Shown piece by piece: positions 1 to 64,000 of a DNA stretch of 64,000 bases (positions are counted from its first letter, which is position 1; each line of letters starts with the position of its first letter). The position numbers and the translations under genes are program-made. A model generated the notes under the pieces. It was not told the origin of the DNA. It made no database searches and saw nothing but the letters and a program-made list of their open reading frames with translations. Source of the stretch: an uncultured Cellvibrionales bacterium (GTDB taxonomy: Bacteria; Pseudomonadota; Gammaproteobacteria; Pseudomonadales; GM7GCV1). The DNA is taken from NCBI GenBank assembly GCA_913063225.1, contig CAJXYP010000005.1, positions 1 through 64,000 of the forward strand. Direction: 5' to 3'.

Positions 1-71
1 TTTTTCAAGCAGAAGACGGCATACGAGATCTAGTACGGTCTCGTGGGCTCGGAGATGTGTATAAGAGACAG
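1..71 (+). other. Illumina P7/Nextera adapter contamination
   Basis: After five T bases, positions 6-29 match the Illumina P7 flow-cell primer, 30-37 are an 8-base i7 index (CTAGTACG, which I recall as Nextera N702), and 38-71 match the Nextera read-2 transposase adapter ending in AGAGACAG. This is library sequence left on a contig end, not biology. Genomic sequence begins at 72. Confidence 0.98.
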
Positions 72-140
72 TGCTTGCGCTGGTGTAATGCTGAGCATTA
101 AGCCCAAAGTCAGAGCGCAAAGTATTTTTCTTATCAACAT
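72..140 (-). CDS. Truncated exported protein (signal peptide only)
   Basis: An ATG at 140 opens 23 codons that read as a complete Sec signal peptide: MLIRK start, hydrophobic core LCALTLGLMLSI, and an Ala-Gln-Ala end suited to signal peptidase I. The frame then runs directly into the adapter, so the mature protein is lost and its function cannot be known. A GGG lies about 10 bases before the ATG. It is on the same strand as the two exported-protein genes that follow. Confidence 0.7.
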
Positions 141-317
141 GGTCTTAAATCCCAAGAATGTTTATTAACTTTCTGTAATTATACGCAAGAAACCTTGCCG
201 CTGAAAGCTCAGATTCGAGTTTTAAATTGATTAGAATCAGGGTATTAGATCGAGTTAACAAGAGTTTACTGAATTGTGCAGAAGTCCTTAAACTATCGAC
301 TTTTTAACAGCACCCAT

Positions 318-349
318 AAAAACCGCCCACAACCAAATGGTTATAGGCG
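318..349 (-). terminator. Rho-independent terminator
   Basis: On the minus strand CGCCTATAACC, a 4-base loop and GGTTGTGGGCG form an 11-bp stem (two G-U pairs), followed by GTTTTT. It lies 45 bases after the stop of the DUF6152 gene and should end that transcript. Confidence 0.75.
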
Positions 350-394
350 TTTACATAAATAATATTATTGTCTAGTTTCTGCCTAGTTCCGCCT

Positions 395-1432
395 TTAGTT
401 CGTTAACGGAGCCTCACATTCAACTTCGATAAATTCGTAATCGTTCTCCGCGTATTTTTCCCAGCGCACTGTCCAGGGAGTTAGCAAGTAGCCGGGATCG
501 GTAGCGACCATATCCATAGCTAAAACGGCCCGTCCGTCCGTAGTATCTTTTCGATAGTAGGTTTCCACTGTGGATGTTTGATCCGTCAACGCGTTACCGG
601 TGGTTGCGGATAAATTTGGTAAAAGGTTGTTTGATTCTATAACCAACGTCTGGCCCTCATAGCGAGCCCAAGATTGCCCCAAATGGGTTTTATCGCCGCC
701 GACCATATCGCGCTTATCGAAGTAAACCGTTCGCATGCCTGCATATTCTTCATAGGAAATAACTACATGGTCATCCAATTGCTCTATACGAACTGGGTGA
801 GGAGAAAAGCCCGCTTGGCGAACTAGCCCAGGCGGTTCGCACCAAACCTGAGGATCATTTACTGCATCAAAAACCGCGTGAAGTGCTGCACCCGCTTCGT
901 TGTAGTCCATGGGTGGAACGTTATCAATCGGACGCCCCACTCGGCCCGTTGCTTCGCCAGTCCAGGCTCCAGAAAAATTAGGTAGGCGGCTGGCAAGCTG
1001 AAGCGGCATATTAAAAGCACCCTCTTCTGCCTCTACTGCATGTCCGGGCATACCGACTACAGCACCAGTAGTGGGGTTAATAAACTGCACACTGCCATTA
1101 TTAACCATAGAAACCATAGTTGAGCCGTTGCGCGTTGACTCACCTGTGATTCGAATATAGTCACCTTCGGACAGCGTATCGCGGTCCCAGCCTTGGTTTC
1201 GCATTGATGTGGCCGAACCACCTTCAGCAAGCCACTGTTGTTCACCGCCATTAGCGTCAGTGCTATTGAAATAGACAATCACATGAGGATTACTAAATTT
1301 AAGGCGTTCAACGTATCCCTCAACCACGATAATTTCATCGGTAAAAGTTGCTGCGAACGAATGATGTGCCTGAACTGGTAATACGGTTGCTGCTAACACC
1401 GCAACTAGAGCGATGCCGATTAACTTTTTCAT
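395..1432 (-). CDS. Exported DUF6152-family protein
   Basis: The 345-residue product has a signal peptide (residues 1-22, ending VQA before HHSF). The segment after it, with HHSFAATF and SNPHV, matches DUF6152, a periplasmic family of unknown function common in marine proteobacteria. The rest (about 150-345) holds PNFSGAWTGEATGR and aromatic-rich strands typical of the long form of these proteins; I do not recognise a catalytic motif. A GGAG lies 5 bases before the ATG. It sits 36 bases after the phosphoesterase gene on the same strand and is probably co-transcribed with it, then stopped by the hairpin at 318-349. Confidence 0.75.
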   Translation of the reverse strand: MKKLIGIALVAVLAATVLPVQAHHSFAATFTDEIIVVEGYVERLKFSNPHVIVYFNSTDANGGEQQWLAEGGSATSMRNQGWDRDTLSEGDYIRITGESTRNGSTMVSMVNNGSVQFINPTTGAVVGMPGHAVEAEEGAFNMPLQLASRLPNFSGAWTGEATGRVGRPIDNVPPMDYNEAGAALHAVFDAVNDPQVWCEPPGLVRQAGFSPHPVRIEQLDDHVVISYEEYAGMRTVYFDKRDMVGGDKTHLGQSWARYEGQTLVIESNNLLPNLSATTGNALTDQTSTVETYYRKDTTDGRAVLAMDMVATDPGYLLTPWTVRWEKYAENDYEFIEVECEAPLTN

Positions 1433-1468
1433 TAGATCTCCAATAAATTACATAATTCCGAGTTGCGC

Positions 1469-2991
1469 TTAGTCGTTTCGCGCTTCGATGACGTAACTAT
1501 ATGCTACCTCACCACTAATTTGCTCTTGGCTTTCATCTTCTGGCAGATAGGTCCGAACATAGTCTACCTGCACTTGCTCCGGTGATACGCTGACTCTGGT
1601 ATACCCGGTATTTGGAAGTATCACACTGGACTCATCCTTATAGGCTACTGCCCAATTGGTAAGTTCATAGTCCGAATCCGCCGGAGAACTGACTTCCTGA
1701 TAGACAACACCATCGAGTTCTTGTTTTACCCATACATGGTCATGAGCATGGAAAAAGACAGTCACTTTGGTATCAGCCATTAACTGATGAATTGGTTTTT
1801 CCCAGTTAGGGCGCTCGATATCAAACTCATAATCGCCATTTTGATTTTCGCCGCCCCACTCGTAAAGGTTTGCTTGATCTACGCCGCCACGATCACCGCC
1901 ATGCATCATATATGGGTGAAGATAAACTTAAAAGTGGCATCACTTTCTTCAAGTGTCTTCTTTAGCCAGTTATATTGGGCGTCACCAAGACTGATATCCC
2001 ATTTGTTGACAGTCTTACCCTCGGTCCGCGAAGCTCCGCCCTGAGATAAGCCTTGACCGCCGCCGCGGGGCCCTTCAAAAAGATTATCCACAACTGCCTC
2101 TGAAGACCAAAAAGGATCTAAGGTTACAAAGAGTGCATCGCCCCATTCGAAGGCGTAATAGGTGCCTTTAAGGCCCTTGTCGATGTACTCAAGTTCTTCA
2201 TCGTTGCCCGTATAGAAATCGTTTGGCTCTGGTTGAGTAAAATACTCATTGCGGGCGTTCTGTACCCAGACTGCGGGATTTTCTGGCACTGGGTATTTGC
2301 GGTAGTCGTTGTAAAGGTACAAAGCGCCCTGCTCGTGATTCCCGTTTACTAAAAATACCGGCGCCTCGTTTCCTACAACCCCTAAAAAGGGTCGCTGTAT
2401 CTGGAAGCGTTCTTTAACACCATCTTCGCTAATTCCATCCGTAAAATTCACATCAATACTAAAATCATCTCCAGTGGTCAGGTAGAAATCCACGCCATCG
2501 TTCTTGGCTTGAGCAAGCGTTCGCTCATACAGCTCTGGAATAAAATCGCGCGGTGCTCGTTCTGGATGGGAATCGCCCTGTACTCCAAAAACAAAGGAGC
2601 TACCCTTATCGCGAGGCGTATGAAAGCTTAGCTCGTCAGTGGCTGAATAGTTGCTGCCGCCTTCGTTATAGTTCAACCGGTAGTAATAACGTGTATCAGG
2701 CTGTAGGCCTGTTAGCTGGATTTCGTCTGGCTGTCCCGCAGAAAAATTGGCGACCAAGGTTCTTTCTAAGTAGTCGCCAGATTGAGTACGGGCTTGAAGG
2801 CCGTAGGACAAATAAATATCTTGGCTGGTGGCCGTCAATACGTTTGCCGTAATACTTGTTTCGGTTGGCGCTCCCAGCACGATATTGCCATCAAAGTCTG
2901 CGGCAAGTAGCTGTGAGCTAGCGGCCATAACGAATATGGCTATAATAGGCGTATTGTTATTTTTTTGGCTTAGAACTCTGGCAATATTCAT
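1469..2991 (-). pseudogene. Exported metallophosphoesterase, frameshifted
   Basis: Two overlapping frames make one protein. The first (2991 to 1906, 361 aa) has a signal peptide (1-30, ending LLA), a fibronectin-III-like domain (about 32-125) and most of a calcineurin-type phosphoesterase: GDSH, TTGDD, NGNHE. The second (1909 to 1469, 146 aa) supplies the end of the catalytic core, with HAHDH as the final metal-binding motif, and the C-terminal strands. The break falls in the metal-site stretch FIFTH/PYMMHGG. The sequence fits loss of one 4-base CACC unit from a tandem repeat. The frames overlap as ATGA, so two chains could be made, but each lacks part of the active site. It resembles purple acid phosphatase-like enzymes; substrate unknown. 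Confidence 0.8.
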
Positions 2992-3105
2992 TTACGTCTA
3001 TTCAAAGTCTATTTAGGCCTATAGGTTTTGAATATAACCGAGTCTTTAGAAGATATCTATGGGGTTAGCCATTCTTATCAAATTCTCACTATCGCCGGAT
3101 CACTT

Positions 3106-3606
3106 ATGAGTCGCTGGCGTACTCCAATGCCCTCTAGCACGGCGGTTATTAGTCCCGGTGGGTTTGCCCTGTTAGAAGCAGAGCTACACCAACTTTGGAA
3201 AGTAGAACGGCCTCAAGTAACCGCCGTAGTTTCTGCGGCCGCAAAAAATGGTGATCGATCAGAAAATGGTGACTATATCTATGGAAAGCGTCGCTTAGCC
3301 GAGATTGATAGACGTGTCCGCTACCTGCAAAAACGGATCAAAAATCTTCAGGTGATAGACGAAAAACCTGCGGATCCCAGCAAGATATATTTTGGCGCTA
3401 GAGTTGAGCTAGAAGACCCCGAGGGCGAAGTTTTGGTGGTCTGCATTGTCGGTCCCGACGAGATCGAGCCGGATAAAAAACATATTAGTATTGATTCACC
3501 TCTAGCCAGAGCTATATTGGGTAAATCCGTGGACGACGAAGTTAAATTTGAGAGTCCGTCCGGAAGTAACATAAAGTACGTTATCGCCATCGAATACGAC
3601 TGGTAA
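3106..3606 (+). CDS. greB: Transcription elongation factor GreB
   Basis: GreB rescues backtracked RNA polymerase by stimulating cleavage of the transcript through the secondary channel. The 166-residue product has the N-terminal coiled coil with the conserved GDRSEN-DY tip carrying the acidic residues, the RRVRYL segment characteristic of GreB, and a C-terminal FKBP-like domain ending in AIEYDW. An upstream in-frame ATG at 3028 would add 26 residues, but the family start MSRWRTP fits 3106. It is divergent from the phosphoesterase gene and 130 bases before gcvP. Confidence 0.92.
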   Translation: MSRWRTPMPSSTAVISPGGFALLEAELHQLWKVERPQVTAVVSAAAKNGDRSENGDYIYGKRRLAEIDRRVRYLQKRIKNLQVIDEKPADPSKIYFGARVELEDPEGEVLVVCIVGPDEIEPDKKHISIDSPLARAILGKSVDDEVKFESPSGSNIKYVIAIEYDW

Positions 3607-3736
3607 CCACTCCAACAAATAGTTAGTAACTTGTCACTAAATTCTTATCTATTTAGCCATTAGCTATACCCAAATTTACGGTAAACTTGCTAGCCTTAAA
3701 ACAAGCCATTAGTTACTCACTAGGAAACCTCTCTAA

Positions 3737-6547
3737 GTGCAACCCTTTAGTCCATTTGTAAAACGTCATATCGGTATTTCTGAAACTGACGAATTGTCCA
3801 TGCTATCCAAAATAGGTGTCGCCAATCGAGACGAACTTATTCAAAAGACAGTGCCGGAAAGTATTCTAAAAAAAGACAAAATGGATTTGGCTTCTGGCAT
3901 TTCAGAAGCAGCTGCACTAGCTGAGATTAAAGCCCTAGCTGATCAGAATCAATTAGCCAGCAATCACCTGGGCCAAGGCTATTATGGTTGTCTTACGCCA
4001 CCGGTAATACAAAGATTAATACTAGAAAACCCCGGTTGGTACACCGCTTATACACCTTATCAGGCGGAAATATCCCAGGGCCGTTTAGAGATGCTGCTGA
4101 ATTTCCAGCAGATGATTTGTGATCTAACTGCCATGCCCGTGGCGAACGCTTCATTATTGGATGAAGGCACAGCCGCAGCTGAAGCTATGGCTATGGCCAA
4201 GCGCACACAACGAAAAAACAAATCAAACTGCTTCTTTGTCGACCAAAACTGTCATCCGCAGACCATTGCCGTAGTTAATACACGAGCCAAGCACTTCGGA
4301 TTTGAAGTGGTAGTTGGCGATGTTCAGCAAGAAATACCTGCGTGCTTCGCGGTTTTGATTCAATACCCCGGTTCCTGTGGTGAGGTCATTGACCCTAGAC
4401 CGGTAATTGCCAAGACTCATGAGGCTGGTGCACTGGCCATTGTCGCAACCGACTTATTGGCCCTAACTCTGCTTACTCCTCCAGGTGAGATGGGTGCAGA
4501 TATTGTTATTGGCACTAGTCAGCGCTTAGGCGTTCCCATGGGCTTTGGCGGACCTCACGCTGCTTTTTTTGCCTTTCAGGATAGCTTTAAGCGTTCAGCT
4601 CCGGGTCGCATTATTGGCGTATCTGCAGATAGCCGCGGCAGGCCCGCACTGCGTATGGCCATGCAAACACGCGAGCAACATATTCGTCGTGAGAAAGCCA
4701 CTTCGAACATCTGTACTTCTCAAGTGTTACTAGCAGTGATTGCCGCAGCCTACGCTGTCTATCACGGGCCTGAAGGTCTTAAGGAAATCGCTCTTTCGAC
4801 ACACAATCTCTGTAGCCGTTTAGCTGCGTCTTTGAAATCAGCTGGTTTTGAGCTAAAGCATGAACATGCCTTCGATACTCTTGAAATAAACACCGGGAGC
4901 CGAACCTCTGAGCTAGCGGCCACGGCAGAAGCTAAGGATATAAACCTAAGAGTTTTGGACCAATCCCTTTGCGTTAGCTTTGATGAAACCCATGGTGAAT
5001 CGCACCTAGACGCGCTATGTGAAGTCTTTGCTGTATCCGTTGAAAAAGACGCTGGGTCCTTATTAGCGGATGATCTGGTTCGCACCAGTGGCTATTTAGA
5101 GCATCAGGTTTTCCACCGTTTCCGTAGCGAAACAGAGTTTATGCGTTACCTGCAGCGCCTACAAAGCAAAGATTTGGCATTAGACCAGGCCATGATTCCG
5201 CTTGGCTCATGCACTATGAAACTAAACGCTGCCGCCGAAATGCAGCCTATTAGCTGGCCTCATTTTTCTCAGATACACCCCTTTGCGCCGGCTTCGCAAA
5301 CTCAGGGCTATTTGGAATTAATAAAGCAAATGGAGCAGATGCTTTGTGCCTGTACTGGATATGACGCCGTGTCAGTGCAACCAAATGCAGGATCACAAGG
5401 AGAATATGCGGGTTTGTTAGCTATTGCGGCCTATCACAAGAGCCGTGGAGACGATCAGCGCAAGATATGTTTAATCCCTGAGTCGGCTCATGGAACTAAT
5501 CCAGCCAGTGCACAAATGGCGGGAATGCTGGTGGTAGTTGTAGCCTGTGATGACAATGGCAATGTCGACCTATCCGACATGAAAGCCAAAGCAGAACTGC
5601 ATAGCAATGAATTGGCAGCGGCAATGCTGACCTACCCATCTACCCACGGTGTATTTGAAACCGCTATTCAAGAGATATGTGAGGTACTCCATAACCATGG
5701 AGGCCAGGTATATATCGATGGCGCTAATTTGAACGCAATGGTTGGTTTGGCAGAGCCGGGCAAGTTTGGCGGCGATGTATCTCACCTCAACTTACACAAA
5801 ACCTTTTGCATTCCTCATGGCGGTGGTGGCCCAGGTGTTGGCCCTATAGGCGTGAAGCAGCATTTGGCAGAGTTTCTGCCTGCAGACCCCAATGATCCTG
5901 AATCAGGTTCAGATTGCGTTTCCTCAGCGCGCTGGGGTTCGGCTTCAATCTTGCCAATTCCCTGGATGTATATTCGTATGATGGGTGGGGCCGGCCTTAA
6001 AGCTGCTTCGGAAGTTGCCATTCTGAGCGCCAATTACATAGCCACTCGCCTGCAAGATGCCTACCCGGTGTTATATCGAGGGGCCAATGGCTTTGTAGCT
6101 CACGAATGCATATTGGATATTCGTCCACTTAAAGCGCTAACGGGTATCAGCGAGGAAGATATCGCGAAACGCCTTGTGGATTATGGCTTTCACGCTCCAA
6201 CCATGTCTTTCCCTGTGCCGGGCACCCTTATGATAGAACCGACAGAATCGGAATCTTTATCGGAGATAGACCGTTTCTGCGAGGCTATGTTGAGTATTCG
6301 CGCTGAAATTGAAAAAGTCGCTCAGGATGAGTGGACTATTGAGGATAACCCCTTGGTTAATGCGCCCCACACTTTAGACGATATAACCGATAATGAGTGG
6401 CAACACCCTTATACAAGAGATGTCGCGGTTAAGCCCAGTCCATACCAAAGTCAGCACAAGTATTGGCCGGCAGTTAATCGAATAGACAATGTATTGGGCG
6501 ATCGTAATCTAGTTTGTAGCTGCCCACCTCTTAGCGAATACCTATAG
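3737..6547 (+). CDS. gcvP: Glycine dehydrogenase (decarboxylating), P protein
   Basis: The P protein of the glycine cleavage system decarboxylates glycine on PLP and passes the aminomethyl group to lipoyl-GcvH. At 936 residues it is a full-length fused (alpha plus beta) form. [14 protein letters not shown] and SQGRLE mark the N-half; [15 protein letters not shown] and [18 protein letters not shown] mark the C-half, with the Schiff-base lysine at K688. Translation starts at GTG; no ATG fits the family N-terminus. gcvT and gcvH are not beside it, and the 130-base leader shows no glycine riboswitch. Its TAG stop lies at the edge of the 20-bp repeat that precedes mtaD. Confidence 0.96.
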
Positions 6548-6605
6548 GTTAAATGCCATGGAAAGAGGCTAAATACAATGGGAAAAGGTTTAATGCAATG
6601 AAAGC
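6546..6605 (+). repeat. Three 20-bp tandem repeats each with AGG...ATG
   Basis: Three head-to-tail 20-base units (6546-6565, 6566-6585, 6586-6605) share the pattern AGGyTwAATrCmATGgrAAr. Each has an AGG Shine-Dalgarno-like core and an ATG 9 bases later (6558, 6578, 6598). Because 20 is not a multiple of three, the three ATGs are in different frames; only the one at 6598 opens mtaD. The repeat starts in the gcvP stop codon. Confidence 0.85.
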
Positions 6606-7926
6606 ACCTGCCAACTTCATCGTTTCACCACGCTGGCTGGTATCTGTGGTACCCAAAAGAGCGCCTTTAGAGAATTATTCTCTGGTGGTTCAGTCGGGAA
6701 AGATTTCAGACGTTCTGCCCGCACCAGAAGCGGAGCAAAAGTATCAGGGGCTACCCAAGTACGAACTCAAGGACCATTTGCTAATCCCCGGACTGATTAA
6801 TATGCACGGACACGCCGCAATGACGTTACTTCGAGGCTATGCGGACGATTTACCCCTTATGCAATGGCTGCAGGAGGAGATATGGCCAGCCGAGACCCGC
6901 TGGGTAGACGCACAGTTTGTGAGAGACGGCACATCCCTTGCCATAAGCGAAATGTTACTGAGCGGTACCACCACTTTCTCAGATCAGTACTTTTTCCCCG
7001 GTTCCACTGCCGAAGCGGCCATTGAAGCCGGCATGCGATGCCAAATTGCTTCTCCCGTGTTGGAGTTCCCATCAAATTGGGCCAAAGACGCCAAAGATTA
7101 TCTTCAAAAGGGGCTGGATCTAAGAGACGAATTTCGTCCTCACTCTTTGATAGAAATAGCTTCCGGCCCCCATGCACCTTACACGGTTTCAGACAATACT
7201 TTATCGGAGATAGCTAAGTATTCCAATGAGTTACAGTCCAACATTCAAGTACATCTGCATGAGTCGGCGCAAGAGATTGAAGACTCAATAAAGGAATTTG
7301 GCAAACGTCCGATCCAACGCCTATATGACTTGGGGCTACTGGGCCCCAATACCCAATGCGTACACATGACTCAGTTGATTGCTGATGATATGGATTTGCT
7401 AGAAAAGACTAATACATCGGTAGTGCACTGCCCTAGCTCCAATTTAAAGCTCGCCAACGGTTTCTGTCCCGTGAAAGAACTTACCGATAGAGGCATCAAT
7501 GTCTGCATAGGTACCGATGGCGCGGCTAGTAACAACTCTCTTGACCTACTCGCCGAAATTCGAATGGCGTCTCTACTAGCGAAGGGGCATAGCGGTGATC
7601 CAACGATTCTAGACGCCGTTAGCAGCCTAGAATGCGCCACTATCAACGCAGCACGGGCATTGGGCATGGAAGATCAACTCGGATCCCTAGAAGTGGGTAA
7701 GCAGGCCGATATGGTCGCCATAAAGCTAGACAGCCCGGAATCCACACCAATCTATAACCCAATTTCCCAATTAATCTATTCGGCCAACTCGTCAAACTTC
7801 AGCCATAGCTGGATACAGGGCAAGTTGGTGATGGAAGACCGTAAATTAACCAACCTGCATCTACCCAGTATTACCAAGCGAGCGCGTCACTGGGCCGAAC
7901 GCATTAGAGGCGCATCCAATGATTAA
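6598..7926 (+). CDS. mtaD: MTA/SAH deaminase-type amidohydrolase
   Basis: A TRZ/ATZ-family amidohydrolase, in Pseudomonas shown to deaminate methylthioadenosine. Metal and active-site motifs are in order: MHGH (H70, H72), HLHES, VHMTQL and IGTDGAASNNSLDL. I chose the ATG at 6598 because MKAPANFIVSPRWLVSV matches family N-termini; an in-frame ATG at 6553 would add 15 residues encoded by the repeat. The 442-residue length is normal. It overlaps ubiG by 8 bases, and the order mtaD-ubiG-mupP-yciK is that of Pseudomonas, which supports the assignment over other deaminases of this family. Confidence 0.85.
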   Translation: MKAPANFIVSPRWLVSVVPKRAPLENYSLVVQSGKISDVLPAPEAEQKYQGLPKYELKDHLLIPGLINMHGHAAMTLLRGYADDLPLMQWLQEEIWPAETRWVDAQFVRDGTSLAISEMLLSGTTTFSDQYFFPGSTAEAAIEAGMRCQIASPVLEFPSNWAKDAKDYLQKGLDLRDEFRPHSLIEIASGPHAPYTVSDNTLSEIAKYSNELQSNIQVHLHESAQEIEDSIKEFGKRPIQRLYDLGLLGPNTQCVHMTQLIADDMDLLEKTNTSVVHCPSSNLKLANGFCPVKELTDRGINVCIGTDGAASNNSLDLLAEIRMASLLAKGHSGDPTILDAVSSLECATINAARALGMEDQLGSLEVGKQADMVAIKLDSPESTPIYNPISQLIYSANSSNFSHSWIQGKLVMEDRKLTNLHLPSITKRARHWAERIRGASND

Positions 7927-8623
7927 TGTCGATCCAGCTGAAATTAAAAAGTTTAATGACCTAGCGTCACGCTGGTGGGATCCAAGCGGTGATTTCAAAC
8001 CTCTGCACGACCTAAACCCCCTGCGATCCAGCTATATCGCTGAAAAAGTGGACCTCCAAGGAGCTAAGGCTCTGGATGTTGGCTGTGGTGGTGGCATATT
8101 GACTGAAGCTTTAGCGAAAAGCGGTGCCAGGGCCTCGGGTATAGATATGGGCGAAGCGCCCTTAGCTGTTGCTCGTATCCACGCAGCAGAAGCAAATTTA
8201 GATATTGAGTACCGGCAAATTACCGCAGAAGAGATAGCCGTGGAAAGCCCCGGAGCTTTTGATCTGGTTTGTTGCATGGAAATGCTCGAGCATGTTCCAG
8301 ACCCAGCCTCAGTTATTCAGTCATGTGCGGACCTGGTAAGGCCTGGCGGCACACTCGTTTTCTCTACCATTAACCGCAATCCCAAGTCTTTTCTGTTTGC
8401 TGTGGTTGGCGCTGAGTATGTTCTGAACTTACTACCAAAGGGCACGCATCAATATAAAAAGTTTATTCGCCCTTCTGAGCTTTCCGGTTGGTGTCGACAG
8501 GCTGGCTTACAAGTCGAAGAAGTTCTAGGGGTTACCTATAACCCGCTAAACAAAGAGTTTCAGATAAGTCAGACCGACGTATCCATTAACTACATGATTC
8601 GAGCGAGTAAGGCCCAGTTATGA
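7919..8623 (+). CDS. ubiG: Ubiquinone biosynthesis O-methyltransferase UbiG
   Basis: UbiG carries out both O-methylations of ubiquinone synthesis using S-adenosylmethionine. The 234-residue sequence has the family N-terminus (EIKKFNDLASRWWDP), the SAM-binding loop LDVGCGGGIL, and EMLEHVPDP with the acidic post-motif. Start ATG lies inside the end of mtaD; the stop overlaps the mupP start (ATGA). Membrane-peripheral and soluble. Confidence 0.95.
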   Translation: MINVDPAEIKKFNDLASRWWDPSGDFKPLHDLNPLRSSYIAEKVDLQGAKALDVGCGGGILTEALAKSGARASGIDMGEAPLAVARIHAAEANLDIEYRQITAEEIAVESPGAFDLVCCMEMLEHVPDPASVIQSCADLVRPGGTLVFSTINRNPKSFLFAVVGAEYVLNLLPKGTHQYKKFIRPSELSGWCRQAGLQVEEVLGVTYNPLNKEFQISQTDVSINYMIRASKAQL

Positions 8624-9273
8624 TTAAAGCAGTTCTCTTCGATCTAGATGGTACGCTTTTAGATACCGCACCCGATTTCAAAACTGCGTTAAACCTGCTT
8701 CTCGCAGAAGAAAGCAAAGCACCTCTTAGTGAAGATGAGGTGAAGGTTATGGTTTCTCATGGATCTGCAGACCTAATTGCCAATGCCTTTAATATCAAAG
8801 CTGACAACCCTGCCTTCGAGCCTTTAAGAGAAAGACTGCTGGCCTTCTATTTAGCTCATCTAAGCGACAATACCCACTATTATCCAGGCCTTGAAACCAG
8901 CTTGGACTTCATGAAAGACAAGGGATTGAGCTATGGGGTAGTTACTAACAAGCCCCTCCTCTATGCAGAAAAAATTCTGACAGATTTAAATATTGAAGTG
9001 GACTGCCTTGTCTGCCCAGATCACGTGGTTAATCCGAAGCCCGATCCGGAAGCGCTTTTCTACGCTTGCGACAAGCTCAACTGCACCGTCGCAGAAGCGA
9101 TCTTTATTGGTGACCACTTACGCGACATTATTGCTGGCAAGGCAGCAGGTATACCCACAGTAGCGGCTGCCTACGGTTATATTCCGGCGGGAGAGTCTGT
9201 GACAGAGTGGAATGCCGACTACATTATTGATCAGGCCTCCGATCTGCTAGCGATATTGGAACAACTATCGTGA
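8620..9273 (+). CDS. mupP: N-acetylmuramic acid 6-phosphate phosphatase
   Basis: A HAD-superfamily phosphatase: DLDGTLLDT gives the nucleophile and acid-base aspartates, VTNKP is motif II, and GDHLRDI is motif IV. General annotation would be phosphoglycolate phosphatase (Gph), but the position between ubiG and yciK and the details GYIPAG-S-EWNADY match MupP. In Pseudomonas MupP acts in the AmgK/MurU recycling route that bypasses fosfomycin-sensitive MurA. It overlaps both neighbours by 4 bases, so it is translationally coupled. Confidence 0.85.
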   Translation: MIKAVLFDLDGTLLDTAPDFKTALNLLLAEESKAPLSEDEVKVMVSHGSADLIANAFNIKADNPAFEPLRERLLAFYLAHLSDNTHYYPGLETSLDFMKDKGLSYGVVTNKPLLYAEKILTDLNIEVDCLVCPDHVVNPKPDPEALFYACDKLNCTVAEAIFIGDHLRDIIAGKAAGIPTVAAAYGYIPAGESVTEWNADYIIDQASDLLAILEQLS

Positions 9274-10028
9274 TATCAGTTACCAGTCTAGATGGCAGCT
9301 ACCAGCCGAAAGCAGACCTTCTTAAAGGCAGGACTATCTTGATCACTGGTTCTGGGGACGGCATTGGCAAAGAGCTAGCCTTATCCGCAGCACAGCATGG
9401 TGCAAACCTTGTTCTACTGGGCAAAACTCAGGCAAAGCTGGAAGCTTTATACGACCAGATTGAAACTTCAACCCAAAGCAAACCCATAATCTGCCCGGTT
9501 GATCTAGAAACCTTAGACGACAGCCAGGCAAAAGAGATCGCAGAAGCTATACAAGCTGAATTCGGGGCTTTAGATGGTCTGGTACATAACGCAGCCATAT
9601 TAGGACAACGAAAGCCCATTCAGTGCTATTCAACAGCCGCTTGGCAGTCAGTAATGCAGGTTAATGTGAATGCTGGCTTTCTATTGAGCAAAGCCTTAAT
9701 ACCCCTTATGACCGAGAGCAGCGACGCACGTATGCTATTCACTTCATCTGGTGTTGGCAGGACAGGTATAGCTTACTGGGGCGCCTATTCGGTATCTAAG
9801 TTCGCTGTCGAAGGACTCGCACAGCTTTTAGCGGACGAACTAACAGAAACCACCAATATCCGCGTGAATGCAGTTAATCCCGGTGCTACCAGAACCTCAA
9901 TGCGCGCTACTGCCTTTCCTGCGGAGAATCCAGCGGGTGTTCGATCGGCTGAAGACTTGATGGCTGGTTACCTGTACCTACTGGGGCCTGATTCGAAAGA
10001 TATTTCTGGGCAAAGCATCGATATTTAG
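9270..10028 (+). CDS. yciK: Short-chain dehydrogenase, YciK type
   Basis: A classical SDR with the NAD(P) glycine motif TGSGDGIGKE, the NAAI motif, a serine in TSSGVGR, and the catalytic pair YSVSK. The GTG start overlaps the mupP stop (GTGA). YciK physiological substrates are not established. It is the last gene of the mtaD-ubiG-mupP-yciK set, with no clear terminator before the next gene. Confidence 0.85.
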   Translation: MISVTSLDGSYQPKADLLKGRTILITGSGDGIGKELALSAAQHGANLVLLGKTQAKLEALYDQIETSTQSKPIICPVDLETLDDSQAKEIAEAIQAEFGALDGLVHNAAILGQRKPIQCYSTAAWQSVMQVNVNAGFLLSKALIPLMTESSDARMLFTSSGVGRTGIAYWGAYSVSKFAVEGLAQLLADELTETTNIRVNAVNPGATRTSMRATAFPAENPAGVRSAEDLMAGYLYLLGPDSKDISGQSIDI

Positions 10029-10082
10029 GGCCGACTTTCTCTAAATACGACATTCTTATCACTAAAACCCCCAAACTTTAGT

Positions 10083-10772
10083 GTGAAACCAGTTCCAAAA
10101 AATTCCCAAAAAAAACGAAGTAGGTCACAAACCGAGACCTTTTGGGTAGCAAAAGTTTGGCTTGGCGGCAAAGATGCATTCAAGGTTAAACGAAACATTA
10201 AACAAACACAGCAACAGGCACACTTAACTAACTATTTAGCCCTTATCGCACTAGCCGTATCGGCTTCTACCATTGCCGAAGTTGATGGCAGTTTGGACGG
10301 AACACAGTCTCTGGGTTCTGCTGACGTAACTTTGGATGTAACCGAAGTGGTTCAGGTAACTTTCCCTAACGGCGATATTCCAGTGGCTTTTAGCACCACA
10401 GTTGATTCATCAACTACCGAAGAGTTCTGCATTTACACTAACGCTGGTGACGGCACTGTAGGCGTAGCCATAGGTGTATTGAACGATAACTCTGCCGGCG
10501 CAAGCCAGTCAGCGGTATTGAAAAGTGGTTCTGATGAAATTGAATACTCAGTTGATTTTAATGAAGCGGACGGAACTAGCATCGCAGCAGCAATCAACGA
10601 AGACGGCATGACCGAAGTTTCTACAGACGTAGCTAACAATACTTCTGCGGATTGCTCTACCGGTGGCTTAAGCCATTAATTAGTAGTAGCCGTAACGTCA
10701 GCCAACATGGCAACAGCGCCTGTAGGCAGCTACAGCGACACCATCACTGTAACGGTTCAACCAGCTCTGTAA
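10083..10772 (+). pseudogene. Spore-coat-U/fimbrial-like exported protein, interrupted
   Basis: The frame from GTG 10083 stops at TAA 10677-10679 after 198 codons. The same frame then continues without shift for 30 codons, ending in GSYSDTITVTVQPAL, the usual last strand of SCPU-like beta-sandwich subunits. The missing strand is needed to close the fold. The true N-terminus probably lies at 10197, where ATT precedes a signal-peptide-like stretch (KQTQQQAH, then LALIALAVSAS); this would be a lost ATG. EEFCIYTN and a later DCSTGG give the two cysteines typical of the family. With two lesions I call it a pseudogene. A terminator follows. Confidence 0.65.
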
Positions 10773-10811
10773 TACTTACGAACGTTGCTGTTGTAAATAT
10801 TAGCAGCACGG

Positions 10812-10837
10812 AAAAAGGGGCTTAGGCCCCTTTTTTT
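10812..10837 (+). terminator. Rho-independent terminator (bidirectional)
   Basis: AAAAAGGGGC-TTAG-GCCCCTTTTTTT is a GC stem flanked by A and T tracts, so it can stop both the fimbrial-like transcript on the plus strand and sohB coming the other way. Confidence 0.85.
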
Positions 10838-10892
10838 GTGTCTGCGAATTTGATTAAAAAGCCTTATTAATACGTTCTATTTATTGTTCCTG

Positions 10893-11939
10893 TTAGCTCG
10901 GAAATCTAGTCTCAGATAACCGCTCCATCAATCTATCCATCACCTGAACACTCGCGCTTTCTGCTGTCTTACCTAAACGCTCTGAAAGAGTCCTCTTAGG
11001 CGTAAATCGAATTTCATAGATATCTCTATCCACCATCTGATTCAGCAGGTATTCGTCGCTGGTCATAATCTCATCAACAAGGTTCTGATCTATCGCTTGT
11101 TTACCGAACCATATCTCACCAGTAGCAACCTTCTCTAAATCAACCTGTGGTCGATGCTCTGCAATAAAGGTCTTAAATAGTTCATGGGCTTCTTGAAGAT
11201 CTTTTACAAATTTCTCTCTGCCCTCTTCCGTATTCTCACCAATCATCGTCAATGTACGCTTATATTCACCAGCGGTATGCAGCTCTACATCTACGTCGTG
11301 CTTCTTAAGCAGTCTATGAATATTGGGCATTTGTGCCACCACACCTATTGAACCCAGTATGGCGAAGGGAGCTGCGACAATATGATCCGCAACACAGGCC
11401 ATCATGTAGCCACCGCTTGCCGCAACTTTATCTACCGCTATAGTGAGTTTTATACCCTTTGATCTAACCCTGTCTAATTGGCTAGCTGCTAAACCGTATC
11501 CATGGATAACGCCGCCGCCACTCTCTACTCGAACCACTACCTCATCATCTTTATTGGCAATGGTAAGAATCGCGCTTATCTCTTCACGTAGTCGAGATAC
11601 TTGTTTGGCTTGTATATCTCCATGAAAATCTACTAGAAAGGTAGTTGGCTTTCGCTCATGAGTTTTAGCCTTGGCCTTCTCTTCTTTTTTCTTGTCCTTT
11701 TTCTCTTCTTTGCCAGACTTTTTAGCCGCCTTCTTGCCTTCCAAAAGCGCCGCCATCTGTTTACGCATATTTTCATACTTGTCGTTGAGTCGAGTGACTT
11801 CTAGCTTGCCCTTTTCCTGACCTTCGCCCTTTTTCAGAGAAGAGATCATTCCAACCGCAATTAGTATCAAAACAAGCAGAGTGACGCCCTTTGCCAAAAA
11901 GGAGCCGTAATCAATCAGGAATTCCAAAAATACCTCCAA
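10893..11939 (-). CDS. sohB: Inner-membrane S49 peptidase SohB
   Basis: SohB is an SppA-like serine protease that faces the periplasm. The 348-residue product has an N-terminal membrane helix (about 17-34), a Lys/Glu-rich linker (68-97), and the S49 domain with the catalytic serine S175 in AASGGYMM and general-base lysine K227 in EYKRTL. The linker is of low complexity and unusually charged. It lies 55 bases from nudC on the same strand. Confidence 0.92.
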   Translation of the reverse strand: MEVFLEFLIDYGSFLAKGVTLLVLILIAVGMISSLKKGEGQEKGKLEVTRLNDKYENMRKQMAALLEGKKAAKKSGKEEKKDKKKEEKAKAKTHERKPTTFLVDFHGDIQAKQVSRLREEISAILTIANKDDEVVVRVESGGGVIHGYGLAASQLDRVRSKGIKLTIAVDKVAASGGYMMACVADHIVAAPFAILGSIGVVAQMPNIHRLLKKHDVDVELHTAGEYKRTLTMIGENTEEGREKFVKDLQEAHELFKTFIAEHRPQVDLEKVATGEIWFGKQAIDQNLVDEIMTSDEYLLNQMVDRDIYEIRFTPKRTLSERLGKTAESASVQVMDRLMERLSETRFPS

Positions 11940-11994
11940 AGCATTCTTATAGAAATGTAACTAGTGGGGAAAAAACGTTGGCTAGAATAGCAGA

Positions 11995-12822
11995 TTAGCT
12001 AATCTTCGCCTCGGCCAATGTACGAATTAACTTACCACTGATGGTATAACTTGGCGGTATCTCTGGCAGGTCCGAAAGCTTGAACCATCGAGCGTCAGAA
12101 ATTTCTTCTTCATCCGGCTTAATTTCACCTTCCAAATATTCAGCGTAGAACGCCAACATTAGTTGGCCGGGGAACGGCCAAGCTTGGCTGGAGAAGTAAA
12201 GTAGATTGCCAGTTTTCACCCCCACTTCTTCTAACACCTCTCTATATATTGCGTGCTCTGCAGACTCACCTGCCTCAATAAAACCAGCCAAAGCGGTATA
12301 GCGACTAGAAGCTCGTCCATGGTGGGTAGCCAGTAAACATTCATCGCCTCGAACCACCAAAGCCATTACACAGGGCATAATTTTTGGATAGAAAGAGCTA
12401 TCGCATTGCTCACAACGCATCGCATGCACGGTAAGAGAAGGTTTTGTATCCCCGCCACACTTTCCGCAGAACCGATGATTGTGTCGCCAATTTATAAGCT
12501 GCACTGCCCGACCCATCATGGCAAAGCTAAGTTCGTCTTCTGCCCCAATAGCTCTTAAGTGAATAGTTTCTAATCCAAGACGCTCCGCGGTACCGGGTTT
12601 CAGCTCCTGGGCGAAGTAAAGGTTTTCGGAATATGAGCCGATGTAAAGGGGACTGCCTACTTGATCTAACTTGGTGATATCCAGGGCATCTACTTTGGAA
12701 AAGTAGTCATCACTAGAGCCAAAAATAACCAAATTACCATCTTCGAAGAAGTAAAAACTACCTTCCAAGTGCTGCTGTTCAGTCGCCTGAATGTAGTCCA
12801 AGGATATTTTGTAATTATGCAT
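11995..12822 (-). CDS. nudC: NAD+ diphosphatase / RNA deNADding hydrolase NudC
   Basis: NudC cleaves NAD(H) and removes NAD caps from RNA. The zinc ribbon is present (C119, C122, C137, C140), followed by the Nudix box GFIEAGES...EVLEEVGV and the NADH-pyrophosphatase tag SSQAWPFPGQLM. At 275 residues it is of normal length. The start ATG is the first in a frame that opens just after a divergent intergenic region shared with nhaB. Confidence 0.93.
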   Translation of the reverse strand: MHNYKISLDYIQATEQQHLEGSFYFFEDGNLVIFGSSDDYFSKVDALDITKLDQVGSPLYIGSYSENLYFAQELKPGTAERLGLETIHLRAIGAEDELSFAMMGRAVQLINWRHNHRFCGKCGGDTKPSLTVHAMRCEQCDSSFYPKIMPCVMALVVRGDECLLATHHGRASSRYTALAGFIEAGESAEHAIYREVLEEVGVKTGNLLYFSSQAWPFPGQLMLAFYAEYLEGEIKPDEEEISDARWFKLSDLPEIPPSYTISGKLIRTLAEAKIS

Positions 12823-12923
12823 AAATAATTTTGATCAAATCGAGCGTCACAGTTTACTGTTTTTCTTTGCACAATTTCCCAACAACATTAATAATCGCCA
12901 CCTAATTATTATAAGAGCGAAAA

Positions 12924-14432
12924 ATGGCCACTAAAGATTCTGTATTTCATGCCTTTTATATCAACTTCCTTGGCAACTCTTCCGGCTGGTATAAAAAGAC
13001 AATCATTGCCTTTCTTATACTGAACCCGATTATTGTATATGCCCTGGGCAATACGGTTGCAGGATGGGTGTTGATCGCTGAGTTTATCTTTACTCTGGCC
13101 ATGGCGTTAAAGTGCTATCCCCTTCTACCCGGTGGGCTCCTGGCGATTCAAGCTATATTACTTGGCTTGACCAGTACTTATTCTGTCTACCATGAAGCAG
13201 AGGCAAACTTTCAGGTAATACTGCTACTTATCTTTATGGTCGCAGGCATTCACTTTATGCGCGACCTGTTGCAATACGTCTTCACTAAAATATTGTTAAA
13301 GGTAAAGTCGAAACCCTTACTGGCGTTCTTATTCTGCTTTGTGTCTGCCTTCCTCTCGGCATTCTTAGATGCATTAACCGTTACTGCGGTACTAATTAGT
13401 GTCGGAGTGGGCTTCTACAGTATTTATCACAAGGTCGCTTCCGGAAAGACTTTCACCCAAGACCACGACCACAACCATGATGGTGGAGTACACGAATACC
13501 ATCGAGAAGATCTCGATCAATTTCGGTCCTTTTTGCGCAGCTTAGTAATGCATGGCGTTGTGGGCACAGCCCTCGGCGGTGTTTGTACTATTGTCGGCGA
13601 GCCTCAGAATTTGTTGATTGCCGAGCGAGCCGGCTGGGAATTCATGGAATTCTTTATGCGTATGGCTCCGGTAACCATGCCAGTGCTAGTTGCAGGTTTA
13701 ACCACCTGTGTCTTGCTCGAAGTTTTCAAAGTTGGCGACTACGGCGCCCGTATTCCAGACAATGTGCGATCTGTTTTAAGCGAAACCGATGCCGATCGAG
13801 ACAGTAAAAGAACCGCTTCCCAAAAAGCCGCACTGATCATACAAGCCATTGTTGCTGTCATTCTTATCCTTTGTCTGGCCCTTCATCTGGCAGAGGTTGG
13901 ATTAGTTGGATTGCTGGTGATTGTTCTGCTGACTACCTTTAACGGCATCACTGAAGAACATCAAATCGGCCATGCCTTTGAAGAGGCCCTACCCTTCACC
14001 GCGTTATTGGTGGTCTTCTTTGCCATTGTTGCGGTTATCCATGATCAGCACCTTTTCCAGCCGGTTATCGATGCTGTGCTGCATATGCCGATTGATCGAC
14101 AGCCCACTATGTTCTTTATCGCCAATGGCGTACTTTCTGCAGTCAGTGACAACGTCTTTGTGGCGACGGTATATATCAACGAGGTTAAAGCTGCACTCGA
14201 TGCCGGAGATATTACCCGCGAGCATTTCGACAAATTGGTAGTAGCTATCAATACCGGGACTAACCTGCCAAGTGTTGCTACTCCAAATGGTCAAGCCGCC
14301 TTCTTGTTCCTGCTGACTTCGGCTCTGGCTCCCATCATTCGTCTTTCCTACATGAAGATGCTTGTGATGGCCCTTCCCTACACCATCGTGATGTCACTGG
14401 TTGGTGTTTGGGCAATTGCTACCTTTATCTAG
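12924..14432 (+). CDS. nhaB: Na+/H+ antiporter NhaB
   Basis: A 502-residue polytopic inner-membrane protein of about twelve helices that exchanges cytoplasmic Na+ for protons. Diagnostic segments include [30 protein letters not shown] and [18 protein letters not shown] His/Asp-rich loop (about 180-195, DHDHNHDGG) is also found in other NhaB proteins as I remember them. It is divergent from nudC and ends at a strong terminator. Its presence fits a saline habitat. Confidence 0.95.
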
Positions 14433-14447
14433 CCTTGAACCTCAGTC

Positions 14448-14477
14448 AAAAAAGCCGGGCAAATGCCCGGCTTTTTT
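14448..14477 (+). terminator. Rho-independent terminator (bidirectional)
   Basis: AAAAAAGCCGGGC-AAAT-GCCCGGCTTTTTT: an eight-base GC-rich stem with A and T tracts on the two sides, between the convergent nhaB and Gdx genes. Confidence 0.9.
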
Positions 14478-14508
14478 ATTGGTTTGTCCGTCCTGAAATA
14501 CGTTCGAT

Positions 14509-14829
14509 CTAGGTAGGCGACACCAGTTTAAGACCAACTATTCCTGCCACAATAAGCAACAAGCATAGAAGTCTTATCGTCTCTCGCGATTCACCAAAGA
14601 GAATGATACCCAGCACCACAACTCCCACGGATCCGATACCTGTCCAAACTGCATAGGCTGTGCCAACGGGGATTGTTTTCATTGCCATAGACAGCATCCA
14701 AATACTAATAACCATCGCAGCGATAGTAAGAATCGAGGGTACAAGCTTGGTAAAACCCTCGGTATATTTGATACCTATTGCCCATCCGCATTCAAGCAAA
14801 CCAGCTGCTATCAAATAGATCCAGGCCAT
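14509..14829 (-). CDS. sugE: SMR-family exporter, Gdx/SugE type
   Basis: A 106-residue, four-helix small multidrug resistance protein. The start [19 protein letters not shown] places the key glutamate at E13, and [11 protein letters not shown] and KYTEGF match the Gdx (SugE) branch, which exports guanidinium, rather than EmrE. SMR proteins work as antiparallel dimers with proton exchange. A GGGAG lies 8 bases before the ATG. The leader has no guanidine-II (mini-ykkC) hairpins. It follows the MBL gene by 48 bases on the same strand. Confidence 0.9.
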
Positions 14830-14877
14830 ATCTCTATCTCCCTATTGACACTATTGCCCCTACTACTGTTCATATAG

Positions 14878-15840
14878 CTATTGCGCACCGCTTTCATATC
14901 CACCGATGGTGTATCCAAGAGGATATGCACTCTGATATTCCCCAGCCCCATCGGAATTAACATTCGGTTCACGGTAACGATACATTTTGTCCCACATGGA
15001 AATCACATTACTTCGAAACCAGAGATCATAGTTACCGTAGTCTGAATACTCTTCCATGGTTACCCTTTCGAGAATTTCTTCGATGGAAGCGCCATTGATC
15101 ATTTCATCCAGCACTCTATCTCTGAGAGCAACAAGGTAATCACGATAGGGAAGAAAACCATCCTGGGTAGTAGTTCCCCAGTGGCCTGGTATAACGATAT
15201 CAACATCGTCCAGCTTCGACAGAATGCCCAGTACATCTATCAGGTTATCTACATTTGAGTCTCTAAAATCAGGCATTACCAAGGATGTCCCTGAGCGTGA
15301 GATATCCGGAGCAATTAATACGCCCTCGTCGGGCACATGAATTTGAATCAAGTTATCGCTATGGGTGGGTCCAAAGTAGTACAAAATAAATTGCTTGCCG
15401 CCAACAAAGAATTCCATTCGATCTTCGAAGATTACATCAGGAATAGAAGTATTTCTGTTTTCCCTAAGAATATGTTCGCGGGCATTGGCGTGAGAGATAG
15501 TTACGGCCGTATCGTCGAAGACCTGCAGGCCGCAGATATGATCTTCGTGGTCATGACTTAAAATAACGTACTTAACCGGTACATCGAACCTTCGAGCCAG
15601 CTCTTGTTTAAGCCAGGTCGGGTCCGCTGCACTGCGACAGGTTCCATCTACGACCACCAGGCCTTCGTCTGTTGCGATTACCACACTATTTGCAGCACCC
15701 GGCCTATCCTGAGTAAGGAATACATTTTCTGTTATATTCACAAGCCGTGGACCGTCACCGGCTTGATCCTGTGCGGCAGTTGTTTGGGCAAATACTGCAG
15801 CAAGAACTATTGGTAGTAACTTCAAGATATGTTTTTTCAT
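14878..15840 (-). CDS. Secreted MBL-fold metallohydrolase
   Basis: The start at 15840 follows a strong GGGGAGAG site and gives a clean signal peptide (MKKHILKLLPIVLAAVF...TAAQ); an upstream in-frame ATG at 15897 would bury it. The metallo-beta-lactamase fold carries HDHEDH (HxHxDH), then THSDN and PGHWG with the remaining metal ligands. It is a periplasmic hydrolase of unknown substrate. The sequence lacks signs of a classical beta-lactamase, so no resistance role is claimed. Product from this start is 320 residues. Confidence 0.8.
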   Translation of the reverse strand: MKKHILKLLPIVLAAVFAQTTAAQDQAGDGPRLVNITENVFLTQDRPGAANSVVIATDEGLVVVDGTCRSAADPTWLKQELARRFDVPVKYVILSHDHEDHICGLQVFDDTAVTISHANAREHILRENRNTSIPDVIFEDRMEFFVGGKQFILYYFGPTHSDNLIQIHVPDEGVLIAPDISRSGTSLVMPDFRDSNVDNLIDVLGILSKLDDVDIVIPGHWGTTTQDGFLPYRDYLVALRDRVLDEMINGASIEEILERVTMEEYSDYGNYDLWFRSNVISMWDKMYRYREPNVNSDGAGEYQSAYPLGYTIGGYESGAQ

Positions 15841-15959
15841 CTGCTCTCCCCTTTCATATTTATGCGATCTACTGTGCCGTATAGACCCTTGCGCCACAAG
15901 AGTTACGCACAGCCAAACCTTGGGTCAGGCCTAACGATCTCAAATAGTTGGTATGGGGA

Positions 15960-16826
15960 TTATTCGCTAATTGCTTTGATGCGGTCCGTACTTAGATCGG
16001 TTACGTCCCTAGAGAGCGAAGCAAAATCAAACAAGCCAGTATCCGCAAGCTGCGAGGGCGCTACATTACCGATAGCGGCAAAGATTGTCTCGACCCTACC
16101 CGGATGTTCCCTATCCCAGTCCGCGAGCATACGTTTAATTACCTGGCGCTGAAGGCCATCCTGAGAACCGCATAGGTCGCAGGGAATAATGGGGAATTGT
16201 TTAGCGTCTGAATAAGCTTGGAGGTCGTTCTCTTTGCAATAGGCCATGGGCCGGATCAATATATTTTTCTTATCGTCCGACAACAGCTTTGGAGGCATCG
16301 CTTTAAGCTTACCGCCATGAAAGAGATTTAGGAAAAGCGTTTCAACGATATCGTCTCTGTGGTGGCCTAGAGCGATCTTAGTGGCGCCAATCTCTTGGGC
16401 AAACCCATACAAGGAACCCCTGCGTAAGCGTGAGCACAGGCTGCAATAGGTTTTCCCTTCAGGCACTAAGTCTTTAACTATTGAGTAGGTATCTTTTTCC
16501 AGAATATGGAAGGGCACGCCTATTGACGTGAGGTATTTCGGAAGCACATGCTCCGGAAAATTCGGCTGTTTCTGATCCATATTAACCGCAACAATTTCGA
16601 AGTCTATAGGTGCAGTCTTCTGCATGCCCAATAGGATATCGAGCATAGCGTATGAGTCTTTGCCTCCTGAAAGGCAAACCATTATCTTATCGCCCTCATC
16701 AATCATATTGAAGTCGGCAATGGCTTTGCCCACATTGTGACGAAGACGCTTCTGAAGCTTATTAAACTCTAGTATATCTTTGCGTGAATCTTTGCGCGTG
16801 TTTGAGGTGGTAGCTGCAATATTCAT
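15960..16826 (-). CDS. ttcA: tRNA 2-thiocytidine synthetase TtcA
   Basis: TtcA thiolates cytidine 32 in tRNA using ATP and a [4Fe-4S] cluster. The PP-loop SGGKDS is at 53-58; the cysteine pairs are C128/C131 (CSLC) and C216/C219 (CDLC), which supply cluster ligands. ALGHHRDD and [11 protein letters not shown] are family signatures. It is 288 residues long and begins 11 bases after trpS on the same strand, in an apeB-trpS-ttcA cluster. Confidence 0.95.
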
Positions 16827-16837
16827 AAGACCGTGTC

Positions 16838-17845
16838 TTAACCAAGCGCCCGGATGCCAACCGCGTCGCGCAGTTTTTCCAACAACGGTGCAGCCAATAC
16901 ACGAGCTTTCTCGCCGCCTTCTTGCAGCTTCTGCTCTATGAGCTCTGGCGTTTCTAGCAATTCCATATAACGCACTCTTGGCTCTTCCAGTTCAGTATTT
17001 ACCAAGGCAAAGAGTTCCTTCTTGGCCTGTCCCCAGGCAATGCCATTGGCAAACTCATCGGCCATCCACGTCTTTTGATCGGCATCCGCGAAAGCACACC
17101 AAATCTCGAATAGAGCAGAGTCTTTCGTATCTTTAGGTTCTCCCGGTTCGAGCAGGTTGGTTTTGATCTTATTGATATGTTTTTGCAGCTTTTTTTCAGT
17201 CAAAAATAATGGAATAGTATTGTCGTAACTCTTACTCATTTTACGGCCATCTAAGCCCTTGAGTACGGAGCCCTCTTGGCCAATCACCGCCTCGGGAATA
17301 TTAAAATGCTTGCCGTATTGATGATTGAATCGCTGGGCTATATCACGTGCCATTTCGATATGTTGAATTTGGTCACGGCCTACGGGCACGTGGGTAGCGT
17401 TAAATACCAAGATATCTGCCGCCATCAAAATGGGGTAGCTAAACAGCCCCATAGTGACAGCAAAGTCGGGATCTTGATCGGCGTCTAAATTCTTCTGTAC
17501 CGCGTCCTTGTATGCATGGGCGCGGTTCATCAGCCCTTTTGCTGCAGTACAGGTCAAGAACCAGGTTAGCTCCGGAATCTGAGGTACATCCGACTGGCGA
17601 TAAAACACCGCTTTGTCGGTATCTAAGCCAAGGGCCAGCCATGTTGCCGCAATCTCGCGAGTGGACTGATGCACTCGTTCTGCATCTTGAGTCTTAATCA
17701 GGGCATGATAATCCGCCAAGAAATAGAAATACTGTCCTTCGTCCTTACTGGCCAGAATCGCAGGTTTAATGGCACCTACGTAGTTGCCTAGGTGCGGCGT
17801 GCCCGTCGTGGTAATGCCAGTAAGAGTAATATGGGGTTTGCGCAT
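16838..17845 (-). CDS. trpS: Tryptophanyl-tRNA synthetase
   Basis: Class I synthetase charging tRNA-Trp. The HIGH-type motif is TPHLGN (16-21) and KMSKS is at 202-206. At 335 residues it is of normal bacterial length. It follows apeB by 22 bases, so expression is probably linked. Confidence 0.96.
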
Positions 17846-17867
17846 AAAATTATTGTTGCTTGTTGAG

Positions 17868-19160
17868 TTATCTAACTGCGGTAACGGGGTTTTGATAAAA
17901 GGCGGTCATAGCCTTAACCATATATGAAATATCCAAGCTTCCGGCGGTTTCACGAATCGAGTGCATCGCCCATTGGGCGCAGCCAATGTCTATGGTGCTG
18001 ACGCCTATGCTTGAAGCGGTAATCGGGCCAACCGTGCTGCCACAGCCCATATCGCTGCGAACCACAAACTCTTGAACCGGAATACTCTGTTGATCACAGA
18101 TCTGCCGAAACACCGCCGAATTCTCACTGTTAGTTGCATAGCGCTGATTGGCATTTATCTTGATAACCGGCCCTCCATTAATTTTTGGCCCATGGTTTTC
18201 ATCATGCTTGTCGGCGTAGTTAGGGTGCACCGCATGCGCATTGTCTGCAGAGATCAGCAAAGACTTCCGAATAGCCTGCTGACGCGTCTCTGCGTTCGGC
18301 ATTAACCGCTCTAAGGTGTCTTTTAGGAATGGGCCTTGAGCGCCACAGGCCGACTGACTGCCTATCTCTTCATGATCAGTACAAACCAGCAGTTGCGAAC
18401 GCTCAGGGCTACTGTGGGCCGCTTCTGATAGTGCCGTCATGCCGCAAAAGCAGCTGAGTAAGTTATCCAAGCGTGCGGCGCTCACATAATCACTGTTTAG
18501 CCCCACTAGACCGGAGGGTTGCGTGTCGTAGGCGTAAATCTCGTAAGCAAACACTTTGGACTTGGCTGGCAATTTTGCCTCCAGTAAATCTCTGAAGCTT
18601 TGCTTGTCCTCTTTTGCGCCCGCTAATACTAATGGCAAGTGTTTCTGGGCGTTTATGCCACGGTTTTTATTGGCATCTCGATCCAGGTGGATGGCCAAAC
18701 TGGGAATACGCGCGATGGGTTGCTCGAAATCCACTATGGCATTTTGCAGCTGCCCCTGGCTGTCTTCATAAGTAACACGGCCCGCTAGGGAAAGGTCCCG
18801 GTCAAACCATGGATTCAGCAAAGCTCCGCCATATACCTCTACACCTAGCTGGCTTACGCCCTGCTTAGTTATCTCAGCATTGGGTTTGACCTTTAAACAA
18901 GGGCTATCTGTATGTGCACCAACCATAGCAATGCCAGCATCAAATGCATCTGCATCGCCCGTAGTAAAAGCGATTACAGAAGAATCATTACGGGTAACCA
19001 CATAGCCAGTGCGCTGCTTAAGCCGCCAGGAGTCAGTTTCGCTGAGCAGCTCAAACCCTGCACTCTGCAAGCGTTCTAGCATCTGCTGCACAGCGTGGTA
19101 TGGCGTTGGAGACGCGTCGATAAATCGGCACAGGTCTTCCGAAAGATTGGCGTTAGGCAT
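17868..19160 (-). CDS. apeB: M18-family aminopeptidase
   Basis: A cytosolic dinuclear-zinc aminopeptidase of the aspartyl/lysyl M18 group. Metal and catalytic positions are visible: [23 protein letters not shown] with the paired glutamates, [12 protein letters not shown] and the C-terminal AMHSIRE histidine. At 430 residues it matches the family. It is the first gene of the apeB-trpS-ttcA set and is divergent from mnmC across 150 bases. Confidence 0.93.
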
Positions 19161-19310
19161 TGGCTAAGATAATTTCCATTTTGGAGTTTGGGGTCAGCAG
19201 ACTACAATCTGCATCCCTTATTTAAGCAGCAATTCTAGGCCGTTCAGCCCGGCTTTTAAATCGAAATAATTAAATCGAACCAATTAAGTCTAAATAGTGA
19301 ACGCCAAATA

Positions 19311-21362
19311 ATGAAATCGAAAATCGAAACAGCAAGTCTTAGTTGGGATGCGAATGGGGTTCCACTGAGTCTTCGTTTCGACGACCCCTACTTTTCTCGT
19401 GATAATGGCCTTGAGGAAAGTACCCAAGTTTTTCTAGAGACCAACCTTTTGGCAGAGCGGTTTGCGGCACTAGGCGAGCATGAAAGCTTTGTTGTGGCAG
19501 AAACAGGCTTTGGTACGGGGCTTAACTTTCTGCTGACCTGGCGTTGTTTTAACGAGTACGCACCAGACACCGCCAGGCTTATCTATATCAGCATAGAAGG
19601 CTATCCCTTAAGGCCTACTGATCTGCATAAATGCCTAGAGCAGTGGCCTGAACTCAAGGGATTAAGCACTGAGCTCGAAAATCACTACCCCGCTCTAGTT
19701 CCAGGCCACCATTGGCGTTTATTTTCCGGGCGTATAGGGCTACATCTGATTTTTGATCAAATAGAGCCCGCTCTGCAGTCGCTTCACCCCAAAATAACTC
19801 ATCACAACTTCGAGCAAGAACTGCCCAGTGTTGACAGCTGGTTTCTGGACGGTTTTGCGCCGGCTAAGAACCCGGATATGTGGCAGGACAGCATTTATCC
19901 TTCAATCGCACGGCTTAGTAAGGCCGGAACCACGCTATCCAGCTTTACCGCTGCGGGAGCAGTGCGACGCAACCTGCAAGATTGGGGTTTTAAGGTCGAG
20001 AAGATCCCCGGCTTTCGCGGAAAGCGGGAAATGATCAACTGCGAGTTTGATGTCGATTGGCAGCCGACCAAAGATCAAATCCGGGCCCATGCGACTAAAC
20101 ACGCACAAACCTGGCATTTACCTGACAAGAATGTATCTAAACCCAAGGCAGTCAGCATTCTTGGTGCAGGTATCGCCGGGCTCAGTCTGGCTAGATCACT
20201 GGCGCAGCGCGGTATTTCGGTAACTATCTATGATCGACACGCAAACCCGCTAGAAGGCACATCCGGTAACCCTCAGGTGGCTATATTTGGGCGACTTTCG
20301 CCCGATAGCGGAGACTTGGAAGACTTTGTTTTACAGTCCCTCGCGTACTCTGCCGATTTTTATAAGCCCTTTTGGCAATCGAGCTGTGGCAACAACAGCG
20401 GATTGCTGCAGTTAGCACGCAATCCCAGCGAACAGGAAAAGATGCAGCGACTTGTGAAACTGCTACCCGTCGATAATGGACTTGTTGAATACGTAAAAGC
20501 CGAGCAAAGCCTTAAATTCTCGGGACTGCAGTTGGATTCAGATGGACTCTGGTTTGGTAAATCCGGCTGGATATCTCCACCAAAGCTGGCCAAAGAGATC
20601 CTTAGTCACGAATTGATTCAATTCAAAGGCGGATTAGACTTAGATCCAAGCTTTAAAACGGATCACTGGCTGCTAAAAGACCGCCAAGGCAAGCTTGTCG
20701 AGCGGTGTGAAATCCTTGTGATATGCAGCGGTGCCGAAGTGCTAGAGAGCTCCAATTTCGATTGGTTGCCAATCAAACCGGTGGCGGGTCAAGTTAACCT
20801 CGTTACGGTATCCAAAACTACGCAGCCTTTAACCACAGTTATCAGTAAAAGCACCTCTATATGCCCCGCAAATGAAGGCGAACACTGTTTGGGTGGCAGC
20901 TATAGACTGGGTGAAACTGCATTGGATATCCGAAAAAAGGATACTGAAGATAACTTAAATAAAATCAAAGATATGCTAAATTTTCCTAATGCGAAAAGTG
21001 AAGATAACAAGGGGCTAAACCAACCCGCTACCTTTACTGAAGAGCCCGCCAGAACCGGCGTTCGGGCTACTACTCCGGACTACATACCCATCTGTGGTGC
21101 CGCTCCTGATCTAGACCAGCTAAATCGCGATTTTGAGCCCCTAAGACGCGATGCAAAAACCCCCATAAACAGGGTTGCTCCCGCGCAAAAAGGTCTATAT
21201 CTAAATGTTGGGTATGGTTCACGCGGTTATGCCTACGCTCCGCAATGCGCGGAACACCTTGCCTCTATCATCTGCGGCGATAGTTCGCCGCTGCCAAATC
21301 ATCTGCAGCGAGCAGTTCACCCTGCCCGCTTCCCGATACGGAATATTATTCGCGGAAAATAA
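19311..21362 (+). CDS. mnmC: Bifunctional tRNA-modifying enzyme MnmC
   Basis: MnmC converts the cmnm5 side chain at the tRNA wobble uridine to mnm5 in two steps. The N-terminal methyltransferase (about 1-250) has ETGFGTGLNF and DGFAPAKNP-MW; the C-terminal FAD oxidoreductase (about 275-683) has the dinucleotide motif LGAGIAGLSLA and NVGYGSRGYAYAP near its end. The domains are fused as in E. coli. The start ATG fits MKSKIETASLSWDANG. Its stop is one base from the stop of the convergent next gene. Confidence 0.95.
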   Translation: MKSKIETASLSWDANGVPLSLRFDDPYFSRDNGLEESTQVFLETNLLAERFAALGEHESFVVAETGFGTGLNFLLTWRCFNEYAPDTARLIYISIEGYPLRPTDLHKCLEQWPELKGLSTELENHYPALVPGHHWRLFSGRIGLHLIFDQIEPALQSLHPKITHHNFEQELPSVDSWFLDGFAPAKNPDMWQDSIYPSIARLSKAGTTLSSFTAAGAVRRNLQDWGFKVEKIPGFRGKREMINCEFDVDWQPTKDQIRAHATKHAQTWHLPDKNVSKPKAVSILGAGIAGLSLARSLAQRGISVTIYDRHANPLEGTSGNPQVAIFGRLSPDSGDLEDFVLQSLAYSADFYKPFWQSSCGNNSGLLQLARNPSEQEKMQRLVKLLPVDNGLVEYVKAEQSLKFSGLQLDSDGLWFGKSGWISPPKLAKEILSHELIQFKGGLDLDPSFKTDHWLLKDRQGKLVERCEILVICSGAEVLESSNFDWLPIKPVAGQVNLVTVSKTTQPLTTVISKSTSICPANEGEHCLGGSYRLGETALDIRKKDTEDNLNKIKDMLNFPNAKSEDNKGLNQPATFTEEPARTGVRATTPDYIPICGAAPDLDQLNRDFEPLRRDAKTPINRVAPAQKGLYLNVGYGSRGYAYAPQCAEHLASIICGDSSPLPNHLQRAVHPARFPIRNIIRGK

Positions 21363-21363
21363 T

Positions 21364-21927
21364 CTAAAGTTGGAGCATCTCGGTACGAGTGCCCCAACCT
21401 TGGTAGCGCAGTGCTTCCGCGTCACAGCGCTGCAGAGTAAGGGTTCGCGCCTGATTTTCGTTGTATGGACCACCTGCAGGGCCGCCCAACCAGCTAGTAG
21501 GGCCGGCTGTGAGGCACAGCTCGGGATGCAGGGTTGGGCCAAAATGACCGTTTTCTTTAAGTTTGAAGCTCTGTTCTTCTATATCGGCGCACCCGGTAAG
21601 AGTAATGGTGTCGCCAGGCTCAGCGCCGTCGAGCTGCGCGCACAGGTCCACTGACACAATACGTATTTTGCCCCTAGCGATATCGTCCGAATGCATCAGC
21701 TGATCAGCGGTTAGATCGCCTTGATAGCTATAACAGGTGTGAACCTGAAGGGGGCCGCGCAGCTGCATACCCTGGGGTGGCCCGTTAACGTCTATGCAGT
21801 AGTTGTTCAAAATGGCGTCGATGGGATCCAATAGATAGAGCTCCACATCCTCGGCCGTGGACTGAACCGATAATGTAGAGACAGCTAGTGCTGAAAAAGC
21901 CAACCAGAACGCTCTAATAAGACTCAT
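21364..21927 (-). CDS. Exported ricin-type lectin-like protein
   Basis: A 187-residue secreted protein. The ATG at 21927 follows GGAG by 8 bases and starts a signal peptide (MSLIRAFWLAFSALAVSTLS); an upstream in-frame codon at 21951 has no such site. The mature part has evenly spaced cysteines and QLRGP-QVHTC, LCLTAGPTSW and LQRCD segments that resemble QxW/ricin-B trefoil repeats. This is resemblance rather than a sure match. No catalytic motif is seen. It may be a carbohydrate-binding or structural protein. Confidence 0.55.
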   Translation of the reverse strand: MSLIRAFWLAFSALAVSTLSVQSTAEDVELYLLDPIDAILNNYCIDVNGPPQGMQLRGPLQVHTCYSYQGDLTADQLMHSDDIARGKIRIVSVDLCAQLDGAEPGDTITLTGCADIEEQSFKLKENGHFGPTLHPELCLTAGPTSWLGGPAGGPYNENQARTLTLQRCDAEALRYQGWGTRTEMLQL

Positions 21928-22203
21928 GTAATTTCTCCGAAAATTTAGCAAGTGTTTGATAGGTATGCTTTTCAGCGAGACGAAACCATCCAGGAAAAAG
22001 TACTACCGCGCCGCTCTCCCTAAGCAATCGATCGGCACAAATACTAACCAAATCCTAATAAAAACACCCGATATAGTTTTCTATCTATGCAATAAAAACA
22101 AGGGCATACAAGCGGACAGGTCGGTGTGATGAAGTTATCATGTACACCGAATTGTAGGATACGCCTTTTGATAACTAAGCAGATGCCGACTAAGCCCTTT
22201 TAT

Positions 22204-22947
22204 ATGAATCGCTGCCTTATTGGGCTCATAAGTCTATTTTTTCTTGGCTGCGCAGATGCCGTAACTCCCCTCGAATACGAACTAGTTAATACCTATAACC
22301 ATAATCCAGGTAACTGGACGCAGGGGCTTACCTTTTACCAAGGCAATCTCTACGAAGGTACGGGTATGACCGGGGATTCTCGATTAATCCGTTACCGAAG
22401 TGATTTTGAGACTCCTGGATATACGCGGGCTATGGCCAATAGGTATTTTGGCGAGGGTATCTCTATCCACCAAAACACCCTTTATCAACTTACTTGGAAA
22501 TCAGGCACTGCTTTTGCCTATGACCCAAACGATTTGTCGCGACGAGGTGAATTTTCTTACGAAGGTGAAGGCTGGGGCATCACCTCAGACGGTGAGCGTA
22601 TGTGGATATCCAATGGCAGCAGCAATCTGGTTCAAATATCGACATCTGGAGAAATCCTGAATCACTTACCCATAACGCTAGAGGGTAAACCACTAAATGC
22701 TCTAAATGAGCTTGAATGGATAGATGGCACTATTTACGCAAACCGTTGGTACGACAACAATATTTATCTTATCGACCCTGACAATGGTGAGGTAACTAAC
22801 TATATAGACCTTGACGAACTGTCGTTACCTCATCAGTCGGATCGAAATAAAGTCCTTAACGGTATTGCTTGGAACCCTGACCGGCAGACGCTTTGGGTAA
22901 CCGGGAAGTACTGGGATGAAATGTACGAGCTAAAGCTAACCCACTAG
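22204..22947 (+). CDS. Glutaminyl-peptide cyclotransferase, lipoprotein
   Basis: A beta-propeller of the bacterial/plant-type glutamine cyclotransferase family, which forms N-terminal pyroglutamate. Family marks are WTQGLTFY, GEGISI, GEGWGITSDG, LNELEW and NGIAW near the end. The start is uncertain: MNRCLIGLISLFFLGC from 22204 gives a lipoprotein signal with the cysteine at the lipobox, while in-frame ATGs at 22126 and 22183 give longer, less natural N-termini. No strong ribosome site decides it. The target peptides are unknown. Confidence 0.8.
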   Translation: MNRCLIGLISLFFLGCADAVTPLEYELVNTYNHNPGNWTQGLTFYQGNLYEGTGMTGDSRLIRYRSDFETPGYTRAMANRYFGEGISIHQNTLYQLTWKSGTAFAYDPNDLSRRGEFSYEGEGWGITSDGERMWISNGSSNLVQISTSGEILNHLPITLEGKPLNALNELEWIDGTIYANRWYDNNIYLIDPDNGEVTNYIDLDELSLPHQSDRNKVLNGIAWNPDRQTLWVTGKYWDEMYELKLTH

Positions 22948-22954
22948 GCTATCC

Positions 22955-22976
22955 ATCTAGATATCTAGATATCTAG
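22955..22976. repeat. Palindromic ATCTAGAT microrepeat
   Basis: ATCTAGAT is repeated in tandem with an 8-base period (2.75 copies), each unit being its own reverse complement. It spans the convergent 3' ends of the cyclotransferase and rluB and includes the rluB stop. No T-tract follows, so a terminator role is doubtful. Confidence 0.6.
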
Positions 22977-23842
22977 CTTTCAGATTTCTTGGCTTTTGGT
23001 GCTCTTGAAATTTTTGGTGCTTTGGGCGTAACCACCTTAATCAGTGATTTAATCTGAGCATCAGTACAATCATCAGCTCGACCTCGAATAGTTTTAGAGG
23101 GTAATAGGATGGGGCCAAAACGCACTCGTTTTAAGCGACTCACCTGAACATCCTGAGATTCCCAAAGGCGCCGCACTTCACGGTTTCTGCCTTCCATCAG
23201 CGTTACAGTAATCCATCGGTTACTGCTGTCGATTTCTTCATCCAAAGTAATATCAGTGAAGCGCGCCACACCGTCTTCAAGCTCAACGCCCTTTATCAGA
23301 CGATCAATCATAGACTGGTCGACCTTACCGAAGATTCGCACTCGATATTCACGGTCAATTTCTGAAGAAGGGTGCATTAGCTTATTGGCTAAATCTCCAT
23401 CCGTGGTAAGCAACATCAAGCCGGTAGTATTTATATCTAACCGCCCTACCGCTACCCATCGGCCGTTAAGCACTTTGGGTAAAGAATCAAAGATGGTTTT
23501 GCGCCCTTCAGGGTCTTTGCGAGTACAAACCTCACCCTCGGGCTTGTTGTACATAATTACGCGCGGCGGTTCCTTTGATGAGGCCGTCGTGACCACGATA
23601 TTGCGCCCATCCATTTGAATTTTCTCGTGGCCGCTAACCCGATCTCCCAACTTGGCTGGTGTGCCATCTACCGTGACCCGGCCTTCGTTGATAACGGTTT
23701 CTAGCCCACGACGCGAACCCATACCTGCACGAGCCAATACTTTCTGTAGTTTTTCGGTAGTGTCAGTTTCCTGTTGTTCAGGAGTTCTCGGGGTATGCTT
23801 ATTAGGCCGACGGACTGGTTTACGCCAAACTTTGTCATTCAT
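22973..23842 (-). CDS. rluB: 23S rRNA pseudouridine synthase RluB
   Basis: Forms pseudouridine at position 2605 (E. coli numbering) of 23S rRNA. It has an S4 RNA-binding domain (about 30-75, [14 protein letters not shown]) and the catalytic [10 protein letters not shown] with the nucleophilic aspartate. The C-terminus is basic and low in complexity ([14 protein letters not shown]). It overlaps the end of folA by 4 bases (ATGA), closing the yciO-scpA-scpB-folA-rluB set. Confidence 0.93.
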
Positions 23843-24363
23843 ACGCTTTTCATTCCTGCAGACTTTTTATCAGCTACCGGCACTTGAGCCGTTTCCGGCA
23901 GCCAAATTTCATAGCTGTAATTAATATTAGATTGGAATTCTTGTGAAAAAACCCGAGAGAATTTACTGGGTATTTCAGGGAAAGAGATATCGCCTTCAAC
24001 TTCTTTGTGAATGCGAGTTAGGTGTAAAACTTCGGCTTTATCAATTAGCTCGCAGTAGATCTGCCCACCACCTGCAACAAAGGCATGATCAGTAAGCTCT
24101 GAGAGCGCCTCAAGGGCCGAATCTATGGAGTTAAACACCGATACGTCTGGATCATTCGATTGGTAGCCATTCGCGGAAATAACCGCAAATTTGCGATTGG
24201 GGAGCTTGCCCATGCTTTCAAAGGTTTTTCTGCCCACTATCAGCCATGAATTAAAGGTCAGGGCCTTAAAAAGTAACTGTTCGCCATTGGCGCGCCAGGG
24301 AATATCTAGGCCATTGCCAATTAGGTCGTTTTCAGACCGGGCAGCTATTAAAGAAAGTTTCAT
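23839..24363 (-). CDS. folA: Dihydrofolate reductase, DfrA1-like
   Basis: DHFR reduces dihydrofolate with NADPH. The 174-residue sequence is much closer to the mobile trimethoprim-resistance DfrA1/DfrA5 group, as I remember them, than to E. coli FolA: it shares [23 protein letters not shown] and SNINYSY. The active-site acid is Glu (E28, equivalent to E. coli Asp27), and the next residue is Gln (Q29), as in DfrA1. About 18 extra C-terminal residues ([12 protein letters not shown]...) follow the usual end. It is clearly chromosomal, overlapping scpB by one base and rluB by four. No attC site or integrase is present. Trimethoprim insensitivity is an inference. Confidence 0.92.
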
Positions 24364-25181
24364 CAGTGGACTGACTCATCCTTGGGTGGCTCTTCATCAG
24401 ATTCGGGTTCTGATTTAAAGTCTTCAGTAGGCTCTTCATAGGATTGAGGAATCTCATCCATTTCTTCTTCAGCGCGGTCTTCTGGCAATTCATCAGAAGA
24501 GTCAGACTCTTCATTTGATTCTGCTTCCGACCTTGCTTCCGGTCCTGTCAGGGCACCGGCCTCGCGTTCGGCGTCTTCTACTGCAGCAAGTTTTTCCAGT
24601 TCTGCTTGCTCGTGCTCTACTTCTAGTGCGAGTTCGGGGTTTATATCCGCTAGATCTTTAATCTCACTAAGCGGCGGTAAATCTCCGAGACGAGTTAGAT
24701 TGAAGTAGTCAAGGAACAGACGTGTAGTGGCATACAAGGCTGGCTTGCCCGGTACGTCTCTGTGGCCTACTACCCGCACCCATTCACGCTCCAGTAAGGA
24801 TCTAACGATATTTGAACTTACCGCAACACCACGAATCTGCTCGATATCGCCACGAGTAATGGGTTGGCGATAAGCAATAATGGAAAGCGTCTCTAAAAGA
24901 GCTCTCGAATATTTTGGCGGTTTCTCGTCCCATAACCTGGAAACCCAGGGTGCCATATCTTCACGTACTTGCAGGCGATATCCACTAGCCACTCTTTTCA
25001 GCTCATAGCCTTTATCGGCGCATTCAGTATCCAGGTCTTCTAGAGTTGCCTTGACTTCATCGCGGGCAGGACGCACTTCTTCATCACCGAAAAGATGAAG
25101 CAACTGATCTATAGACAAAGGCCGGCCTGCCACAAGCAGCGCACCCTCAACAACTTTTTTCACTAAATCCATATCGGACAT
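24363..25181 (-). CDS. scpB: Segregation and condensation protein ScpB
   Basis: ScpB is the winged-helix KITE subunit that binds ScpA in the Smc condensin complex. The conserved core is at residues 1-185 ([43 protein letters not shown]). The final ~80 residues are an acidic, Glu/Ser/Pro-rich tail not needed for the fold. It overlaps folA by 1 base. The matching smc gene lies at 53.5-57.0 kb, so the complex is complete in this window. Confidence 0.94.
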
Positions 25182-25220
25182 ATCAGGATTCTCTGAACTC
25201 TCTATTTTTTCTCAATTGGA

Positions 25221-26051
25221 TCAACCCTCACGAGCTTTTATGTGAATCATCCCAAAGGGTTCGCCCTGAGTGATTTCTATCAGGGACTCCTTAATGAGCT
25301 CCAGTATCGCCAAAAACGTAACCGCAACACCCAGTCGACCCTCTTCTGCTGTAAACAGTGACACAAAGTCGACAATCTTACCGCCTTGTATTTGATCCAA
25401 GACCATTGCCATGCGTTCTCTGGTAGATAGCGGCTCCTGGCTTATCTGGTGGCTGCGGTACATGTTGGCGCGATGCATAACCTCACTAAAAGCCAGTAAC
25501 AACTCACGCAGATCTACTTCCGGGTGAGGAATCTTCTTAGGCATATCCGGCAGAGATATTTCCGCGGGAAATACATCCCTGCCTTGACGGGGCATCTGGT
25601 CAATATCTTCAGCAGCGTCTTTAAAACGCTCGTACTCCTGAAGCCGCCGGATCAACTGTGCACGTGGATCTGCTTCTTCGTCTTCTTCCTCTGTATGACG
25701 AGGCAACAACATTCGGGATTTTATCTCTGCCAGCAAAGCTGCCATTACCAAATACTCAGCCGCCAATTCAAAACGCATGGATTCCATGGTTTCGATGTAC
25801 TGGATATATTGGGTAGTTATCTCACTAACATTGATTTCGAGAATATCCAGGTTTTGACGCCGGATAAAATACAGCAGCAAATCCAAAGGACCTTCAAAAG
25901 ACTCTAGAAACACCTCAAGTGCATCTGGCGGGATATATAGATCTTTTGGTATTTCAGTGACCGCTTCGCCCTGCACTACCGCAAAAGGCATCTCACCCTG
26001 CTGTGGTGATTTACGATTTGTTGCTGGAGATGGCTGTGGCTCTTCGGTCAT
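25221..26051 (-). CDS. scpA: Segregation and condensation protein ScpA
   Basis: ScpA is the kleisin that bridges the Smc heads. The core has FEGPLDLLLYFIRRQNLDILEI and AAEYLVMAALLAEIKSRMLLP at the N-terminus, and a C-terminal winged helix. I start it at the ATG 26051, seven bases after yciO (MTEEPQPSPATN); a longer frame reaching 26132 would overlap yciO and adds a poorly conserved N-terminus. The 276-residue length is typical. The next gene is scpB after 39 bases. Confidence 0.92.
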   Translation of the reverse strand: MTEEPQPSPATNRKSPQQGEMPFAVVQGEAVTEIPKDLYIPPDALEVFLESFEGPLDLLLYFIRRQNLDILEINVSEITTQYIQYIETMESMRFELAAEYLVMAALLAEIKSRMLLPRHTEEEDEEADPRAQLIRRLQEYERFKDAAEDIDQMPRQGRDVFPAEISLPDMPKKIPHPEVDLRELLLAFSEVMHRANMYRSHQISQEPLSTRERMAMVLDQIQGGKIVDFVSLFTAEEGRLGVAVTFLAILELIKESLIEITQGEPFGMIHIKAREG

Positions 26052-26058
26052 GCTGGAA

Positions 26059-26685
26059 TTATACGGCAGCGAAGTCAGAAAAATCGCCCTTTCCTTGACG
26101 AATAAGCTGAGGGACGGCATCAGACAAATCAATTACCGTAGTTTCCTCTATACCTGCGTATCCACCATCGATAATCAGATCAACCTGCTGCTCAAGTATT
26201 TCACGGATTTCCCAAGGCTCACCCATTGGAAGTTCGTCCCCTGGCATCAGCAATGTACTTGAAACCATTGGCTCTCCTAAGTCCGCCAATAGATCCCAAA
26301 GGATCGGGTTTTGCGGCACGCGCATTCCAATTTGTTTTCGTTTACCTGAGTGAAGGCGTCGCGGAACCTCTTTTGTCGCTTCTAGGATAAAAGTAAAGGG
26401 CCCTGGTGTGTGCGCCTTAAGCTGTCGAAACACCACATTGTTTACCCGCGCATAGGTCCCGAGCTCGGATAGATCCCGGCAAACCAAGGTAAAAAGATGT
26501 TTTTCATCGAGCTGTCGGATTCGGCGTATGCGATCCAAAGCATCCTTGTCCCCGATATGGCAGCCAATGGCATAGGCCGTATCCGTTGGGAATACCACAA
26601 CGCCACCCTGACGAATGATATCCGTTGCGCGGTTAATCAAGCGCTTCTGGGGGTTTTCAGGATGAATAGAGTAGTACTGGCTCAA
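26059..26685 (-). CDS. yciO: YciO family (YrdC/Sua5-like) protein
   Basis: A protein of the threonylcarbamoyl-AMP synthase superfamily, but of the YciO branch, whose role in tRNA t6A synthesis is not settled. The sequence matches E. coli YciO through SIHPENPQKRLIN, FPTDTAYAIGC, FTLVCRDLSELGTY and IGMRVPQNP. The TTG at 26685 gives the family N-terminus and 208 residues; an in-frame ATG at 26769 would add 28 hydrophobic residues not seen in YciO. Neither has a good ribosome site, so the start is uncertain. It heads the scpA-scpB-folA-rluB set. Confidence 0.85.
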   Translation of the reverse strand: MSQYYSIHPENPQKRLINRATDIIRQGGVVVFPTDTAYAIGCHIGDKDALDRIRRIRQLDEKHLFTLVCRDLSELGTYARVNNVVFRQLKAHTPGPFTFILEATKEVPRRLHSGKRKQIGMRVPQNPILWDLLADLGEPMVSSTLLMPGDELPMGEPWEIREILEQQVDLIIDGGYAGIEETTVIDLSDAVPQLIRQGKGDFSDFAAV

Positions 26686-26848
26686 AGTAGAATTGATCAG
26701 AATTAGAAGCGGCGGATTATACCGACACGGAGACGAAAATATCTTTTTAAAAAGAGTCAGGCTATTCATCGATTAAATACAAACTAGCTCTGACACCGCC
26801 GTAAAAAATCCCTAAAATAGCTCGCCTTCCAATTTAGAAACTCCAGTA

Positions 26849-27547
26849 ATGACCGAAGACGCACCTAAGCGCGAAAACCTACTGCTGAACCTACTGTTCA
26901 ATATAGTGATTCCAACGCTGATATTGACCAAATTTAGTGGCGAGACTCAACTCGGGCCGAAGCTTGGCATCGTCGTTGCCCTGAGTTTTCCCATTTTCTA
27001 TGGCGCTAAAGATTACTTTCGCCTGCACAAGGTTAACTTCTTCTCGGCCTTGGGAGTCTTTAGTGTCTTAATGACCGGCGGTATGAGCCTGTTAGAAATT
27101 GATCCTAAGTACATCGCAATCAAAGAAGCAGCTATTCCTGCAATGTTTGGTATAGCGACACTTATATCATTAAAAACTAAATACCCTTTGGTTCGCGTAT
27201 TTCTTTTTAACGATATGGTTATGGAGACAGAGAAGATTCACACCGCATTGGAGCAGCGCGGTGCAGAACAAGCATTTGATCGCGCACTATTAGTCGCCTC
27301 AGGAATGCTTGCAGGATCATTTTTTCTATCCTCCGTCCTAAACTACATTCTTGCCCGGGTAATTTTGGTTTCACAGCCCGGCACAGAGACCTTTAACGCA
27401 GAACTGGGTAAAATGACCGCCCTTAGCTTTCCGGTTATTGCCCTACCGGCTATGCTGGTAATGATGGCCGCTTTGTTTTATCTGTTTCGGCAAATTAAGC
27501 TACTTACTCAACTCGATCTTGAAGACATTCTAAGAAATACCGACTAG
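26849..27547 (+). CDS. Polytopic membrane protein, VC0807/YciB-like
   Basis: A 232-residue protein with about six membrane helices (NLLFNIVIPTLILT near the start; AMLVMMAALFYLF near the end). The conserved-looking loop LKTKYPLVRVFLFNDMV and the position just before yciI suggest the VC0807/septation-protein-A (YciB-like) group. The identity is from context and general character, not from a diagnostic motif. It is divergent from yciO by 163 bases. Confidence 0.5.
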   Translation: MTEDAPKRENLLLNLLFNIVIPTLILTKFSGETQLGPKLGIVVALSFPIFYGAKDYFRLHKVNFFSALGVFSVLMTGGMSLLEIDPKYIAIKEAAIPAMFGIATLISLKTKYPLVRVFLFNDMVMETEKIHTALEQRGAEQAFDRALLVASGMLAGSFFLSSVLNYILARVILVSQPGTETFNAELGKMTALSFPVIALPAMLVMMAALFYLFRQIKLLTQLDLEDILRNTD

Positions 27548-27559
27548 GACCTTACTAAT

Positions 27560-27859
27560 ATGCTCTACGCGATTATCGCCGAAGACAAAACCGACAGCTT
27601 GGCCGAACGAATTGAAAATCGTCAGGAACACCGAGATCGTTTACAGGAATTACATGAGCAGGGTCGTTTAACCTTTGCTGGTCCCCACCCCGCTGTAGAC
27701 GCCGAAGACCCTGGTGAAGCTGGATTTTCCGGCAGTTTGGTACTCGCTGACTTTGCATCCCTTGAAGATGCAAATGCGTGGGCTCAAGCCGACATTTATT
27801 CAAAGACAGGCGTATATTCGAAAGTTACCGTTAAACCTTTAAAGAGGGTATTGCCATGA
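27560..27859 (+). CDS. yciI: YciI family protein
   Basis: A 99-residue alpha/beta (ferredoxin-like) protein of the YciI family, of uncertain function. It has the typical start MLYAIIAEDKTDS and HRDRLQELHEQGRLTFAGPHP with the conserved histidines, and ADIYSKTGVYSKVTVKP-K at the end. It follows the membrane protein by 12 bases and overlaps the SH3 gene by 4, so the three are an operon. Confidence 0.9.
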   Translation: MLYAIIAEDKTDSLAERIENRQEHRDRLQELHEQGRLTFAGPHPAVDAEDPGEAGFSGSLVLADFASLEDANAWAQADIYSKTGVYSKVTVKPLKRVLP

Positions 27860-28557
27860 CAAGCCTATTTAAGATCGTTGCTTCTGGAATTTACCTAAGC
27901 CTTCTATGTTTTCTATCGATTACCGCGGCCACAGTAGTTGCTCAAGATGATCTGCCACAGCTCTACGTATCGGATAGCTTTGAAGTGCCTGTGCGTAAAA
28001 CCGGTTGTAACAGTTGCATCATCGTTCACTACGGACTTCAGAGTGGAACTATGGTTTACGGTCTTGGTGAAACTATCGAAGATTGGACACTAATCCGCTC
28101 TCAGGGTGGTATCGAAGGATGGATGCCTAGTCGCTTTCTACTAGACCAACCTGTTGCCAGCGCTCGTTTAGAAATCGCTGAATCTGACGCCGCCCGTATC
28201 ACTACTGAGAACCTATTTCTGAACCAGCAGCTTGATGGGCTTCTGGAAGAGCTTCTTGTAATGGGCCTATCTGTTGAGACTTTGGAGTACGAAGGAGAAG
28301 AAGGTGGGGAATCCGTGCCCGTCATGTCTATCTCTGGAGATGTTATCGGATTGAATAGCCAGAATGACGAGCTGATTCGACGCAATCAATTTCTTCAGCA
28401 GGAAATCGATATTCTGACCGCTCGCAATGACCGTTTAGAAGATAGTTCTTGGAGAGCCTGGTTTATCTACGGTGCTGCAGCTGTGTTAGCGGGGACGTTA
28501 TTGAGCATTGTATTGCCAAAAATCATGCCTCGTCGAAAATACTCCGAATGGGGCTAG
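27856..28557 (+). CDS. TIGR04211-family SH3 membrane protein (YgiM-like)
   Basis: A signal peptide (1-29) leads to an SH3-like domain (about 32-98, with YVSDSFEVPVR, DWTLIRS and GWMPSRFL), a coiled coil (about 105-200), and a C-terminal membrane helix (about 205-225) with a short basic tail. This architecture is TIGR04211 (E. coli YgiM). The SH3 part should face the periplasm and perhaps bind the wall. It overlaps yciI by 4 bases. Confidence 0.85.
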   Translation: MTSLFKIVASGIYLSLLCFLSITAATVVAQDDLPQLYVSDSFEVPVRKTGCNSCIIVHYGLQSGTMVYGLGETIEDWTLIRSQGGIEGWMPSRFLLDQPVASARLEIAESDAARITTENLFLNQQLDGLLEELLVMGLSVETLEYEGEEGGESVPVMSISGDVIGLNSQNDELIRRNQFLQQEIDILTARNDRLEDSSWRAWFIYGAAAVLAGTLLSIVLPKIMPRRKYSEWG

Positions 28558-28586
28558 TTCATAGCGATTCCTCAGAGGCATAAACT

Positions 28587-29336
28587 ATGAGCGTAGCTCT
28601 TAGTATCAATCTGAACAAAATAGCCCTGATCCGCAACTCACGTCCGGGCAATAACCCGGACGTGCAAGAATACGCGCAGCAGTGCATAGACCTTGGCTGT
28701 CAGGGCATAACTGTGCATCCTAGGCCCGACCAAAGACATATACGTGTATCCGATATAGCGCCTCTTACGGGCCTTTGCCGTCAACACGCAGACATCGAGT
28801 TCAATATAGAAGGTAATCCTCTTGAAGGAGCTCTTGGCGACTACCCGGGCTTTATTACCCTAGTAGAACAAGCATTGCCTGATCAATGTACTTTGGTCCC
28901 TGATTCTAGTGATCAGCCGACTTCGGACCATGGTTTTGATTTGACTAAAACAGGAGCCCTACTTCGACCAATAATTGAAAACCTAAAGCAGCGTGGCGTT
29001 CGAGTAAGCCTTTTTATGGATCCGGACTTGGAGCAAATCAAGCTGGCAAAAGCAGTCGGCGCCGATCGAATAGAGTTATACACGGGCCCGTTTGCCAATG
29101 CATTTGTTGACGGCGGTCATGAGAAATTGCTAGCCCAGCACATAGCCGCAGGACAACTCGCCAATAGCATTGGCTTGGGCATTAATGCCGGCCATGATCT
29201 AAACCTAAATAACCTACCGGCGTACCGTTCGGTGCCTCATTTAACTGAAGTATCTATTGGCCACGCTTTTACCTTGGATAGCCTACAAATGAGCATTGAT
29301 AAAGCTATGGAATGCTACTTATCCGCTCTGGCTTAA
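28587..29336 (+). CDS. pdxJ: Pyridoxine 5'-phosphate synthase PdxJ
   Basis: Condenses 3-amino-2-oxopropyl phosphate and deoxyxylulose 5-phosphate to make pyridoxine 5'-phosphate. A TIM barrel with SINLNKIALIRN, TVHPRPDQRHI, EFNIEGNP, MDPD and ELYTGPFA in order. At 249 residues it is full length. A strong terminator follows, so it ends the yciI operon or is its own unit. Confidence 0.95.
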   Translation: MSVALSINLNKIALIRNSRPGNNPDVQEYAQQCIDLGCQGITVHPRPDQRHIRVSDIAPLTGLCRQHADIEFNIEGNPLEGALGDYPGFITLVEQALPDQCTLVPDSSDQPTSDHGFDLTKTGALLRPIIENLKQRGVRVSLFMDPDLEQIKLAKAVGADRIELYTGPFANAFVDGGHEKLLAQHIAAGQLANSIGLGINAGHDLNLNNLPAYRSVPHLTEVSIGHAFTLDSLQMSIDKAMECYLSALA

Positions 29337-29352
29337 CTAAGTCATCCAGCAT

Positions 29353-29383
29353 AAAAAAAGGCTCTTTTCAGAGCCTTTTTTTT
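29353..29383 (+). terminator. Rho-independent terminator (bidirectional)
   Basis: AAAAAAAGGCTC-TTTTCA-GAGCCTTTTTTTT: a stem with flanking A and T runs between pdxJ and the convergent TonB receptor gene. Confidence 0.9.
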
Positions 29384-29422
29384 ATTTTACTTTTAAACTA
29401 AACTTTCAATTTTAACCACAAA

Positions 29423-32086
29423 TTAAAAATTGTAGCTGTACTGCAAGCTAACACTTCTAAGTGGGCTAGGAGATTCAATAGTAATGCCCTGATCTCCAGC
29501 TGGCGCACCAAAGATCGCACCAATTGGAGCCGCTGGAGGACCATTAAAGTCAGCCGATAGCTCATTCGTGATATTAGTACCGATTAAACTCAACTGCCAA
29601 TCCGCGTTGTAGCTTGAGAGGCTGAAGGTTAAATCAAACGAAGTCATGCTTTCAGATGGGAAAGTCTCGTTGATTTGGCTAACCATCTCGTCTCGGTAAC
29701 GGCTGTAGCCGTTTGTAGTTAGCAACAAATCAGAACCTATTGGAGTTTCCAATACGAAACCAACGCTACTAGTCACTTTTGGCGCCTGAGCTAGATCAGT
29801 ACCGTCATCAGCGTTTATCGCGTCCGCATAAGTTATACCGCCGACAAGCCTTAATGCATTTGTTGCCTGCCACTGACCATCAACCTCAATGCCTTTAGAT
29901 TCCGCATCGATATTTCGAGTTAGAAAGAAAGCCGTTGTTGGCCCCAATACTTGGAAAGAGGTTTCCTGGAAATCAGTAATTTCGGTCTGAAATAATGCAA
30001 TATTCAAATTTGCGGCACCACCTGCTAAAGACATTTTGGTACCTAATTCGAATGTTCTCGCCTCTTCCGTCTCTACTCGAGACCCACCGATGTCTACCCC
30101 GAGAGAAGGATCCGCGCTCTGTACTTCAGCTGATTCCGCAAAACCACCGGTCTTGCTGCCAACACCATAGGAGGCATAAATCATTGCGTTATCAGTCGCA
30201 TCGTATTGGACGTTCAAGTTTCCGTTTACAAAGCTGTCGTCAAAACTTAGGGGCATATCAAAAGGAGGATTAAGAATGGTATTCCAAAGCGTCGCTTGGG
30301 TACCTTGTATTCGCTCGAATACCGCATCTTTCTGTTCGTCGGTATATCGCAGCCCCAGAGTGGTACTCAGACGATCAGTATGCTTAACCGTAACCTGACC
30401 AAATAGCGAAATAGTTTCCGTATCCTGAGTGAAGTTATTGGTATAAGAACCATTAAAGGCCTGCTGAGAGAAATCTTCGATAGCGGGTGGCGGAAAGTTA
30501 GGCGTACTAAAGTTTTGCTGTTCTGCAGACTCCCATTCGCTGCTGAAGTAAAACATCCCAGCCATATAGGAAATATCATCCTCTGCAGGAGAAGCTAAAC
30601 GGAACTCTTGCGAGAATTGGCTATAGTCCTCGTCGCGCTCAAAATAGGTGCTGTAGTAGGAAACGTCACCGGGATTAAGGATCGCCCAGTTAACTTCATC
30701 GAGAGCATTACCAAAATCAAAGTCATCGAAAAACTTGATTTGGTAGTCCGCTACCGAAGTTACCGAAGTCAAAGTCAGGTTATTGAACTGATAGTCAATA
30801 TTGATACTAAAGCTATCCACTGTGGTGTCGTGATTGCTCTCGCCACCAGGACACTCTGAACAAAGTGCGCTCTTAGTATCGTTAAAATCTACTTCACCAA
30901 TGGCGCCCACTACTGGTGGGGGCAAATAACCGCCCTGATCTACATACTGAAAGCCGTTACCAGACCGAATGCTTTCTGAATGTTGGAATATCGCAGTGGC
31001 TGTAAGGTCATCGTTAGGCGTATAAACACCCGTTAGTCGCATACCGGTTTCCTCATCATCCGGCACATCTTGGCCGGTCAGAATATTTTTCACCCATCCC
31101 TCTTGATCAGATAGTTTGATTGCTGCGCGAACCGCAAAGTTGTCAGTCACCGGCAGATCAACACCCGCATCAATACCCCATCCGCCGTTTTCAACTTCAG
31201 CACTAGCTCGGAAATTTCCGCTTACCACATCACCGGGTTTTCTAGTGACTATGCTAATTGCACCTAGGCTAGTATTTTTACCGAGCAAGGTACTTTGGGT
31301 ACCCTTAATGACTTCCATTCGCTCAACGTCAAAAAAGGCGGCGGAGTACATACGGCCTTTACCCATAAAGGTCCCGTCAAGGAAGAGTGCTACTGACTGG
31401 TCAAACGACTGCGTTCGAGCCGGTGTTCCAAGACCGCGAAGCGTCAAGGCCAAACCATCATCGGGAGCGCGTGAGAAAACCATACCTGGAACCAAGTTGG
31501 CCACTTCAAACAGGCTATCTACTCCAAATTCTGTAAGATTTTCTTCAGAGAGCGCGTTCACCGTGACTGGCACATCTTGCAATGACTGAGCGCGTTTTTG
31601 CGCGGTCACAACAATCTCTTCCAGTACACGAGGACTGCTAGTGTCTTGAGCGACGACATCAACTGCTGCGCCGGTGCTAAATACAACGGCGAGCGCTGCG
31701 GCAAAAATATTTCTACGAGTATTCACGTTATTAGTATCCCCAGTAATATTATTTACTGAAACTACTGAATAGCGGCTACTGTCGACACGTATTGCTTCTA
31801 AGCCTGTATCTACAACAAGTAACTGTAATGCATCCCAAACTAGGTACTCGCCATTTACTTGCTTTGTTCGAATACCCTGAACAATCTCGTAATCAAATAG
31901 CATTTGTACACTGGCTTGTTTTGCAAATTCATTCAGCGCAGTTCCAGCATCTAACTGGGAAATTTGAAATTGGATTGGGTTTTCTTGTGCACCCTGTTCT
32001 GTATCTTGGCTGTAAACAGCACCAGTAAAGAGCAGCATTAACAATGATAACCAAAATCTTTTTACAAACTTCCCAAGCTTAGGCAT
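29423..32086 (-). CDS. TonB-dependent receptor with STN domain
   Basis: An outer-membrane receptor that imports an unknown ligand by TonB. From the ATG at 32086 (887 residues) it has a signal peptide (MPKLGKFVKRFWLSLLMLLF..., cut near VYS/Q), an STN signalling domain (about 39-110), a second signal-peptide-like stretch at 121-148, the TonB box EEIVV at 156, a plug (SALR-type LRGLG, VIKGTQSTLLGKNT) and a 22-strand-type barrel ending in the aromatic YSYNF. A TTG further up (32197) is possible but lacks a signal peptide. With fecI and fecR before it, it should act as a FecA-like transducer: ligand binding signals through STN to FecR. Confidence 0.92.
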   Translation of the reverse strand: MPKLGKFVKRFWLSLLMLLFTGAVYSQDTEQGAQENPIQFQISQLDAGTALNEFAKQASVQMLFDYEIVQGIRTKQVNGEYLVWDALQLLVVDTGLEAIRVDSSRYSVVSVNNITGDTNNVNTRRNIFAAALAVVFSTGAAVDVVAQDTSSPRVLEEIVVTAQKRAQSLQDVPVTVNALSEENLTEFGVDSLFEVANLVPGMVFSRAPDDGLALTLRGLGTPARTQSFDQSVALFLDGTFMGKGRMYSAAFFDVERMEVIKGTQSTLLGKNTSLGAISIVTRKPGDVVSGNFRASAEVENGGWGIDAGVDLPVTDNFAVRAAIKLSDQEGWVKNILTGQDVPDDEETGMRLTGVYTPNDDLTATAIFQHSESIRSGNGFQYVDQGGYLPPPVVGAIGEVDFNDTKSALCSECPGGESNHDTTVDSFSINIDYQFNNLTLTSVTSVADYQIKFFDDFDFGNALDEVNWAILNPGDVSYYSTYFERDEDYSQFSQEFRLASPAEDDISYMAGMFYFSSEWESAEQQNFSTPNFPPPAIEDFSQQAFNGSYTNNFTQDTETISLFGQVTVKHTDRLSTTLGLRYTDEQKDAVFERIQGTQATLWNTILNPPFDMPLSFDDSFVNGNLNVQYDATDNAMIYASYGVGSKTGGFAESAEVQSADPSLGVDIGGSRVETEEARTFELGTKMSLAGGAANLNIALFQTEITDFQETSFQVLGPTTAFFLTRNIDAESKGIEVDGQWQATNALRLVGGITYADAINADDGTDLAQAPKVTSSVGFVLETPIGSDLLLTTNGYSRYRDEMVSQINETFPSESMTSFDLTFSLSSYNADWQLSLIGTNITNELSADFNGPPAAPIGAIFGAPAGDQGITIESPSPLRSVSLQYSYNF
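31724..31741 (-). promoter_or_regulatory. Possible internal start site in the TonB receptor
   Basis: On the coding strand GGGGA (31741-31737) lies 10 bases before an in-frame GTG (31726-31724). Starting there gives a clean signal peptide (VNTRRNIF, then a hydrophobic core and VVAQ) and a receptor without STN. Confidence 0.35.
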
Positions 32087-32225
32087 CGCTAGTTTTGCGA
32101 TTGCCTTAGGGATAAAGACAGCTGAAAATGAAAAAACCACTAGTACGTTCCGAGAAACCAAAAATAAGTTAGCCCCAATCATAAGAATCGATGCCAAGGC
32201 CTGCTTGCAGAACCAACTCAGCCGA

Positions 32226-33296
32226 CTAATAGTCTGGCCCGCGGGATATTTGAATTAGTTCGTCTGAAACCACGGCAACCTGAATATTAAATCCAAGCTC
32301 TAAGGTAGAAGCTAAGCCTTCAATATCGCCTATTTTGAAATAGCCGCCTAACCGAACGTCCTTGATATCCTCATCGAGGATTTCGATGCGCGCGTCGGTA
32401 TACCGCCCTAACTCAGACACAACATAGTCGAGAGATTCGCCTCTGAACTCCAACATTCCACTTTGCCATGCTAGGCGTCTCTCCAATACATCCATGGGCT
32501 GAGTATCTAAGGAGATTTGATCACCGCTATAAAGCGCCACATTGCCTAAAGCCGAACCTTCGAAGAGGTTTTCGGATCCGGGTTCTTTAGCGGAAACCAA
32601 ATATTTCTCTCCGCCACTGGTGAACTCTACGGTTCCCTCTGTCACGGAAACCTGAACTGTCCCATCAATCAGGTGCACCGCAAAGGCTGTACCCACCGCT
32701 CGAACCGAAGTTTCACCAGCATAAACCACAAAAGGCCGATCTGATTCCGGGGCGACGTCAAAGAAAGCTTCTCCAGTTTTTAGCTCAACGCTACGCTCTT
32801 CCCGTGTATAGGTGATTTCAGCTATCGAGGTAGTATTCAGATGCAAAACCGAGCCGTCCGGCAGTGATTCGCTTATTTGCTGCCCTACTTCGGTGCTGAT
32901 ACCCAGATCAACTACTGCCTTGGTTTCTGAAGCGGGATTTAAACTAAAGTCCGTCGGGGTAAATACCAGGACGATAAGTGCCATTGAAGCCAAGCTCGCC
33001 GCATAAGCAACGGGTCGGTTCCAGTCCCAAAGCAGGGAAAGGCGACCCGACCAACTCGTTTTATTCTTAGTGATAGCCAAATCGAGATGAGCAAGCTCAC
33101 TCAATACATCCATATCTGACCATTCACTAAGCTGATCTGATAAAGCCACCCGGTGCATCGAATGTTGTTTTAACCAGTTTGTGAGCTGCTGTTTTTCAGT
33201 ATTGGAGAGATCGCCGCGGTCCAGCTTGGCAAGCCATGCGCTAGCGACGAGTTCCACGGATTCGGGAAACTGGGAGACGTTATCGAGATTGTTCAT
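32226..33296 (-). CDS. fecR: FecR-type anti-sigma/transmembrane regulator
   Basis: Carries the signal from the receptor to the ECF sigma factor. Residues 1-90 form the cytoplasmic sigma-binding part (ESVELVASAWLAKLDRGD, and NWLKQHSMHRVA), a membrane helix is at about 95-113, and the periplasmic FecR domain follows (LPDGSVLHLNTTS, GEAFFDVAPESDRPFVV, AVGTAF). The final 90 residues form an STN-like module thought to meet the receptor STN domain. It overlaps fecI by 17 bases. Confidence 0.9.
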   Translation of the reverse strand: MNNLDNVSQFPESVELVASAWLAKLDRGDLSNTEKQQLTNWLKQHSMHRVALSDQLSEWSDMDVLSELAHLDLAITKNKTSWSGRLSLLWDWNRPVAYAASLASMALIVLVFTPTDFSLNPASETKAVVDLGISTEVGQQISESLPDGSVLHLNTTSIAEITYTREERSVELKTGEAFFDVAPESDRPFVVYAGETSVRAVGTAFAVHLIDGTVQVSVTEGTVEFTSGGEKYLVSAKEPGSENLFEGSALGNVALYSGDQISLDTQPMDVLERRLAWQSGMLEFRGESLDYVVSELGRYTDARIEILDEDIKDVRLGGYFKIGDIEGLASTLELGFNIQVAVVSDELIQISRGPDY

Positions 33297-33837
33297 TTTT
33301 GCCTCCTTTTGTAGAAGTAGCCGGCTGGGTATCGCGATTCTTCATAGACTGCCGCATTTTCTGCATACCCTTTGTTATATGGGTCTCAACCGTACTTAGG
33401 CTAATTCCCAACTCTTTTGCAATTTCTTTCTGGCTGCAGCCATATACCTTACGCAGCACAAAAACCCGACGGCATTGGATTGGCAAATCACTAACTGCCA
33501 TGCAATATTCCGCAAACTGCTGCTTGCGCTCGACATACCGTTCAACGGGCTTGTCATTTATTAAGACAGTTAACTGATCAACTTCCTCTACTGGCAAAGA
33601 AACTTCTAATTGATGGTAGAGCCTCGCCTTCTCATTTAAAGCGATATTGCGAGAGGTTCTAAATAGGTAGCCTTCCGCGTCTTTGATCGAATTCGAGGTG
33701 TTATTTGCAACAGCACGCAGGTAAGTCTCCTGCACCACATCATCAATATCATGAGAGGAAGACACAATTCGGCCAAGACTGCGCCTAAGCGCTGTTTGAA
33801 TCGAGAAAAAGACCTGATCTAACTGCTGTCTATCCAT
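33280..33837 (-). CDS. fecI: ECF sigma factor, FecI-like
   Basis: A 185-residue group IV sigma factor. Sigma region 2 is at about 10-75 (DIDDVVQETYLRA, GYLFRTSRNIA) and region 4 at about 120-170 (LPIQCRRVFVLRKVYGCSQKEIAKELGISLSTVETH). It should direct transcription of the receptor gene when FecR is triggered. The start ATG is at the end of a 132-base gap behind the MBL gene. Confidence 0.92.
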   Translation of the reverse strand: MDRQQLDQVFFSIQTALRRSLGRIVSSSHDIDDVVQETYLRAVANNTSNSIKDAEGYLFRTSRNIALNEKARLYHQLEVSLPVEEVDQLTVLINDKPVERYVERKQQFAEYCMAVSDLPIQCRRVFVLRKVYGCSQKEIAKELGISLSTVETHITKGMQKMRQSMKNRDTQPATSTKGGKNEQSR

Positions 33838-33969
33838 ATAAAGCCAATATTGGAGAGGTTCGAATCTGCGTCAAAGTAGCACTTGACCGGAACTTCACCA
33901 AGCTTTATAACCTTGGCTGAAGACTTTTCATCCTTGCTGTACTTTCAACTGCGTGAGCGCCCTGCGCGA

Positions 33970-34932
33970 TTATATGGCAGCCCCGCGCTGAGCCAATTCC
34001 GTTTTTGTGCATTCAGACATTACCGACAAAAACCTCAAATAGGACTCAGGGCCAATCACAAAAGGATGCTCTTCACCCGTTTGGCGATCAGCCAGTGCAT
34101 CGAGACGAACCTCGAGGTTATTAAAGTATGGATGATTATTGAGCTCCACATCAGCGCCCATTTCTTCAGCTTTCTCAGCGAAGTGCGCTAAGGAGTCAAT
34201 GTACTGCCGCAATCCATCATCTGAAATCCGGCCTTCGGCCAGAATGGTTCCACCAAACAAGGCGGCTTGGTGAGTTCTGCCTCCATCTTTTACTTCAAAT
34301 ATTAACCCTAGCCCTCCCGGTGTATGACCAGGTATTAGTATTGGGGTAATTTCAGTGTCTCCAAGCCTGAGAGGGATACCCTCGACCGCTGCCGTATCCT
34401 TGGTCGGGCCACCTGAATGACTAACCGCCTCCCAATCTGCCTCCGTCACAACTATTCGAGCGCCGTAGGTAGCCTGAAGATATTTGGCGCCTCCGAAATG
34501 ATCTCGATGCCCATGCGCCACAATTACCAATTTAATATCCTGAGGATCCAAACCTGCTTGTATCAATCCAGGTATTAGTACCGACTCTTCTTGCCCCAGA
34601 TATCCCGCATCAATTAACACTATGCCTTCAGACGTCGTAAGGGCGTAAACAACGGTCCGGCTTCGGCCAAGAATATACAAATTATCAAATAGCTGCGCGG
34701 ACTCAAGTATGGGGGATACGCTGCCGTCTAGATCTTCAGGTGGTGGCCCGCAGAAAAAGTCGAATGCCTCGCGCCAGTCGTCTCCCGCCAATAACCGAGC
34801 CGCATTCCAGTGCTCTCGAACCAATACTGGGTCTGCCGCTGAGTTCGCCTGTTGTGCTTGGGCTGTTGCTACACACAAGTGCAGAGCCAAAAACAAAGTG
34901 AATATCGGTAGTAATCTAGATTCTTGATTCAT
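33970..34932 (-). CDS. Exported MBL-fold metallohydrolase, B3-like
   Basis: The 320-residue product has a signal peptide (1-26, ending AQAQ), HGHRDHFGG (HxHxDH, metal site), PGHTPGGLG and NNHPY. These resemble subclass-B3 metallo-beta-lactamases and related periplasmic hydrolases; the substrate is unknown. It follows the TRAP permease by 25 bases and precedes fecI by 132, so it belongs to the transport locus. A role in preparing the imported compound is possible, but unproved. Confidence 0.8.
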   Translation of the reverse strand: MNQESRLLPIFTLFLALHLCVATAQAQQANSAADPVLVREHWNAARLLAGDDWREAFDFFCGPPPEDLDGSVSPILESAQLFDNLYILGRSRTVVYALTTSEGIVLIDAGYLGQEESVLIPGLIQAGLDPQDIKLVIVAHGHRDHFGGAKYLQATYGARIVVTEADWEAVSHSGGPTKDTAAVEGIPLRLGDTEITPILIPGHTPGGLGLIFEVKDGGRTHQAALFGGTILAEGRISDDGLRQYIDSLAHFAEKAEEMGADVELNNHPYFNNLEVRLDALADRQTGEEHPFVIGPESYLRFLSVMSECTKTELAQRGAAI

Positions 34933-34957
34933 ATATCTCCGAACAATTCAGACTTAA

Positions 34958-36889
34958 CTAACTTCTTGCGCTAATCCTACTCCTATTCCCCAAAAACACT
35001 CCGGCGAATATGGCTATGCCAATCAAATCGGTTACCAAGCCCTGTAACAACAGAAGTAAGCCAGCGGCAAATACCATTGCCCTAAGGGGATATGAAAGCT
35101 GGTGATTTATATAGCCAACTACCGACCCGGCAACTAAATATACACCGGTAATTCCGCTAACAACGGCAAGAGCAATATCGGTGACAGTGCCATCTAACAA
35201 TAGAGCTGGACCGAAAAAGAACATAAAGGGTAATACAAAGGCAGTTATACCGTAGCCAAAAGCTGTCCAGCCGACCTTATTAATATCTGCACCAGCAATA
35301 CCCGCCGCCACATAGGAAGCCAAGGCTACCGGCGGAGTGATGGTGGAAACACAGCCAAAGAAGAATACAAACATATGGGCCGTTAATAGCGGCACACCCA
35401 ATTCGGCGAGAGATGGCGCCACTACCGTAGCAAGAATCAAATAGGCCGCAGTCGTGGGCAAGCCCATACCCAAAATGATGGCGGTAAACATAGTCAGCAC
35501 TAGAGCGACAATAGGAATACCCCCCGAAGCAGAAATAATAATGCTGGATATTTTTATTCCCAATCCGCTTACCGCGAGATTGCCTGAGATTATTCCAGCA
35601 GCCGCACAAGCAATAGATATGGGAACCGTGCTCTGAGCGCCTTTCTGAATGGCTTCTCCGATCTTTCCAAGCAAGGAGAATCCAAATTCTCTATTCCAGA
35701 TTGCGTGGGCTACAACCAATACCAGCATAGAAAAGAAACATGCTTTAAAGGGCGAGTAACCTTGCACCATAAGAACTATCAACAGCGCAAAGGGGATGAG
35801 GAAAGGAATTCCGTCCCAGAGTGTTTTGAGCAGAGACTCCTCTTCCTTTCTCGGTACCTCAGACGCTCGTGTAATACCGTTTTTCTTGGCCTGTAAATGA
35901 ACCACGAACATTATTGAAGTGAAAAACAGCAAGGCCGGAATCAGCGCTGCTTTCATCACATTCACATAAGGCGTGCCGACTATCTCCGCCATAATAAAAG
36001 CCGCCGCGCCCATTACCGGCGGCAGTATTTGCCCGCCAGTGGATACGACCGCTTCAATAGCCGCAGCCTGTCTCGGTTCATATCCTTCTTTTTTCATCAT
36101 AGGAATAGTGAAGGATCCGGTAACGGCAACATTACCGGCCGCAGACCCTGAGATCATTCCCAGCAGTGAACTGAATATCACCGCCGTTTTTGCGGAAGCC
36201 GCCAACATTCCTCTGGTAACTTTGCTGGCCAAGTTAAAGAAAAAATCTCCGGCACCAAACTTGTTGAGAAACGCTCCGAATAGAGAAAAAATAATAATGT
36301 AGGTAGCAGCAACGCCTAGCGGAATGCCGTAGACACCCTCGTTGGTAGTTGTCAGAAAGTTAGCTACTCTGTTTGCGCTAACGCCCCTGCCATGAAGCAC
36401 TCCGGGCAAATAGGGACTAACAAAAGGATAGACCAAAAACACCAACGTAATAGCGGCTAATACGTTGCCAATACTGCGTCGAGTGGCTTCTAGTACCATA
36501 ACCAGCAAAGCAACTCCTACGTATAGATCTAGGGCGTTTGTATCTCCGCCGCTTAGCGCAATAGCTTTCCAGCGGTTAAGAAAGTAGACCGCTATAGCTA
36601 TAGCAAACAGCGCAGGCAGCATGCCGCTAATCAAGGCGCCTGCTTTACCACTAGAACGGTCTTGCTGATTTTGGGTTAGATAGGGCTGACTCAAAAACAA
36701 AATCACCATCATTACTGCTAGGTGAACGATGCGTATTTCCATGGTGGACAGGAGCAATATTCCTGCAACGTTAAGCAGGTGGAACAGCCCTATGGCTATG
36801 GCACATATTGCGACGACTTTAGTAAAAAATACCGGCGTCGATTGGTTTGGTTTTGAAGTAAGCATTTTAGAGTCTTCTGAATGAGTCAT
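34958..36889 (-). CDS. TRAP transporter permease, fused DctQM, TAXI type
   Basis: A 643-residue multi-helix permease: an N-terminal four-helix part (DctQ-like, about 20-130) joined to a twelve-helix DctM-like part. Segments such as GMISGSAAGNVAVTGSFTIPMMKKEGY and ILGMGLPTTAAYLILATVVAPSL are typical of the 4TM/12TM TAXI fusion. It drives solute uptake with a sodium or proton gradient together with a periplasmic binding protein. That protein is encoded 11 bases before it. Confidence 0.93.
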   Translation of the reverse strand: MTHSEDSKMLTSKPNQSTPVFFTKVVAICAIAIGLFHLLNVAGILLLSTMEIRIVHLAVMMVILFLSQPYLTQNQQDRSSGKAGALISGMLPALFAIAIAVYFLNRWKAIALSGGDTNALDLYVGVALLVMVLEATRRSIGNVLAAITLVFLVYPFVSPYLPGVLHGRGVSANRVANFLTTTNEGVYGIPLGVAATYIIIFSLFGAFLNKFGAGDFFFNLASKVTRGMLAASAKTAVIFSSLLGMISGSAAGNVAVTGSFTIPMMKKEGYEPRQAAAIEAVVSTGGQILPPVMGAAAFIMAEIVGTPYVNVMKAALIPALLFFTSIMFVVHLQAKKNGITRASEVPRKEEESLLKTLWDGIPFLIPFALLIVLMVQGYSPFKACFFSMLVLVVAHAIWNREFGFSLLGKIGEAIQKGAQSTVPISIACAAAGIISGNLAVSGLGIKISSIIISASGGIPIVALVLTMFTAIILGMGLPTTAAYLILATVVAPSLAELGVPLLTAHMFVFFFGCVSTITPPVALASYVAAGIAGADINKVGWTAFGYGITAFVLPFMFFFGPALLLDGTVTDIALAVVSGITGVYLVAGSVVGYINHQLSYPLRAMVFAAGLLLLLQGLVTDLIGIAIFAGVFLGNRSRISARS

Positions 36890-36900
36890 TTTAAATGTCT

Positions 36901-37845
36901 TTAATCCCCAGCGGCCGGTCTAAGGGACTGAAAATAACGAGCTGATCCAGGGTGCAGAGGAATAGGCAATTGTAACGACTGCATAGGAAATATTTGCCGG
37001 GCAATAGCATTGTTACGTCTGAACTCGTCCATGTTTCCGTAGATCGATTGGGCAATTTGAAAAACCTGCTCTTCTTCCATATCTGCTCTCACAATCACCA
37101 TATTGTTTACGCCGATAACACTTATGTCTTGTTCAGTTCTATACACATCTTTGGGTAGTTCACTCAGTGTGTAATAAGGATACCTTTCGCGAACCTCAGC
37201 CAGCTTTTCCTCGGATAGCTCGATAAACGCGAGATCCTGAGTAGCGAGTGTTGCCATAACCGCAGCAGTGGGAAAGCCAGCCAAAGCTAAGGCAGCGTCG
37301 ACATTGCCATCTCCAAGCTGAGTAAAGCCGTCTGTGTAGGACAAATAGCTGGGGGTTATATCTTCAATGGACATATCGTGAATTTCTAACAAGCGCTCAA
37401 GAAAGCCATAGGTTCCCCCGCCAGCAGGACCGACTGCCACTCGTTTTCCACGAAGGTCATCGAAACTTTCTATTGGTGATCCAGCTAAGGTCACCATATG
37501 CAAAATACTAGCGTGAATAGTGCCTAGCGCCAATAAGTCATGCCGCTCTGTGTAAGGCGCTTCGGCATTAACCGATAACCAAGCCATATAGGCGTTCGTG
37601 ATACCCAGGTCTACTTCACCTGCGTGCACTAGTCTCGGATTTTGAATTGCGCCAGCGCTAACCACGGGCAGCATAGAAAGGTTATCGGAGTATTTAGTGA
37701 CCAAATTAGAAGCGCTTTGCCCTACAGGATAAAAAGCACCTCCCAAACTTGCGGTTGCCAGATGCAACTCTTGTCTTCTTGGCTCAGCTTTGTCGCCAGA
37801 CTGACTGCAGCCAACTATAAAGCTAGCGAGAAGCACCACAGACAT
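36901..37845 (-). CDS. TAXI-family TRAP solute-binding lipoprotein
   Basis: Binding protein for the TRAP permease. The start MSVVLLASFIVGCSQ gives a lipoprotein signal with the acceptor cysteine at residue 13; an AAGG lies 8 bases before the ATG. The rest matches TAXI proteins: LATASLGGAFYPVGQ, GEVDLGITNA, LRGKRVAVGPAGGGTYG. The ligand is unknown; TAXI proteins of known specificity bind small carboxylates. Confidence 0.92.
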   Translation of the reverse strand: MSVVLLASFIVGCSQSGDKAEPRRQELHLATASLGGAFYPVGQSASNLVTKYSDNLSMLPVVSAGAIQNPRLVHAGEVDLGITNAYMAWLSVNAEAPYTERHDLLALGTIHASILHMVTLAGSPIESFDDLRGKRVAVGPAGGGTYGFLERLLEIHDMSIEDITPSYLSYTDGFTQLGDGNVDAALALAGFPTAAVMATLATQDLAFIELSEEKLAEVRERYPYYTLSELPKDVYRTEQDISVIGVNNMVIVRADMEEEQVFQIAQSIYGNMDEFRRNNAIARQIFPMQSLQLPIPLHPGSARYFQSLRPAAGD

Positions 37846-38099
37846 TAGTTCGACCTTAGATTTTCTCCAGCGTCGAGTGATAGAAATCAGATTAATAATT
37901 TTGATACCCTAGTAATTGCATCTGCCCCAATTATGCTTGCTATCAATCAGCAGATTTTATGACCGATCACGCAGGAGTCTTTGAATTCGCTCCGTTTCCT
38001 CATATTAATAGATCATCTGGATTGATACAATTCAGGCCTGACAATTTACAAAGCCACATTCGACTAGCTTTAGATATCTAGCTTCCATTGGGGGAAATA
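37846..38099. promoter_or_regulatory. Divergent control region of the TRAP and cupin/FAH genes
   Basis: 254 bases with no gene, between the binding-protein start (minus) and the cupin start (plus). It is AT-rich and must hold both promoters. A palindromic AGATATCT is near its right end, and GGGGG lies 6 bases before the cupin ATG. No regulator gene is nearby, apart from fecI. Confidence 0.5.
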
Positions 38100-38639
38100 A
38101 TGGCCATAGCAATTCGCCGGGTAGTAACCGGTCACGATGAAGATGGGCGCGCAATTTGCGTGTCTGATAGCGCAGCAACAAACATCCTTGAACGCCCAAA
38201 TCGACCGGGCGTCGCCCTGACCAATATTTGGCAGTGCGAAACTACTCCTGGGGAGTATGACGGCGCAGAAGAAACCGTCGATGGCCCCTTTGTACTGCAC
38301 CCACCAGAGGGTGGAAGTGTATTTAGAATTGTTGAATTTCAGCCGGAAGATCCAGAGGTTATGAAAACCTTGGATGGCAAATCAGCGTTTGCCGAAATGG
38401 GTGCCGGAGACAATATTGTCGAAAATGCGCGACATCCGTTTATGCACAGAACCAACTCGGTCGATTACGCCATAATTCTAACTGGCGAGATTGTGATGTT
38501 ATTGGATGATAGCGAAGTACTGCTTAAGACCGGAGATGTAGTGGTCCAGCGCGGTACTAATCACGCATGGTCAAACCAGGGAACTGAGACCTGTCAAATA
38601 GCATTTGTGCTGGTCGACGCAGTCGCCAAGCTAGATTGA
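38100..38639 (+). CDS. Cupin-domain protein
   Basis: A single-cupin protein of 179 residues. The core is in the second half (VDYAIILTGEIVMLLDD, GDVVVQRGTNHAWSNQG), with two of the usual metal-site residues. The ATG at 38100 follows GGGGG by 6 bases; a TTG 12 bases earlier is less likely. It is 62 bases before a fumarylacetoacetate-hydrolase-family gene and likely in one operon with it. I cannot name its reaction. Confidence 0.8.
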   Translation: MAIAIRRVVTGHDEDGRAICVSDSAATNILERPNRPGVALTNIWQCETTPGEYDGAEETVDGPFVLHPPEGGSVFRIVEFQPEDPEVMKTLDGKSAFAEMGAGDNIVENARHPFMHRTNSVDYAIILTGEIVMLLDDSEVLLKTGDVVVQRGTNHAWSNQGTETCQIAFVLVDAVAKLD

Positions 38640-38701
38640 GACTAAACCCAGTCTTCATACCCATTAATCTTTTAAACCTTAGATAAAGGCGAACAGAAAA
38701 T

Positions 38702-39562
38702 ATGAGACTTATTACCTACAGCCAAGATGGCACCGCGCAAATTGGCGTACGTCAAAATGACAGAGTTATTCCTGTCGCCAACATAGATGTAGATTTGCCC
38801 ACAAGCATTCGTCAGTTACTAGCTGAAGACAAACTGTCCTTACTTGCAGAGAAGCTCGAGAACTATCAGGGTGAGAGCATCGAATTAGCTGGTATCAAAT
38901 TCCTACCCCTTATTCCAGAACCCGGAAAAATTATCTGTATCGGCCGCAACTACGCCGCTCATGCCGCAGAAGGCGGAGCCGCAGTGCCGGATTACCCCGA
39001 AATCTTTTACCGTGGATCAACATCATTGATTGCACACGAAGCTCCTATTATCGCTCCGCAATGTTCAGACAAGCTGGATTACGAGGGTGAGTTTGTTTTT
39101 GTCGTCGGAAAAACCTGCCGTCATGTTTCTGAAGCCGACGCTCTCGACTACATAGCCGGTTATAGCCTCTTTAACGATGCCACATTGCGTGATTACCAGC
39201 GTTTCTCATCCCAGTGGACCATAGGCAAAAACTTCGATGATACGGGCGCATTTGGACCTGAGTTAGTCACCTCCGATGAATTACCAGAAGGCATGGCCGG
39301 GCAAACCTTAACCACCACCTTAAACGGGCAGATAATGCAGAGCGCATCTATTGATGACCTGGTATTTCCAGTGTGCTCCTTAGTTGCCATTCTAAGCGAA
39401 TGCATGACTCTCGAACCTGGGGATGTTGTAGTCACAGGTACACCAGCAGGCGTGGGTTATGCGCGTAAGCCGCCTATCTGGATGAAAGCCGGTGATACGA
39501 TAGAGATAGCGGTAGAGGGTTTAGGCAAGTTAACCAACAAGGTAGAAGACGAAGTGATCTAG
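38702..39562 (+). CDS. Fumarylacetoacetate hydrolase family protein
   Basis: A 286-residue enzyme of the FAH superfamily, which breaks carbon-carbon bonds or isomerises 2-oxo acids in aromatic and related breakdown. Metal ligands are visible in DYEGEFVFVVGK and FNDATLRDYQ; GRNYAAHAAEGG and TGTPAGVG are also conserved. Which substrate it takes cannot be read. It pairs with the cupin gene and faces away from the TRAP operon, suggesting one uptake and breakdown locus. Confidence 0.88.
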   Translation: MRLITYSQDGTAQIGVRQNDRVIPVANIDVDLPTSIRQLLAEDKLSLLAEKLENYQGESIELAGIKFLPLIPEPGKIICIGRNYAAHAAEGGAAVPDYPEIFYRGSTSLIAHEAPIIAPQCSDKLDYEGEFVFVVGKTCRHVSEADALDYIAGYSLFNDATLRDYQRFSSQWTIGKNFDDTGAFGPELVTSDELPEGMAGQTLTTTLNGQIMQSASIDDLVFPVCSLVAILSECMTLEPGDVVVTGTPAGVGYARKPPIWMKAGDTIEIAVEGLGKLTNKVEDEVI

Positions 39563-39588
39563 GCTGGTGTCTCTGTCCTCTTTTCTTG

Positions 39589-39933
39589 TTACTGGTTTTC
39601 GCTAGCCGACTGGCAGCTCAAACAAGTATCTGATTCGGGATAGAATTGAAGCCGACCTTCGGCAATCTCTTCGCCGCAGGTCTCACAATAGCCATAGTCG
39701 CCAATCGTTAGAGCCGTTATGGCTTTGTGAGTTTTGGCAAGGCGAGCCGAGAGGCTACGTTGATTTGCCATAGCCATGTTTTGTTGCTGCATCGCATCCA
39801 TTCGTGAAAGCCTGCCAATAGAGTTTTGATCCAGAACTACGGTAGCAGCACTGGAGTTTGCATCCTTTAGTGCATCCTCAAGCTCCTGCTTAAGTCCCTG
39901 TAAAACTATGAGGTAGGTTGCGGCATCGGACAT
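39589..39933 (-). CDS. DksA/TraR-type zinc-finger protein
   Basis: A 114-residue protein with a helical N-terminus (SRMDAMQQQNMAMANQRS, the family pattern) and a C4 zinc finger (CETC...CLSC). DksA relatives bind in the secondary channel of RNA polymerase; whether this short form does so is unknown. Its start is inside the last 28 bases of the PPOX gene, so the two are co-transcribed. Confidence 0.88.
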   Translation of the reverse strand: MSDAATYLIVLQGLKQELEDALKDANSSAATVVLDQNSIGRLSRMDAMQQQNMAMANQRSLSARLAKTHKAITALTIGDYGYCETCGEEIAEGRLQFYPESDTCLSCQSASENQ

Positions 39934-40481
39934 AAAACATCTTCAAATATACCGGTATCAGCGCCATCTATGCTCTTAGTATTTTTCTCTCTCCAGTAAC
40001 CCTCTATACCTTCGGAACCCTTGGTTTCGGTCCATTTTTTTAGCGTTGGCCGCTCACCTACCAAATCATAAAAAGGCACAGCAAATCCGCAGGATGTTTG
40101 CACAAGGTCAATATCAATTTCGAAAAACTGCCTAGCGCCAGCATGTTTGGGGAACAGTAACGCCAAGTCGTCCCAGTTTGAATTTCTCGGGTGAATAACT
40201 TTAGCCGTTCCATAGAGCCGCATAATCAGTGGCTGCTTATCGTAGGAACAAAACATAACCGTCATTCTGCCACTCTCAAGCACATGGGCCGCAGAGTCAT
40301 TACCGCTGCCGGTTAGGTTCAGCCAAACCACCTTGGTGGCATCGATAACCCTAAAGCTATCCATACCTTTTGGAGAAACATTTACTCGCCCCTCTTTACC
40401 CGCAGTGCCAATAAAAAACATATGCTGTTTTTTGATAAAGTCGATATGTTTATCGGTAAGCGCTTCAAATTTTTCTGACAT
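39906..40481 (-). CDS. Pyridoxamine 5'-phosphate oxidase family protein
   Basis: A split-barrel flavin-binding protein of 191 residues. GRVNVSPKGMDSFRV and NLTGSGNDSAAHVLESGRMTVMFCS are the family core. These proteins may bind FMN or F420 or reduce small molecules; the specific activity is not readable. It overlaps the DksA-like gene by 28 bases. Confidence 0.85.
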   Translation of the reverse strand: MSEKFEALTDKHIDFIKKQHMFFIGTAGKEGRVNVSPKGMDSFRVIDATKVVWLNLTGSGNDSAAHVLESGRMTVMFCSYDKQPLIMRLYGTAKVIHPRNSNWDDLALLFPKHAGARQFFEIDIDLVQTSCGFAVPFYDLVGERPTLKKWTETKGSEGIEGYWREKNTKSIDGADTGIFEDVLCPMPQPTS

Positions 40482-40549
40482 GGGAGTTCCTCAATTGGGA
40501 TCTAAGTGCCATCAATTGAAACCTAGTAATTATTTCTTTTGGCTCAATG

Positions 40550-40762
40550 CTATGCCAAACGAAGTAAGTATTTTTCGCTCGCAAACTCAATGGTATCGCC
40601 GGCACTCATTTTTTTGCGCTTTCTGGTTTCAACCTCACCGTTAACAGTAACCAGTCCGCCAGCGATAATAGACTTTGCTTCGCCACCGCTAGATGCAATG
40701 CCTTCAAATTTTAGAATCTTATAGAGCTCTACAGGCTCTTTATTAATCTCTACTTCTGTCAT
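40550..40762 (-). CDS. S4-domain RNA-binding protein (YbcJ-like)
   Basis: A 70-residue S4 domain (LYKILKFEGIASSGGEAKSIIAGGLVTVNGEV, then KRKKMSAGDTIEF). The ATG at 40762 gives the usual YbcJ-like length; an upstream TTG at 40792 would add ten residues. YbcJ proteins bind RNA and their role is not established. It is a single gene 68 bases before the PPOX gene. Confidence 0.85.
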   Translation of the reverse strand: MTEVEINKEPVELYKILKFEGIASSGGEAKSIIAGGLVTVNGEVETRKRKKMSAGDTIEFASEKYLLRLA

Positions 40763-41012
40763 CAATATTTTCTCAGTTTCTACGCTCTGCAAAGTAACTC
40801 AGATTTGCCTTCTTTTACACAAAATCAGTGATTCCTTTCTACTTCCGCGTCCGAATAGCAGACAAAAATATTCAACATGATTTTGCAATAATAAGGAATT
40901 GCGGACATATTCCCCATTTTAAAAAAGGATTTCCTGTGCAGATGATTAATTCTAGGTAGGTATAGGCAATAAATATTCCTGTGGATTTTATGCTGGCGTC
41001 GTCGAATTTATT

Positions 41013-41024
41013 GATCAATTGATC
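41013..41024. other. 12-bp perfect palindrome upstream of the YHYH gene
   Basis: GATCAATTGATC is a perfect palindrome 14 bases before the ATG at 41039. It could be an operator, but no regulator is linked to it and one occurrence is weak evidence. Confidence 0.3.
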
Positions 41025-41038
41025 TGTACCGGATAATT

Positions 41039-42913
41039 ATGAAAACGTTTTTAAAACTAGTCTCCTTCAATAAGATGCATCGGACGCTATCTATAATCTG
41101 TTTACTGAGCACATTGGTTGCTTGCGGCGGCGGTGGTGGCTCCGCTGGTGGAGGTTCTAATACGCCAGATTCAGGTGGGCCTGTGCCTGATACCACGGCT
41201 CCAACATTAAGCATCACTCCTGCCGGAAGTGGTCAGACCGTCAACGAAGGTGACTCAATTAGTTTTACCGGCACTGCCTCTGACACGATCGATGGAAATA
41301 TCTCCACAAATATAATCTGGTCCCTAGACGGAACGGCGCAAACCACCGCAGGGAATTGGAACGCGACATTTCCGACTGCCGGCGGCTTTAGCGTTACAGC
41401 AAACATTTCCGACGCAGCCAATAATGCTGCCACCGAGATTACTTATACCGTCACAGTAGTTGCTGCAGGTGGCGGAGGCGGAGGTGGCGGGTCAAGTACT
41501 AGCAATCCTGATTTGAACGAAACCACAAATGGTTTCAAAGACGCGATTCTGCTGAGCCTGAGTCCTGATTGCACAGCTTATGCGACGGATACTGAGGCCA
41601 ACTGGGATCTAGGACTAAGTGCCGTTGACTACGATTCTCACGGCATTACAGATACTTCAAATCTGACAAATACCGATCCCTTTTTCCCTGGAACAAATAC
41701 GTCCAGTTACGTGAGAATGGACTTAGTAATCGCCACTAGCTGGAATCAGCCCACTTACGATTACGACAATGTCGCCCAAACAAATGATCTCAACACCGCC
41801 ACCCATTGCCGTATGTTTTCCAATATGGTTCCCAACCACGATTTTGGTTTGCCAGTTGAAGGCCCCAATGGCAATGGCTGGATCAATGCGATCGATCATC
41901 AAGACTGGCAGGTAACCTATATTCCAGTAAGCCCGACGCTCTCCACCAGCCCTGGTGTGCCCTTTGATACGCCAAGAAATCCCACGGTCTATATGGATTA
42001 CGACGGAATCATCCTGAACGGGGTTGGTATCGCCATGGACTCGGGCTTCTGCTACCGCACTTATATTGATACAGGGGCGCTTTCCCTGCAGTCAAACGAC
42101 GCTGGTAACTCATCCGGCTGTGGCGGCAACCAGGGCTGGCACGAACTTCCAGCCTATAATATATTTGATCCATCCGAGCCTGAAATGGCCGCAAATTTTG
42201 ACCCCTACTTTGCCCATGGCTTTGTTGGCACATACCACTATCACGCTATTACGCACCCGCTCACTGATAATACCGAGCAGACTGCAGCGCCACATGATTC
42301 GTCCGGCAACGATATATCCTCCCCGGTTATAGGTTTTGCGGCTGATGGGTTCCCCATTTACGGACACTGGTTTGAAGACGGTGCCGGAAATATCGTTCAA
42401 GCAGAATCTGGATACAGCCTTATTAATAGCGGTATAAATCCAGATGCATCTGGATTCGGACAAACTCGCGCCGAACAAGGCACGGAATTGAATGGCATTC
42501 CACCAACGCAAGCCGACTTGGATCACCACAATGATGTGGCTTGGGTTGGTGGCACTCTCTCTCCAGATGGCACTGCCAGAGACTATCGCTTTTTCGGTGA
42601 CCCTCTCGGCGGCGGCTTTGTATCTTTCGGACTAGAGCTTGGGCGGTACGAATGGGATTGGGAATACGACAGCGGTAATACCGGAAATCTTGACCAGTGC
42701 AACGGTAGAACAAACGCAGCGGGAGATTTTGTTGGTTACTACGTTACAGATAAGTACCCCTTTACTCCTCCCTGTACTTGGGGCGATCGCGAACTATCTT
42801 TTGGCAAGGCACCACCCCATATGCCTGTAGGGTTTGGTAATGGCACCAACGAAGAAAGTCCCGCAGATCAGACTATTAATGGGCATATGCCAGTTCCCGC
42901 TATTATTCAGTAG
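41039..42913 (+). CDS. YHYH-domain lipoprotein
   Basis: A 624-residue surface or periplasmic lipoprotein: signal with LVAC lipobox (cysteine 29), a Gly-rich linker, an Ig/HYR-like domain (about 55-145, TAPTLSITPAGSGQTVNEGDSI), an eight-glycine linker, then the YHYH domain. The naming motif is present as GTYHYHAITHP, with GFAADGFPIYGH beyond it. The family's function is unknown. A GGAT lies 5 bases before the ATG. The gene has its own terminator. Confidence 0.85.
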   Translation: MKTFLKLVSFNKMHRTLSIICLLSTLVACGGGGGSAGGGSNTPDSGGPVPDTTAPTLSITPAGSGQTVNEGDSISFTGTASDTIDGNISTNIIWSLDGTAQTTAGNWNATFPTAGGFSVTANISDAANNAATEITYTVTVVAAGGGGGGGGSSTSNPDLNETTNGFKDAILLSLSPDCTAYATDTEANWDLGLSAVDYDSHGITDTSNLTNTDPFFPGTNTSSYVRMDLVIATSWNQPTYDYDNVAQTNDLNTATHCRMFSNMVPNHDFGLPVEGPNGNGWINAIDHQDWQVTYIPVSPTLSTSPGVPFDTPRNPTVYMDYDGIILNGVGIAMDSGFCYRTYIDTGALSLQSNDAGNSSGCGGNQGWHELPAYNIFDPSEPEMAANFDPYFAHGFVGTYHYHAITHPLTDNTEQTAAPHDSSGNDISSPVIGFAADGFPIYGHWFEDGAGNIVQAESGYSLINSGINPDASGFGQTRAEQGTELNGIPPTQADLDHHNDVAWVGGTLSPDGTARDYRFFGDPLGGGFVSFGLELGRYEWDWEYDSGNTGNLDQCNGRTNAAGDFVGYYVTDKYPFTPPCTWGDRELSFGKAPPHMPVGFGNGTNEESPADQTINGHMPVPAIIQ

Positions 42914-42938
42914 CAGCTATTTATCAGATAATTAATAG

Positions 42939-42965
42939 GAAGGGGCTTAACGCCCCTTCTTTTAT
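42939..42965 (+). terminator. Rho-independent terminator
   Basis: GAAGGGGC-TTAAC-GCCCCTTC followed by TTTTATTTT, just after the YHYH gene and before the convergent glycine-zipper gene, so it may serve both. Confidence 0.75.
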
Positions 42966-42966
42966 T

Positions 42967-43494
42967 TTACCGAATAGCCCTACCCTCAAGGCAGGCCGTT
43001 AAGGCTCGTCGATAATTCGATTGCCTCAACGCTCTTTCGGCTTTAGTGCGATTTATCTCGGCGGTTCGTCGAGCAACTTCCGCTGCGGTTTGTTGATCAG
43101 CATCCTGTCTGCCCTGCTGCTCAGCTACTCCACCGATCATTGAACCGATAATTGCACCCATAACCGCGCCTTTACCTGCATTTGCATCCTGAGAACCAAC
43201 TACAGCCCCAGCCGCGGCTCCAACTATGGCCCCGGTTTCGATGGCGCCTTCAGCTTCGTTAGCTACTCTAGGAACTCTCACCATACTTGGTGGCTCTTCA
43301 CCAAAGTCTGTTGGATCAAATTCACTCTCATCTGCTGCCCAGCGATGACATTCATATCGATCGCTACTCAATTGCTCATCGCTTTGACCTTGCCCTGGAT
43401 ACACATACAAACCCCGTGAATTTACCCCTCCACAAACCAGAAGGCAACCGATAACTAAGATACTAAAAGGTACTGTTTTCTTTGAACGACTCAT
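42967..43494 (-). CDS. Exported glycine-zipper protein
   Basis: A 175-residue product. The ATG at 43494 follows GGGAG by 5 bases; an ATG 12 bases earlier would overlap that site. It begins with a signal peptide (MSRSKKTVPFSILVIGCLLVCGG) and the motif YPGQGQSDEQ-SSDRYECHRWA-D-FDP, then a glycine zipper (about 90-125, GAIVGAAAGAVVGSQ, AVMGAIIGSMIGG) as in membrane-associated outer-envelope proteins. It shares the YP-GQSDEQ motif with the decayed gene next to it. Confidence 0.8.
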   Translation of the reverse strand: MSRSKKTVPFSILVIGCLLVCGGVNSRGLYVYPGQGQSDEQLSSDRYECHRWAADESEFDPTDFGEEPPSMVRVPRVANEAEGAIETGAIVGAAAGAVVGSQDANAGKGAVMGAIIGSMIGGVAEQQGRQDADQQTAAEVARRTAEINRTKAERALRQSNYRRALTACLEGRAIR

Positions 43495-44171
43495 ATCTGC
43501 TCCCATTTAACGGTATAGCCGCGACCTTCAAGACAAGCTGAAATTACTCGTCGATAGTTGCTGGCTAAATCTGAATTTTGATTGGCTGTGCTATTGGCTT
43601 CACTAGGATCAAACCCGGTCTGACCCGAGGCCCATAAATAACAGTCATAACGATCTCTATCTCGCTGCTCATCTGACTGTCCCTCAGCGGGATAAAACGA
43701 ACAGCTCACCGCTAGATTCACTTGCGGAGGCAACCTCTGTCTCGGCGCCCACAGACTCTTCCACCACTATGTAATCACGCCGATTGTCCCATAGGTAGTA
43801 GGTGTAGTTCGCATAGAAGTAGCGCTGGGAACCAATAAGAAAACCAATATGATTGTTAGGAAGCTGACGCACTCTTGATGACAATGGCGCATTCACTACT
43901 ACGTAGAAGCCCTGATTATCCCTGCGATAAAACTACCATTGGAATATTGGTAGTTATTCCGCCCCAGCTGAATAACCTAATGTGCGGAGGGAAGGGTCTG
44001 TACTCGATGACCAATGGGCGCATATGTTGATCTACTATATTCAACCTGACCTCGATCGGGACCTCTATCAGGAGAACCTCGACCCTGTGCTGTCGCCTGA
44101 ATAAGCAATAAAAGAAAAATTAAACTACATACTGCTGCTAGATAAACTGACCTATTTGGATACAGGTTCAT
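43491..44171 (-). pseudogene. DUF6515-like exported protein, decayed
   Basis: Three short frames form one gene. The signal peptide and N-terminus (MNLYPNRSVYLAAVCSL...) end at an in-frame TAG at 43977-43979. The next piece (NNYQYSNGSF) loses one T in a T-run at 43929-43932, which shifts the frame into the segment LSSRVRQLPNNHIGFLIG...YYLWDNRRDYIVVEE. An extra T at 43694-43697 then restores the first frame for YPAEGQSDEQRDRDRYDC...FDP and the end. The two indels cancel, but the TAG still stops it. The middle matches DUF6515, and the end matches the motif of the neighbouring glycine-zipper gene, so the pair are likely relatives. Confidence 0.75.
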
Positions 44172-44320
44172 ATAATCTCCTTGGAATATTCCATCTGCAT
44201 TATTTGACCGTTCCTAATCGAGAGCGTTGTAGTTAAAATGGCTTCTCCGCGAAATCTTCACAATGATATGAATCAAACAAACAAACCTTGCCGCAAGGCT
44301 CGTATGCAACTGGCTTAGAG

Positions 44321-45082
44321 ATGACAGACTCCGAGGAATACCTCGCCAAAAAGGCTCGATTCGAGCAACTTCTTACCGTCTATGGTCGTAAACCCGTTTT
44401 AGAGGCTATTTGCGATCCCGGTCTGCAGCCGGAACGATTGCATCTATCCAAGAACAATCGCTCAGCAAGTATCCTTGATGAAATCCAGCAACAGGCTGAT
44501 GAACGTGGTGTTGAAGTACGTATCCATGAACCCTCTGCCCTCGCCCGCATTTCCAAAAATGCAAAGCAGGATCAGGGTGTAGCCTTAGATGTTCGATGCC
44601 CAGACCACCAACAGCTAGAAGCCTTCTTGGCCTCGCCACCAGACCAATTCCGCTTGATTGCTTTGGACGGAATAACCAACCCACAAAACCTGGGAATGAT
44701 TATTCGTTCTGTGGCAGCCAGCCCCTGCGACGGACTTCTCATCAGTAAATCGGACACACCTAAACTATCGCCTCTCGTTATTAAGGCAAGCGCCGGATCG
44801 CTATTTAAAGCGCCATTGATTCGATTGGATAAGCTCGAAGTTGGCCTAAAGCAACTACAAAAACTAGGCACAGAAATTTGCGTACTAGACAGTAATTCCA
44901 ATACAGACTTTTCTGCACTGAGTAAGAAAGATCGTATTGTTTATGTATTGGGAAATGAAACGGAAGGCGTATCTAAAGAGATCAAGAGAATCGCTAGTCA
45001 GCGAGTCGCTATCCCCATGAACCGGGGCGTTGAATCTTTGAATGTCGCAATAACTGCCGCGCTTGTTGCCTTCAACAGCTAA
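44321..45082 (+). CDS. SpoU/TrmH-family RNA 2'-O-methyltransferase
   Basis: A 253-residue SPOUT methyltransferase with all three motifs: LDGITNPQNLGMIIRS, YVLGNETEGVS and IPMNRGVESLNVAITAALVAF. The N-terminal part resembles the substrate-binding domain of RlmB-like enzymes. The exact RNA target cannot be read. The ATG at 44321 (MTDSEEYLAKKARFEQLL) is better than a TTG at 44288. It is the only intact gene in a stretch of decayed ones, on the opposite strand. Confidence 0.85.
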   Translation: MTDSEEYLAKKARFEQLLTVYGRKPVLEAICDPGLQPERLHLSKNNRSASILDEIQQQADERGVEVRIHEPSALARISKNAKQDQGVALDVRCPDHQQLEAFLASPPDQFRLIALDGITNPQNLGMIIRSVAASPCDGLLISKSDTPKLSPLVIKASAGSLFKAPLIRLDKLEVGLKQLQKLGTEICVLDSNSNTDFSALSKKDRIVYVLGNETEGVSKEIKRIASQRVAIPMNRGVESLNVAITAALVAFNS

Positions 45083-45091
45083 GAATACTGT

Positions 45092-45985
45092 CTAGGCAGA
45101 TACTAGGGACTGCACCAGATTAAAATCCAGCGCTACTAACCCAAGAAATACCACAAAGAGAATAAGGCTCTTCCAACGATACTGTTTGGCAAGTTTAAGT
45201 GGGTTCTTACTGGCAAGAATAAAGTGTTGGTATCTAACCGGGGATCGACAAAGGATATGTGCCGGTTCGCTGTCATAGTTTTCCAATACGTAAGAGTGAG
45301 CCTCGCCCGCCGCTACTTGCCGTGCCCTATTCCATTCTTTCAAATCAACTTCGCCATCTTGGTTAGCATCAAATTTTGCTAAAAGAGCCGTGTGATCGGA
45401 CTTCCACTCATTCAGTATTTCGGAAGCCCTGGTTTCGGTTTGCTCACTAGCGCTTTCCGCATGGATGGTCTGAAACAATCCTAGGCCGTAGAGCAAGTCA
45501 TTTGGGTGAATGCGCGATTCAGAATATCGGTATCTAGACCCACCCATAAATAAACTCGAACCAGCCCTGCTAGAACTAGCCAATGGTACTTCTGAATTGC
45601 CGTGCCATGTGGTCTTGGTACGTGGGCTAATGTCTGCGCCTTCTGGATGGATATGACAAACACCCGTATCGTCTTCCAGAAAAAAGCTGCGCTCACTAGT
45701 TCCAGAACGAGTAACTCGCCAGCTAGACCGCTTTCCAGAGGTTTCATAGCGCTCAACCTGAAACCGGTACCATAAAACAGGGAGAATTGGTTAAAGGGGC
45801 TGAGAGCAATGCTTGATCGGCTTTGGCGCTACCTATAAGTTCGACGCAGCCCTGAGCAGCAGAATCGATTTTGGAAGTCGGCGTATCTTCGATACTCCGG
45901 GCCTTGCGAAGCGCCATCCAAGATATTCTTAAGCAGATAAAGCGCATATGGTGACAAAAGCTAAGGTGATCCATAACTCGGTCAT
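45092..45985 (-). pseudogene. GIDE-like membrane protein, decayed
   Basis: Reading the three frames together gives one membrane protein of the bacterial GIDE (E3-ligase-like) type that often accompanies LemA. A membrane start (MTELWITLAFVTICALSA, from ATG 45985) meets an in-frame TAA at 45929-45931. A lost T near 45909-45910 shifts the frame into RKARSIEDTPTSKI-SAAQG. An extra T at 45774-45777 shifts it into LWYRFQVERYET, then RYRYSESRIHPNDLLYGLG, an EF-hand-like DANQDGEVDLKEW and a C-terminal helix. Several changes make it non-functional. It lies just after lemA on the same strand. Confidence 0.75.
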
Positions 45986-46019
45986 ATTGGTAGGTTCCCA
46001 GCTGCAATCTCAATAGCCG

Positions 46020-46586
46020 CTAATTGAACAGCTCTTTGATACTTACGTCTTTTAGCTCTTCGTCTTCGAACTCTAGTAGTTCAAAAGCCTTAAACCTGAA
46101 GAAGTTGGCAATGACCGCATCAGGAAACTGCTCGATGCGCACATTGTTGTTATTGACGGACTCGTTGTAGACCTCACGGCGATCAGAAATAGAGTTTTCC
46201 AAATCCGTAATACGATGCTGTAGATGTTGAAAGCTCTGATCGGCCTTTAACTCAGGGTAGTCTTCGACTACGGCAAACAATTTACCTAACCCTGCACGCA
46301 TTGCGGTTTCAGCAACACCCAGGGCAGCCATATCGCCGCTCTGTTGCGCGCCAGCAACTTTACTGCGCGCTTCCGTTATTTAGTTAAGAGTATTTTGTTC
46401 GTGCGCCATATAGCGCCGACAGGTTTCTACCAACTTTGGGAGTTCGTCATGTCGCTGTTTCAACAGTACATCAATATTGGCCAAATACTTTGAAACAGCA
46501 TGTTTCAAAGAAACCAAATTGTTGTAGATCATCATCAGGTATCCGGCAAAAAACACCAGAACGGCAATAGCAATCCAATTTCCCAT
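46020..46586 (-). pseudogene. lemA: lemA with an in-frame stop
   Basis: One frame: an N-terminal membrane helix (WIAIAVLVFFAGYLMMIYNN) and the LemA core, but TAA at 46380-46382 stops it after residue 68 (HEQNTLN). The same frame continues with ITEARSKVAGAQ and GLGKLFAVVEDYPELKA..., the well-conserved part, to the normal end EELKDVSIKELFN. One base change (K, E or Q codon to TAA) explains it. An AGGA lies 7 bases before the ATG. Its usual partner gene is also broken. Confidence 0.85.
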
Positions 46587-46603
46587 AGCTTAATCCTCGC
46601 TGC

Positions 46604-46636
46604 GGTTAACTAGGCGCTGGGTTCAGTGCCTTAACC
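46604..46636 (-). other. Intergenic hairpin between the M16 gene and lemA
   Basis: GGTTAA...TTAACC brackets an inner arm GGCACTG/CAGCGCC with one mismatch and a 3-base bulge. It has no T-tract, so it is not a standard terminator. It may separate the M16 transcript from lemA or affect RNA stability. Confidence 0.4.
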
Positions 46637-46650
46637 ATTTATTTGCGTCC

Positions 46651-49374
46651 CTATTCTTCCAGAATACGTATTTCTGCGATACCGGAATCTCTAAGAGGCT
46701 GCTCTATTAATGACAAATCGCCGACGATTAGCCAAATCGAATTTTCCGGCAATATTTGCTCTGCGGCAACCGCAGATATTTCTTCAACCTGCATATTCCG
46801 AAGTTGCTCTTGAGAGGTTTCAAAGAAGTCTAACGGACGATTATAGCTAACTATATCAAGCATATAGCCGCGCACTGCGCCCGCAGTTTCTAAGCGACCC
46901 GGGAGGCTGCGCAATAATCCTTCACGATTTCTATCCAACTCCTCTTGAGTAATCGGGTTCGTAGTTGTGTATTCCTCTACCTCGCGGAATATCTCCAACA
47001 TAGATTCTAGTGTTTTATCTGATTGCACAGGAGCGTAATAAATCAGCGGGCGCTGGGCCCGTGAATCAGGAAGGAAGGAACGTGCACCGTAGGCCCACCC
47101 CTTGTCTTCACGAAGGTTCATATTGAGACGAGCATTGAAGGTACCACCCAATGCTCGGATAGCCATATCCAGCATTTCTGTTTGCTCCCAATTGGAAGCT
47201 GGCATCAGCTGGCCACCGATAATCATAGATTGCGGCGCATCTGCTTTGTCTAATAGATAGATAACTCCCGCATCTGCGGTAACACCTTCCAAAGGGAGCT
47301 CTTTGGCACCCAAGGCAACTTCAGGTGCCTGCCAATCTCCAAAGGCCCTCTCTAATTCAGGCTGAATTTCCTCACGACTCATTGAACCAACCACTACTAA
47401 AGTGGCGTTATCCGGACGAATCCACTGATTGTAGAAATCCATCAAATGATTGCGCTGAATGCTAGCAATCGACTCTTCAGTGCCAGAGCCAGTCAATGGT
47501 ATTCCGTAGGGATGCCCTTCTGGATATAGCAAAGGCGGCAAATTCCGCAACGCTAACTGCTGTGGGTCTGCTTTCTCTCGTGCTATGCCCGCCAATGCGC
47601 CAATACGTATACGTTCAAGATCGGCTTCGGGAAAAATTGGATTGCGGATGATCTCTGCATAAAGCTCCACCGATTCCCGAAGGTTTGCTTCAAGTGCACT
47701 TAAACTCACCTGAGTATTATCCACAGACGAGCCTGCGCCAATGCTTGCTCCTAAACGCTCTTCTAAGTCCGCTAGTTCGAGCGCATCATATTTGTCAGTA
47801 CCCTCGTCGAGCATGCTTCCGGTCAAACCGGCAGTTCCCAATATATTGCCTGCATCTGCCGAATAACCGGCATCAAAGATCATCGTCATTCCTACTAAGG
47901 GCAAAGTTCCGCGTTCTACTAGTAGCACTGGAATACCATTTCCCAGTTCGAATGTTTCGATTTCAGGGAACTCTAGAGCTGGTGCCTCACCTGCTCCCGG
48001 AAGTTCTGATCTGTCAGCGCCTGTTTCCGCCGTCTGGTAGTTTGGTTGCGGATGAACTTCAAGGTTGTAGTCACCACTAGATAACCAAGTGCGTGCAGCA
48101 TCTCTGACCTGCCTGCTAGTGGCTGATTCCCATAGGCGCATATCTTCCTCAAAGGCTGAGGCGTCGCCTAAGTAGGTCTCAAAGGTAGCCAGTAGCTGAG
48201 ATTTTCCGCTGAATCCACCCACTTTTTCTAAGCCGCGAATCATGCCGGAGAAGTAAGATGCTTTTACCCTTTCAAGTTCATCACGAGTAGGTCCATCATC
48301 CAAGAAATCCTGCAACTCTTCATTAATCGCAGCTTCTATAGTTTCCAATTCTACGCCTTCTTTTGCGTAGGCCTCCATCTCAAACATACCGGCAATTTCG
48401 AATCCGGATTGGCTTGCAGAGACGCTCGTAGCAATCTGATCTTCATATACTAAGCGGGTATAGAGTCGACTATTTTTTCCACCGCCCAGTATGGAACCTG
48501 CAATTTCCAGATATACCGTGTCCACAGCTCCGAACTGAGGCGTATTCCAGACTTTAGTCAGTCGTGCTTGAGGCACATCATCGACCATTATGTCCCTAGT
48601 GCTCTCATTCCGTTTGGCAATCCAGAGTTCTGGTCTACTGATAGCTGGTCCCGCTGGGATATCGCCAAAATAGTGATTAACCCTTTCAAATACGTGCTCG
48701 GGGTCAACATCTCCAGCCACTACCAGAACCGCATTATCTGCGCCGTAATAGGTTTCAAACCACTCCTTTACATCGTCTAAAGAGGCAGCATTCAAATCTT
48801 CCATTGAGCCAATAGTTGACCATCGGTATGGGTGTCCTTCGGGATACATTGCAGCAAGCTGCAGATATTCAGCTCCACCGTAAGCTCGGTTGTCACCTTG
48901 GCGTTTCTCGTTTTGAACAACCGCTCGCTGCTCATCAAGTTTTTCCTGAGTAATGACACCTAACAAATGGCCCATTCGATCAGATTCAAGCCAGAGAACA
49001 AGGTCCAATGCGGGGGTCGGAACCGTTTGAAAATAGTTAGTGCGATCAAACCAGGTGGTGCCATTGAGGTCAGTACCACCCGCTAGCTCCAAAGGAAGAA
49101 ACCACTCACCGTCGTAGTTTTCGGAACCATTAAACATTAGGTGCTCGAAAAGGTGCGCAAAACCGGTTATGCCCGGCCGCTCATTTTTTGAGCCAACGTG
49201 ATACCAGATATTGACTGCTACAATAGGCGCCTTGTTATCTTCATGAACTAACAGGGTTAGGCCGTTATCTAGGGTATATCTGGTGTAGGGAATTTCGATG
49301 CTATCCGCATACTGCGCTTGCGCAAAGGTTGCCGCCAAGCAAAGACTCAAGCCTAGCGTTATTAGATATTTCAA
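46651..49374 (-). CDS. M16 zinc peptidase (pitrilysin/insulinase type)
   Basis: A 907-residue exported peptidase: signal peptide 1-20 (AQA end), an active N-terminal M16 half with HLFEH at 74-78 and the downstream glutamate in QNEKRQ, and a C-terminal, inactive half (about 460-900, FELGNGIPVLLVER) that forms the closed chamber. Such proteins break down short peptides in the periplasm. It starts at TTG; GGGG lies 6 bases before it and no ATG is near. The start overlaps the end of the small membrane gene except for one base. Confidence 0.92.
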   Translation of the reverse strand: MKYLITLGLSLCLAATFAQAQYADSIEIPYTRYTLDNGLTLLVHEDNKAPIVAVNIWYHVGSKNERPGITGFAHLFEHLMFNGSENYDGEWFLPLELAGGTDLNGTTWFDRTNYFQTVPTPALDLVLWLESDRMGHLLGVITQEKLDEQRAVVQNEKRQGDNRAYGGAEYLQLAAMYPEGHPYRWSTIGSMEDLNAASLDDVKEWFETYYGADNAVLVVAGDVDPEHVFERVNHYFGDIPAGPAISRPELWIAKRNESTRDIMVDDVPQARLTKVWNTPQFGAVDTVYLEIAGSILGGGKNSRLYTRLVYEDQIATSVSASQSGFEIAGMFEMEAYAKEGVELETIEAAINEELQDFLDDGPTRDELERVKASYFSGMIRGLEKVGGFSGKSQLLATFETYLGDASAFEEDMRLWESATSRQVRDAARTWLSSGDYNLEVHPQPNYQTAETGADRSELPGAGEAPALEFPEIETFELGNGIPVLLVERGTLPLVGMTMIFDAGYSADAGNILGTAGLTGSMLDEGTDKYDALELADLEERLGASIGAGSSVDNTQVSLSALEANLRESVELYAEIIRNPIFPEADLERIRIGALAGIAREKADPQQLALRNLPPLLYPEGHPYGIPLTGSGTEESIASIQRNHLMDFYNQWIRPDNATLVVVGSMSREEIQPELERAFGDWQAPEVALGAKELPLEGVTADAGVIYLLDKADAPQSMIIGGQLMPASNWEQTEMLDMAIRALGGTFNARLNMNLREDKGWAYGARSFLPDSRAQRPLIYYAPVQSDKTLESMLEIFREVEEYTTTNPITQEELDRNREGLLRSLPGRLETAGAVRGYMLDIVSYNRPLDFFETSQEQLRNMQVEEISAVAAEQILPENSIWLIVGDLSLIEQPLRDSGIAEIRILEE

Positions 49375-49375
49375 T

Positions 49376-49600
49376 TTATTCCCCTCGTTTATTTTTAAAG
49401 TGCCTAAATAGTAAAATCACTAGGACAAAGAGTGCAGCCGGGACAATTAACAGGGCCACCATTAGAATACTGAGCAAGGTAGCCTCAGCCATTTCGGCCC
49501 AGGGCACGCCCCAGCCGTACACCGCAAGAGCAACTAATATACCACCAGCTATGACGCTAGTGGTTATAGGTCGACCCCGGGTAATCCTACGAAAAATCAT
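49376..49600 (-). CDS. Small two-helix membrane protein
   Basis: A 74-residue protein with two membrane helices (about 13-30 and 40-63) and a basic tail (RHFKNKRGE). GGAG lies 8 bases before the ATG, so it is very likely translated. It sits between the SLT lipoprotein (21 bases) and the M16 gene (1 base), so it is co-transcribed with them. I recognise no family. Confidence 0.7.
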   Translation of the reverse strand: MIFRRITRGRPITTSVIAGGILVALAVYGWGVPWAEMAEATLLSILMVALLIVPAALFVLVILLFRHFKNKRGE

Positions 49601-49621
49601 CGGTAAACTCCGCCAATACTA

Positions 49622-52272
<2,651 letters not shown>

Positions 52273-53457
52273 TTATCCCGGCAGGTTTTCGCGCTGAAAA
52301 TCGCCCATTCGAGTACGAATTTCTTCAACACGTTGATGTGTCAAGTAGTTACGCTCCAGGTCCTTCAATTCCCCACCCAGCTTTGAAGCCACGCCCCGCG
52401 CAGCGGAAAGCAATTGGTTAAAGGTTTGCAGGTTAGATACACCGGGGGTCATCGTCATAAAAAAGCAAATGCCGGGCGTATAGAAGTATTCGAGCTTTTC
52501 AATCGGAAAGGTTCCAGGATTCAATATATTTGCCGCACTGAATCGAATAGTTTCACTGCCGGAACCAGAGGTAAAATGGAAAATATCCATATTTCCCTGA
52601 TTTAGACTTTGCGATTCCAAAGCTGCTTTTAGCTCGGTACCCAGAAATTCATCGCCGTGCTCCATGCACATCAGGTTAATAATAATTACTTCGTCTGGCG
52701 TGGTTCTTGGTTCTGGAGCAGTTTGTTCTGAAGCGGTTGATTCAAAAGTAACTCCATCTGATAAGGCTGTCTCTTCATCGGCCGTCGAAACTGATGGCTC
52801 TATGCCATTATTTGGTTCTGCCTCGAGGTCCGCGGTTACTTCTGGTTCAGCATTTTGCGCAATGGGCTCAGGCCTTTCATGGCCACGAGGAAGCTTTTCG
52901 GTAGTTTCTGGATCACTAAATAGGATGCTGTGATCGACTTCTTCTTGTTCCACTAAAGGGTGATTTTTATACGCCGAGGGCTCTTCATTAGCTGAGGGCC
53001 CTTTATCCGCTGATGGCTCTTCAACAATCTCAGGAACTATTTCTTCGCTAACTAGAGGCTCTTCAACAACCAAAGGTGCATCTCCGACTTCTTCCGTTGG
53101 ATCTAGCAGGACCGGAATATGGGGATCTTTAGCTTCATCCTGATCAACACCAAGATCCAAGGCTCCCTGTTCAGAAGGACTGCGCAGCTTAGGTCTGTTT
53201 GCTTCTGCTTGTTCTCTAATTCGATTATTCACGGTATGAATATCCTCCGGATCACGGTGCCCTACTACGCGAGAACCACCCCCAGGTAGTTCACTGCGAA
53301 AATCATCTTCATAGTCTTCGTCACCGGAAGTCTGGTAACGCAGTCGAGTTTTGATACGCGCATACTTTAAATAACGATATCGCTTTATACCCCAGACTAC
53401 TCCTGCGTAGGCAGTGATCAGCGTTATAAGAATTAAAAGGATTTGCAGGCTATTCAC
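52273..53457 (-). CDS. zipA: Cell division protein ZipA
   Basis: Anchors FtsZ to the membrane. It has the N-terminal membrane helix (about 3-24), a basic patch, a long acidic Pro/Glu/Ser-rich linker with repeated SA-K/E-PSA units (about 145-165), and the C-terminal FtsZ-binding domain (about 255-385, IINLMCMEHGDEFLGTEL, FYTPGICFFMTMTPG). The start is GTG, two bases after the smc stop, so it is probably coupled to smc. Confidence 0.92.
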   Translation of the reverse strand: MNSLQILLILITLITAYAGVVWGIKRYRYLKYARIKTRLRYQTSGDEDYEDDFRSELPGGGSRVVGHRDPEDIHTVNNRIREQAEANRPKLRSPSEQGALDLGVDQDEAKDPHIPVLLDPTEEVGDAPLVVEEPLVSEEIVPEIVEEPSADKGPSANEEPSAYKNHPLVEQEEVDHSILFSDPETTEKLPRGHERPEPIAQNAEPEVTADLEAEPNNGIEPSVSTADEETALSDGVTFESTASEQTAPEPRTTPDEVIIINLMCMEHGDEFLGTELKAALESQSLNQGNMDIFHFTSGSGSETIRFSAANILNPGTFPIEKLEYFYTPGICFFMTMTPGVSNLQTFNQLLSAARGVASKLGGELKDLERNYLTHQRVEEIRTRMGDFQRENLPG

Positions 53458-53459
53458 GT

Positions 53460-56400
53460 CTAGCTACCAACCAGTTCAACTGCTTTATTAACATCAACAG
53501 TCACCAGTCTGGATACACCGGCTTCATGCATGGTCACACCCATAAGGTGATCAGCCATTTCCATAGTCACTTTGTTATGGGTAATAAAGATAAATTGCAC
53601 TTGCTGAGACATGGTCTTAACCAGAGCGGCAAAGCGAGCGACGTTAGCGTCATCTAACGGAGCATCAACTTCATCCAACATACAAAACGGAGCTGGGTTC
53701 AGTTGGAAAATTGCAAATACCAGCGCTATTGCGGTTAGCGCTTTCTCGCCACCGGACAACAGCTGAATAGTTGCGTTTCTCTTCCCCGGCGGGCGAGCCA
53801 TAATAGAAATACCGGTCTCCAGGAGATCATCATCCGTCAAATCAAGGTAGGCGTGACCGCCACCAAACAACTGAGGGAATAGCGTCTTAAACCCAGAATT
53901 AATGCGGTCGTAAGTTTCCTTAAAGCGCGTCCGGGTTTCCTTATCGATCTTCCGAATTGCGCTTTCCAATGTTGAAAGCGCTTCTTCCAGTTCGTCATTC
54001 TGCGCATCAAGGTAACTCTTGCGCTCGGACTCTTCCTTAAATTCATCAATGGCCGCTAAGTTAATCGGGCCAAGTCGATCGATGCGGGTGCGCAGCGAAC
54101 TGAGTTGCTCTTCCCAGACATCCTGCTGTGCGTCGTCAGGCAATTTTTCCAGCAGTTCTGCTGGAGTAATGTCCTCGAGTTGTTCCGCCAAAGTCTTGCA
54201 TCGGGTAATAACCTCTTGGGCGTCCAGTTTCTTCTGTTGAAGAATTTCCCGCTGCTCTTGAATCTTCTGCTGCAATGCCTGCTTGTTACGATCAAATTCT
54301 TGAAGCTCTGACTCTTTGTTCTGAACCAAAGCCCGAACTTCCGTTAGCGCTTTTTCTGTCTCTAGTCGCTTGTTTACCCTCTGATTCAGCTGGGACTGCA
54401 TTTCATCGACAGGGCTGTCATCAGTTTTAGCGGCTTCTTGTAGGCTCGACTCTTGTTCTTGAACCTGCTCTAACTGGCGTTCCAAACGGCTTATCGCTTC
54501 AACAACGGCAGTCAACTGGGTTTTTACTGTCTGCTCTCGAAGTTGCAGCTGCTGCGCACTCTGACGTGACTGCTGGTCTTTACTTCGCGCCAGTGACAAG
54601 GCTTCTTGCTGCTCTTGCCTTTGTTGCTGCAGTGAGCCGCGTTGGCGATTAAGCTCGTCCATGGTTTCGATTCCCACAGCCAAATCCGTGCGGGTTTGTT
54701 TCAAAGAGGCGTCATCTTCGGTTATTCGAGTTTCTGTGGTGGCAATCTCTTGCAGCTGAGAATCTCGGGTATGCAGAATTTGATCGTATTTGCTTTTAGC
54801 CCCGGAATACTCTGTAGCCGCTTTATTTGCATGCAGTGTATTTTCCGATAGGGCTTCGCGAACTTCTTTCAGATTGTGCTCATTATCGGACAACGCAGTG
54901 CGGGCAAGATCAACAGCAAATGCCAGTCCCGCTTCATCTTTGTTTAGCTCAATTAGCCCAGCATTTAAATCGTCAATTTCAGATTTGCGACTCAGCACTC
55001 CCGGATCTTTAGCACTTGAAGGACGAACACGGCACCAGCCCTGACCGAACCACAGTCCATCAGCGGTAATCACCGATTCACCTTCAGAGAGACTAGTGCG
55101 CATAGAAAGCGCCTGATCCAAAGAGTCCGCAGTTTTGATTCTATTTAATAGGTTTTGGGCAGCCGGACTATCAACTTTAGTTGCCAGAGAAGCGGCATCT
55201 ATATTAGCTACCCTTGTATCAGACTCGATTAGTGAAACGGTATCTCCCTCGAAGGAGACAAGGGCCTTTTCGTATTGCGCTAAACCGGAAACACTCAGGG
55301 AAGATATAAAGGGTTCTAATACCATTTCAACGGCATTTTCCCAGCCCTTCTCGACATTGAGCTGATCAGCCAGTATCTGGTTGTCAGTAAGCGAGTTTTC
55401 CTGCAACCATGCGTCGGAGGACATTTCGCTTCTACCCAGAGCGGCTTCGTAGAGTTCGATAAGGGAGTCATGCCGCCCCAGATCAACGCTCACTTTCTGA
55501 CGAACTTTATTCAACTTGTCCAGGCTATCTCTTTCAGTGTGCCGCTGGTCTAGAACTTCCGCAGCAAGGTCAGCTTCGCGCTGACGTTTTTCAGCTAAAG
55601 AAGCATCCAGTTGGTTCTTTTGAGTTTCTAGAACATCCAGCTCAGTTTTTAAGCCCTGCAGCTTTTCATCACTTACCGCCAGTTCTTTAAGCTTTAACAG
55701 GCGTTCCTGCATTTGCTGCAATGAGGTTTCAAGATGTTTGATACTGGATTGGCGTACTTCCGCATCACGCTGAGCAGTTGAAGACTCGGTGGTAAAAGTG
55801 TCCCAGCGGCCCTGCCAGTCGGCAACCTGAGTTTCGATGCTAGCTAAACTCTTGCGCGCTTCGTCAGCCTCAAGAGTAGCTTTCTCGCCCTGACTTTGAA
55901 GCTCGGCAATTTCCGCTTCCCAGCCTGCGCATTTGTTTTTATCCTGCTGAAGATGCTCGCGCATCTGCGTGCCACTTTCCTGAGCTCGGTGCAGGTCTTC
56001 AAGAAGTTTCTTGCTGGTTGAGCGCTGATGTTCTACCTGCTGCTCAAGTCGGGCTATCTCAGCGCCTTCGCTGTAGTATTTTCCCTGAACACCAGTGAAT
56101 ACTTCATTCTGCTCGGCTAGTTCTGCCCGCAGTCGCTCTATACCCGTATCCCCAGCAAGATTGTCAGTAACCAGTTTCTCTAGTTCTAGATCCTGCGCGC
56201 GAATCTGCTCTCTTTGCTTCTCCGCAGAAGTATCCATATCTCGCCACTTCAGAGCTATAAGCTGTTGGCTAAGCTCGCGCTCTTCGCCTTTGTATTCTCT
56301 ATAACGTTCAGCGGCACTTGCTTGACGTTTCAATCTGCTTATAACCCGCTCTAGCTCCTCACGAATGTCCGTAAGTCGCTCGAGGTTCTCGCGAGTTCTT

Positions 56401-56954
56401 CTAATTCTATTTTCGGTATCACGGCGTCGTTCTTTATATTTTGATATACCTGCCGCTTCTTCGATGTAGACACGCAAATCTTCAGGTCTGGCCGTAACCA
56501 GGTTTGAGATCATGCCCTGCTCGATAATTGAATAACTGCGCGGACCCAGACCCGTGCCAAGGAATATATCCATTACGTCGCGCCGGCGACACTTGCTGCC
56601 ATTCAAAAAGTAATCCGATACGCTTTCTCGGCTTACGCGCCGACGTACAGATATTTCGGAGAAAGCTGCGTATTCGCCACCAATGCGACCTTCCGAGTTA
56701 TCGAATATGAGTTCAATGCTCGCCTGACCCACCGGCTTGCGGCCACCAGAGCCATTAAAAATAACATCGGTAATTGATTCACCACGCAATTGCTTGGCAG
56801 AGCTCTCGCCCATTACCCAGCGAACTGCATCGATAATATTGGATTTGCCGCAGCCGTTAGGGCCGACTACACCGCACAGGGCGGAAGGGAAGTTAACTGT
56901 GGTTGGATCTACAAAAGATTTGAAGCCAGATAGCTTCATACACTTCAAACGCAC
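53460..56954 (-). CDS. smc: Chromosome segregation ATPase Smc
   Basis: A 1164-residue SMC with the N-terminal ATPase head (Walker A GPNGCGKSN at 31-39), two long coiled coils with a hinge near 500-660, and the C-terminal head (LLSGGEKALTAIALVFAIF signature and CMLDEVDAPLDD Walker B). It works with ScpA and ScpB, whose genes are at 24-26 kb. Presence of Smc/ScpAB rather than MukBEF fits this lineage. Confidence 0.97.
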   Translation of the reverse strand: MRLKCMKLSGFKSFVDPTTVNFPSALCGVVGPNGCGKSNIIDAVRWVMGESSAKQLRGESITDVIFNGSGGRKPVGQASIELIFDNSEGRIGGEYAAFSEISVRRRVSRESVSDYFLNGSKCRRRDVMDIFLGTGLGPRSYSIIEQGMISNLVTARPEDLRVYIEEAAGISKYKERRRDTENRIRRTRENLERLTDIREELERVISRLKRQASAAERYREYKGEERELSQQLIALKWRDMDTSAEKQREQIRAQDLELEKLVTDNLAGDTGIERLRAELAEQNEVFTGVQGKYYSEGAEIARLEQQVEHQRSTSKKLLEDLHRAQESGTQMREHLQQDKNKCAGWEAEIAELQSQGEKATLEADEARKSLASIETQVADWQGRWDTFTTESSTAQRDAEVRQSSIKHLETSLQQMQERLLKLKELAVSDEKLQGLKTELDVLETQKNQLDASLAEKRQREADLAAEVLDQRHTERDSLDKLNKVRQKVSVDLGRHDSLIELYEAALGRSEMSSDAWLQENSLTDNQILADQLNVEKGWENAVEMVLEPFISSLSVSGLAQYEKALVSFEGDTVSLIESDTRVANIDAASLATKVDSPAAQNLLNRIKTADSLDQALSMRTSLSEGESVITADGLWFGQGWCRVRPSSAKDPGVLSRKSEIDDLNAGLIELNKDEAGLAFAVDLARTALSDNEHNLKEVREALSENTLHANKAATEYSGAKSKYDQILHTRDSQLQEIATTETRITEDDASLKQTRTDLAVGIETMDELNRQRGSLQQQRQEQQEALSLARSKDQQSRQSAQQLQLREQTVKTQLTAVVEAISRLERQLEQVQEQESSLQEAAKTDDSPVDEMQSQLNQRVNKRLETEKALTEVRALVQNKESELQEFDRNKQALQQKIQEQREILQQKKLDAQEVITRCKTLAEQLEDITPAELLEKLPDDAQQDVWEEQLSSLRTRIDRLGPINLAAIDEFKEESERKSYLDAQNDELEEALSTLESAIRKIDKETRTRFKETYDRINSGFKTLFPQLFGGGHAYLDLTDDDLLETGISIMARPPGKRNATIQLLSGGEKALTAIALVFAIFQLNPAPFCMLDEVDAPLDDANVARFAALVKTMSQQVQFIFITHNKVTMEMADHLMGVTMHEAGVSRLVTVDVNKAVELVGS

Positions 56955-57042
56955 GATATAAATTCCGCTTTAAATTTGAAAGGATTTAGGGTCGATTGAA
57001 GGCATTGTACTTAAGAAAGTACGCACTTATATAGGTCTCTAG

Positions 57043-57062
57043 ATTTTATTTTATTTTATTTT
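57043..57062. repeat. Four copies of ATTTT
   Basis: A perfect 5-base repeat (x4) in the 148-base gap between smc and ccmI. It is AT-rich and could lie within an UP-like element of the smc promoter, but nothing else supports this. Confidence 0.4.
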
Positions 57063-57102
57063 TGTTTTAAGAGCGTCTTATTTTGGCTTGAAGAAGTTCG
57101 GA

Positions 57103-58188
57103 CTAATTAACCAGATTAGATATATTAAGTTGCAGTGGACCGGTCAATTCGGAAGGCACTATTGGCGCTGAGATTGCCTCATAATCTCCTGGCTGTGCGG
57201 CCGGTTGACCTGAATACGAAAGCCTAGCTACGACTTCCAACAATGGCAATCCCAATAGGTTAGTTCCGGGGATCATAACCATGGAATTATCCAATACCAT
57301 TTGCACAGGCAGGTCCGCCACGCTAAGTCGGCTAACGGCGGTCGGAATTGGAGAGCCGGGAATGCGGGCAAAAACAAAAATCGTTGTTTCGGGCGAGGCA
57401 GCAATACCCGCCCCTAACTGAATACTCAGTGCAATACCCCCAGTTTCAACTGCCAGATCTGAACCAGAAGCTGAACTAGAAGCGTTTGCACTATCCTGCT
57501 CTCCTCCAAGCTCTACCAGCAGCTGCTGGGCACGAATAACACTGGCCTGAATAAGCTGGGCATTCTCAGACATAGGCGGCAGGCCTGTTAAAGCTATATT
57601 CCAAAACTGAATTGCCGGCTCGAGTTGCCCATCCTGAAAAGCGGCAATGCCAAGTATGCCGAGAACCACGGCATTAGTTTGATCCAGCCTAATTACTCGC
57701 TGGGCAATTTGTTCAACCTTAGGCGTCAGGTTATAACCCTGATTAATAAATTCGGCTTCGGCCCAACGGGATAGGATAGTTACATCATCTGTGTAGGTCT
57801 CGGCAGCTCGCTCAAAGGCTTCCGATGCCAAATCGTACTGCGCTGACTCCTCATAGCTACCAGCCAATAAATACCAATACTCGCCCTTGTCGTTTTGCTC
57901 TGCCCTGTCACGAATTTTGTCTAGCAGCGTTTGCCAATCAGCTTCATCAATATCATTCCCCTGAGCAGCTAGCTCACCCATACGCTGGTATTCATCACGA
58001 ATCACTATGTCAGGGTGAGCACCAAGACTTTTGTATAGAAGCACAGAGGCGAGCGGAGTCGCCAAAAAAACCACTGTCAGGACTTTTTTACTGGTCACAT
58101 TAGCTTTTCGCCAAATTGGCCATAGGGTCACCAACAAAAGCAGTACTATAAAACCAAAAAAGACGGCAATACTAAGAGTTGCGCTCAT
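57103..58188 (-). CDS. ccmI: Cytochrome c maturation protein CcmI
   Basis: The haem-lyase partner that holds apocytochrome c. Two membrane helices at the N-terminus (IAVFFGFIVLLLLVTLWPIW, and near 38-52), a TPR region (about 100-210, EYWYLLAGSYEESAQYDLASEAFERA), and a C-terminal domain (about 245-361, IALSIQLGAG...VFVFAR). It is 2 bases after ccmH on the same strand and ends the cluster. Confidence 0.9.
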   Translation of the reverse strand: MSATLSIAVFFGFIVLLLLVTLWPIWRKANVTSKKVLTVVFLATPLASVLLYKSLGAHPDIVIRDEYQRMGELAAQGNDIDEADWQTLLDKIRDRAEQNDKGEYWYLLAGSYEESAQYDLASEAFERAAETYTDDVTILSRWAEAEFINQGYNLTPKVEQIAQRVIRLDQTNAVVLGILGIAAFQDGQLEPAIQFWNIALTGLPPMSENAQLIQASVIRAQQLLVELGGEQDSANASSSASGSDLAVETGGIALSIQLGAGIAASPETTIFVFARIPGSPIPTAVSRLSVADLPVQMVLDNSMVMIPGTNLLGLPLLEVVARLSYSGQPAAQPGDYEAISAPIVPSELTGPLQLNISNLVN

Positions 58189-58190
58189 AA

Positions 58191-58721
58191 TTAATCTTTA
58201 TCCTGCTGTGAGTTCTGCTCTGAACTCTCAGCTGAATCCAAACCTGAATCTGGCTCATTGGCGGCCGGAACTGGCCTTCTGCTAGCTTGCAGTACTACTC
58301 TCCAAAACAAGAGAGCTCCACCTAAACCAAAACCTATCGGCACTAGCCATACCCAAAGCGTTATGCCGCTAACAGGAGGGCTATAAAGTACAAAGGTGCC
58401 GTAACGGTCCACCAAGAAATCTCTAATTTGCTGGTCTGATTGGCCATCTTCCAACATAAGATAAATTTCTCGGCGCAGATCAGCAGAAATCGGCGAGTCA
58501 GAATCCGCCAAGTTTTGATTTTGGCACTTCGGGCATCGCAGTACTTTATTCAACTCTTCGTATCGCTCAAGTAATTCTGGCGAACTGAAATCGTGTATTT
58601 CGCCTATTCCGTAAGCTGGAGTTGCACTAAGCCCTGAGATAAAAACAGCCATCAAAGCGGTCAGTAGCAGGCTTAGCCCATAAAATGATTTTGCAGAGCT
58701 AATCATCGATTTGACCGCCAT
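58191..58721 (-). CDS. ccmH: Cytochrome c maturation protein CcmH
   Basis: The thiol-reducing subunit for apocytochrome c. Motif LRCPKCQNQ is intact (two catalytic cysteines), after a signal-like helix and with a second membrane helix near 120-140. The tail is low-complexity. The start lies 23 bases inside ccmG. Confidence 0.94.
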   Translation of the reverse strand: MAVKSMISSAKSFYGLSLLLTALMAVFISGLSATPAYGIGEIHDFSSPELLERYEELNKVLRCPKCQNQNLADSDSPISADLRREIYLMLEDGQSDQQIRDFLVDRYGTFVLYSPPVSGITLWVWLVPIGFGLGGALLFWRVVLQASRRPVPAANEPDSGLDSAESSEQNSQQDKD

Positions 58722-59262
58722 ATTGTAAATAGACCGGTTTCATCAGGTCGTCCCATACACGCTGATCTACCACCCCTACCCGCTTATAACGAATTACGCC
58801 GTCACCGTCGACGATAAAGGTTTCAGGAGCTCCATATACGCCAAGATCGAGGCCCAATCGACCGTCCTGATCTTGGATATGGTACTGATAGATATCGCCG
58901 AAGGAGTCCAGCCAGTCTAGTGCGGCTGTAGGAGTATCTTTGTAGTTCAAACCAACAAGAGGAACCCCTGCTTCAACCAACTCGGTCAAAAATGGATGTT
59001 CGTAGCGACAACTCGGACACCAAGAACCCCAAACGTTAACCAGGGTGACCTGCCCCATAGATAGCTCTGACTGGTCATGAACATCATTATCCAATCCAGC
59101 CAATTCAAAGCTGGGAAAAGGCCGATCTATTAGAGCTGATGTCAACTCATCGCCACCGCGAATTTCTCGCAACTGCAAAGCGGAATAGAAAAATGCAGAC
59201 AGCAATACAAATGCCGTTAGGGGCGCAAAAACCAAAAACTTTTTGCTTGCCTCCGGGGTCAT
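58699..59262 (-). CDS. ccmG: Thiol:disulfide interchange protein CcmG/DsbE
   Basis: Passes electrons to CcmH for cytochrome c assembly. An N-terminal membrane anchor, then a thioredoxin fold with the WCPSC active site (GSWCPSCRYEHP) and the following GVYGAPETFIVD with cis-proline. Overlaps ccmF by 4 bases and ccmH by 23. Confidence 0.95.
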   Translation of the reverse strand: MTPEASKKFLVFAPLTAFVLLSAFFYSALQLREIRGGDELTSALIDRPFPSFELAGLDNDVHDQSELSMGQVTLVNVWGSWCPSCRYEHPFLTELVEAGVPLVGLNYKDTPTAALDWLDSFGDIYQYHIQDQDGRLGLDLGVYGAPETFIVDGDGVIRYKRVGVVDQRVWDDLMKPVYLQYGGQIDD

Positions 59263-61235
59263 GTGCTGGCCTGTGATTGGTCGTTGGTTGATTGAGAACC
59301 TTCAGAATCTGTAATGGCAGGCATCCGATAACGCCTATCCAAAATACCTATCACGCCCCCTAAGGCCATAAAGATCGCGCCAAACCAGGTCCAGCGAATG
59401 AAAGGCTTAACCTGAATGCGCACTGCCCAGGCTCCGCCTTCCAAAGACTCGCCCATAGAGACAAAGAGATCCCGGCCAATGCCCGCATCAATGCCGGCCT
59501 CGGTCAATACATCTCCACCAGCTAAGTAGCGGCGTTTTTCGGGGTAAAGCTGAGCTTCCGGAAAGCCGTCTTTCCAAACAAAAACTTCGGCGACTTGAGC
59601 TGTGTAGTTGGGCCCGGGCTCTTGGTAAACACCATCAAATTCGAACTCATAGCCCGCAAGCTCAACCTTTGTCCCTGCTTCCATTCGCACATCCACTGAT
59701 TCAGTAAGCGCTGCACTTAAGCCAATGCCTACAGCCAGTACTGCGATACCAATGTGGGCGGTACACATTCCCCACCAGGTAAGGGATTTAAGGGTTTTTG
59801 ATAACCCGCCAGACAAGTATTTTGCGCGTAAATCTTCTATGAGGTGGCTCACTACCCAGATAGCCAAAAATAGAGCGCCTACCAAGCCTGCTTTGAAACT
59901 TCCCAGCATGGCTGCAAATACTATAGCCAGCACCAGGCTCACAATAAGGGGCAGTGGAATACTTTTTAAAACGCGACTCATATCATCCCGCCGCCATCGC
60001 ATTCTCTGTCCAAGGCCCATAAAGAGCATAAGAGGCGCCCCGATGATCACTAGGAACAGATTGAAGTACGGAGGACCCACAGATACTGATTGCATCCCTA
60101 AAGACTCAATTAAGAGCGGGTAAAGAGTTCCCAACAAAACCACACTGGCAAAAAGCGTTAGCAGCAGATTGTTTACCAGCAGCATAGACTCAGCAGATAG
60201 CGGCTCAAAACCGGTAGTGGGTTTTAAATCCCCCATGCGAAGACCGTACAAAAATAGCGAGCCGCCGATGACGATGAACAGGAAGATCAAAATATAAAGA
60301 CCGCGCTCGGGATCAGAGGCAAAGGAATGTACTGAGGTCAGCACACCAGAACGAACCAAGAAGGTCCCTAGTAGACTCAGGCTGAACGCAACAATAGCCA
60401 AGAGCACCGTCCAGCTTTGGAACAGATTGCGTTTCTCCGCAACCGCCAGACTATGAACCAATGCGGTACCCACTATCCAAGGCATCAGGGAAGCATTCTC
60501 TACCGGATCCCAAAACCACCAACCACCCCAACCTAGCTCGTAGTAAGCCCACCAGCTACCCAACGCTATGCCCGCAGTTAAAAAGGCCCAGGCGATATTT
60601 GTCCAAGGCCGCAACCATTTGGCCCAAATCGGGTCCAGTTTTCCGCAAACTAGTGCCGCTAACGCAAAACTAAAGGCAACAGAGAAACCTACGTAGCCCA
60701 TATATAGCATGGGCGGATGGAAAATAAGGCCCACATCTTGAAGCAGAGGATTTAGATCACTGCCTTCGGGTGCTGAAAAGGGTAAAAGTCGCTCAAAGGG
60801 GTTAGAGGTAAATACCAAGAACAGAATAAATCCCAGTGCAAGCATGCCTTGGGACGCCAGAGCCACGGCGCGAAAATCTTTTTGTAGATGACGGCTAAAT
60901 ATAGAAACAGCTAGAGTCCAGCCAACTAATACCAAGACCCAAAGCAACATAGATCCTTCGTGAGCACCCCACACCGCGGAGAACTTGTAGTACCAGGGCA
61001 ATAGAGAGTTCGAATTGTTGGCTACATAGACAACAGAGAAGTCGTCCTGCAAAAAGCTCATGGTCAGATAGTAATAAGAGATCAATATCGCCACAAACAC
61101 TAGGGCGCTGAGAGGGCCAGCGCTAGCAATCAGCTCGGGGCGCTTATATCTAATCCCTACCAGAGGGATGGAGGACTGCAAAAGAGCAATAAAACCAGCA
61201 AAAATAAGAGCAATTAGACCAAATTCGGGATACAT
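59259..61235 (-). CDS. ccmF: Haem lyase CcmF
   Basis: The 658-residue membrane subunit that attaches haem to apocytochrome c. It has about fifteen helices and the tryptophan-rich WWD motif (WGGWWFWDPVENASLMPW), with GVVGAPPY-like loops near it. It is the first gene of a ccmFGHI set. The 190-base gap before it contains no ccm gene, so ccmA-E must be elsewhere. Confidence 0.96.
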   Translation of the reverse strand: MYPEFGLIALIFAGFIALLQSSIPLVGIRYKRPELIASAGPLSALVFVAILISYYYLTMSFLQDDFSVVYVANNSNSLLPWYYKFSAVWGAHEGSMLLWVLVLVGWTLAVSIFSRHLQKDFRAVALASQGMLALGFILFLVFTSNPFERLLPFSAPEGSDLNPLLQDVGLIFHPPMLYMGYVGFSVAFSFALAALVCGKLDPIWAKWLRPWTNIAWAFLTAGIALGSWWAYYELGWGGWWFWDPVENASLMPWIVGTALVHSLAVAEKRNLFQSWTVLLAIVAFSLSLLGTFLVRSGVLTSVHSFASDPERGLYILIFLFIVIGGSLFLYGLRMGDLKPTTGFEPLSAESMLLVNNLLLTLFASVVLLGTLYPLLIESLGMQSVSVGPPYFNLFLVIIGAPLMLFMGLGQRMRWRRDDMSRVLKSIPLPLIVSLVLAIVFAAMLGSFKAGLVGALFLAIWVVSHLIEDLRAKYLSGGLSKTLKSLTWWGMCTAHIGIAVLAVGIGLSAALTESVDVRMEAGTKVELAGYEFEFDGVYQEPGPNYTAQVAEVFVWKDGFPEAQLYPEKRRYLAGGDVLTEAGIDAGIGRDLFVSMGESLEGGAWAVRIQVKPFIRWTWFGAIFMALGGVIGILDRRYRMPAITDSEGSQSTNDQSQAST

Positions 61236-61370
61236 CAGCGTCGTCAGAGCAGAATCAGCCGCAAATTATACAGGCAGGTAACGCCAGTTATGAACCTTAG
61301 ATGTATAAATTCTATTAAGAATACTTGCGGCCCTTTCTACTGTAGCGCCTCAAGTTATTTACCGGTTTAA

Positions 61371-61399
61371 AAGCGCTAAGTCTTAGGCACTTAGCGGCT
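61371..61399 (-). other. Inverted repeat after the TIGR04282 gene
   Basis: GCTAAGT-cttaggc-ACTTAGC, extended with AGC/GCT around one unpaired base. It lacks a T-tract. It lies 27 bases after the stop of the TIGR04282 gene and could weakly end the arsS operon or protect the transcript. Confidence 0.4.
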
Positions 61400-61425
61400 A
61401 AAGAACTTCAACCTATTTAGTTCGC

Positions 61426-62100
61426 TTAAGCCTTATTCTGAGCATTTAGCTTGCTATAGAAACCACTTAAGAAATGACTCTTATCCTTTTGTAATAGAAC
61501 AATATCTTCCTCTATATCAAGATCGCTAATTGTTTCAATTCTCTTGCAGGACAAGCCTTGCATATTGAGCTCAGCCTGCAGTTGATCAAGTACCTTTCCC
61601 GTGCCCCAATCAATCTCTCCGCCCATTTCTGGAGCATGGCTAGAGGCCCCGATTAGAACAAAACCTCCGTCAAAGGCTGGTTGCACCACAACATCCGCGC
61701 CCTCTTTCAGGAGGCGCGCAGCCTGCTTGAGATGAGATAGCTGCTGCTGCGGGCTATCTGTACCAATCAGCACTGCCATATTTCCACTAGCCATATCTCC
61801 ATTAAACAGCGCAGAGCGCAGGGCAAACTGCATACGTTGCCCAAGACTTTCGCCTTCCTGGAACCGAATTGATACGTCATTTGGAATATCCAACTGGATA
61901 TCACTGTCTTGCAGCTGATCCGCCAGCCACAGTTCTACGGGGCCCAAGCTCCAACCGCTCGCAAGCTCCATCGCATGAGCTATAAGGCATTTATGCAGTA
62001 ACAGGCAACCATCTGCACCCAGCAAGGGCTCTAAACGGGTCTTAACCTTGCCTAAACGAGGAACCTTGGCAAATATAAGTAATTTGGTGACTGAGCTCAT
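61426..62100 (-). CDS. TIGR04282-family glycosyltransferase-like protein
   Basis: A 224-residue DUF2064/TIGR04282 protein, of nucleotidyltransferase-like fold. AKVPRLGKVKTRLEPLLG at the start and IGTDSPQQ, then PAFDGGFVLIG, are the family marks. It has been linked by neighbourhood to arsenosugar synthesis; no direct activity is known. It is 10 bases after the next gene on the same strand. Confidence 0.88.
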   Translation of the reverse strand: MSSVTKLLIFAKVPRLGKVKTRLEPLLGADGCLLLHKCLIAHAMELASGWSLGPVELWLADQLQDSDIQLDIPNDVSIRFQEGESLGQRMQFALRSALFNGDMASGNMAVLIGTDSPQQQLSHLKQAARLLKEGADVVVQPAFDGGFVLIGASSHAPEMGGEIDWGTGKVLDQLQAELNMQGLSCKRIETISDLDIEEDIVLLQKDKSHFLSGFYSKLNAQNKA

Positions 62101-62110
62101 CTACTAGTCT

Positions 62111-62905
62111 CTATATCCGATACAGGCGAGAATAGATGAGCGCCAAGCGCCCGGGAGCAACACCCAAGCGAAATGACAACCTCAAGAACCACATCATTAG
62201 TACGGTTCGGAATACTCCGCCCTCTTTCCAGCGCCGGCTTGAGGTAGTGACCGCCTGGGTAAAGCGGCGTGGTCTAGATTGCCGGCGTAATCGATAACTA
62301 AGATCGATATCTTCCATTAGATCTATTTCCCGATAACCTTCCAACTCACGGAATTTCTCGGCCTGTAGCACTATAGTTTGGTCTCCACTTGCCCCAGAGG
62401 TAATGCAAGTCCGAAGATTTATGCTCGATTCAATAATGCGACACCAGAGCTGAGGCCCATCGAGCTGAACCGGCGAAAAGCCCCAAGTAGGGCCTGATTC
62501 AGTCCAGCGCTCAAAATCAACAGAGAAATCAGAAGGCAAGATGGTGTCTGCGTGCAGAAACATCAGGTAGTGACCGGTGGCAAGCTTGGCACCGGCATTC
62601 ATTTGTCGAGCTCTGCCCGCTGGGGACTCAAATACCTGAACAGAGGGCTCGATAGCTTTTAGAGAGGAAAGCTCACTTAAGAGTTCTGCGGCTATTGCCA
62701 GGCTAGCATCGCTGCTACCGCCATCAACCAGGATAATTTCTGAGCTTTTCGGAAGACGCGGTAAATTGGTCTGTAGGAAATCGGCCAGCCCGGATGCTTC
62801 ATTTAGCATTGGCACTATTACCGACAAGCTGGGATTTTGATCCCCAGCAGAGCTATCAGCCAAGGGCCCCACCACAGCTGCTGCCTTGGCCTGCAGTACA
62901 GCCAT
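62111..62905 (-). CDS. TIGR04283-family glycosyltransferase
   Basis: A GT2-type glycosyltransferase (264 residues): SVIVPMLNEASG, VDGGSSDAS, LHADT with the DxD-like site, and the C-terminal pattern YREIDLMEDIDLSYRLRR. The ATG at 62905 follows GGAG by 9 bases; an ATG at 62941 is also open. Either start lies inside the end of arsS (overlap about 50 or 86 bases), so its first residues share DNA with arsS in another frame. It has been grouped by context with arsenosugar genes; substrate unknown. Confidence 0.87.
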   Translation of the reverse strand: MAVLQAKAAAVVGPLADSSAGDQNPSLSVIVPMLNEASGLADFLQTNLPRLPKSSEIILVDGGSSDASLAIAAELLSELSSLKAIEPSVQVFESPAGRARQMNAGAKLATGHYLMFLHADTILPSDFSVDFERWTESGPTWGFSPVQLDGPQLWCRIIESSINLRTCITSGASGDQTIVLQAEKFRELEGYREIDLMEDIDLSYRLRRQSRPRRFTQAVTTSSRRWKEGGVFRTVLMMWFLRLSFRLGVAPGRLALIYSRLYRI

Positions 62906-63878
62906 AACAGTGCTCTCCAATGGCAATCGGCATTCCATCAAAGTCAGCTTCCAAGATTTCGGAAAGATGCGTGCGCTTGGATTCCGACGCGATAAGGTCG
63001 GTAGTTGTCGAATTATTGCCCCTAGATTCAGAGCAGACTAAATCTCTAGAAAGGCGCATGGGCATTTCCAGCATCTGATTAAAATCACAGTCATACACAT
63101 AGCCCTGCCAATCAACAGAGATAGTAGACCTACACATCAGGCCATCAAGATTGCCTGGTGCATAGTTATCCTTAAGCAGCGCCATGTATTCGTGGTACTT
63201 ACCTTTCGCTAGCAGCTGAGCGCCAAATCGCTGAATAGGCATATTGGTAATGGTGAATAGCTGGTTAAAACTGATTCCACTTTCCGTACCGAGTCTTTCT
63301 TTGTAATCGCGCTCTAATTGTTCCTGAGCCGGCGGAAGGAAGGCCCCATTGGGGTTGTATACCAGATGCAGCATGCGATCTTCGTCGGTACCGTAGCCTA
63401 GTTTATTTAAGGCTTGGAGCACGTCAACGCTCTTTTCAAATACGCCTTTACCTCTTTGCTCATTCACATTGGCTTCTGAATAACATGGTAAGGAAGCAAC
63501 AACGGTAACGCCCTGCGCTGCTAAAAACTCAAGCAGGCCCTCTTGTCCAGGCTCGAGGGCAACGGTGAGGTTACACCGATCGATCACTTCAATATCCGCA
63601 GCACGAGCCGCCTTCACTAAATCACGAAAACGCCAGTGTAATTCCGGCGCTCCTCCGGTGAGATCTAGAATTTGAATCGGCTGGCTTTGCATAAACTCAA
63701 TGATTTGATCAATCAACGAGTCATCCATCATTTCGGTTCGTGTGGGACCGGCATTAACATGGCAGTGGCTACAGGTCATATTGCACAGGTAGCCCAAATT
63801 TAGCTGCAAGGTATCGATTTGCTTACGACTGATAGATGGAAAATCTGTCGGTAACAGCAGCGGCCTCGTATCTTGCAT
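62856..63878 (-). CDS. arsS: Radical SAM protein ArsS (arsenosugar synthesis)
   Basis: A 340-residue radical SAM enzyme: cluster cysteines C32, C36, C39 (CNMTCSHC), a TGGAPELH motif, and a C-terminal extra cluster (EHCYGC, then SSCGG). The family joins dimethylarsenic to the 5'-deoxyadenosyl group to make arsenosugar precursors. ArsM, its usual partner methyltransferase, is not in this window. It heads an operon with the two glycosyltransferases, and is divergent from the sirtuin by 50 bases. Confidence 0.9.
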   Translation of the reverse strand: MQDTRPLLLPTDFPSISRKQIDTLQLNLGYLCNMTCSHCHVNAGPTRTEMMDDSLIDQIIEFMQSQPIQILDLTGGAPELHWRFRDLVKAARAADIEVIDRCNLTVALEPGQEGLLEFLAAQGVTVVASLPCYSEANVNEQRGKGVFEKSVDVLQALNKLGYGTDEDRMLHLVYNPNGAFLPPAQEQLERDYKERLGTESGISFNQLFTITNMPIQRFGAQLLAKGKYHEYMALLKDNYAPGNLDGLMCRSTISVDWQGYVYDCDFNQMLEMPMRLSRDLVCSESRGNNSTTTDLIASESKRTHLSEILEADFDGMPIAIGEHCYGCTAGQGSSCGGALG

Positions 63879-63928
63879 TATTTCCCCTAATGTATGCTTA
63901 GCATTATTCTTAAAGGCACGACGTAAAT

Positions 63929-64000
63929 ATGCCCTACTCTTCTGTTTTTGTACTTACCGGAGCCGGGATTTCAGCCGAATCAGGCATAAAAACTTTTCGC
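63929..64000 (+). CDS. Sir2-family NAD-dependent deacylase (partial)
   Basis: Only the first 24 codons are visible, cut by the window edge: MPYSSVFVLTGAGISAESG then IKTFR. GAGIS-ESGI-FR is the sirtuin NAD-binding start. It is probably CobB-like, but the domain that decides this is out of view. It is divergent from arsS across 50 bases. Confidence 0.88.
   Translation, partial: MPYSSVFVLTGAGISAESGIKTFR

Follow-up and report, generated by a model that had tools for sequence, protein, structure and literature searches.

How does an enzyme of the kind known from mobile trimethoprim resistance come to be encoded within a chromosomal operon, and what does it do there? The question is raised by a 64,000-nucleotide stretch of DNA from an uncultured Cellvibrionales bacterium (the window), in which an intact open reading frame of 174 codons runs from ATG to stop on the minus strand (23839-24363) between scpB and rluB. 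A sequence-only reading had described its product as DfrA1-like and far from FolA, the ordinary dihydrofolate reductase (DHFR), and had placed the gene natively within the scpAB-rluB operon. The features concerned are as follows.

26059..26769, minus strand: Sua5/YrdC (TsaC-like) gene (PF01300), head of the co-directional run
25221..26051, minus strand: scpA (PF02616), its start put by inference at the Met of MTEEPQPSP; the mechanical ORF extends to 26132
24363..25181, minus strand: scpB (PF04079), directly upstream of the DHFR gene
23839..24363, minus strand: DfrA1-type DHFR, 174 aa, the genome's only DHFR
22973..23842, minus strand: rluB (S4 and PseudoU_synth_2 domains), directly downstream of the DHFR gene
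24277..24282, minus strand: codons of Glu28-Gln29, counterpart of E. coli Asp27-Leu28; the D27E/L28Q pair found in trimethoprim-resistant DfrA enzymes
24202..24207, minus strand: site of a one-residue deletion in the DfrA1 group, located by alignment as a gap at E. coli position 52
23842..23895, minus strand: C-terminal tail, residues 157-174, confined to the window species

The resemblance to DfrA1 was borne out by profile, structure and tree comparisons alike. The product matches PF00186 at 125.7 bits (gathering score 25), and scores 92 bits with the FolA model PRK10769 against 247.6 bits (E 4e-74) with NCBIfam trim_DfrA1_like (NF000330), 2.4 bits short of that model's cut-off of 250. Searches of plasmids by tblastn and pairwise comparison gave about 56-63% identity to DfrA1, 5, 6, 14, 15, 16, 17, 27, 31 and 46, 63% being the highest to any clinical DfrA tested; identity to FolA is about 35%. 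The best PDB matches are DfrA1 (206 bits) and DfrA5 (192 bits), while variants of E. coli DHFR score about 75-85 bits, and the AlphaFold prediction (pLDDT 91) is nearest DfrA1 in fold, at 60% identity and a TM of 0.97 on target length. Glu and Gln do occupy the equivalents of E. coli Asp27 and Leu28, as had been proposed. The window DHFR also has in common with all DfrA1-group proteins a one-residue deletion that is missing in the next nearest lineage, the argS-linked DHFRs of family f40 (same order), which read SIGRPLPGR where the window has SMGK-LPNR. Two trees, in which every row but that of E. coli FolA came from fetched DNA, place the window DHFR in a clade with DfrA1/5/14/15/16/17/27 (100/99; 100/100), apart from FolA. 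By these comparisons the ORF is one encoding a DHFR of the DfrA1 type.

We regard it as very improbable that the gene is instead an ordinary FolA in which Glu-Gln arose by convergence, or that it is an artefact of assembly. All that favours either is that the genomes are drafts; convergence is contradicted by the common deletion, the 100/100 clade and DfrA1 as best structure match, and an artefact by the same junction in three separate genomes. A phage origin was also considered and set aside: the closest phage record belongs to a P1-like phage whose dfrA is 59% identical, and every other falls below 40%.

A search for a second folA returned a single PF00186 match in the window genome (G000), which is 96.8% complete, and likewise one in its congener G001. 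ThyA is present and ThyX absent in G000, G001 and a second congener, G002. ThyA produces dihydrofolate, hence the need for a DHFR. A sole DHFR in genomes with ThyA and without ThyX indicates that the window gene is a working enzyme, and it is almost certainly the housekeeping DHFR of the genus as judged from gene content. It would reduce the dihydrofolate made by ThyA to tetrahydrofolate with NADPH.

The gene is tightly fitted into its operon. It overlaps scpB by 1 base (24363, TGATG) and rluB by 4 (23839-23842, ATGA), as had been read from the sequence, and is presumably co-transcribed with scpA, scpB and rluB. The order sua5-scpA-scpB-DHFR-rluB, with the neighbours named by Pfam, recurs identically in G001 (assembly ERR2094175_bin.199, an uncultured Cellvibrionales bacterium, whose locus is L002), where the DHFR is 67% identical to that of the window. 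Profile searches of G002 found neither DHFR nor ScpB. The contig carrying its rluB (82% identical to the window's) starts inside the end of a DHFR ('YSYEIWHSSGQ*', about 25 bp ahead of rluB), so the gap in G002 is an assembly break. By sequence, then, a DfrA1-type gene is at the same place in three genomes of the genus, a sample of three draft assemblies in which G002 contributes the last DHFR codons only. This chromosomal order, kept in all three, and the lack of any attC-like core or matching inverted repeat adjoining the window gene, agree with the proposed chromosomal setting and set the gene apart from mobile dfrA genes, which travel on cassettes, transposons or plasmids. The C-terminal tail, which had been offered as a marker for tracing the lineage, does not serve as one: the long tail is absent from the DHFR of both congeners, and its residues 164-174 are predicted to be disordered (pLDDT <50).

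Was the gene always there? Elsewhere in the order, in G005, G006, G018 and G037, scpB directly adjoins rluB with no DHFR between them. A family mate, G004, has the order thyA-folA-X, with a folA product that is an ordinary DL-type enzyme, and G385, from another family of the order, likewise has folA behind thyA. In G000 and G002, thyA is followed by 332 or 295 bp and then X, the gene that stands behind folA elsewhere; no folA remnant was found behind thyA in G000 or G001, and G002 gave only an insignificant match. The junction empty in other families, together with a thyA-linked folA kept by the family mate and lost here, argues that the gene was acquired. We propose that the ancestor of the genus gained it by horizontal transfer, that it was set into the scpB-rluB junction, and that it then displaced the ordinary thyA-linked folA. 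That the genus acquired its DfrA1-type DHFR at this junction, lost the thyA-linked folA and came to use the newcomer as its housekeeping enzyme appears likely to us. The description of the gene as native thus holds since the genus arose and fails for the time before.

The acquisition appears to be old. DHFR GC is 44% in a window of 47%, and 55% in a contig of 57% in the congener; GC3 also tracks the host in both, while marine cassette DHFR genes have a GC of 36-40%. This adaptation of DHFR composition to each of the two hosts speaks for long residence. Protein divergence between the two species is 34-42% for DHFR and RluB, which would make the arrangement far older than trimethoprim; a dN/dS attempt found dS saturated in three of four genes, the window DHFR among them. 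Probably, then, by the measure of this divergence, a DfrA1-type enzyme did housekeeping in wild bacteria long before the drug.

Natural relatives of the enzyme were found in two other settings. Eight genomes, from Marinomonas, Moritella, Motilimonas and Vibrio, carry a DfrA1-type gene as a second DHFR alongside ordinary FolA. Several of these copies (in Marinomonas, Moritella and Motilimonas) have a GCGTTAAC or GCGTTAGC core about 20 bp ahead of their ATG, a spacing that the clinical dfrA1 cassette has as well, and L005 and L006 have attC-like inverted repeats. The marine cassette enzymes are 69-71% identical to DfrA6, and nearer to DfrA6/A31 than to the window enzyme; on these identities marine integron cassettes stand nearer, as natural relatives, to the clinical dfrA genes than the window genus does. 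The second setting is a chromosomal Glu-Gln DHFR linked to argS and widespread in family f40 (for example L137:6002-6481, L138:6282-6779 and L125:1501-1977). Of the 15 f40 genomes tested, 11 have it as their only DHFR, and this lineage too is predicted from its active-site residues to be naturally trimethoprim-insensitive.

Further members and relatives of the group came to light along the way. In G264, of family f30 in this order, the sole PF00186 match is a DfrA1-type gene (L142:5533-6012) with 73% identity to DfrA1; behind the thyA of G264 there is no folA but a 766 bp gap without remnant (L151:2338-3103). Its assembly is listed at 6% contamination, and it is apparently a second, independent displacement of folA. 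G381 encodes, in addition to ordinary FolA, a divergent DfrA1-group DHFR (L108; L141:5653-6261, minus strand) that is 49-56% identical to all others; its branch is long and its place in the tree unsure. In G385, which belongs to the window's order, the product of L107 (L143:1687-2160) is 98% identical to DfrA1, and its leader and downstream sequence match the clinical dfrA1 cassette. A Bacillota DHFR from a Lachnospiraceae MAG (L012, match 5001-5444) has Glu-Gln at 27/28; in the tree it is a basal branch of the Glu-Gln clade, close to DfrA12.

From where, then, did the genus obtain its gene? The reading that we lean towards, while holding it tentatively, is that it captured a marine dfrA cassette whose attC was lost as the gene took up housekeeping. 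We favour it because the genus gave up its own folA for this gene, and because DfrA1-group members elsewhere are nearly all cassette-borne or accessory, among them the Marinomonas, Moritella and Motilimonas copies that stand behind integron cores in genomes with an ordinary FolA. The apparent second displacement in G264 points the same way, as does a partial integron integrase on another contig of the window genome itself (G000:C7:71461-71913; L177, ORF 5513-5929), covering profile positions 166-315. Against capture, the window gene has neither core nor inverted repeat beside it, and no supported nesting places it inside the cassettes. It may alternatively be, although we think this rather unlikely, that the window gene and the cassettes descend separately from old chromosomal Glu-Gln DHFRs like those linked to argS. 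The Glu-Gln enzymes, DfrA12 and the Lachnospiraceae sequence do form one clade apart from FolA (99/95; 100/98), with the argS-linked genes, so often the sole DHFR of their hosts, as nearest chromosomal outgroup; but a long stem leads to the DfrA1 group in both trees (1.3-1.4 changes per site), and since the argS-linked enzymes also lack the deletion, the link is a distant one.

The reverse direction, in which the DfrA1-type integron cassettes had their chromosomal source in this lineage, or in some near relative now extinct or not yet sampled, strikes us as unlikely. Its gene is the only one of the DfrA1 group found fixed at one chromosomal place genus-wide as sole DHFR, and in two trees the cassette and clinical forms together make up a clade that leaves the genus outside as its sister (99/85; 81/77). 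Once DfrA6/31/46 are added, however, the order within the DfrA1 group loses its resolution, and AU tests of six arrangements rejected none (p 0.15-0.39), so the tree does not decide between donor and recipient. Identity to clinical DfrA proteins also stays at or below 63%, and the genus itself apparently gained the gene. That the genus holds the very lineage from which the DfrA1-type cassettes first mobilised is, in our judgement, slightly more doubtful still. The earlier suggestion of a dfrA reservoir is accordingly not upheld, the marine cassettes being closer to DfrA6/A31. Were the genus the donor, the chromosomal source of some of the commonest clinical trimethoprim-resistance genes would lie here.

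The consequences for trimethoprim can be gauged from work on the clinical enzymes. The D27E/L28Q pair occurs in 67% of DfrA proteins and lowers the trimethoprim affinity of E. coli DHFR 98-fold; Ki is raised >1300-fold in DfrA1 and >300-fold in DfrA5, and the E. coli double mutant falls short of the DfrA1 level, resistance depending on further regions of the protein as well (Krucinska et al. 2022, PMC9106665). With Glu and Gln in place of Asp27 and Leu28, as in DfrA1/DfrA5, the window enzyme is therefore predicted to bind trimethoprim weakly, and these bacteria are probably intrinsically insensitive at the target.

In its portions drawn on here, a survey of where dfrA genes come from (Sanchez-Osuna et al. 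2020, PMC7725336) reports chromosomal relatives for dfrA20, dfrA26 and dfrDGK, and none for the large DfrA1 clade. Our literature search, in which subscription journals were thinly covered, turned up neither a chromosomal DfrA1-type enzyme described as a sole DHFR nor a paper joining dfrA1, folA and Marinomonas; the arrangement may be new to the literature. The implication is that a Glu-Gln active site can serve housekeeping, and that its origin was not a response to the drug. Denser sampling of marine gammaproteobacteria makes the origin of these trimethoprim-resistance enzymes testable.

DfrA1-type or Glu-Gln DHFRs thus occur in three natural settings: as the sole DHFR of a genus, in marine integron cassettes and in an argS-linked chromosomal lineage. 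With DfrA1, DfrA15 and DfrA17 (NF000330) the window enzyme shares Glu-Gln at 27/28, the deletion before LPNR, the NINYSY-IW ending and the fold; at 59-63% identity it differs from them in being chromosomal, in an operon, the sole DHFR and without cassette or attC. FolA of the E. coli type has the same fold and reaction, but only about 35% identity and Asp27-Leu28, and in both the family mate and G385, of another family, its gene follows thyA, whereas the window DHFR lies elsewhere. The marine cassette DHFRs and plasmid DfrA6/A31/A46 resemble the window enzyme in their 60-62% identity, the same residues 27/28 and their marine hosts; unlike it, the cassette enzymes are second copies, several behind an integron core site. 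The argS-linked DHFRs of f40 match the window in Glu-Gln, in being mostly the sole DHFR and in a conserved chromosomal place, yet are 41-46% identical, without the deletion and at another locus, with argS upstream.
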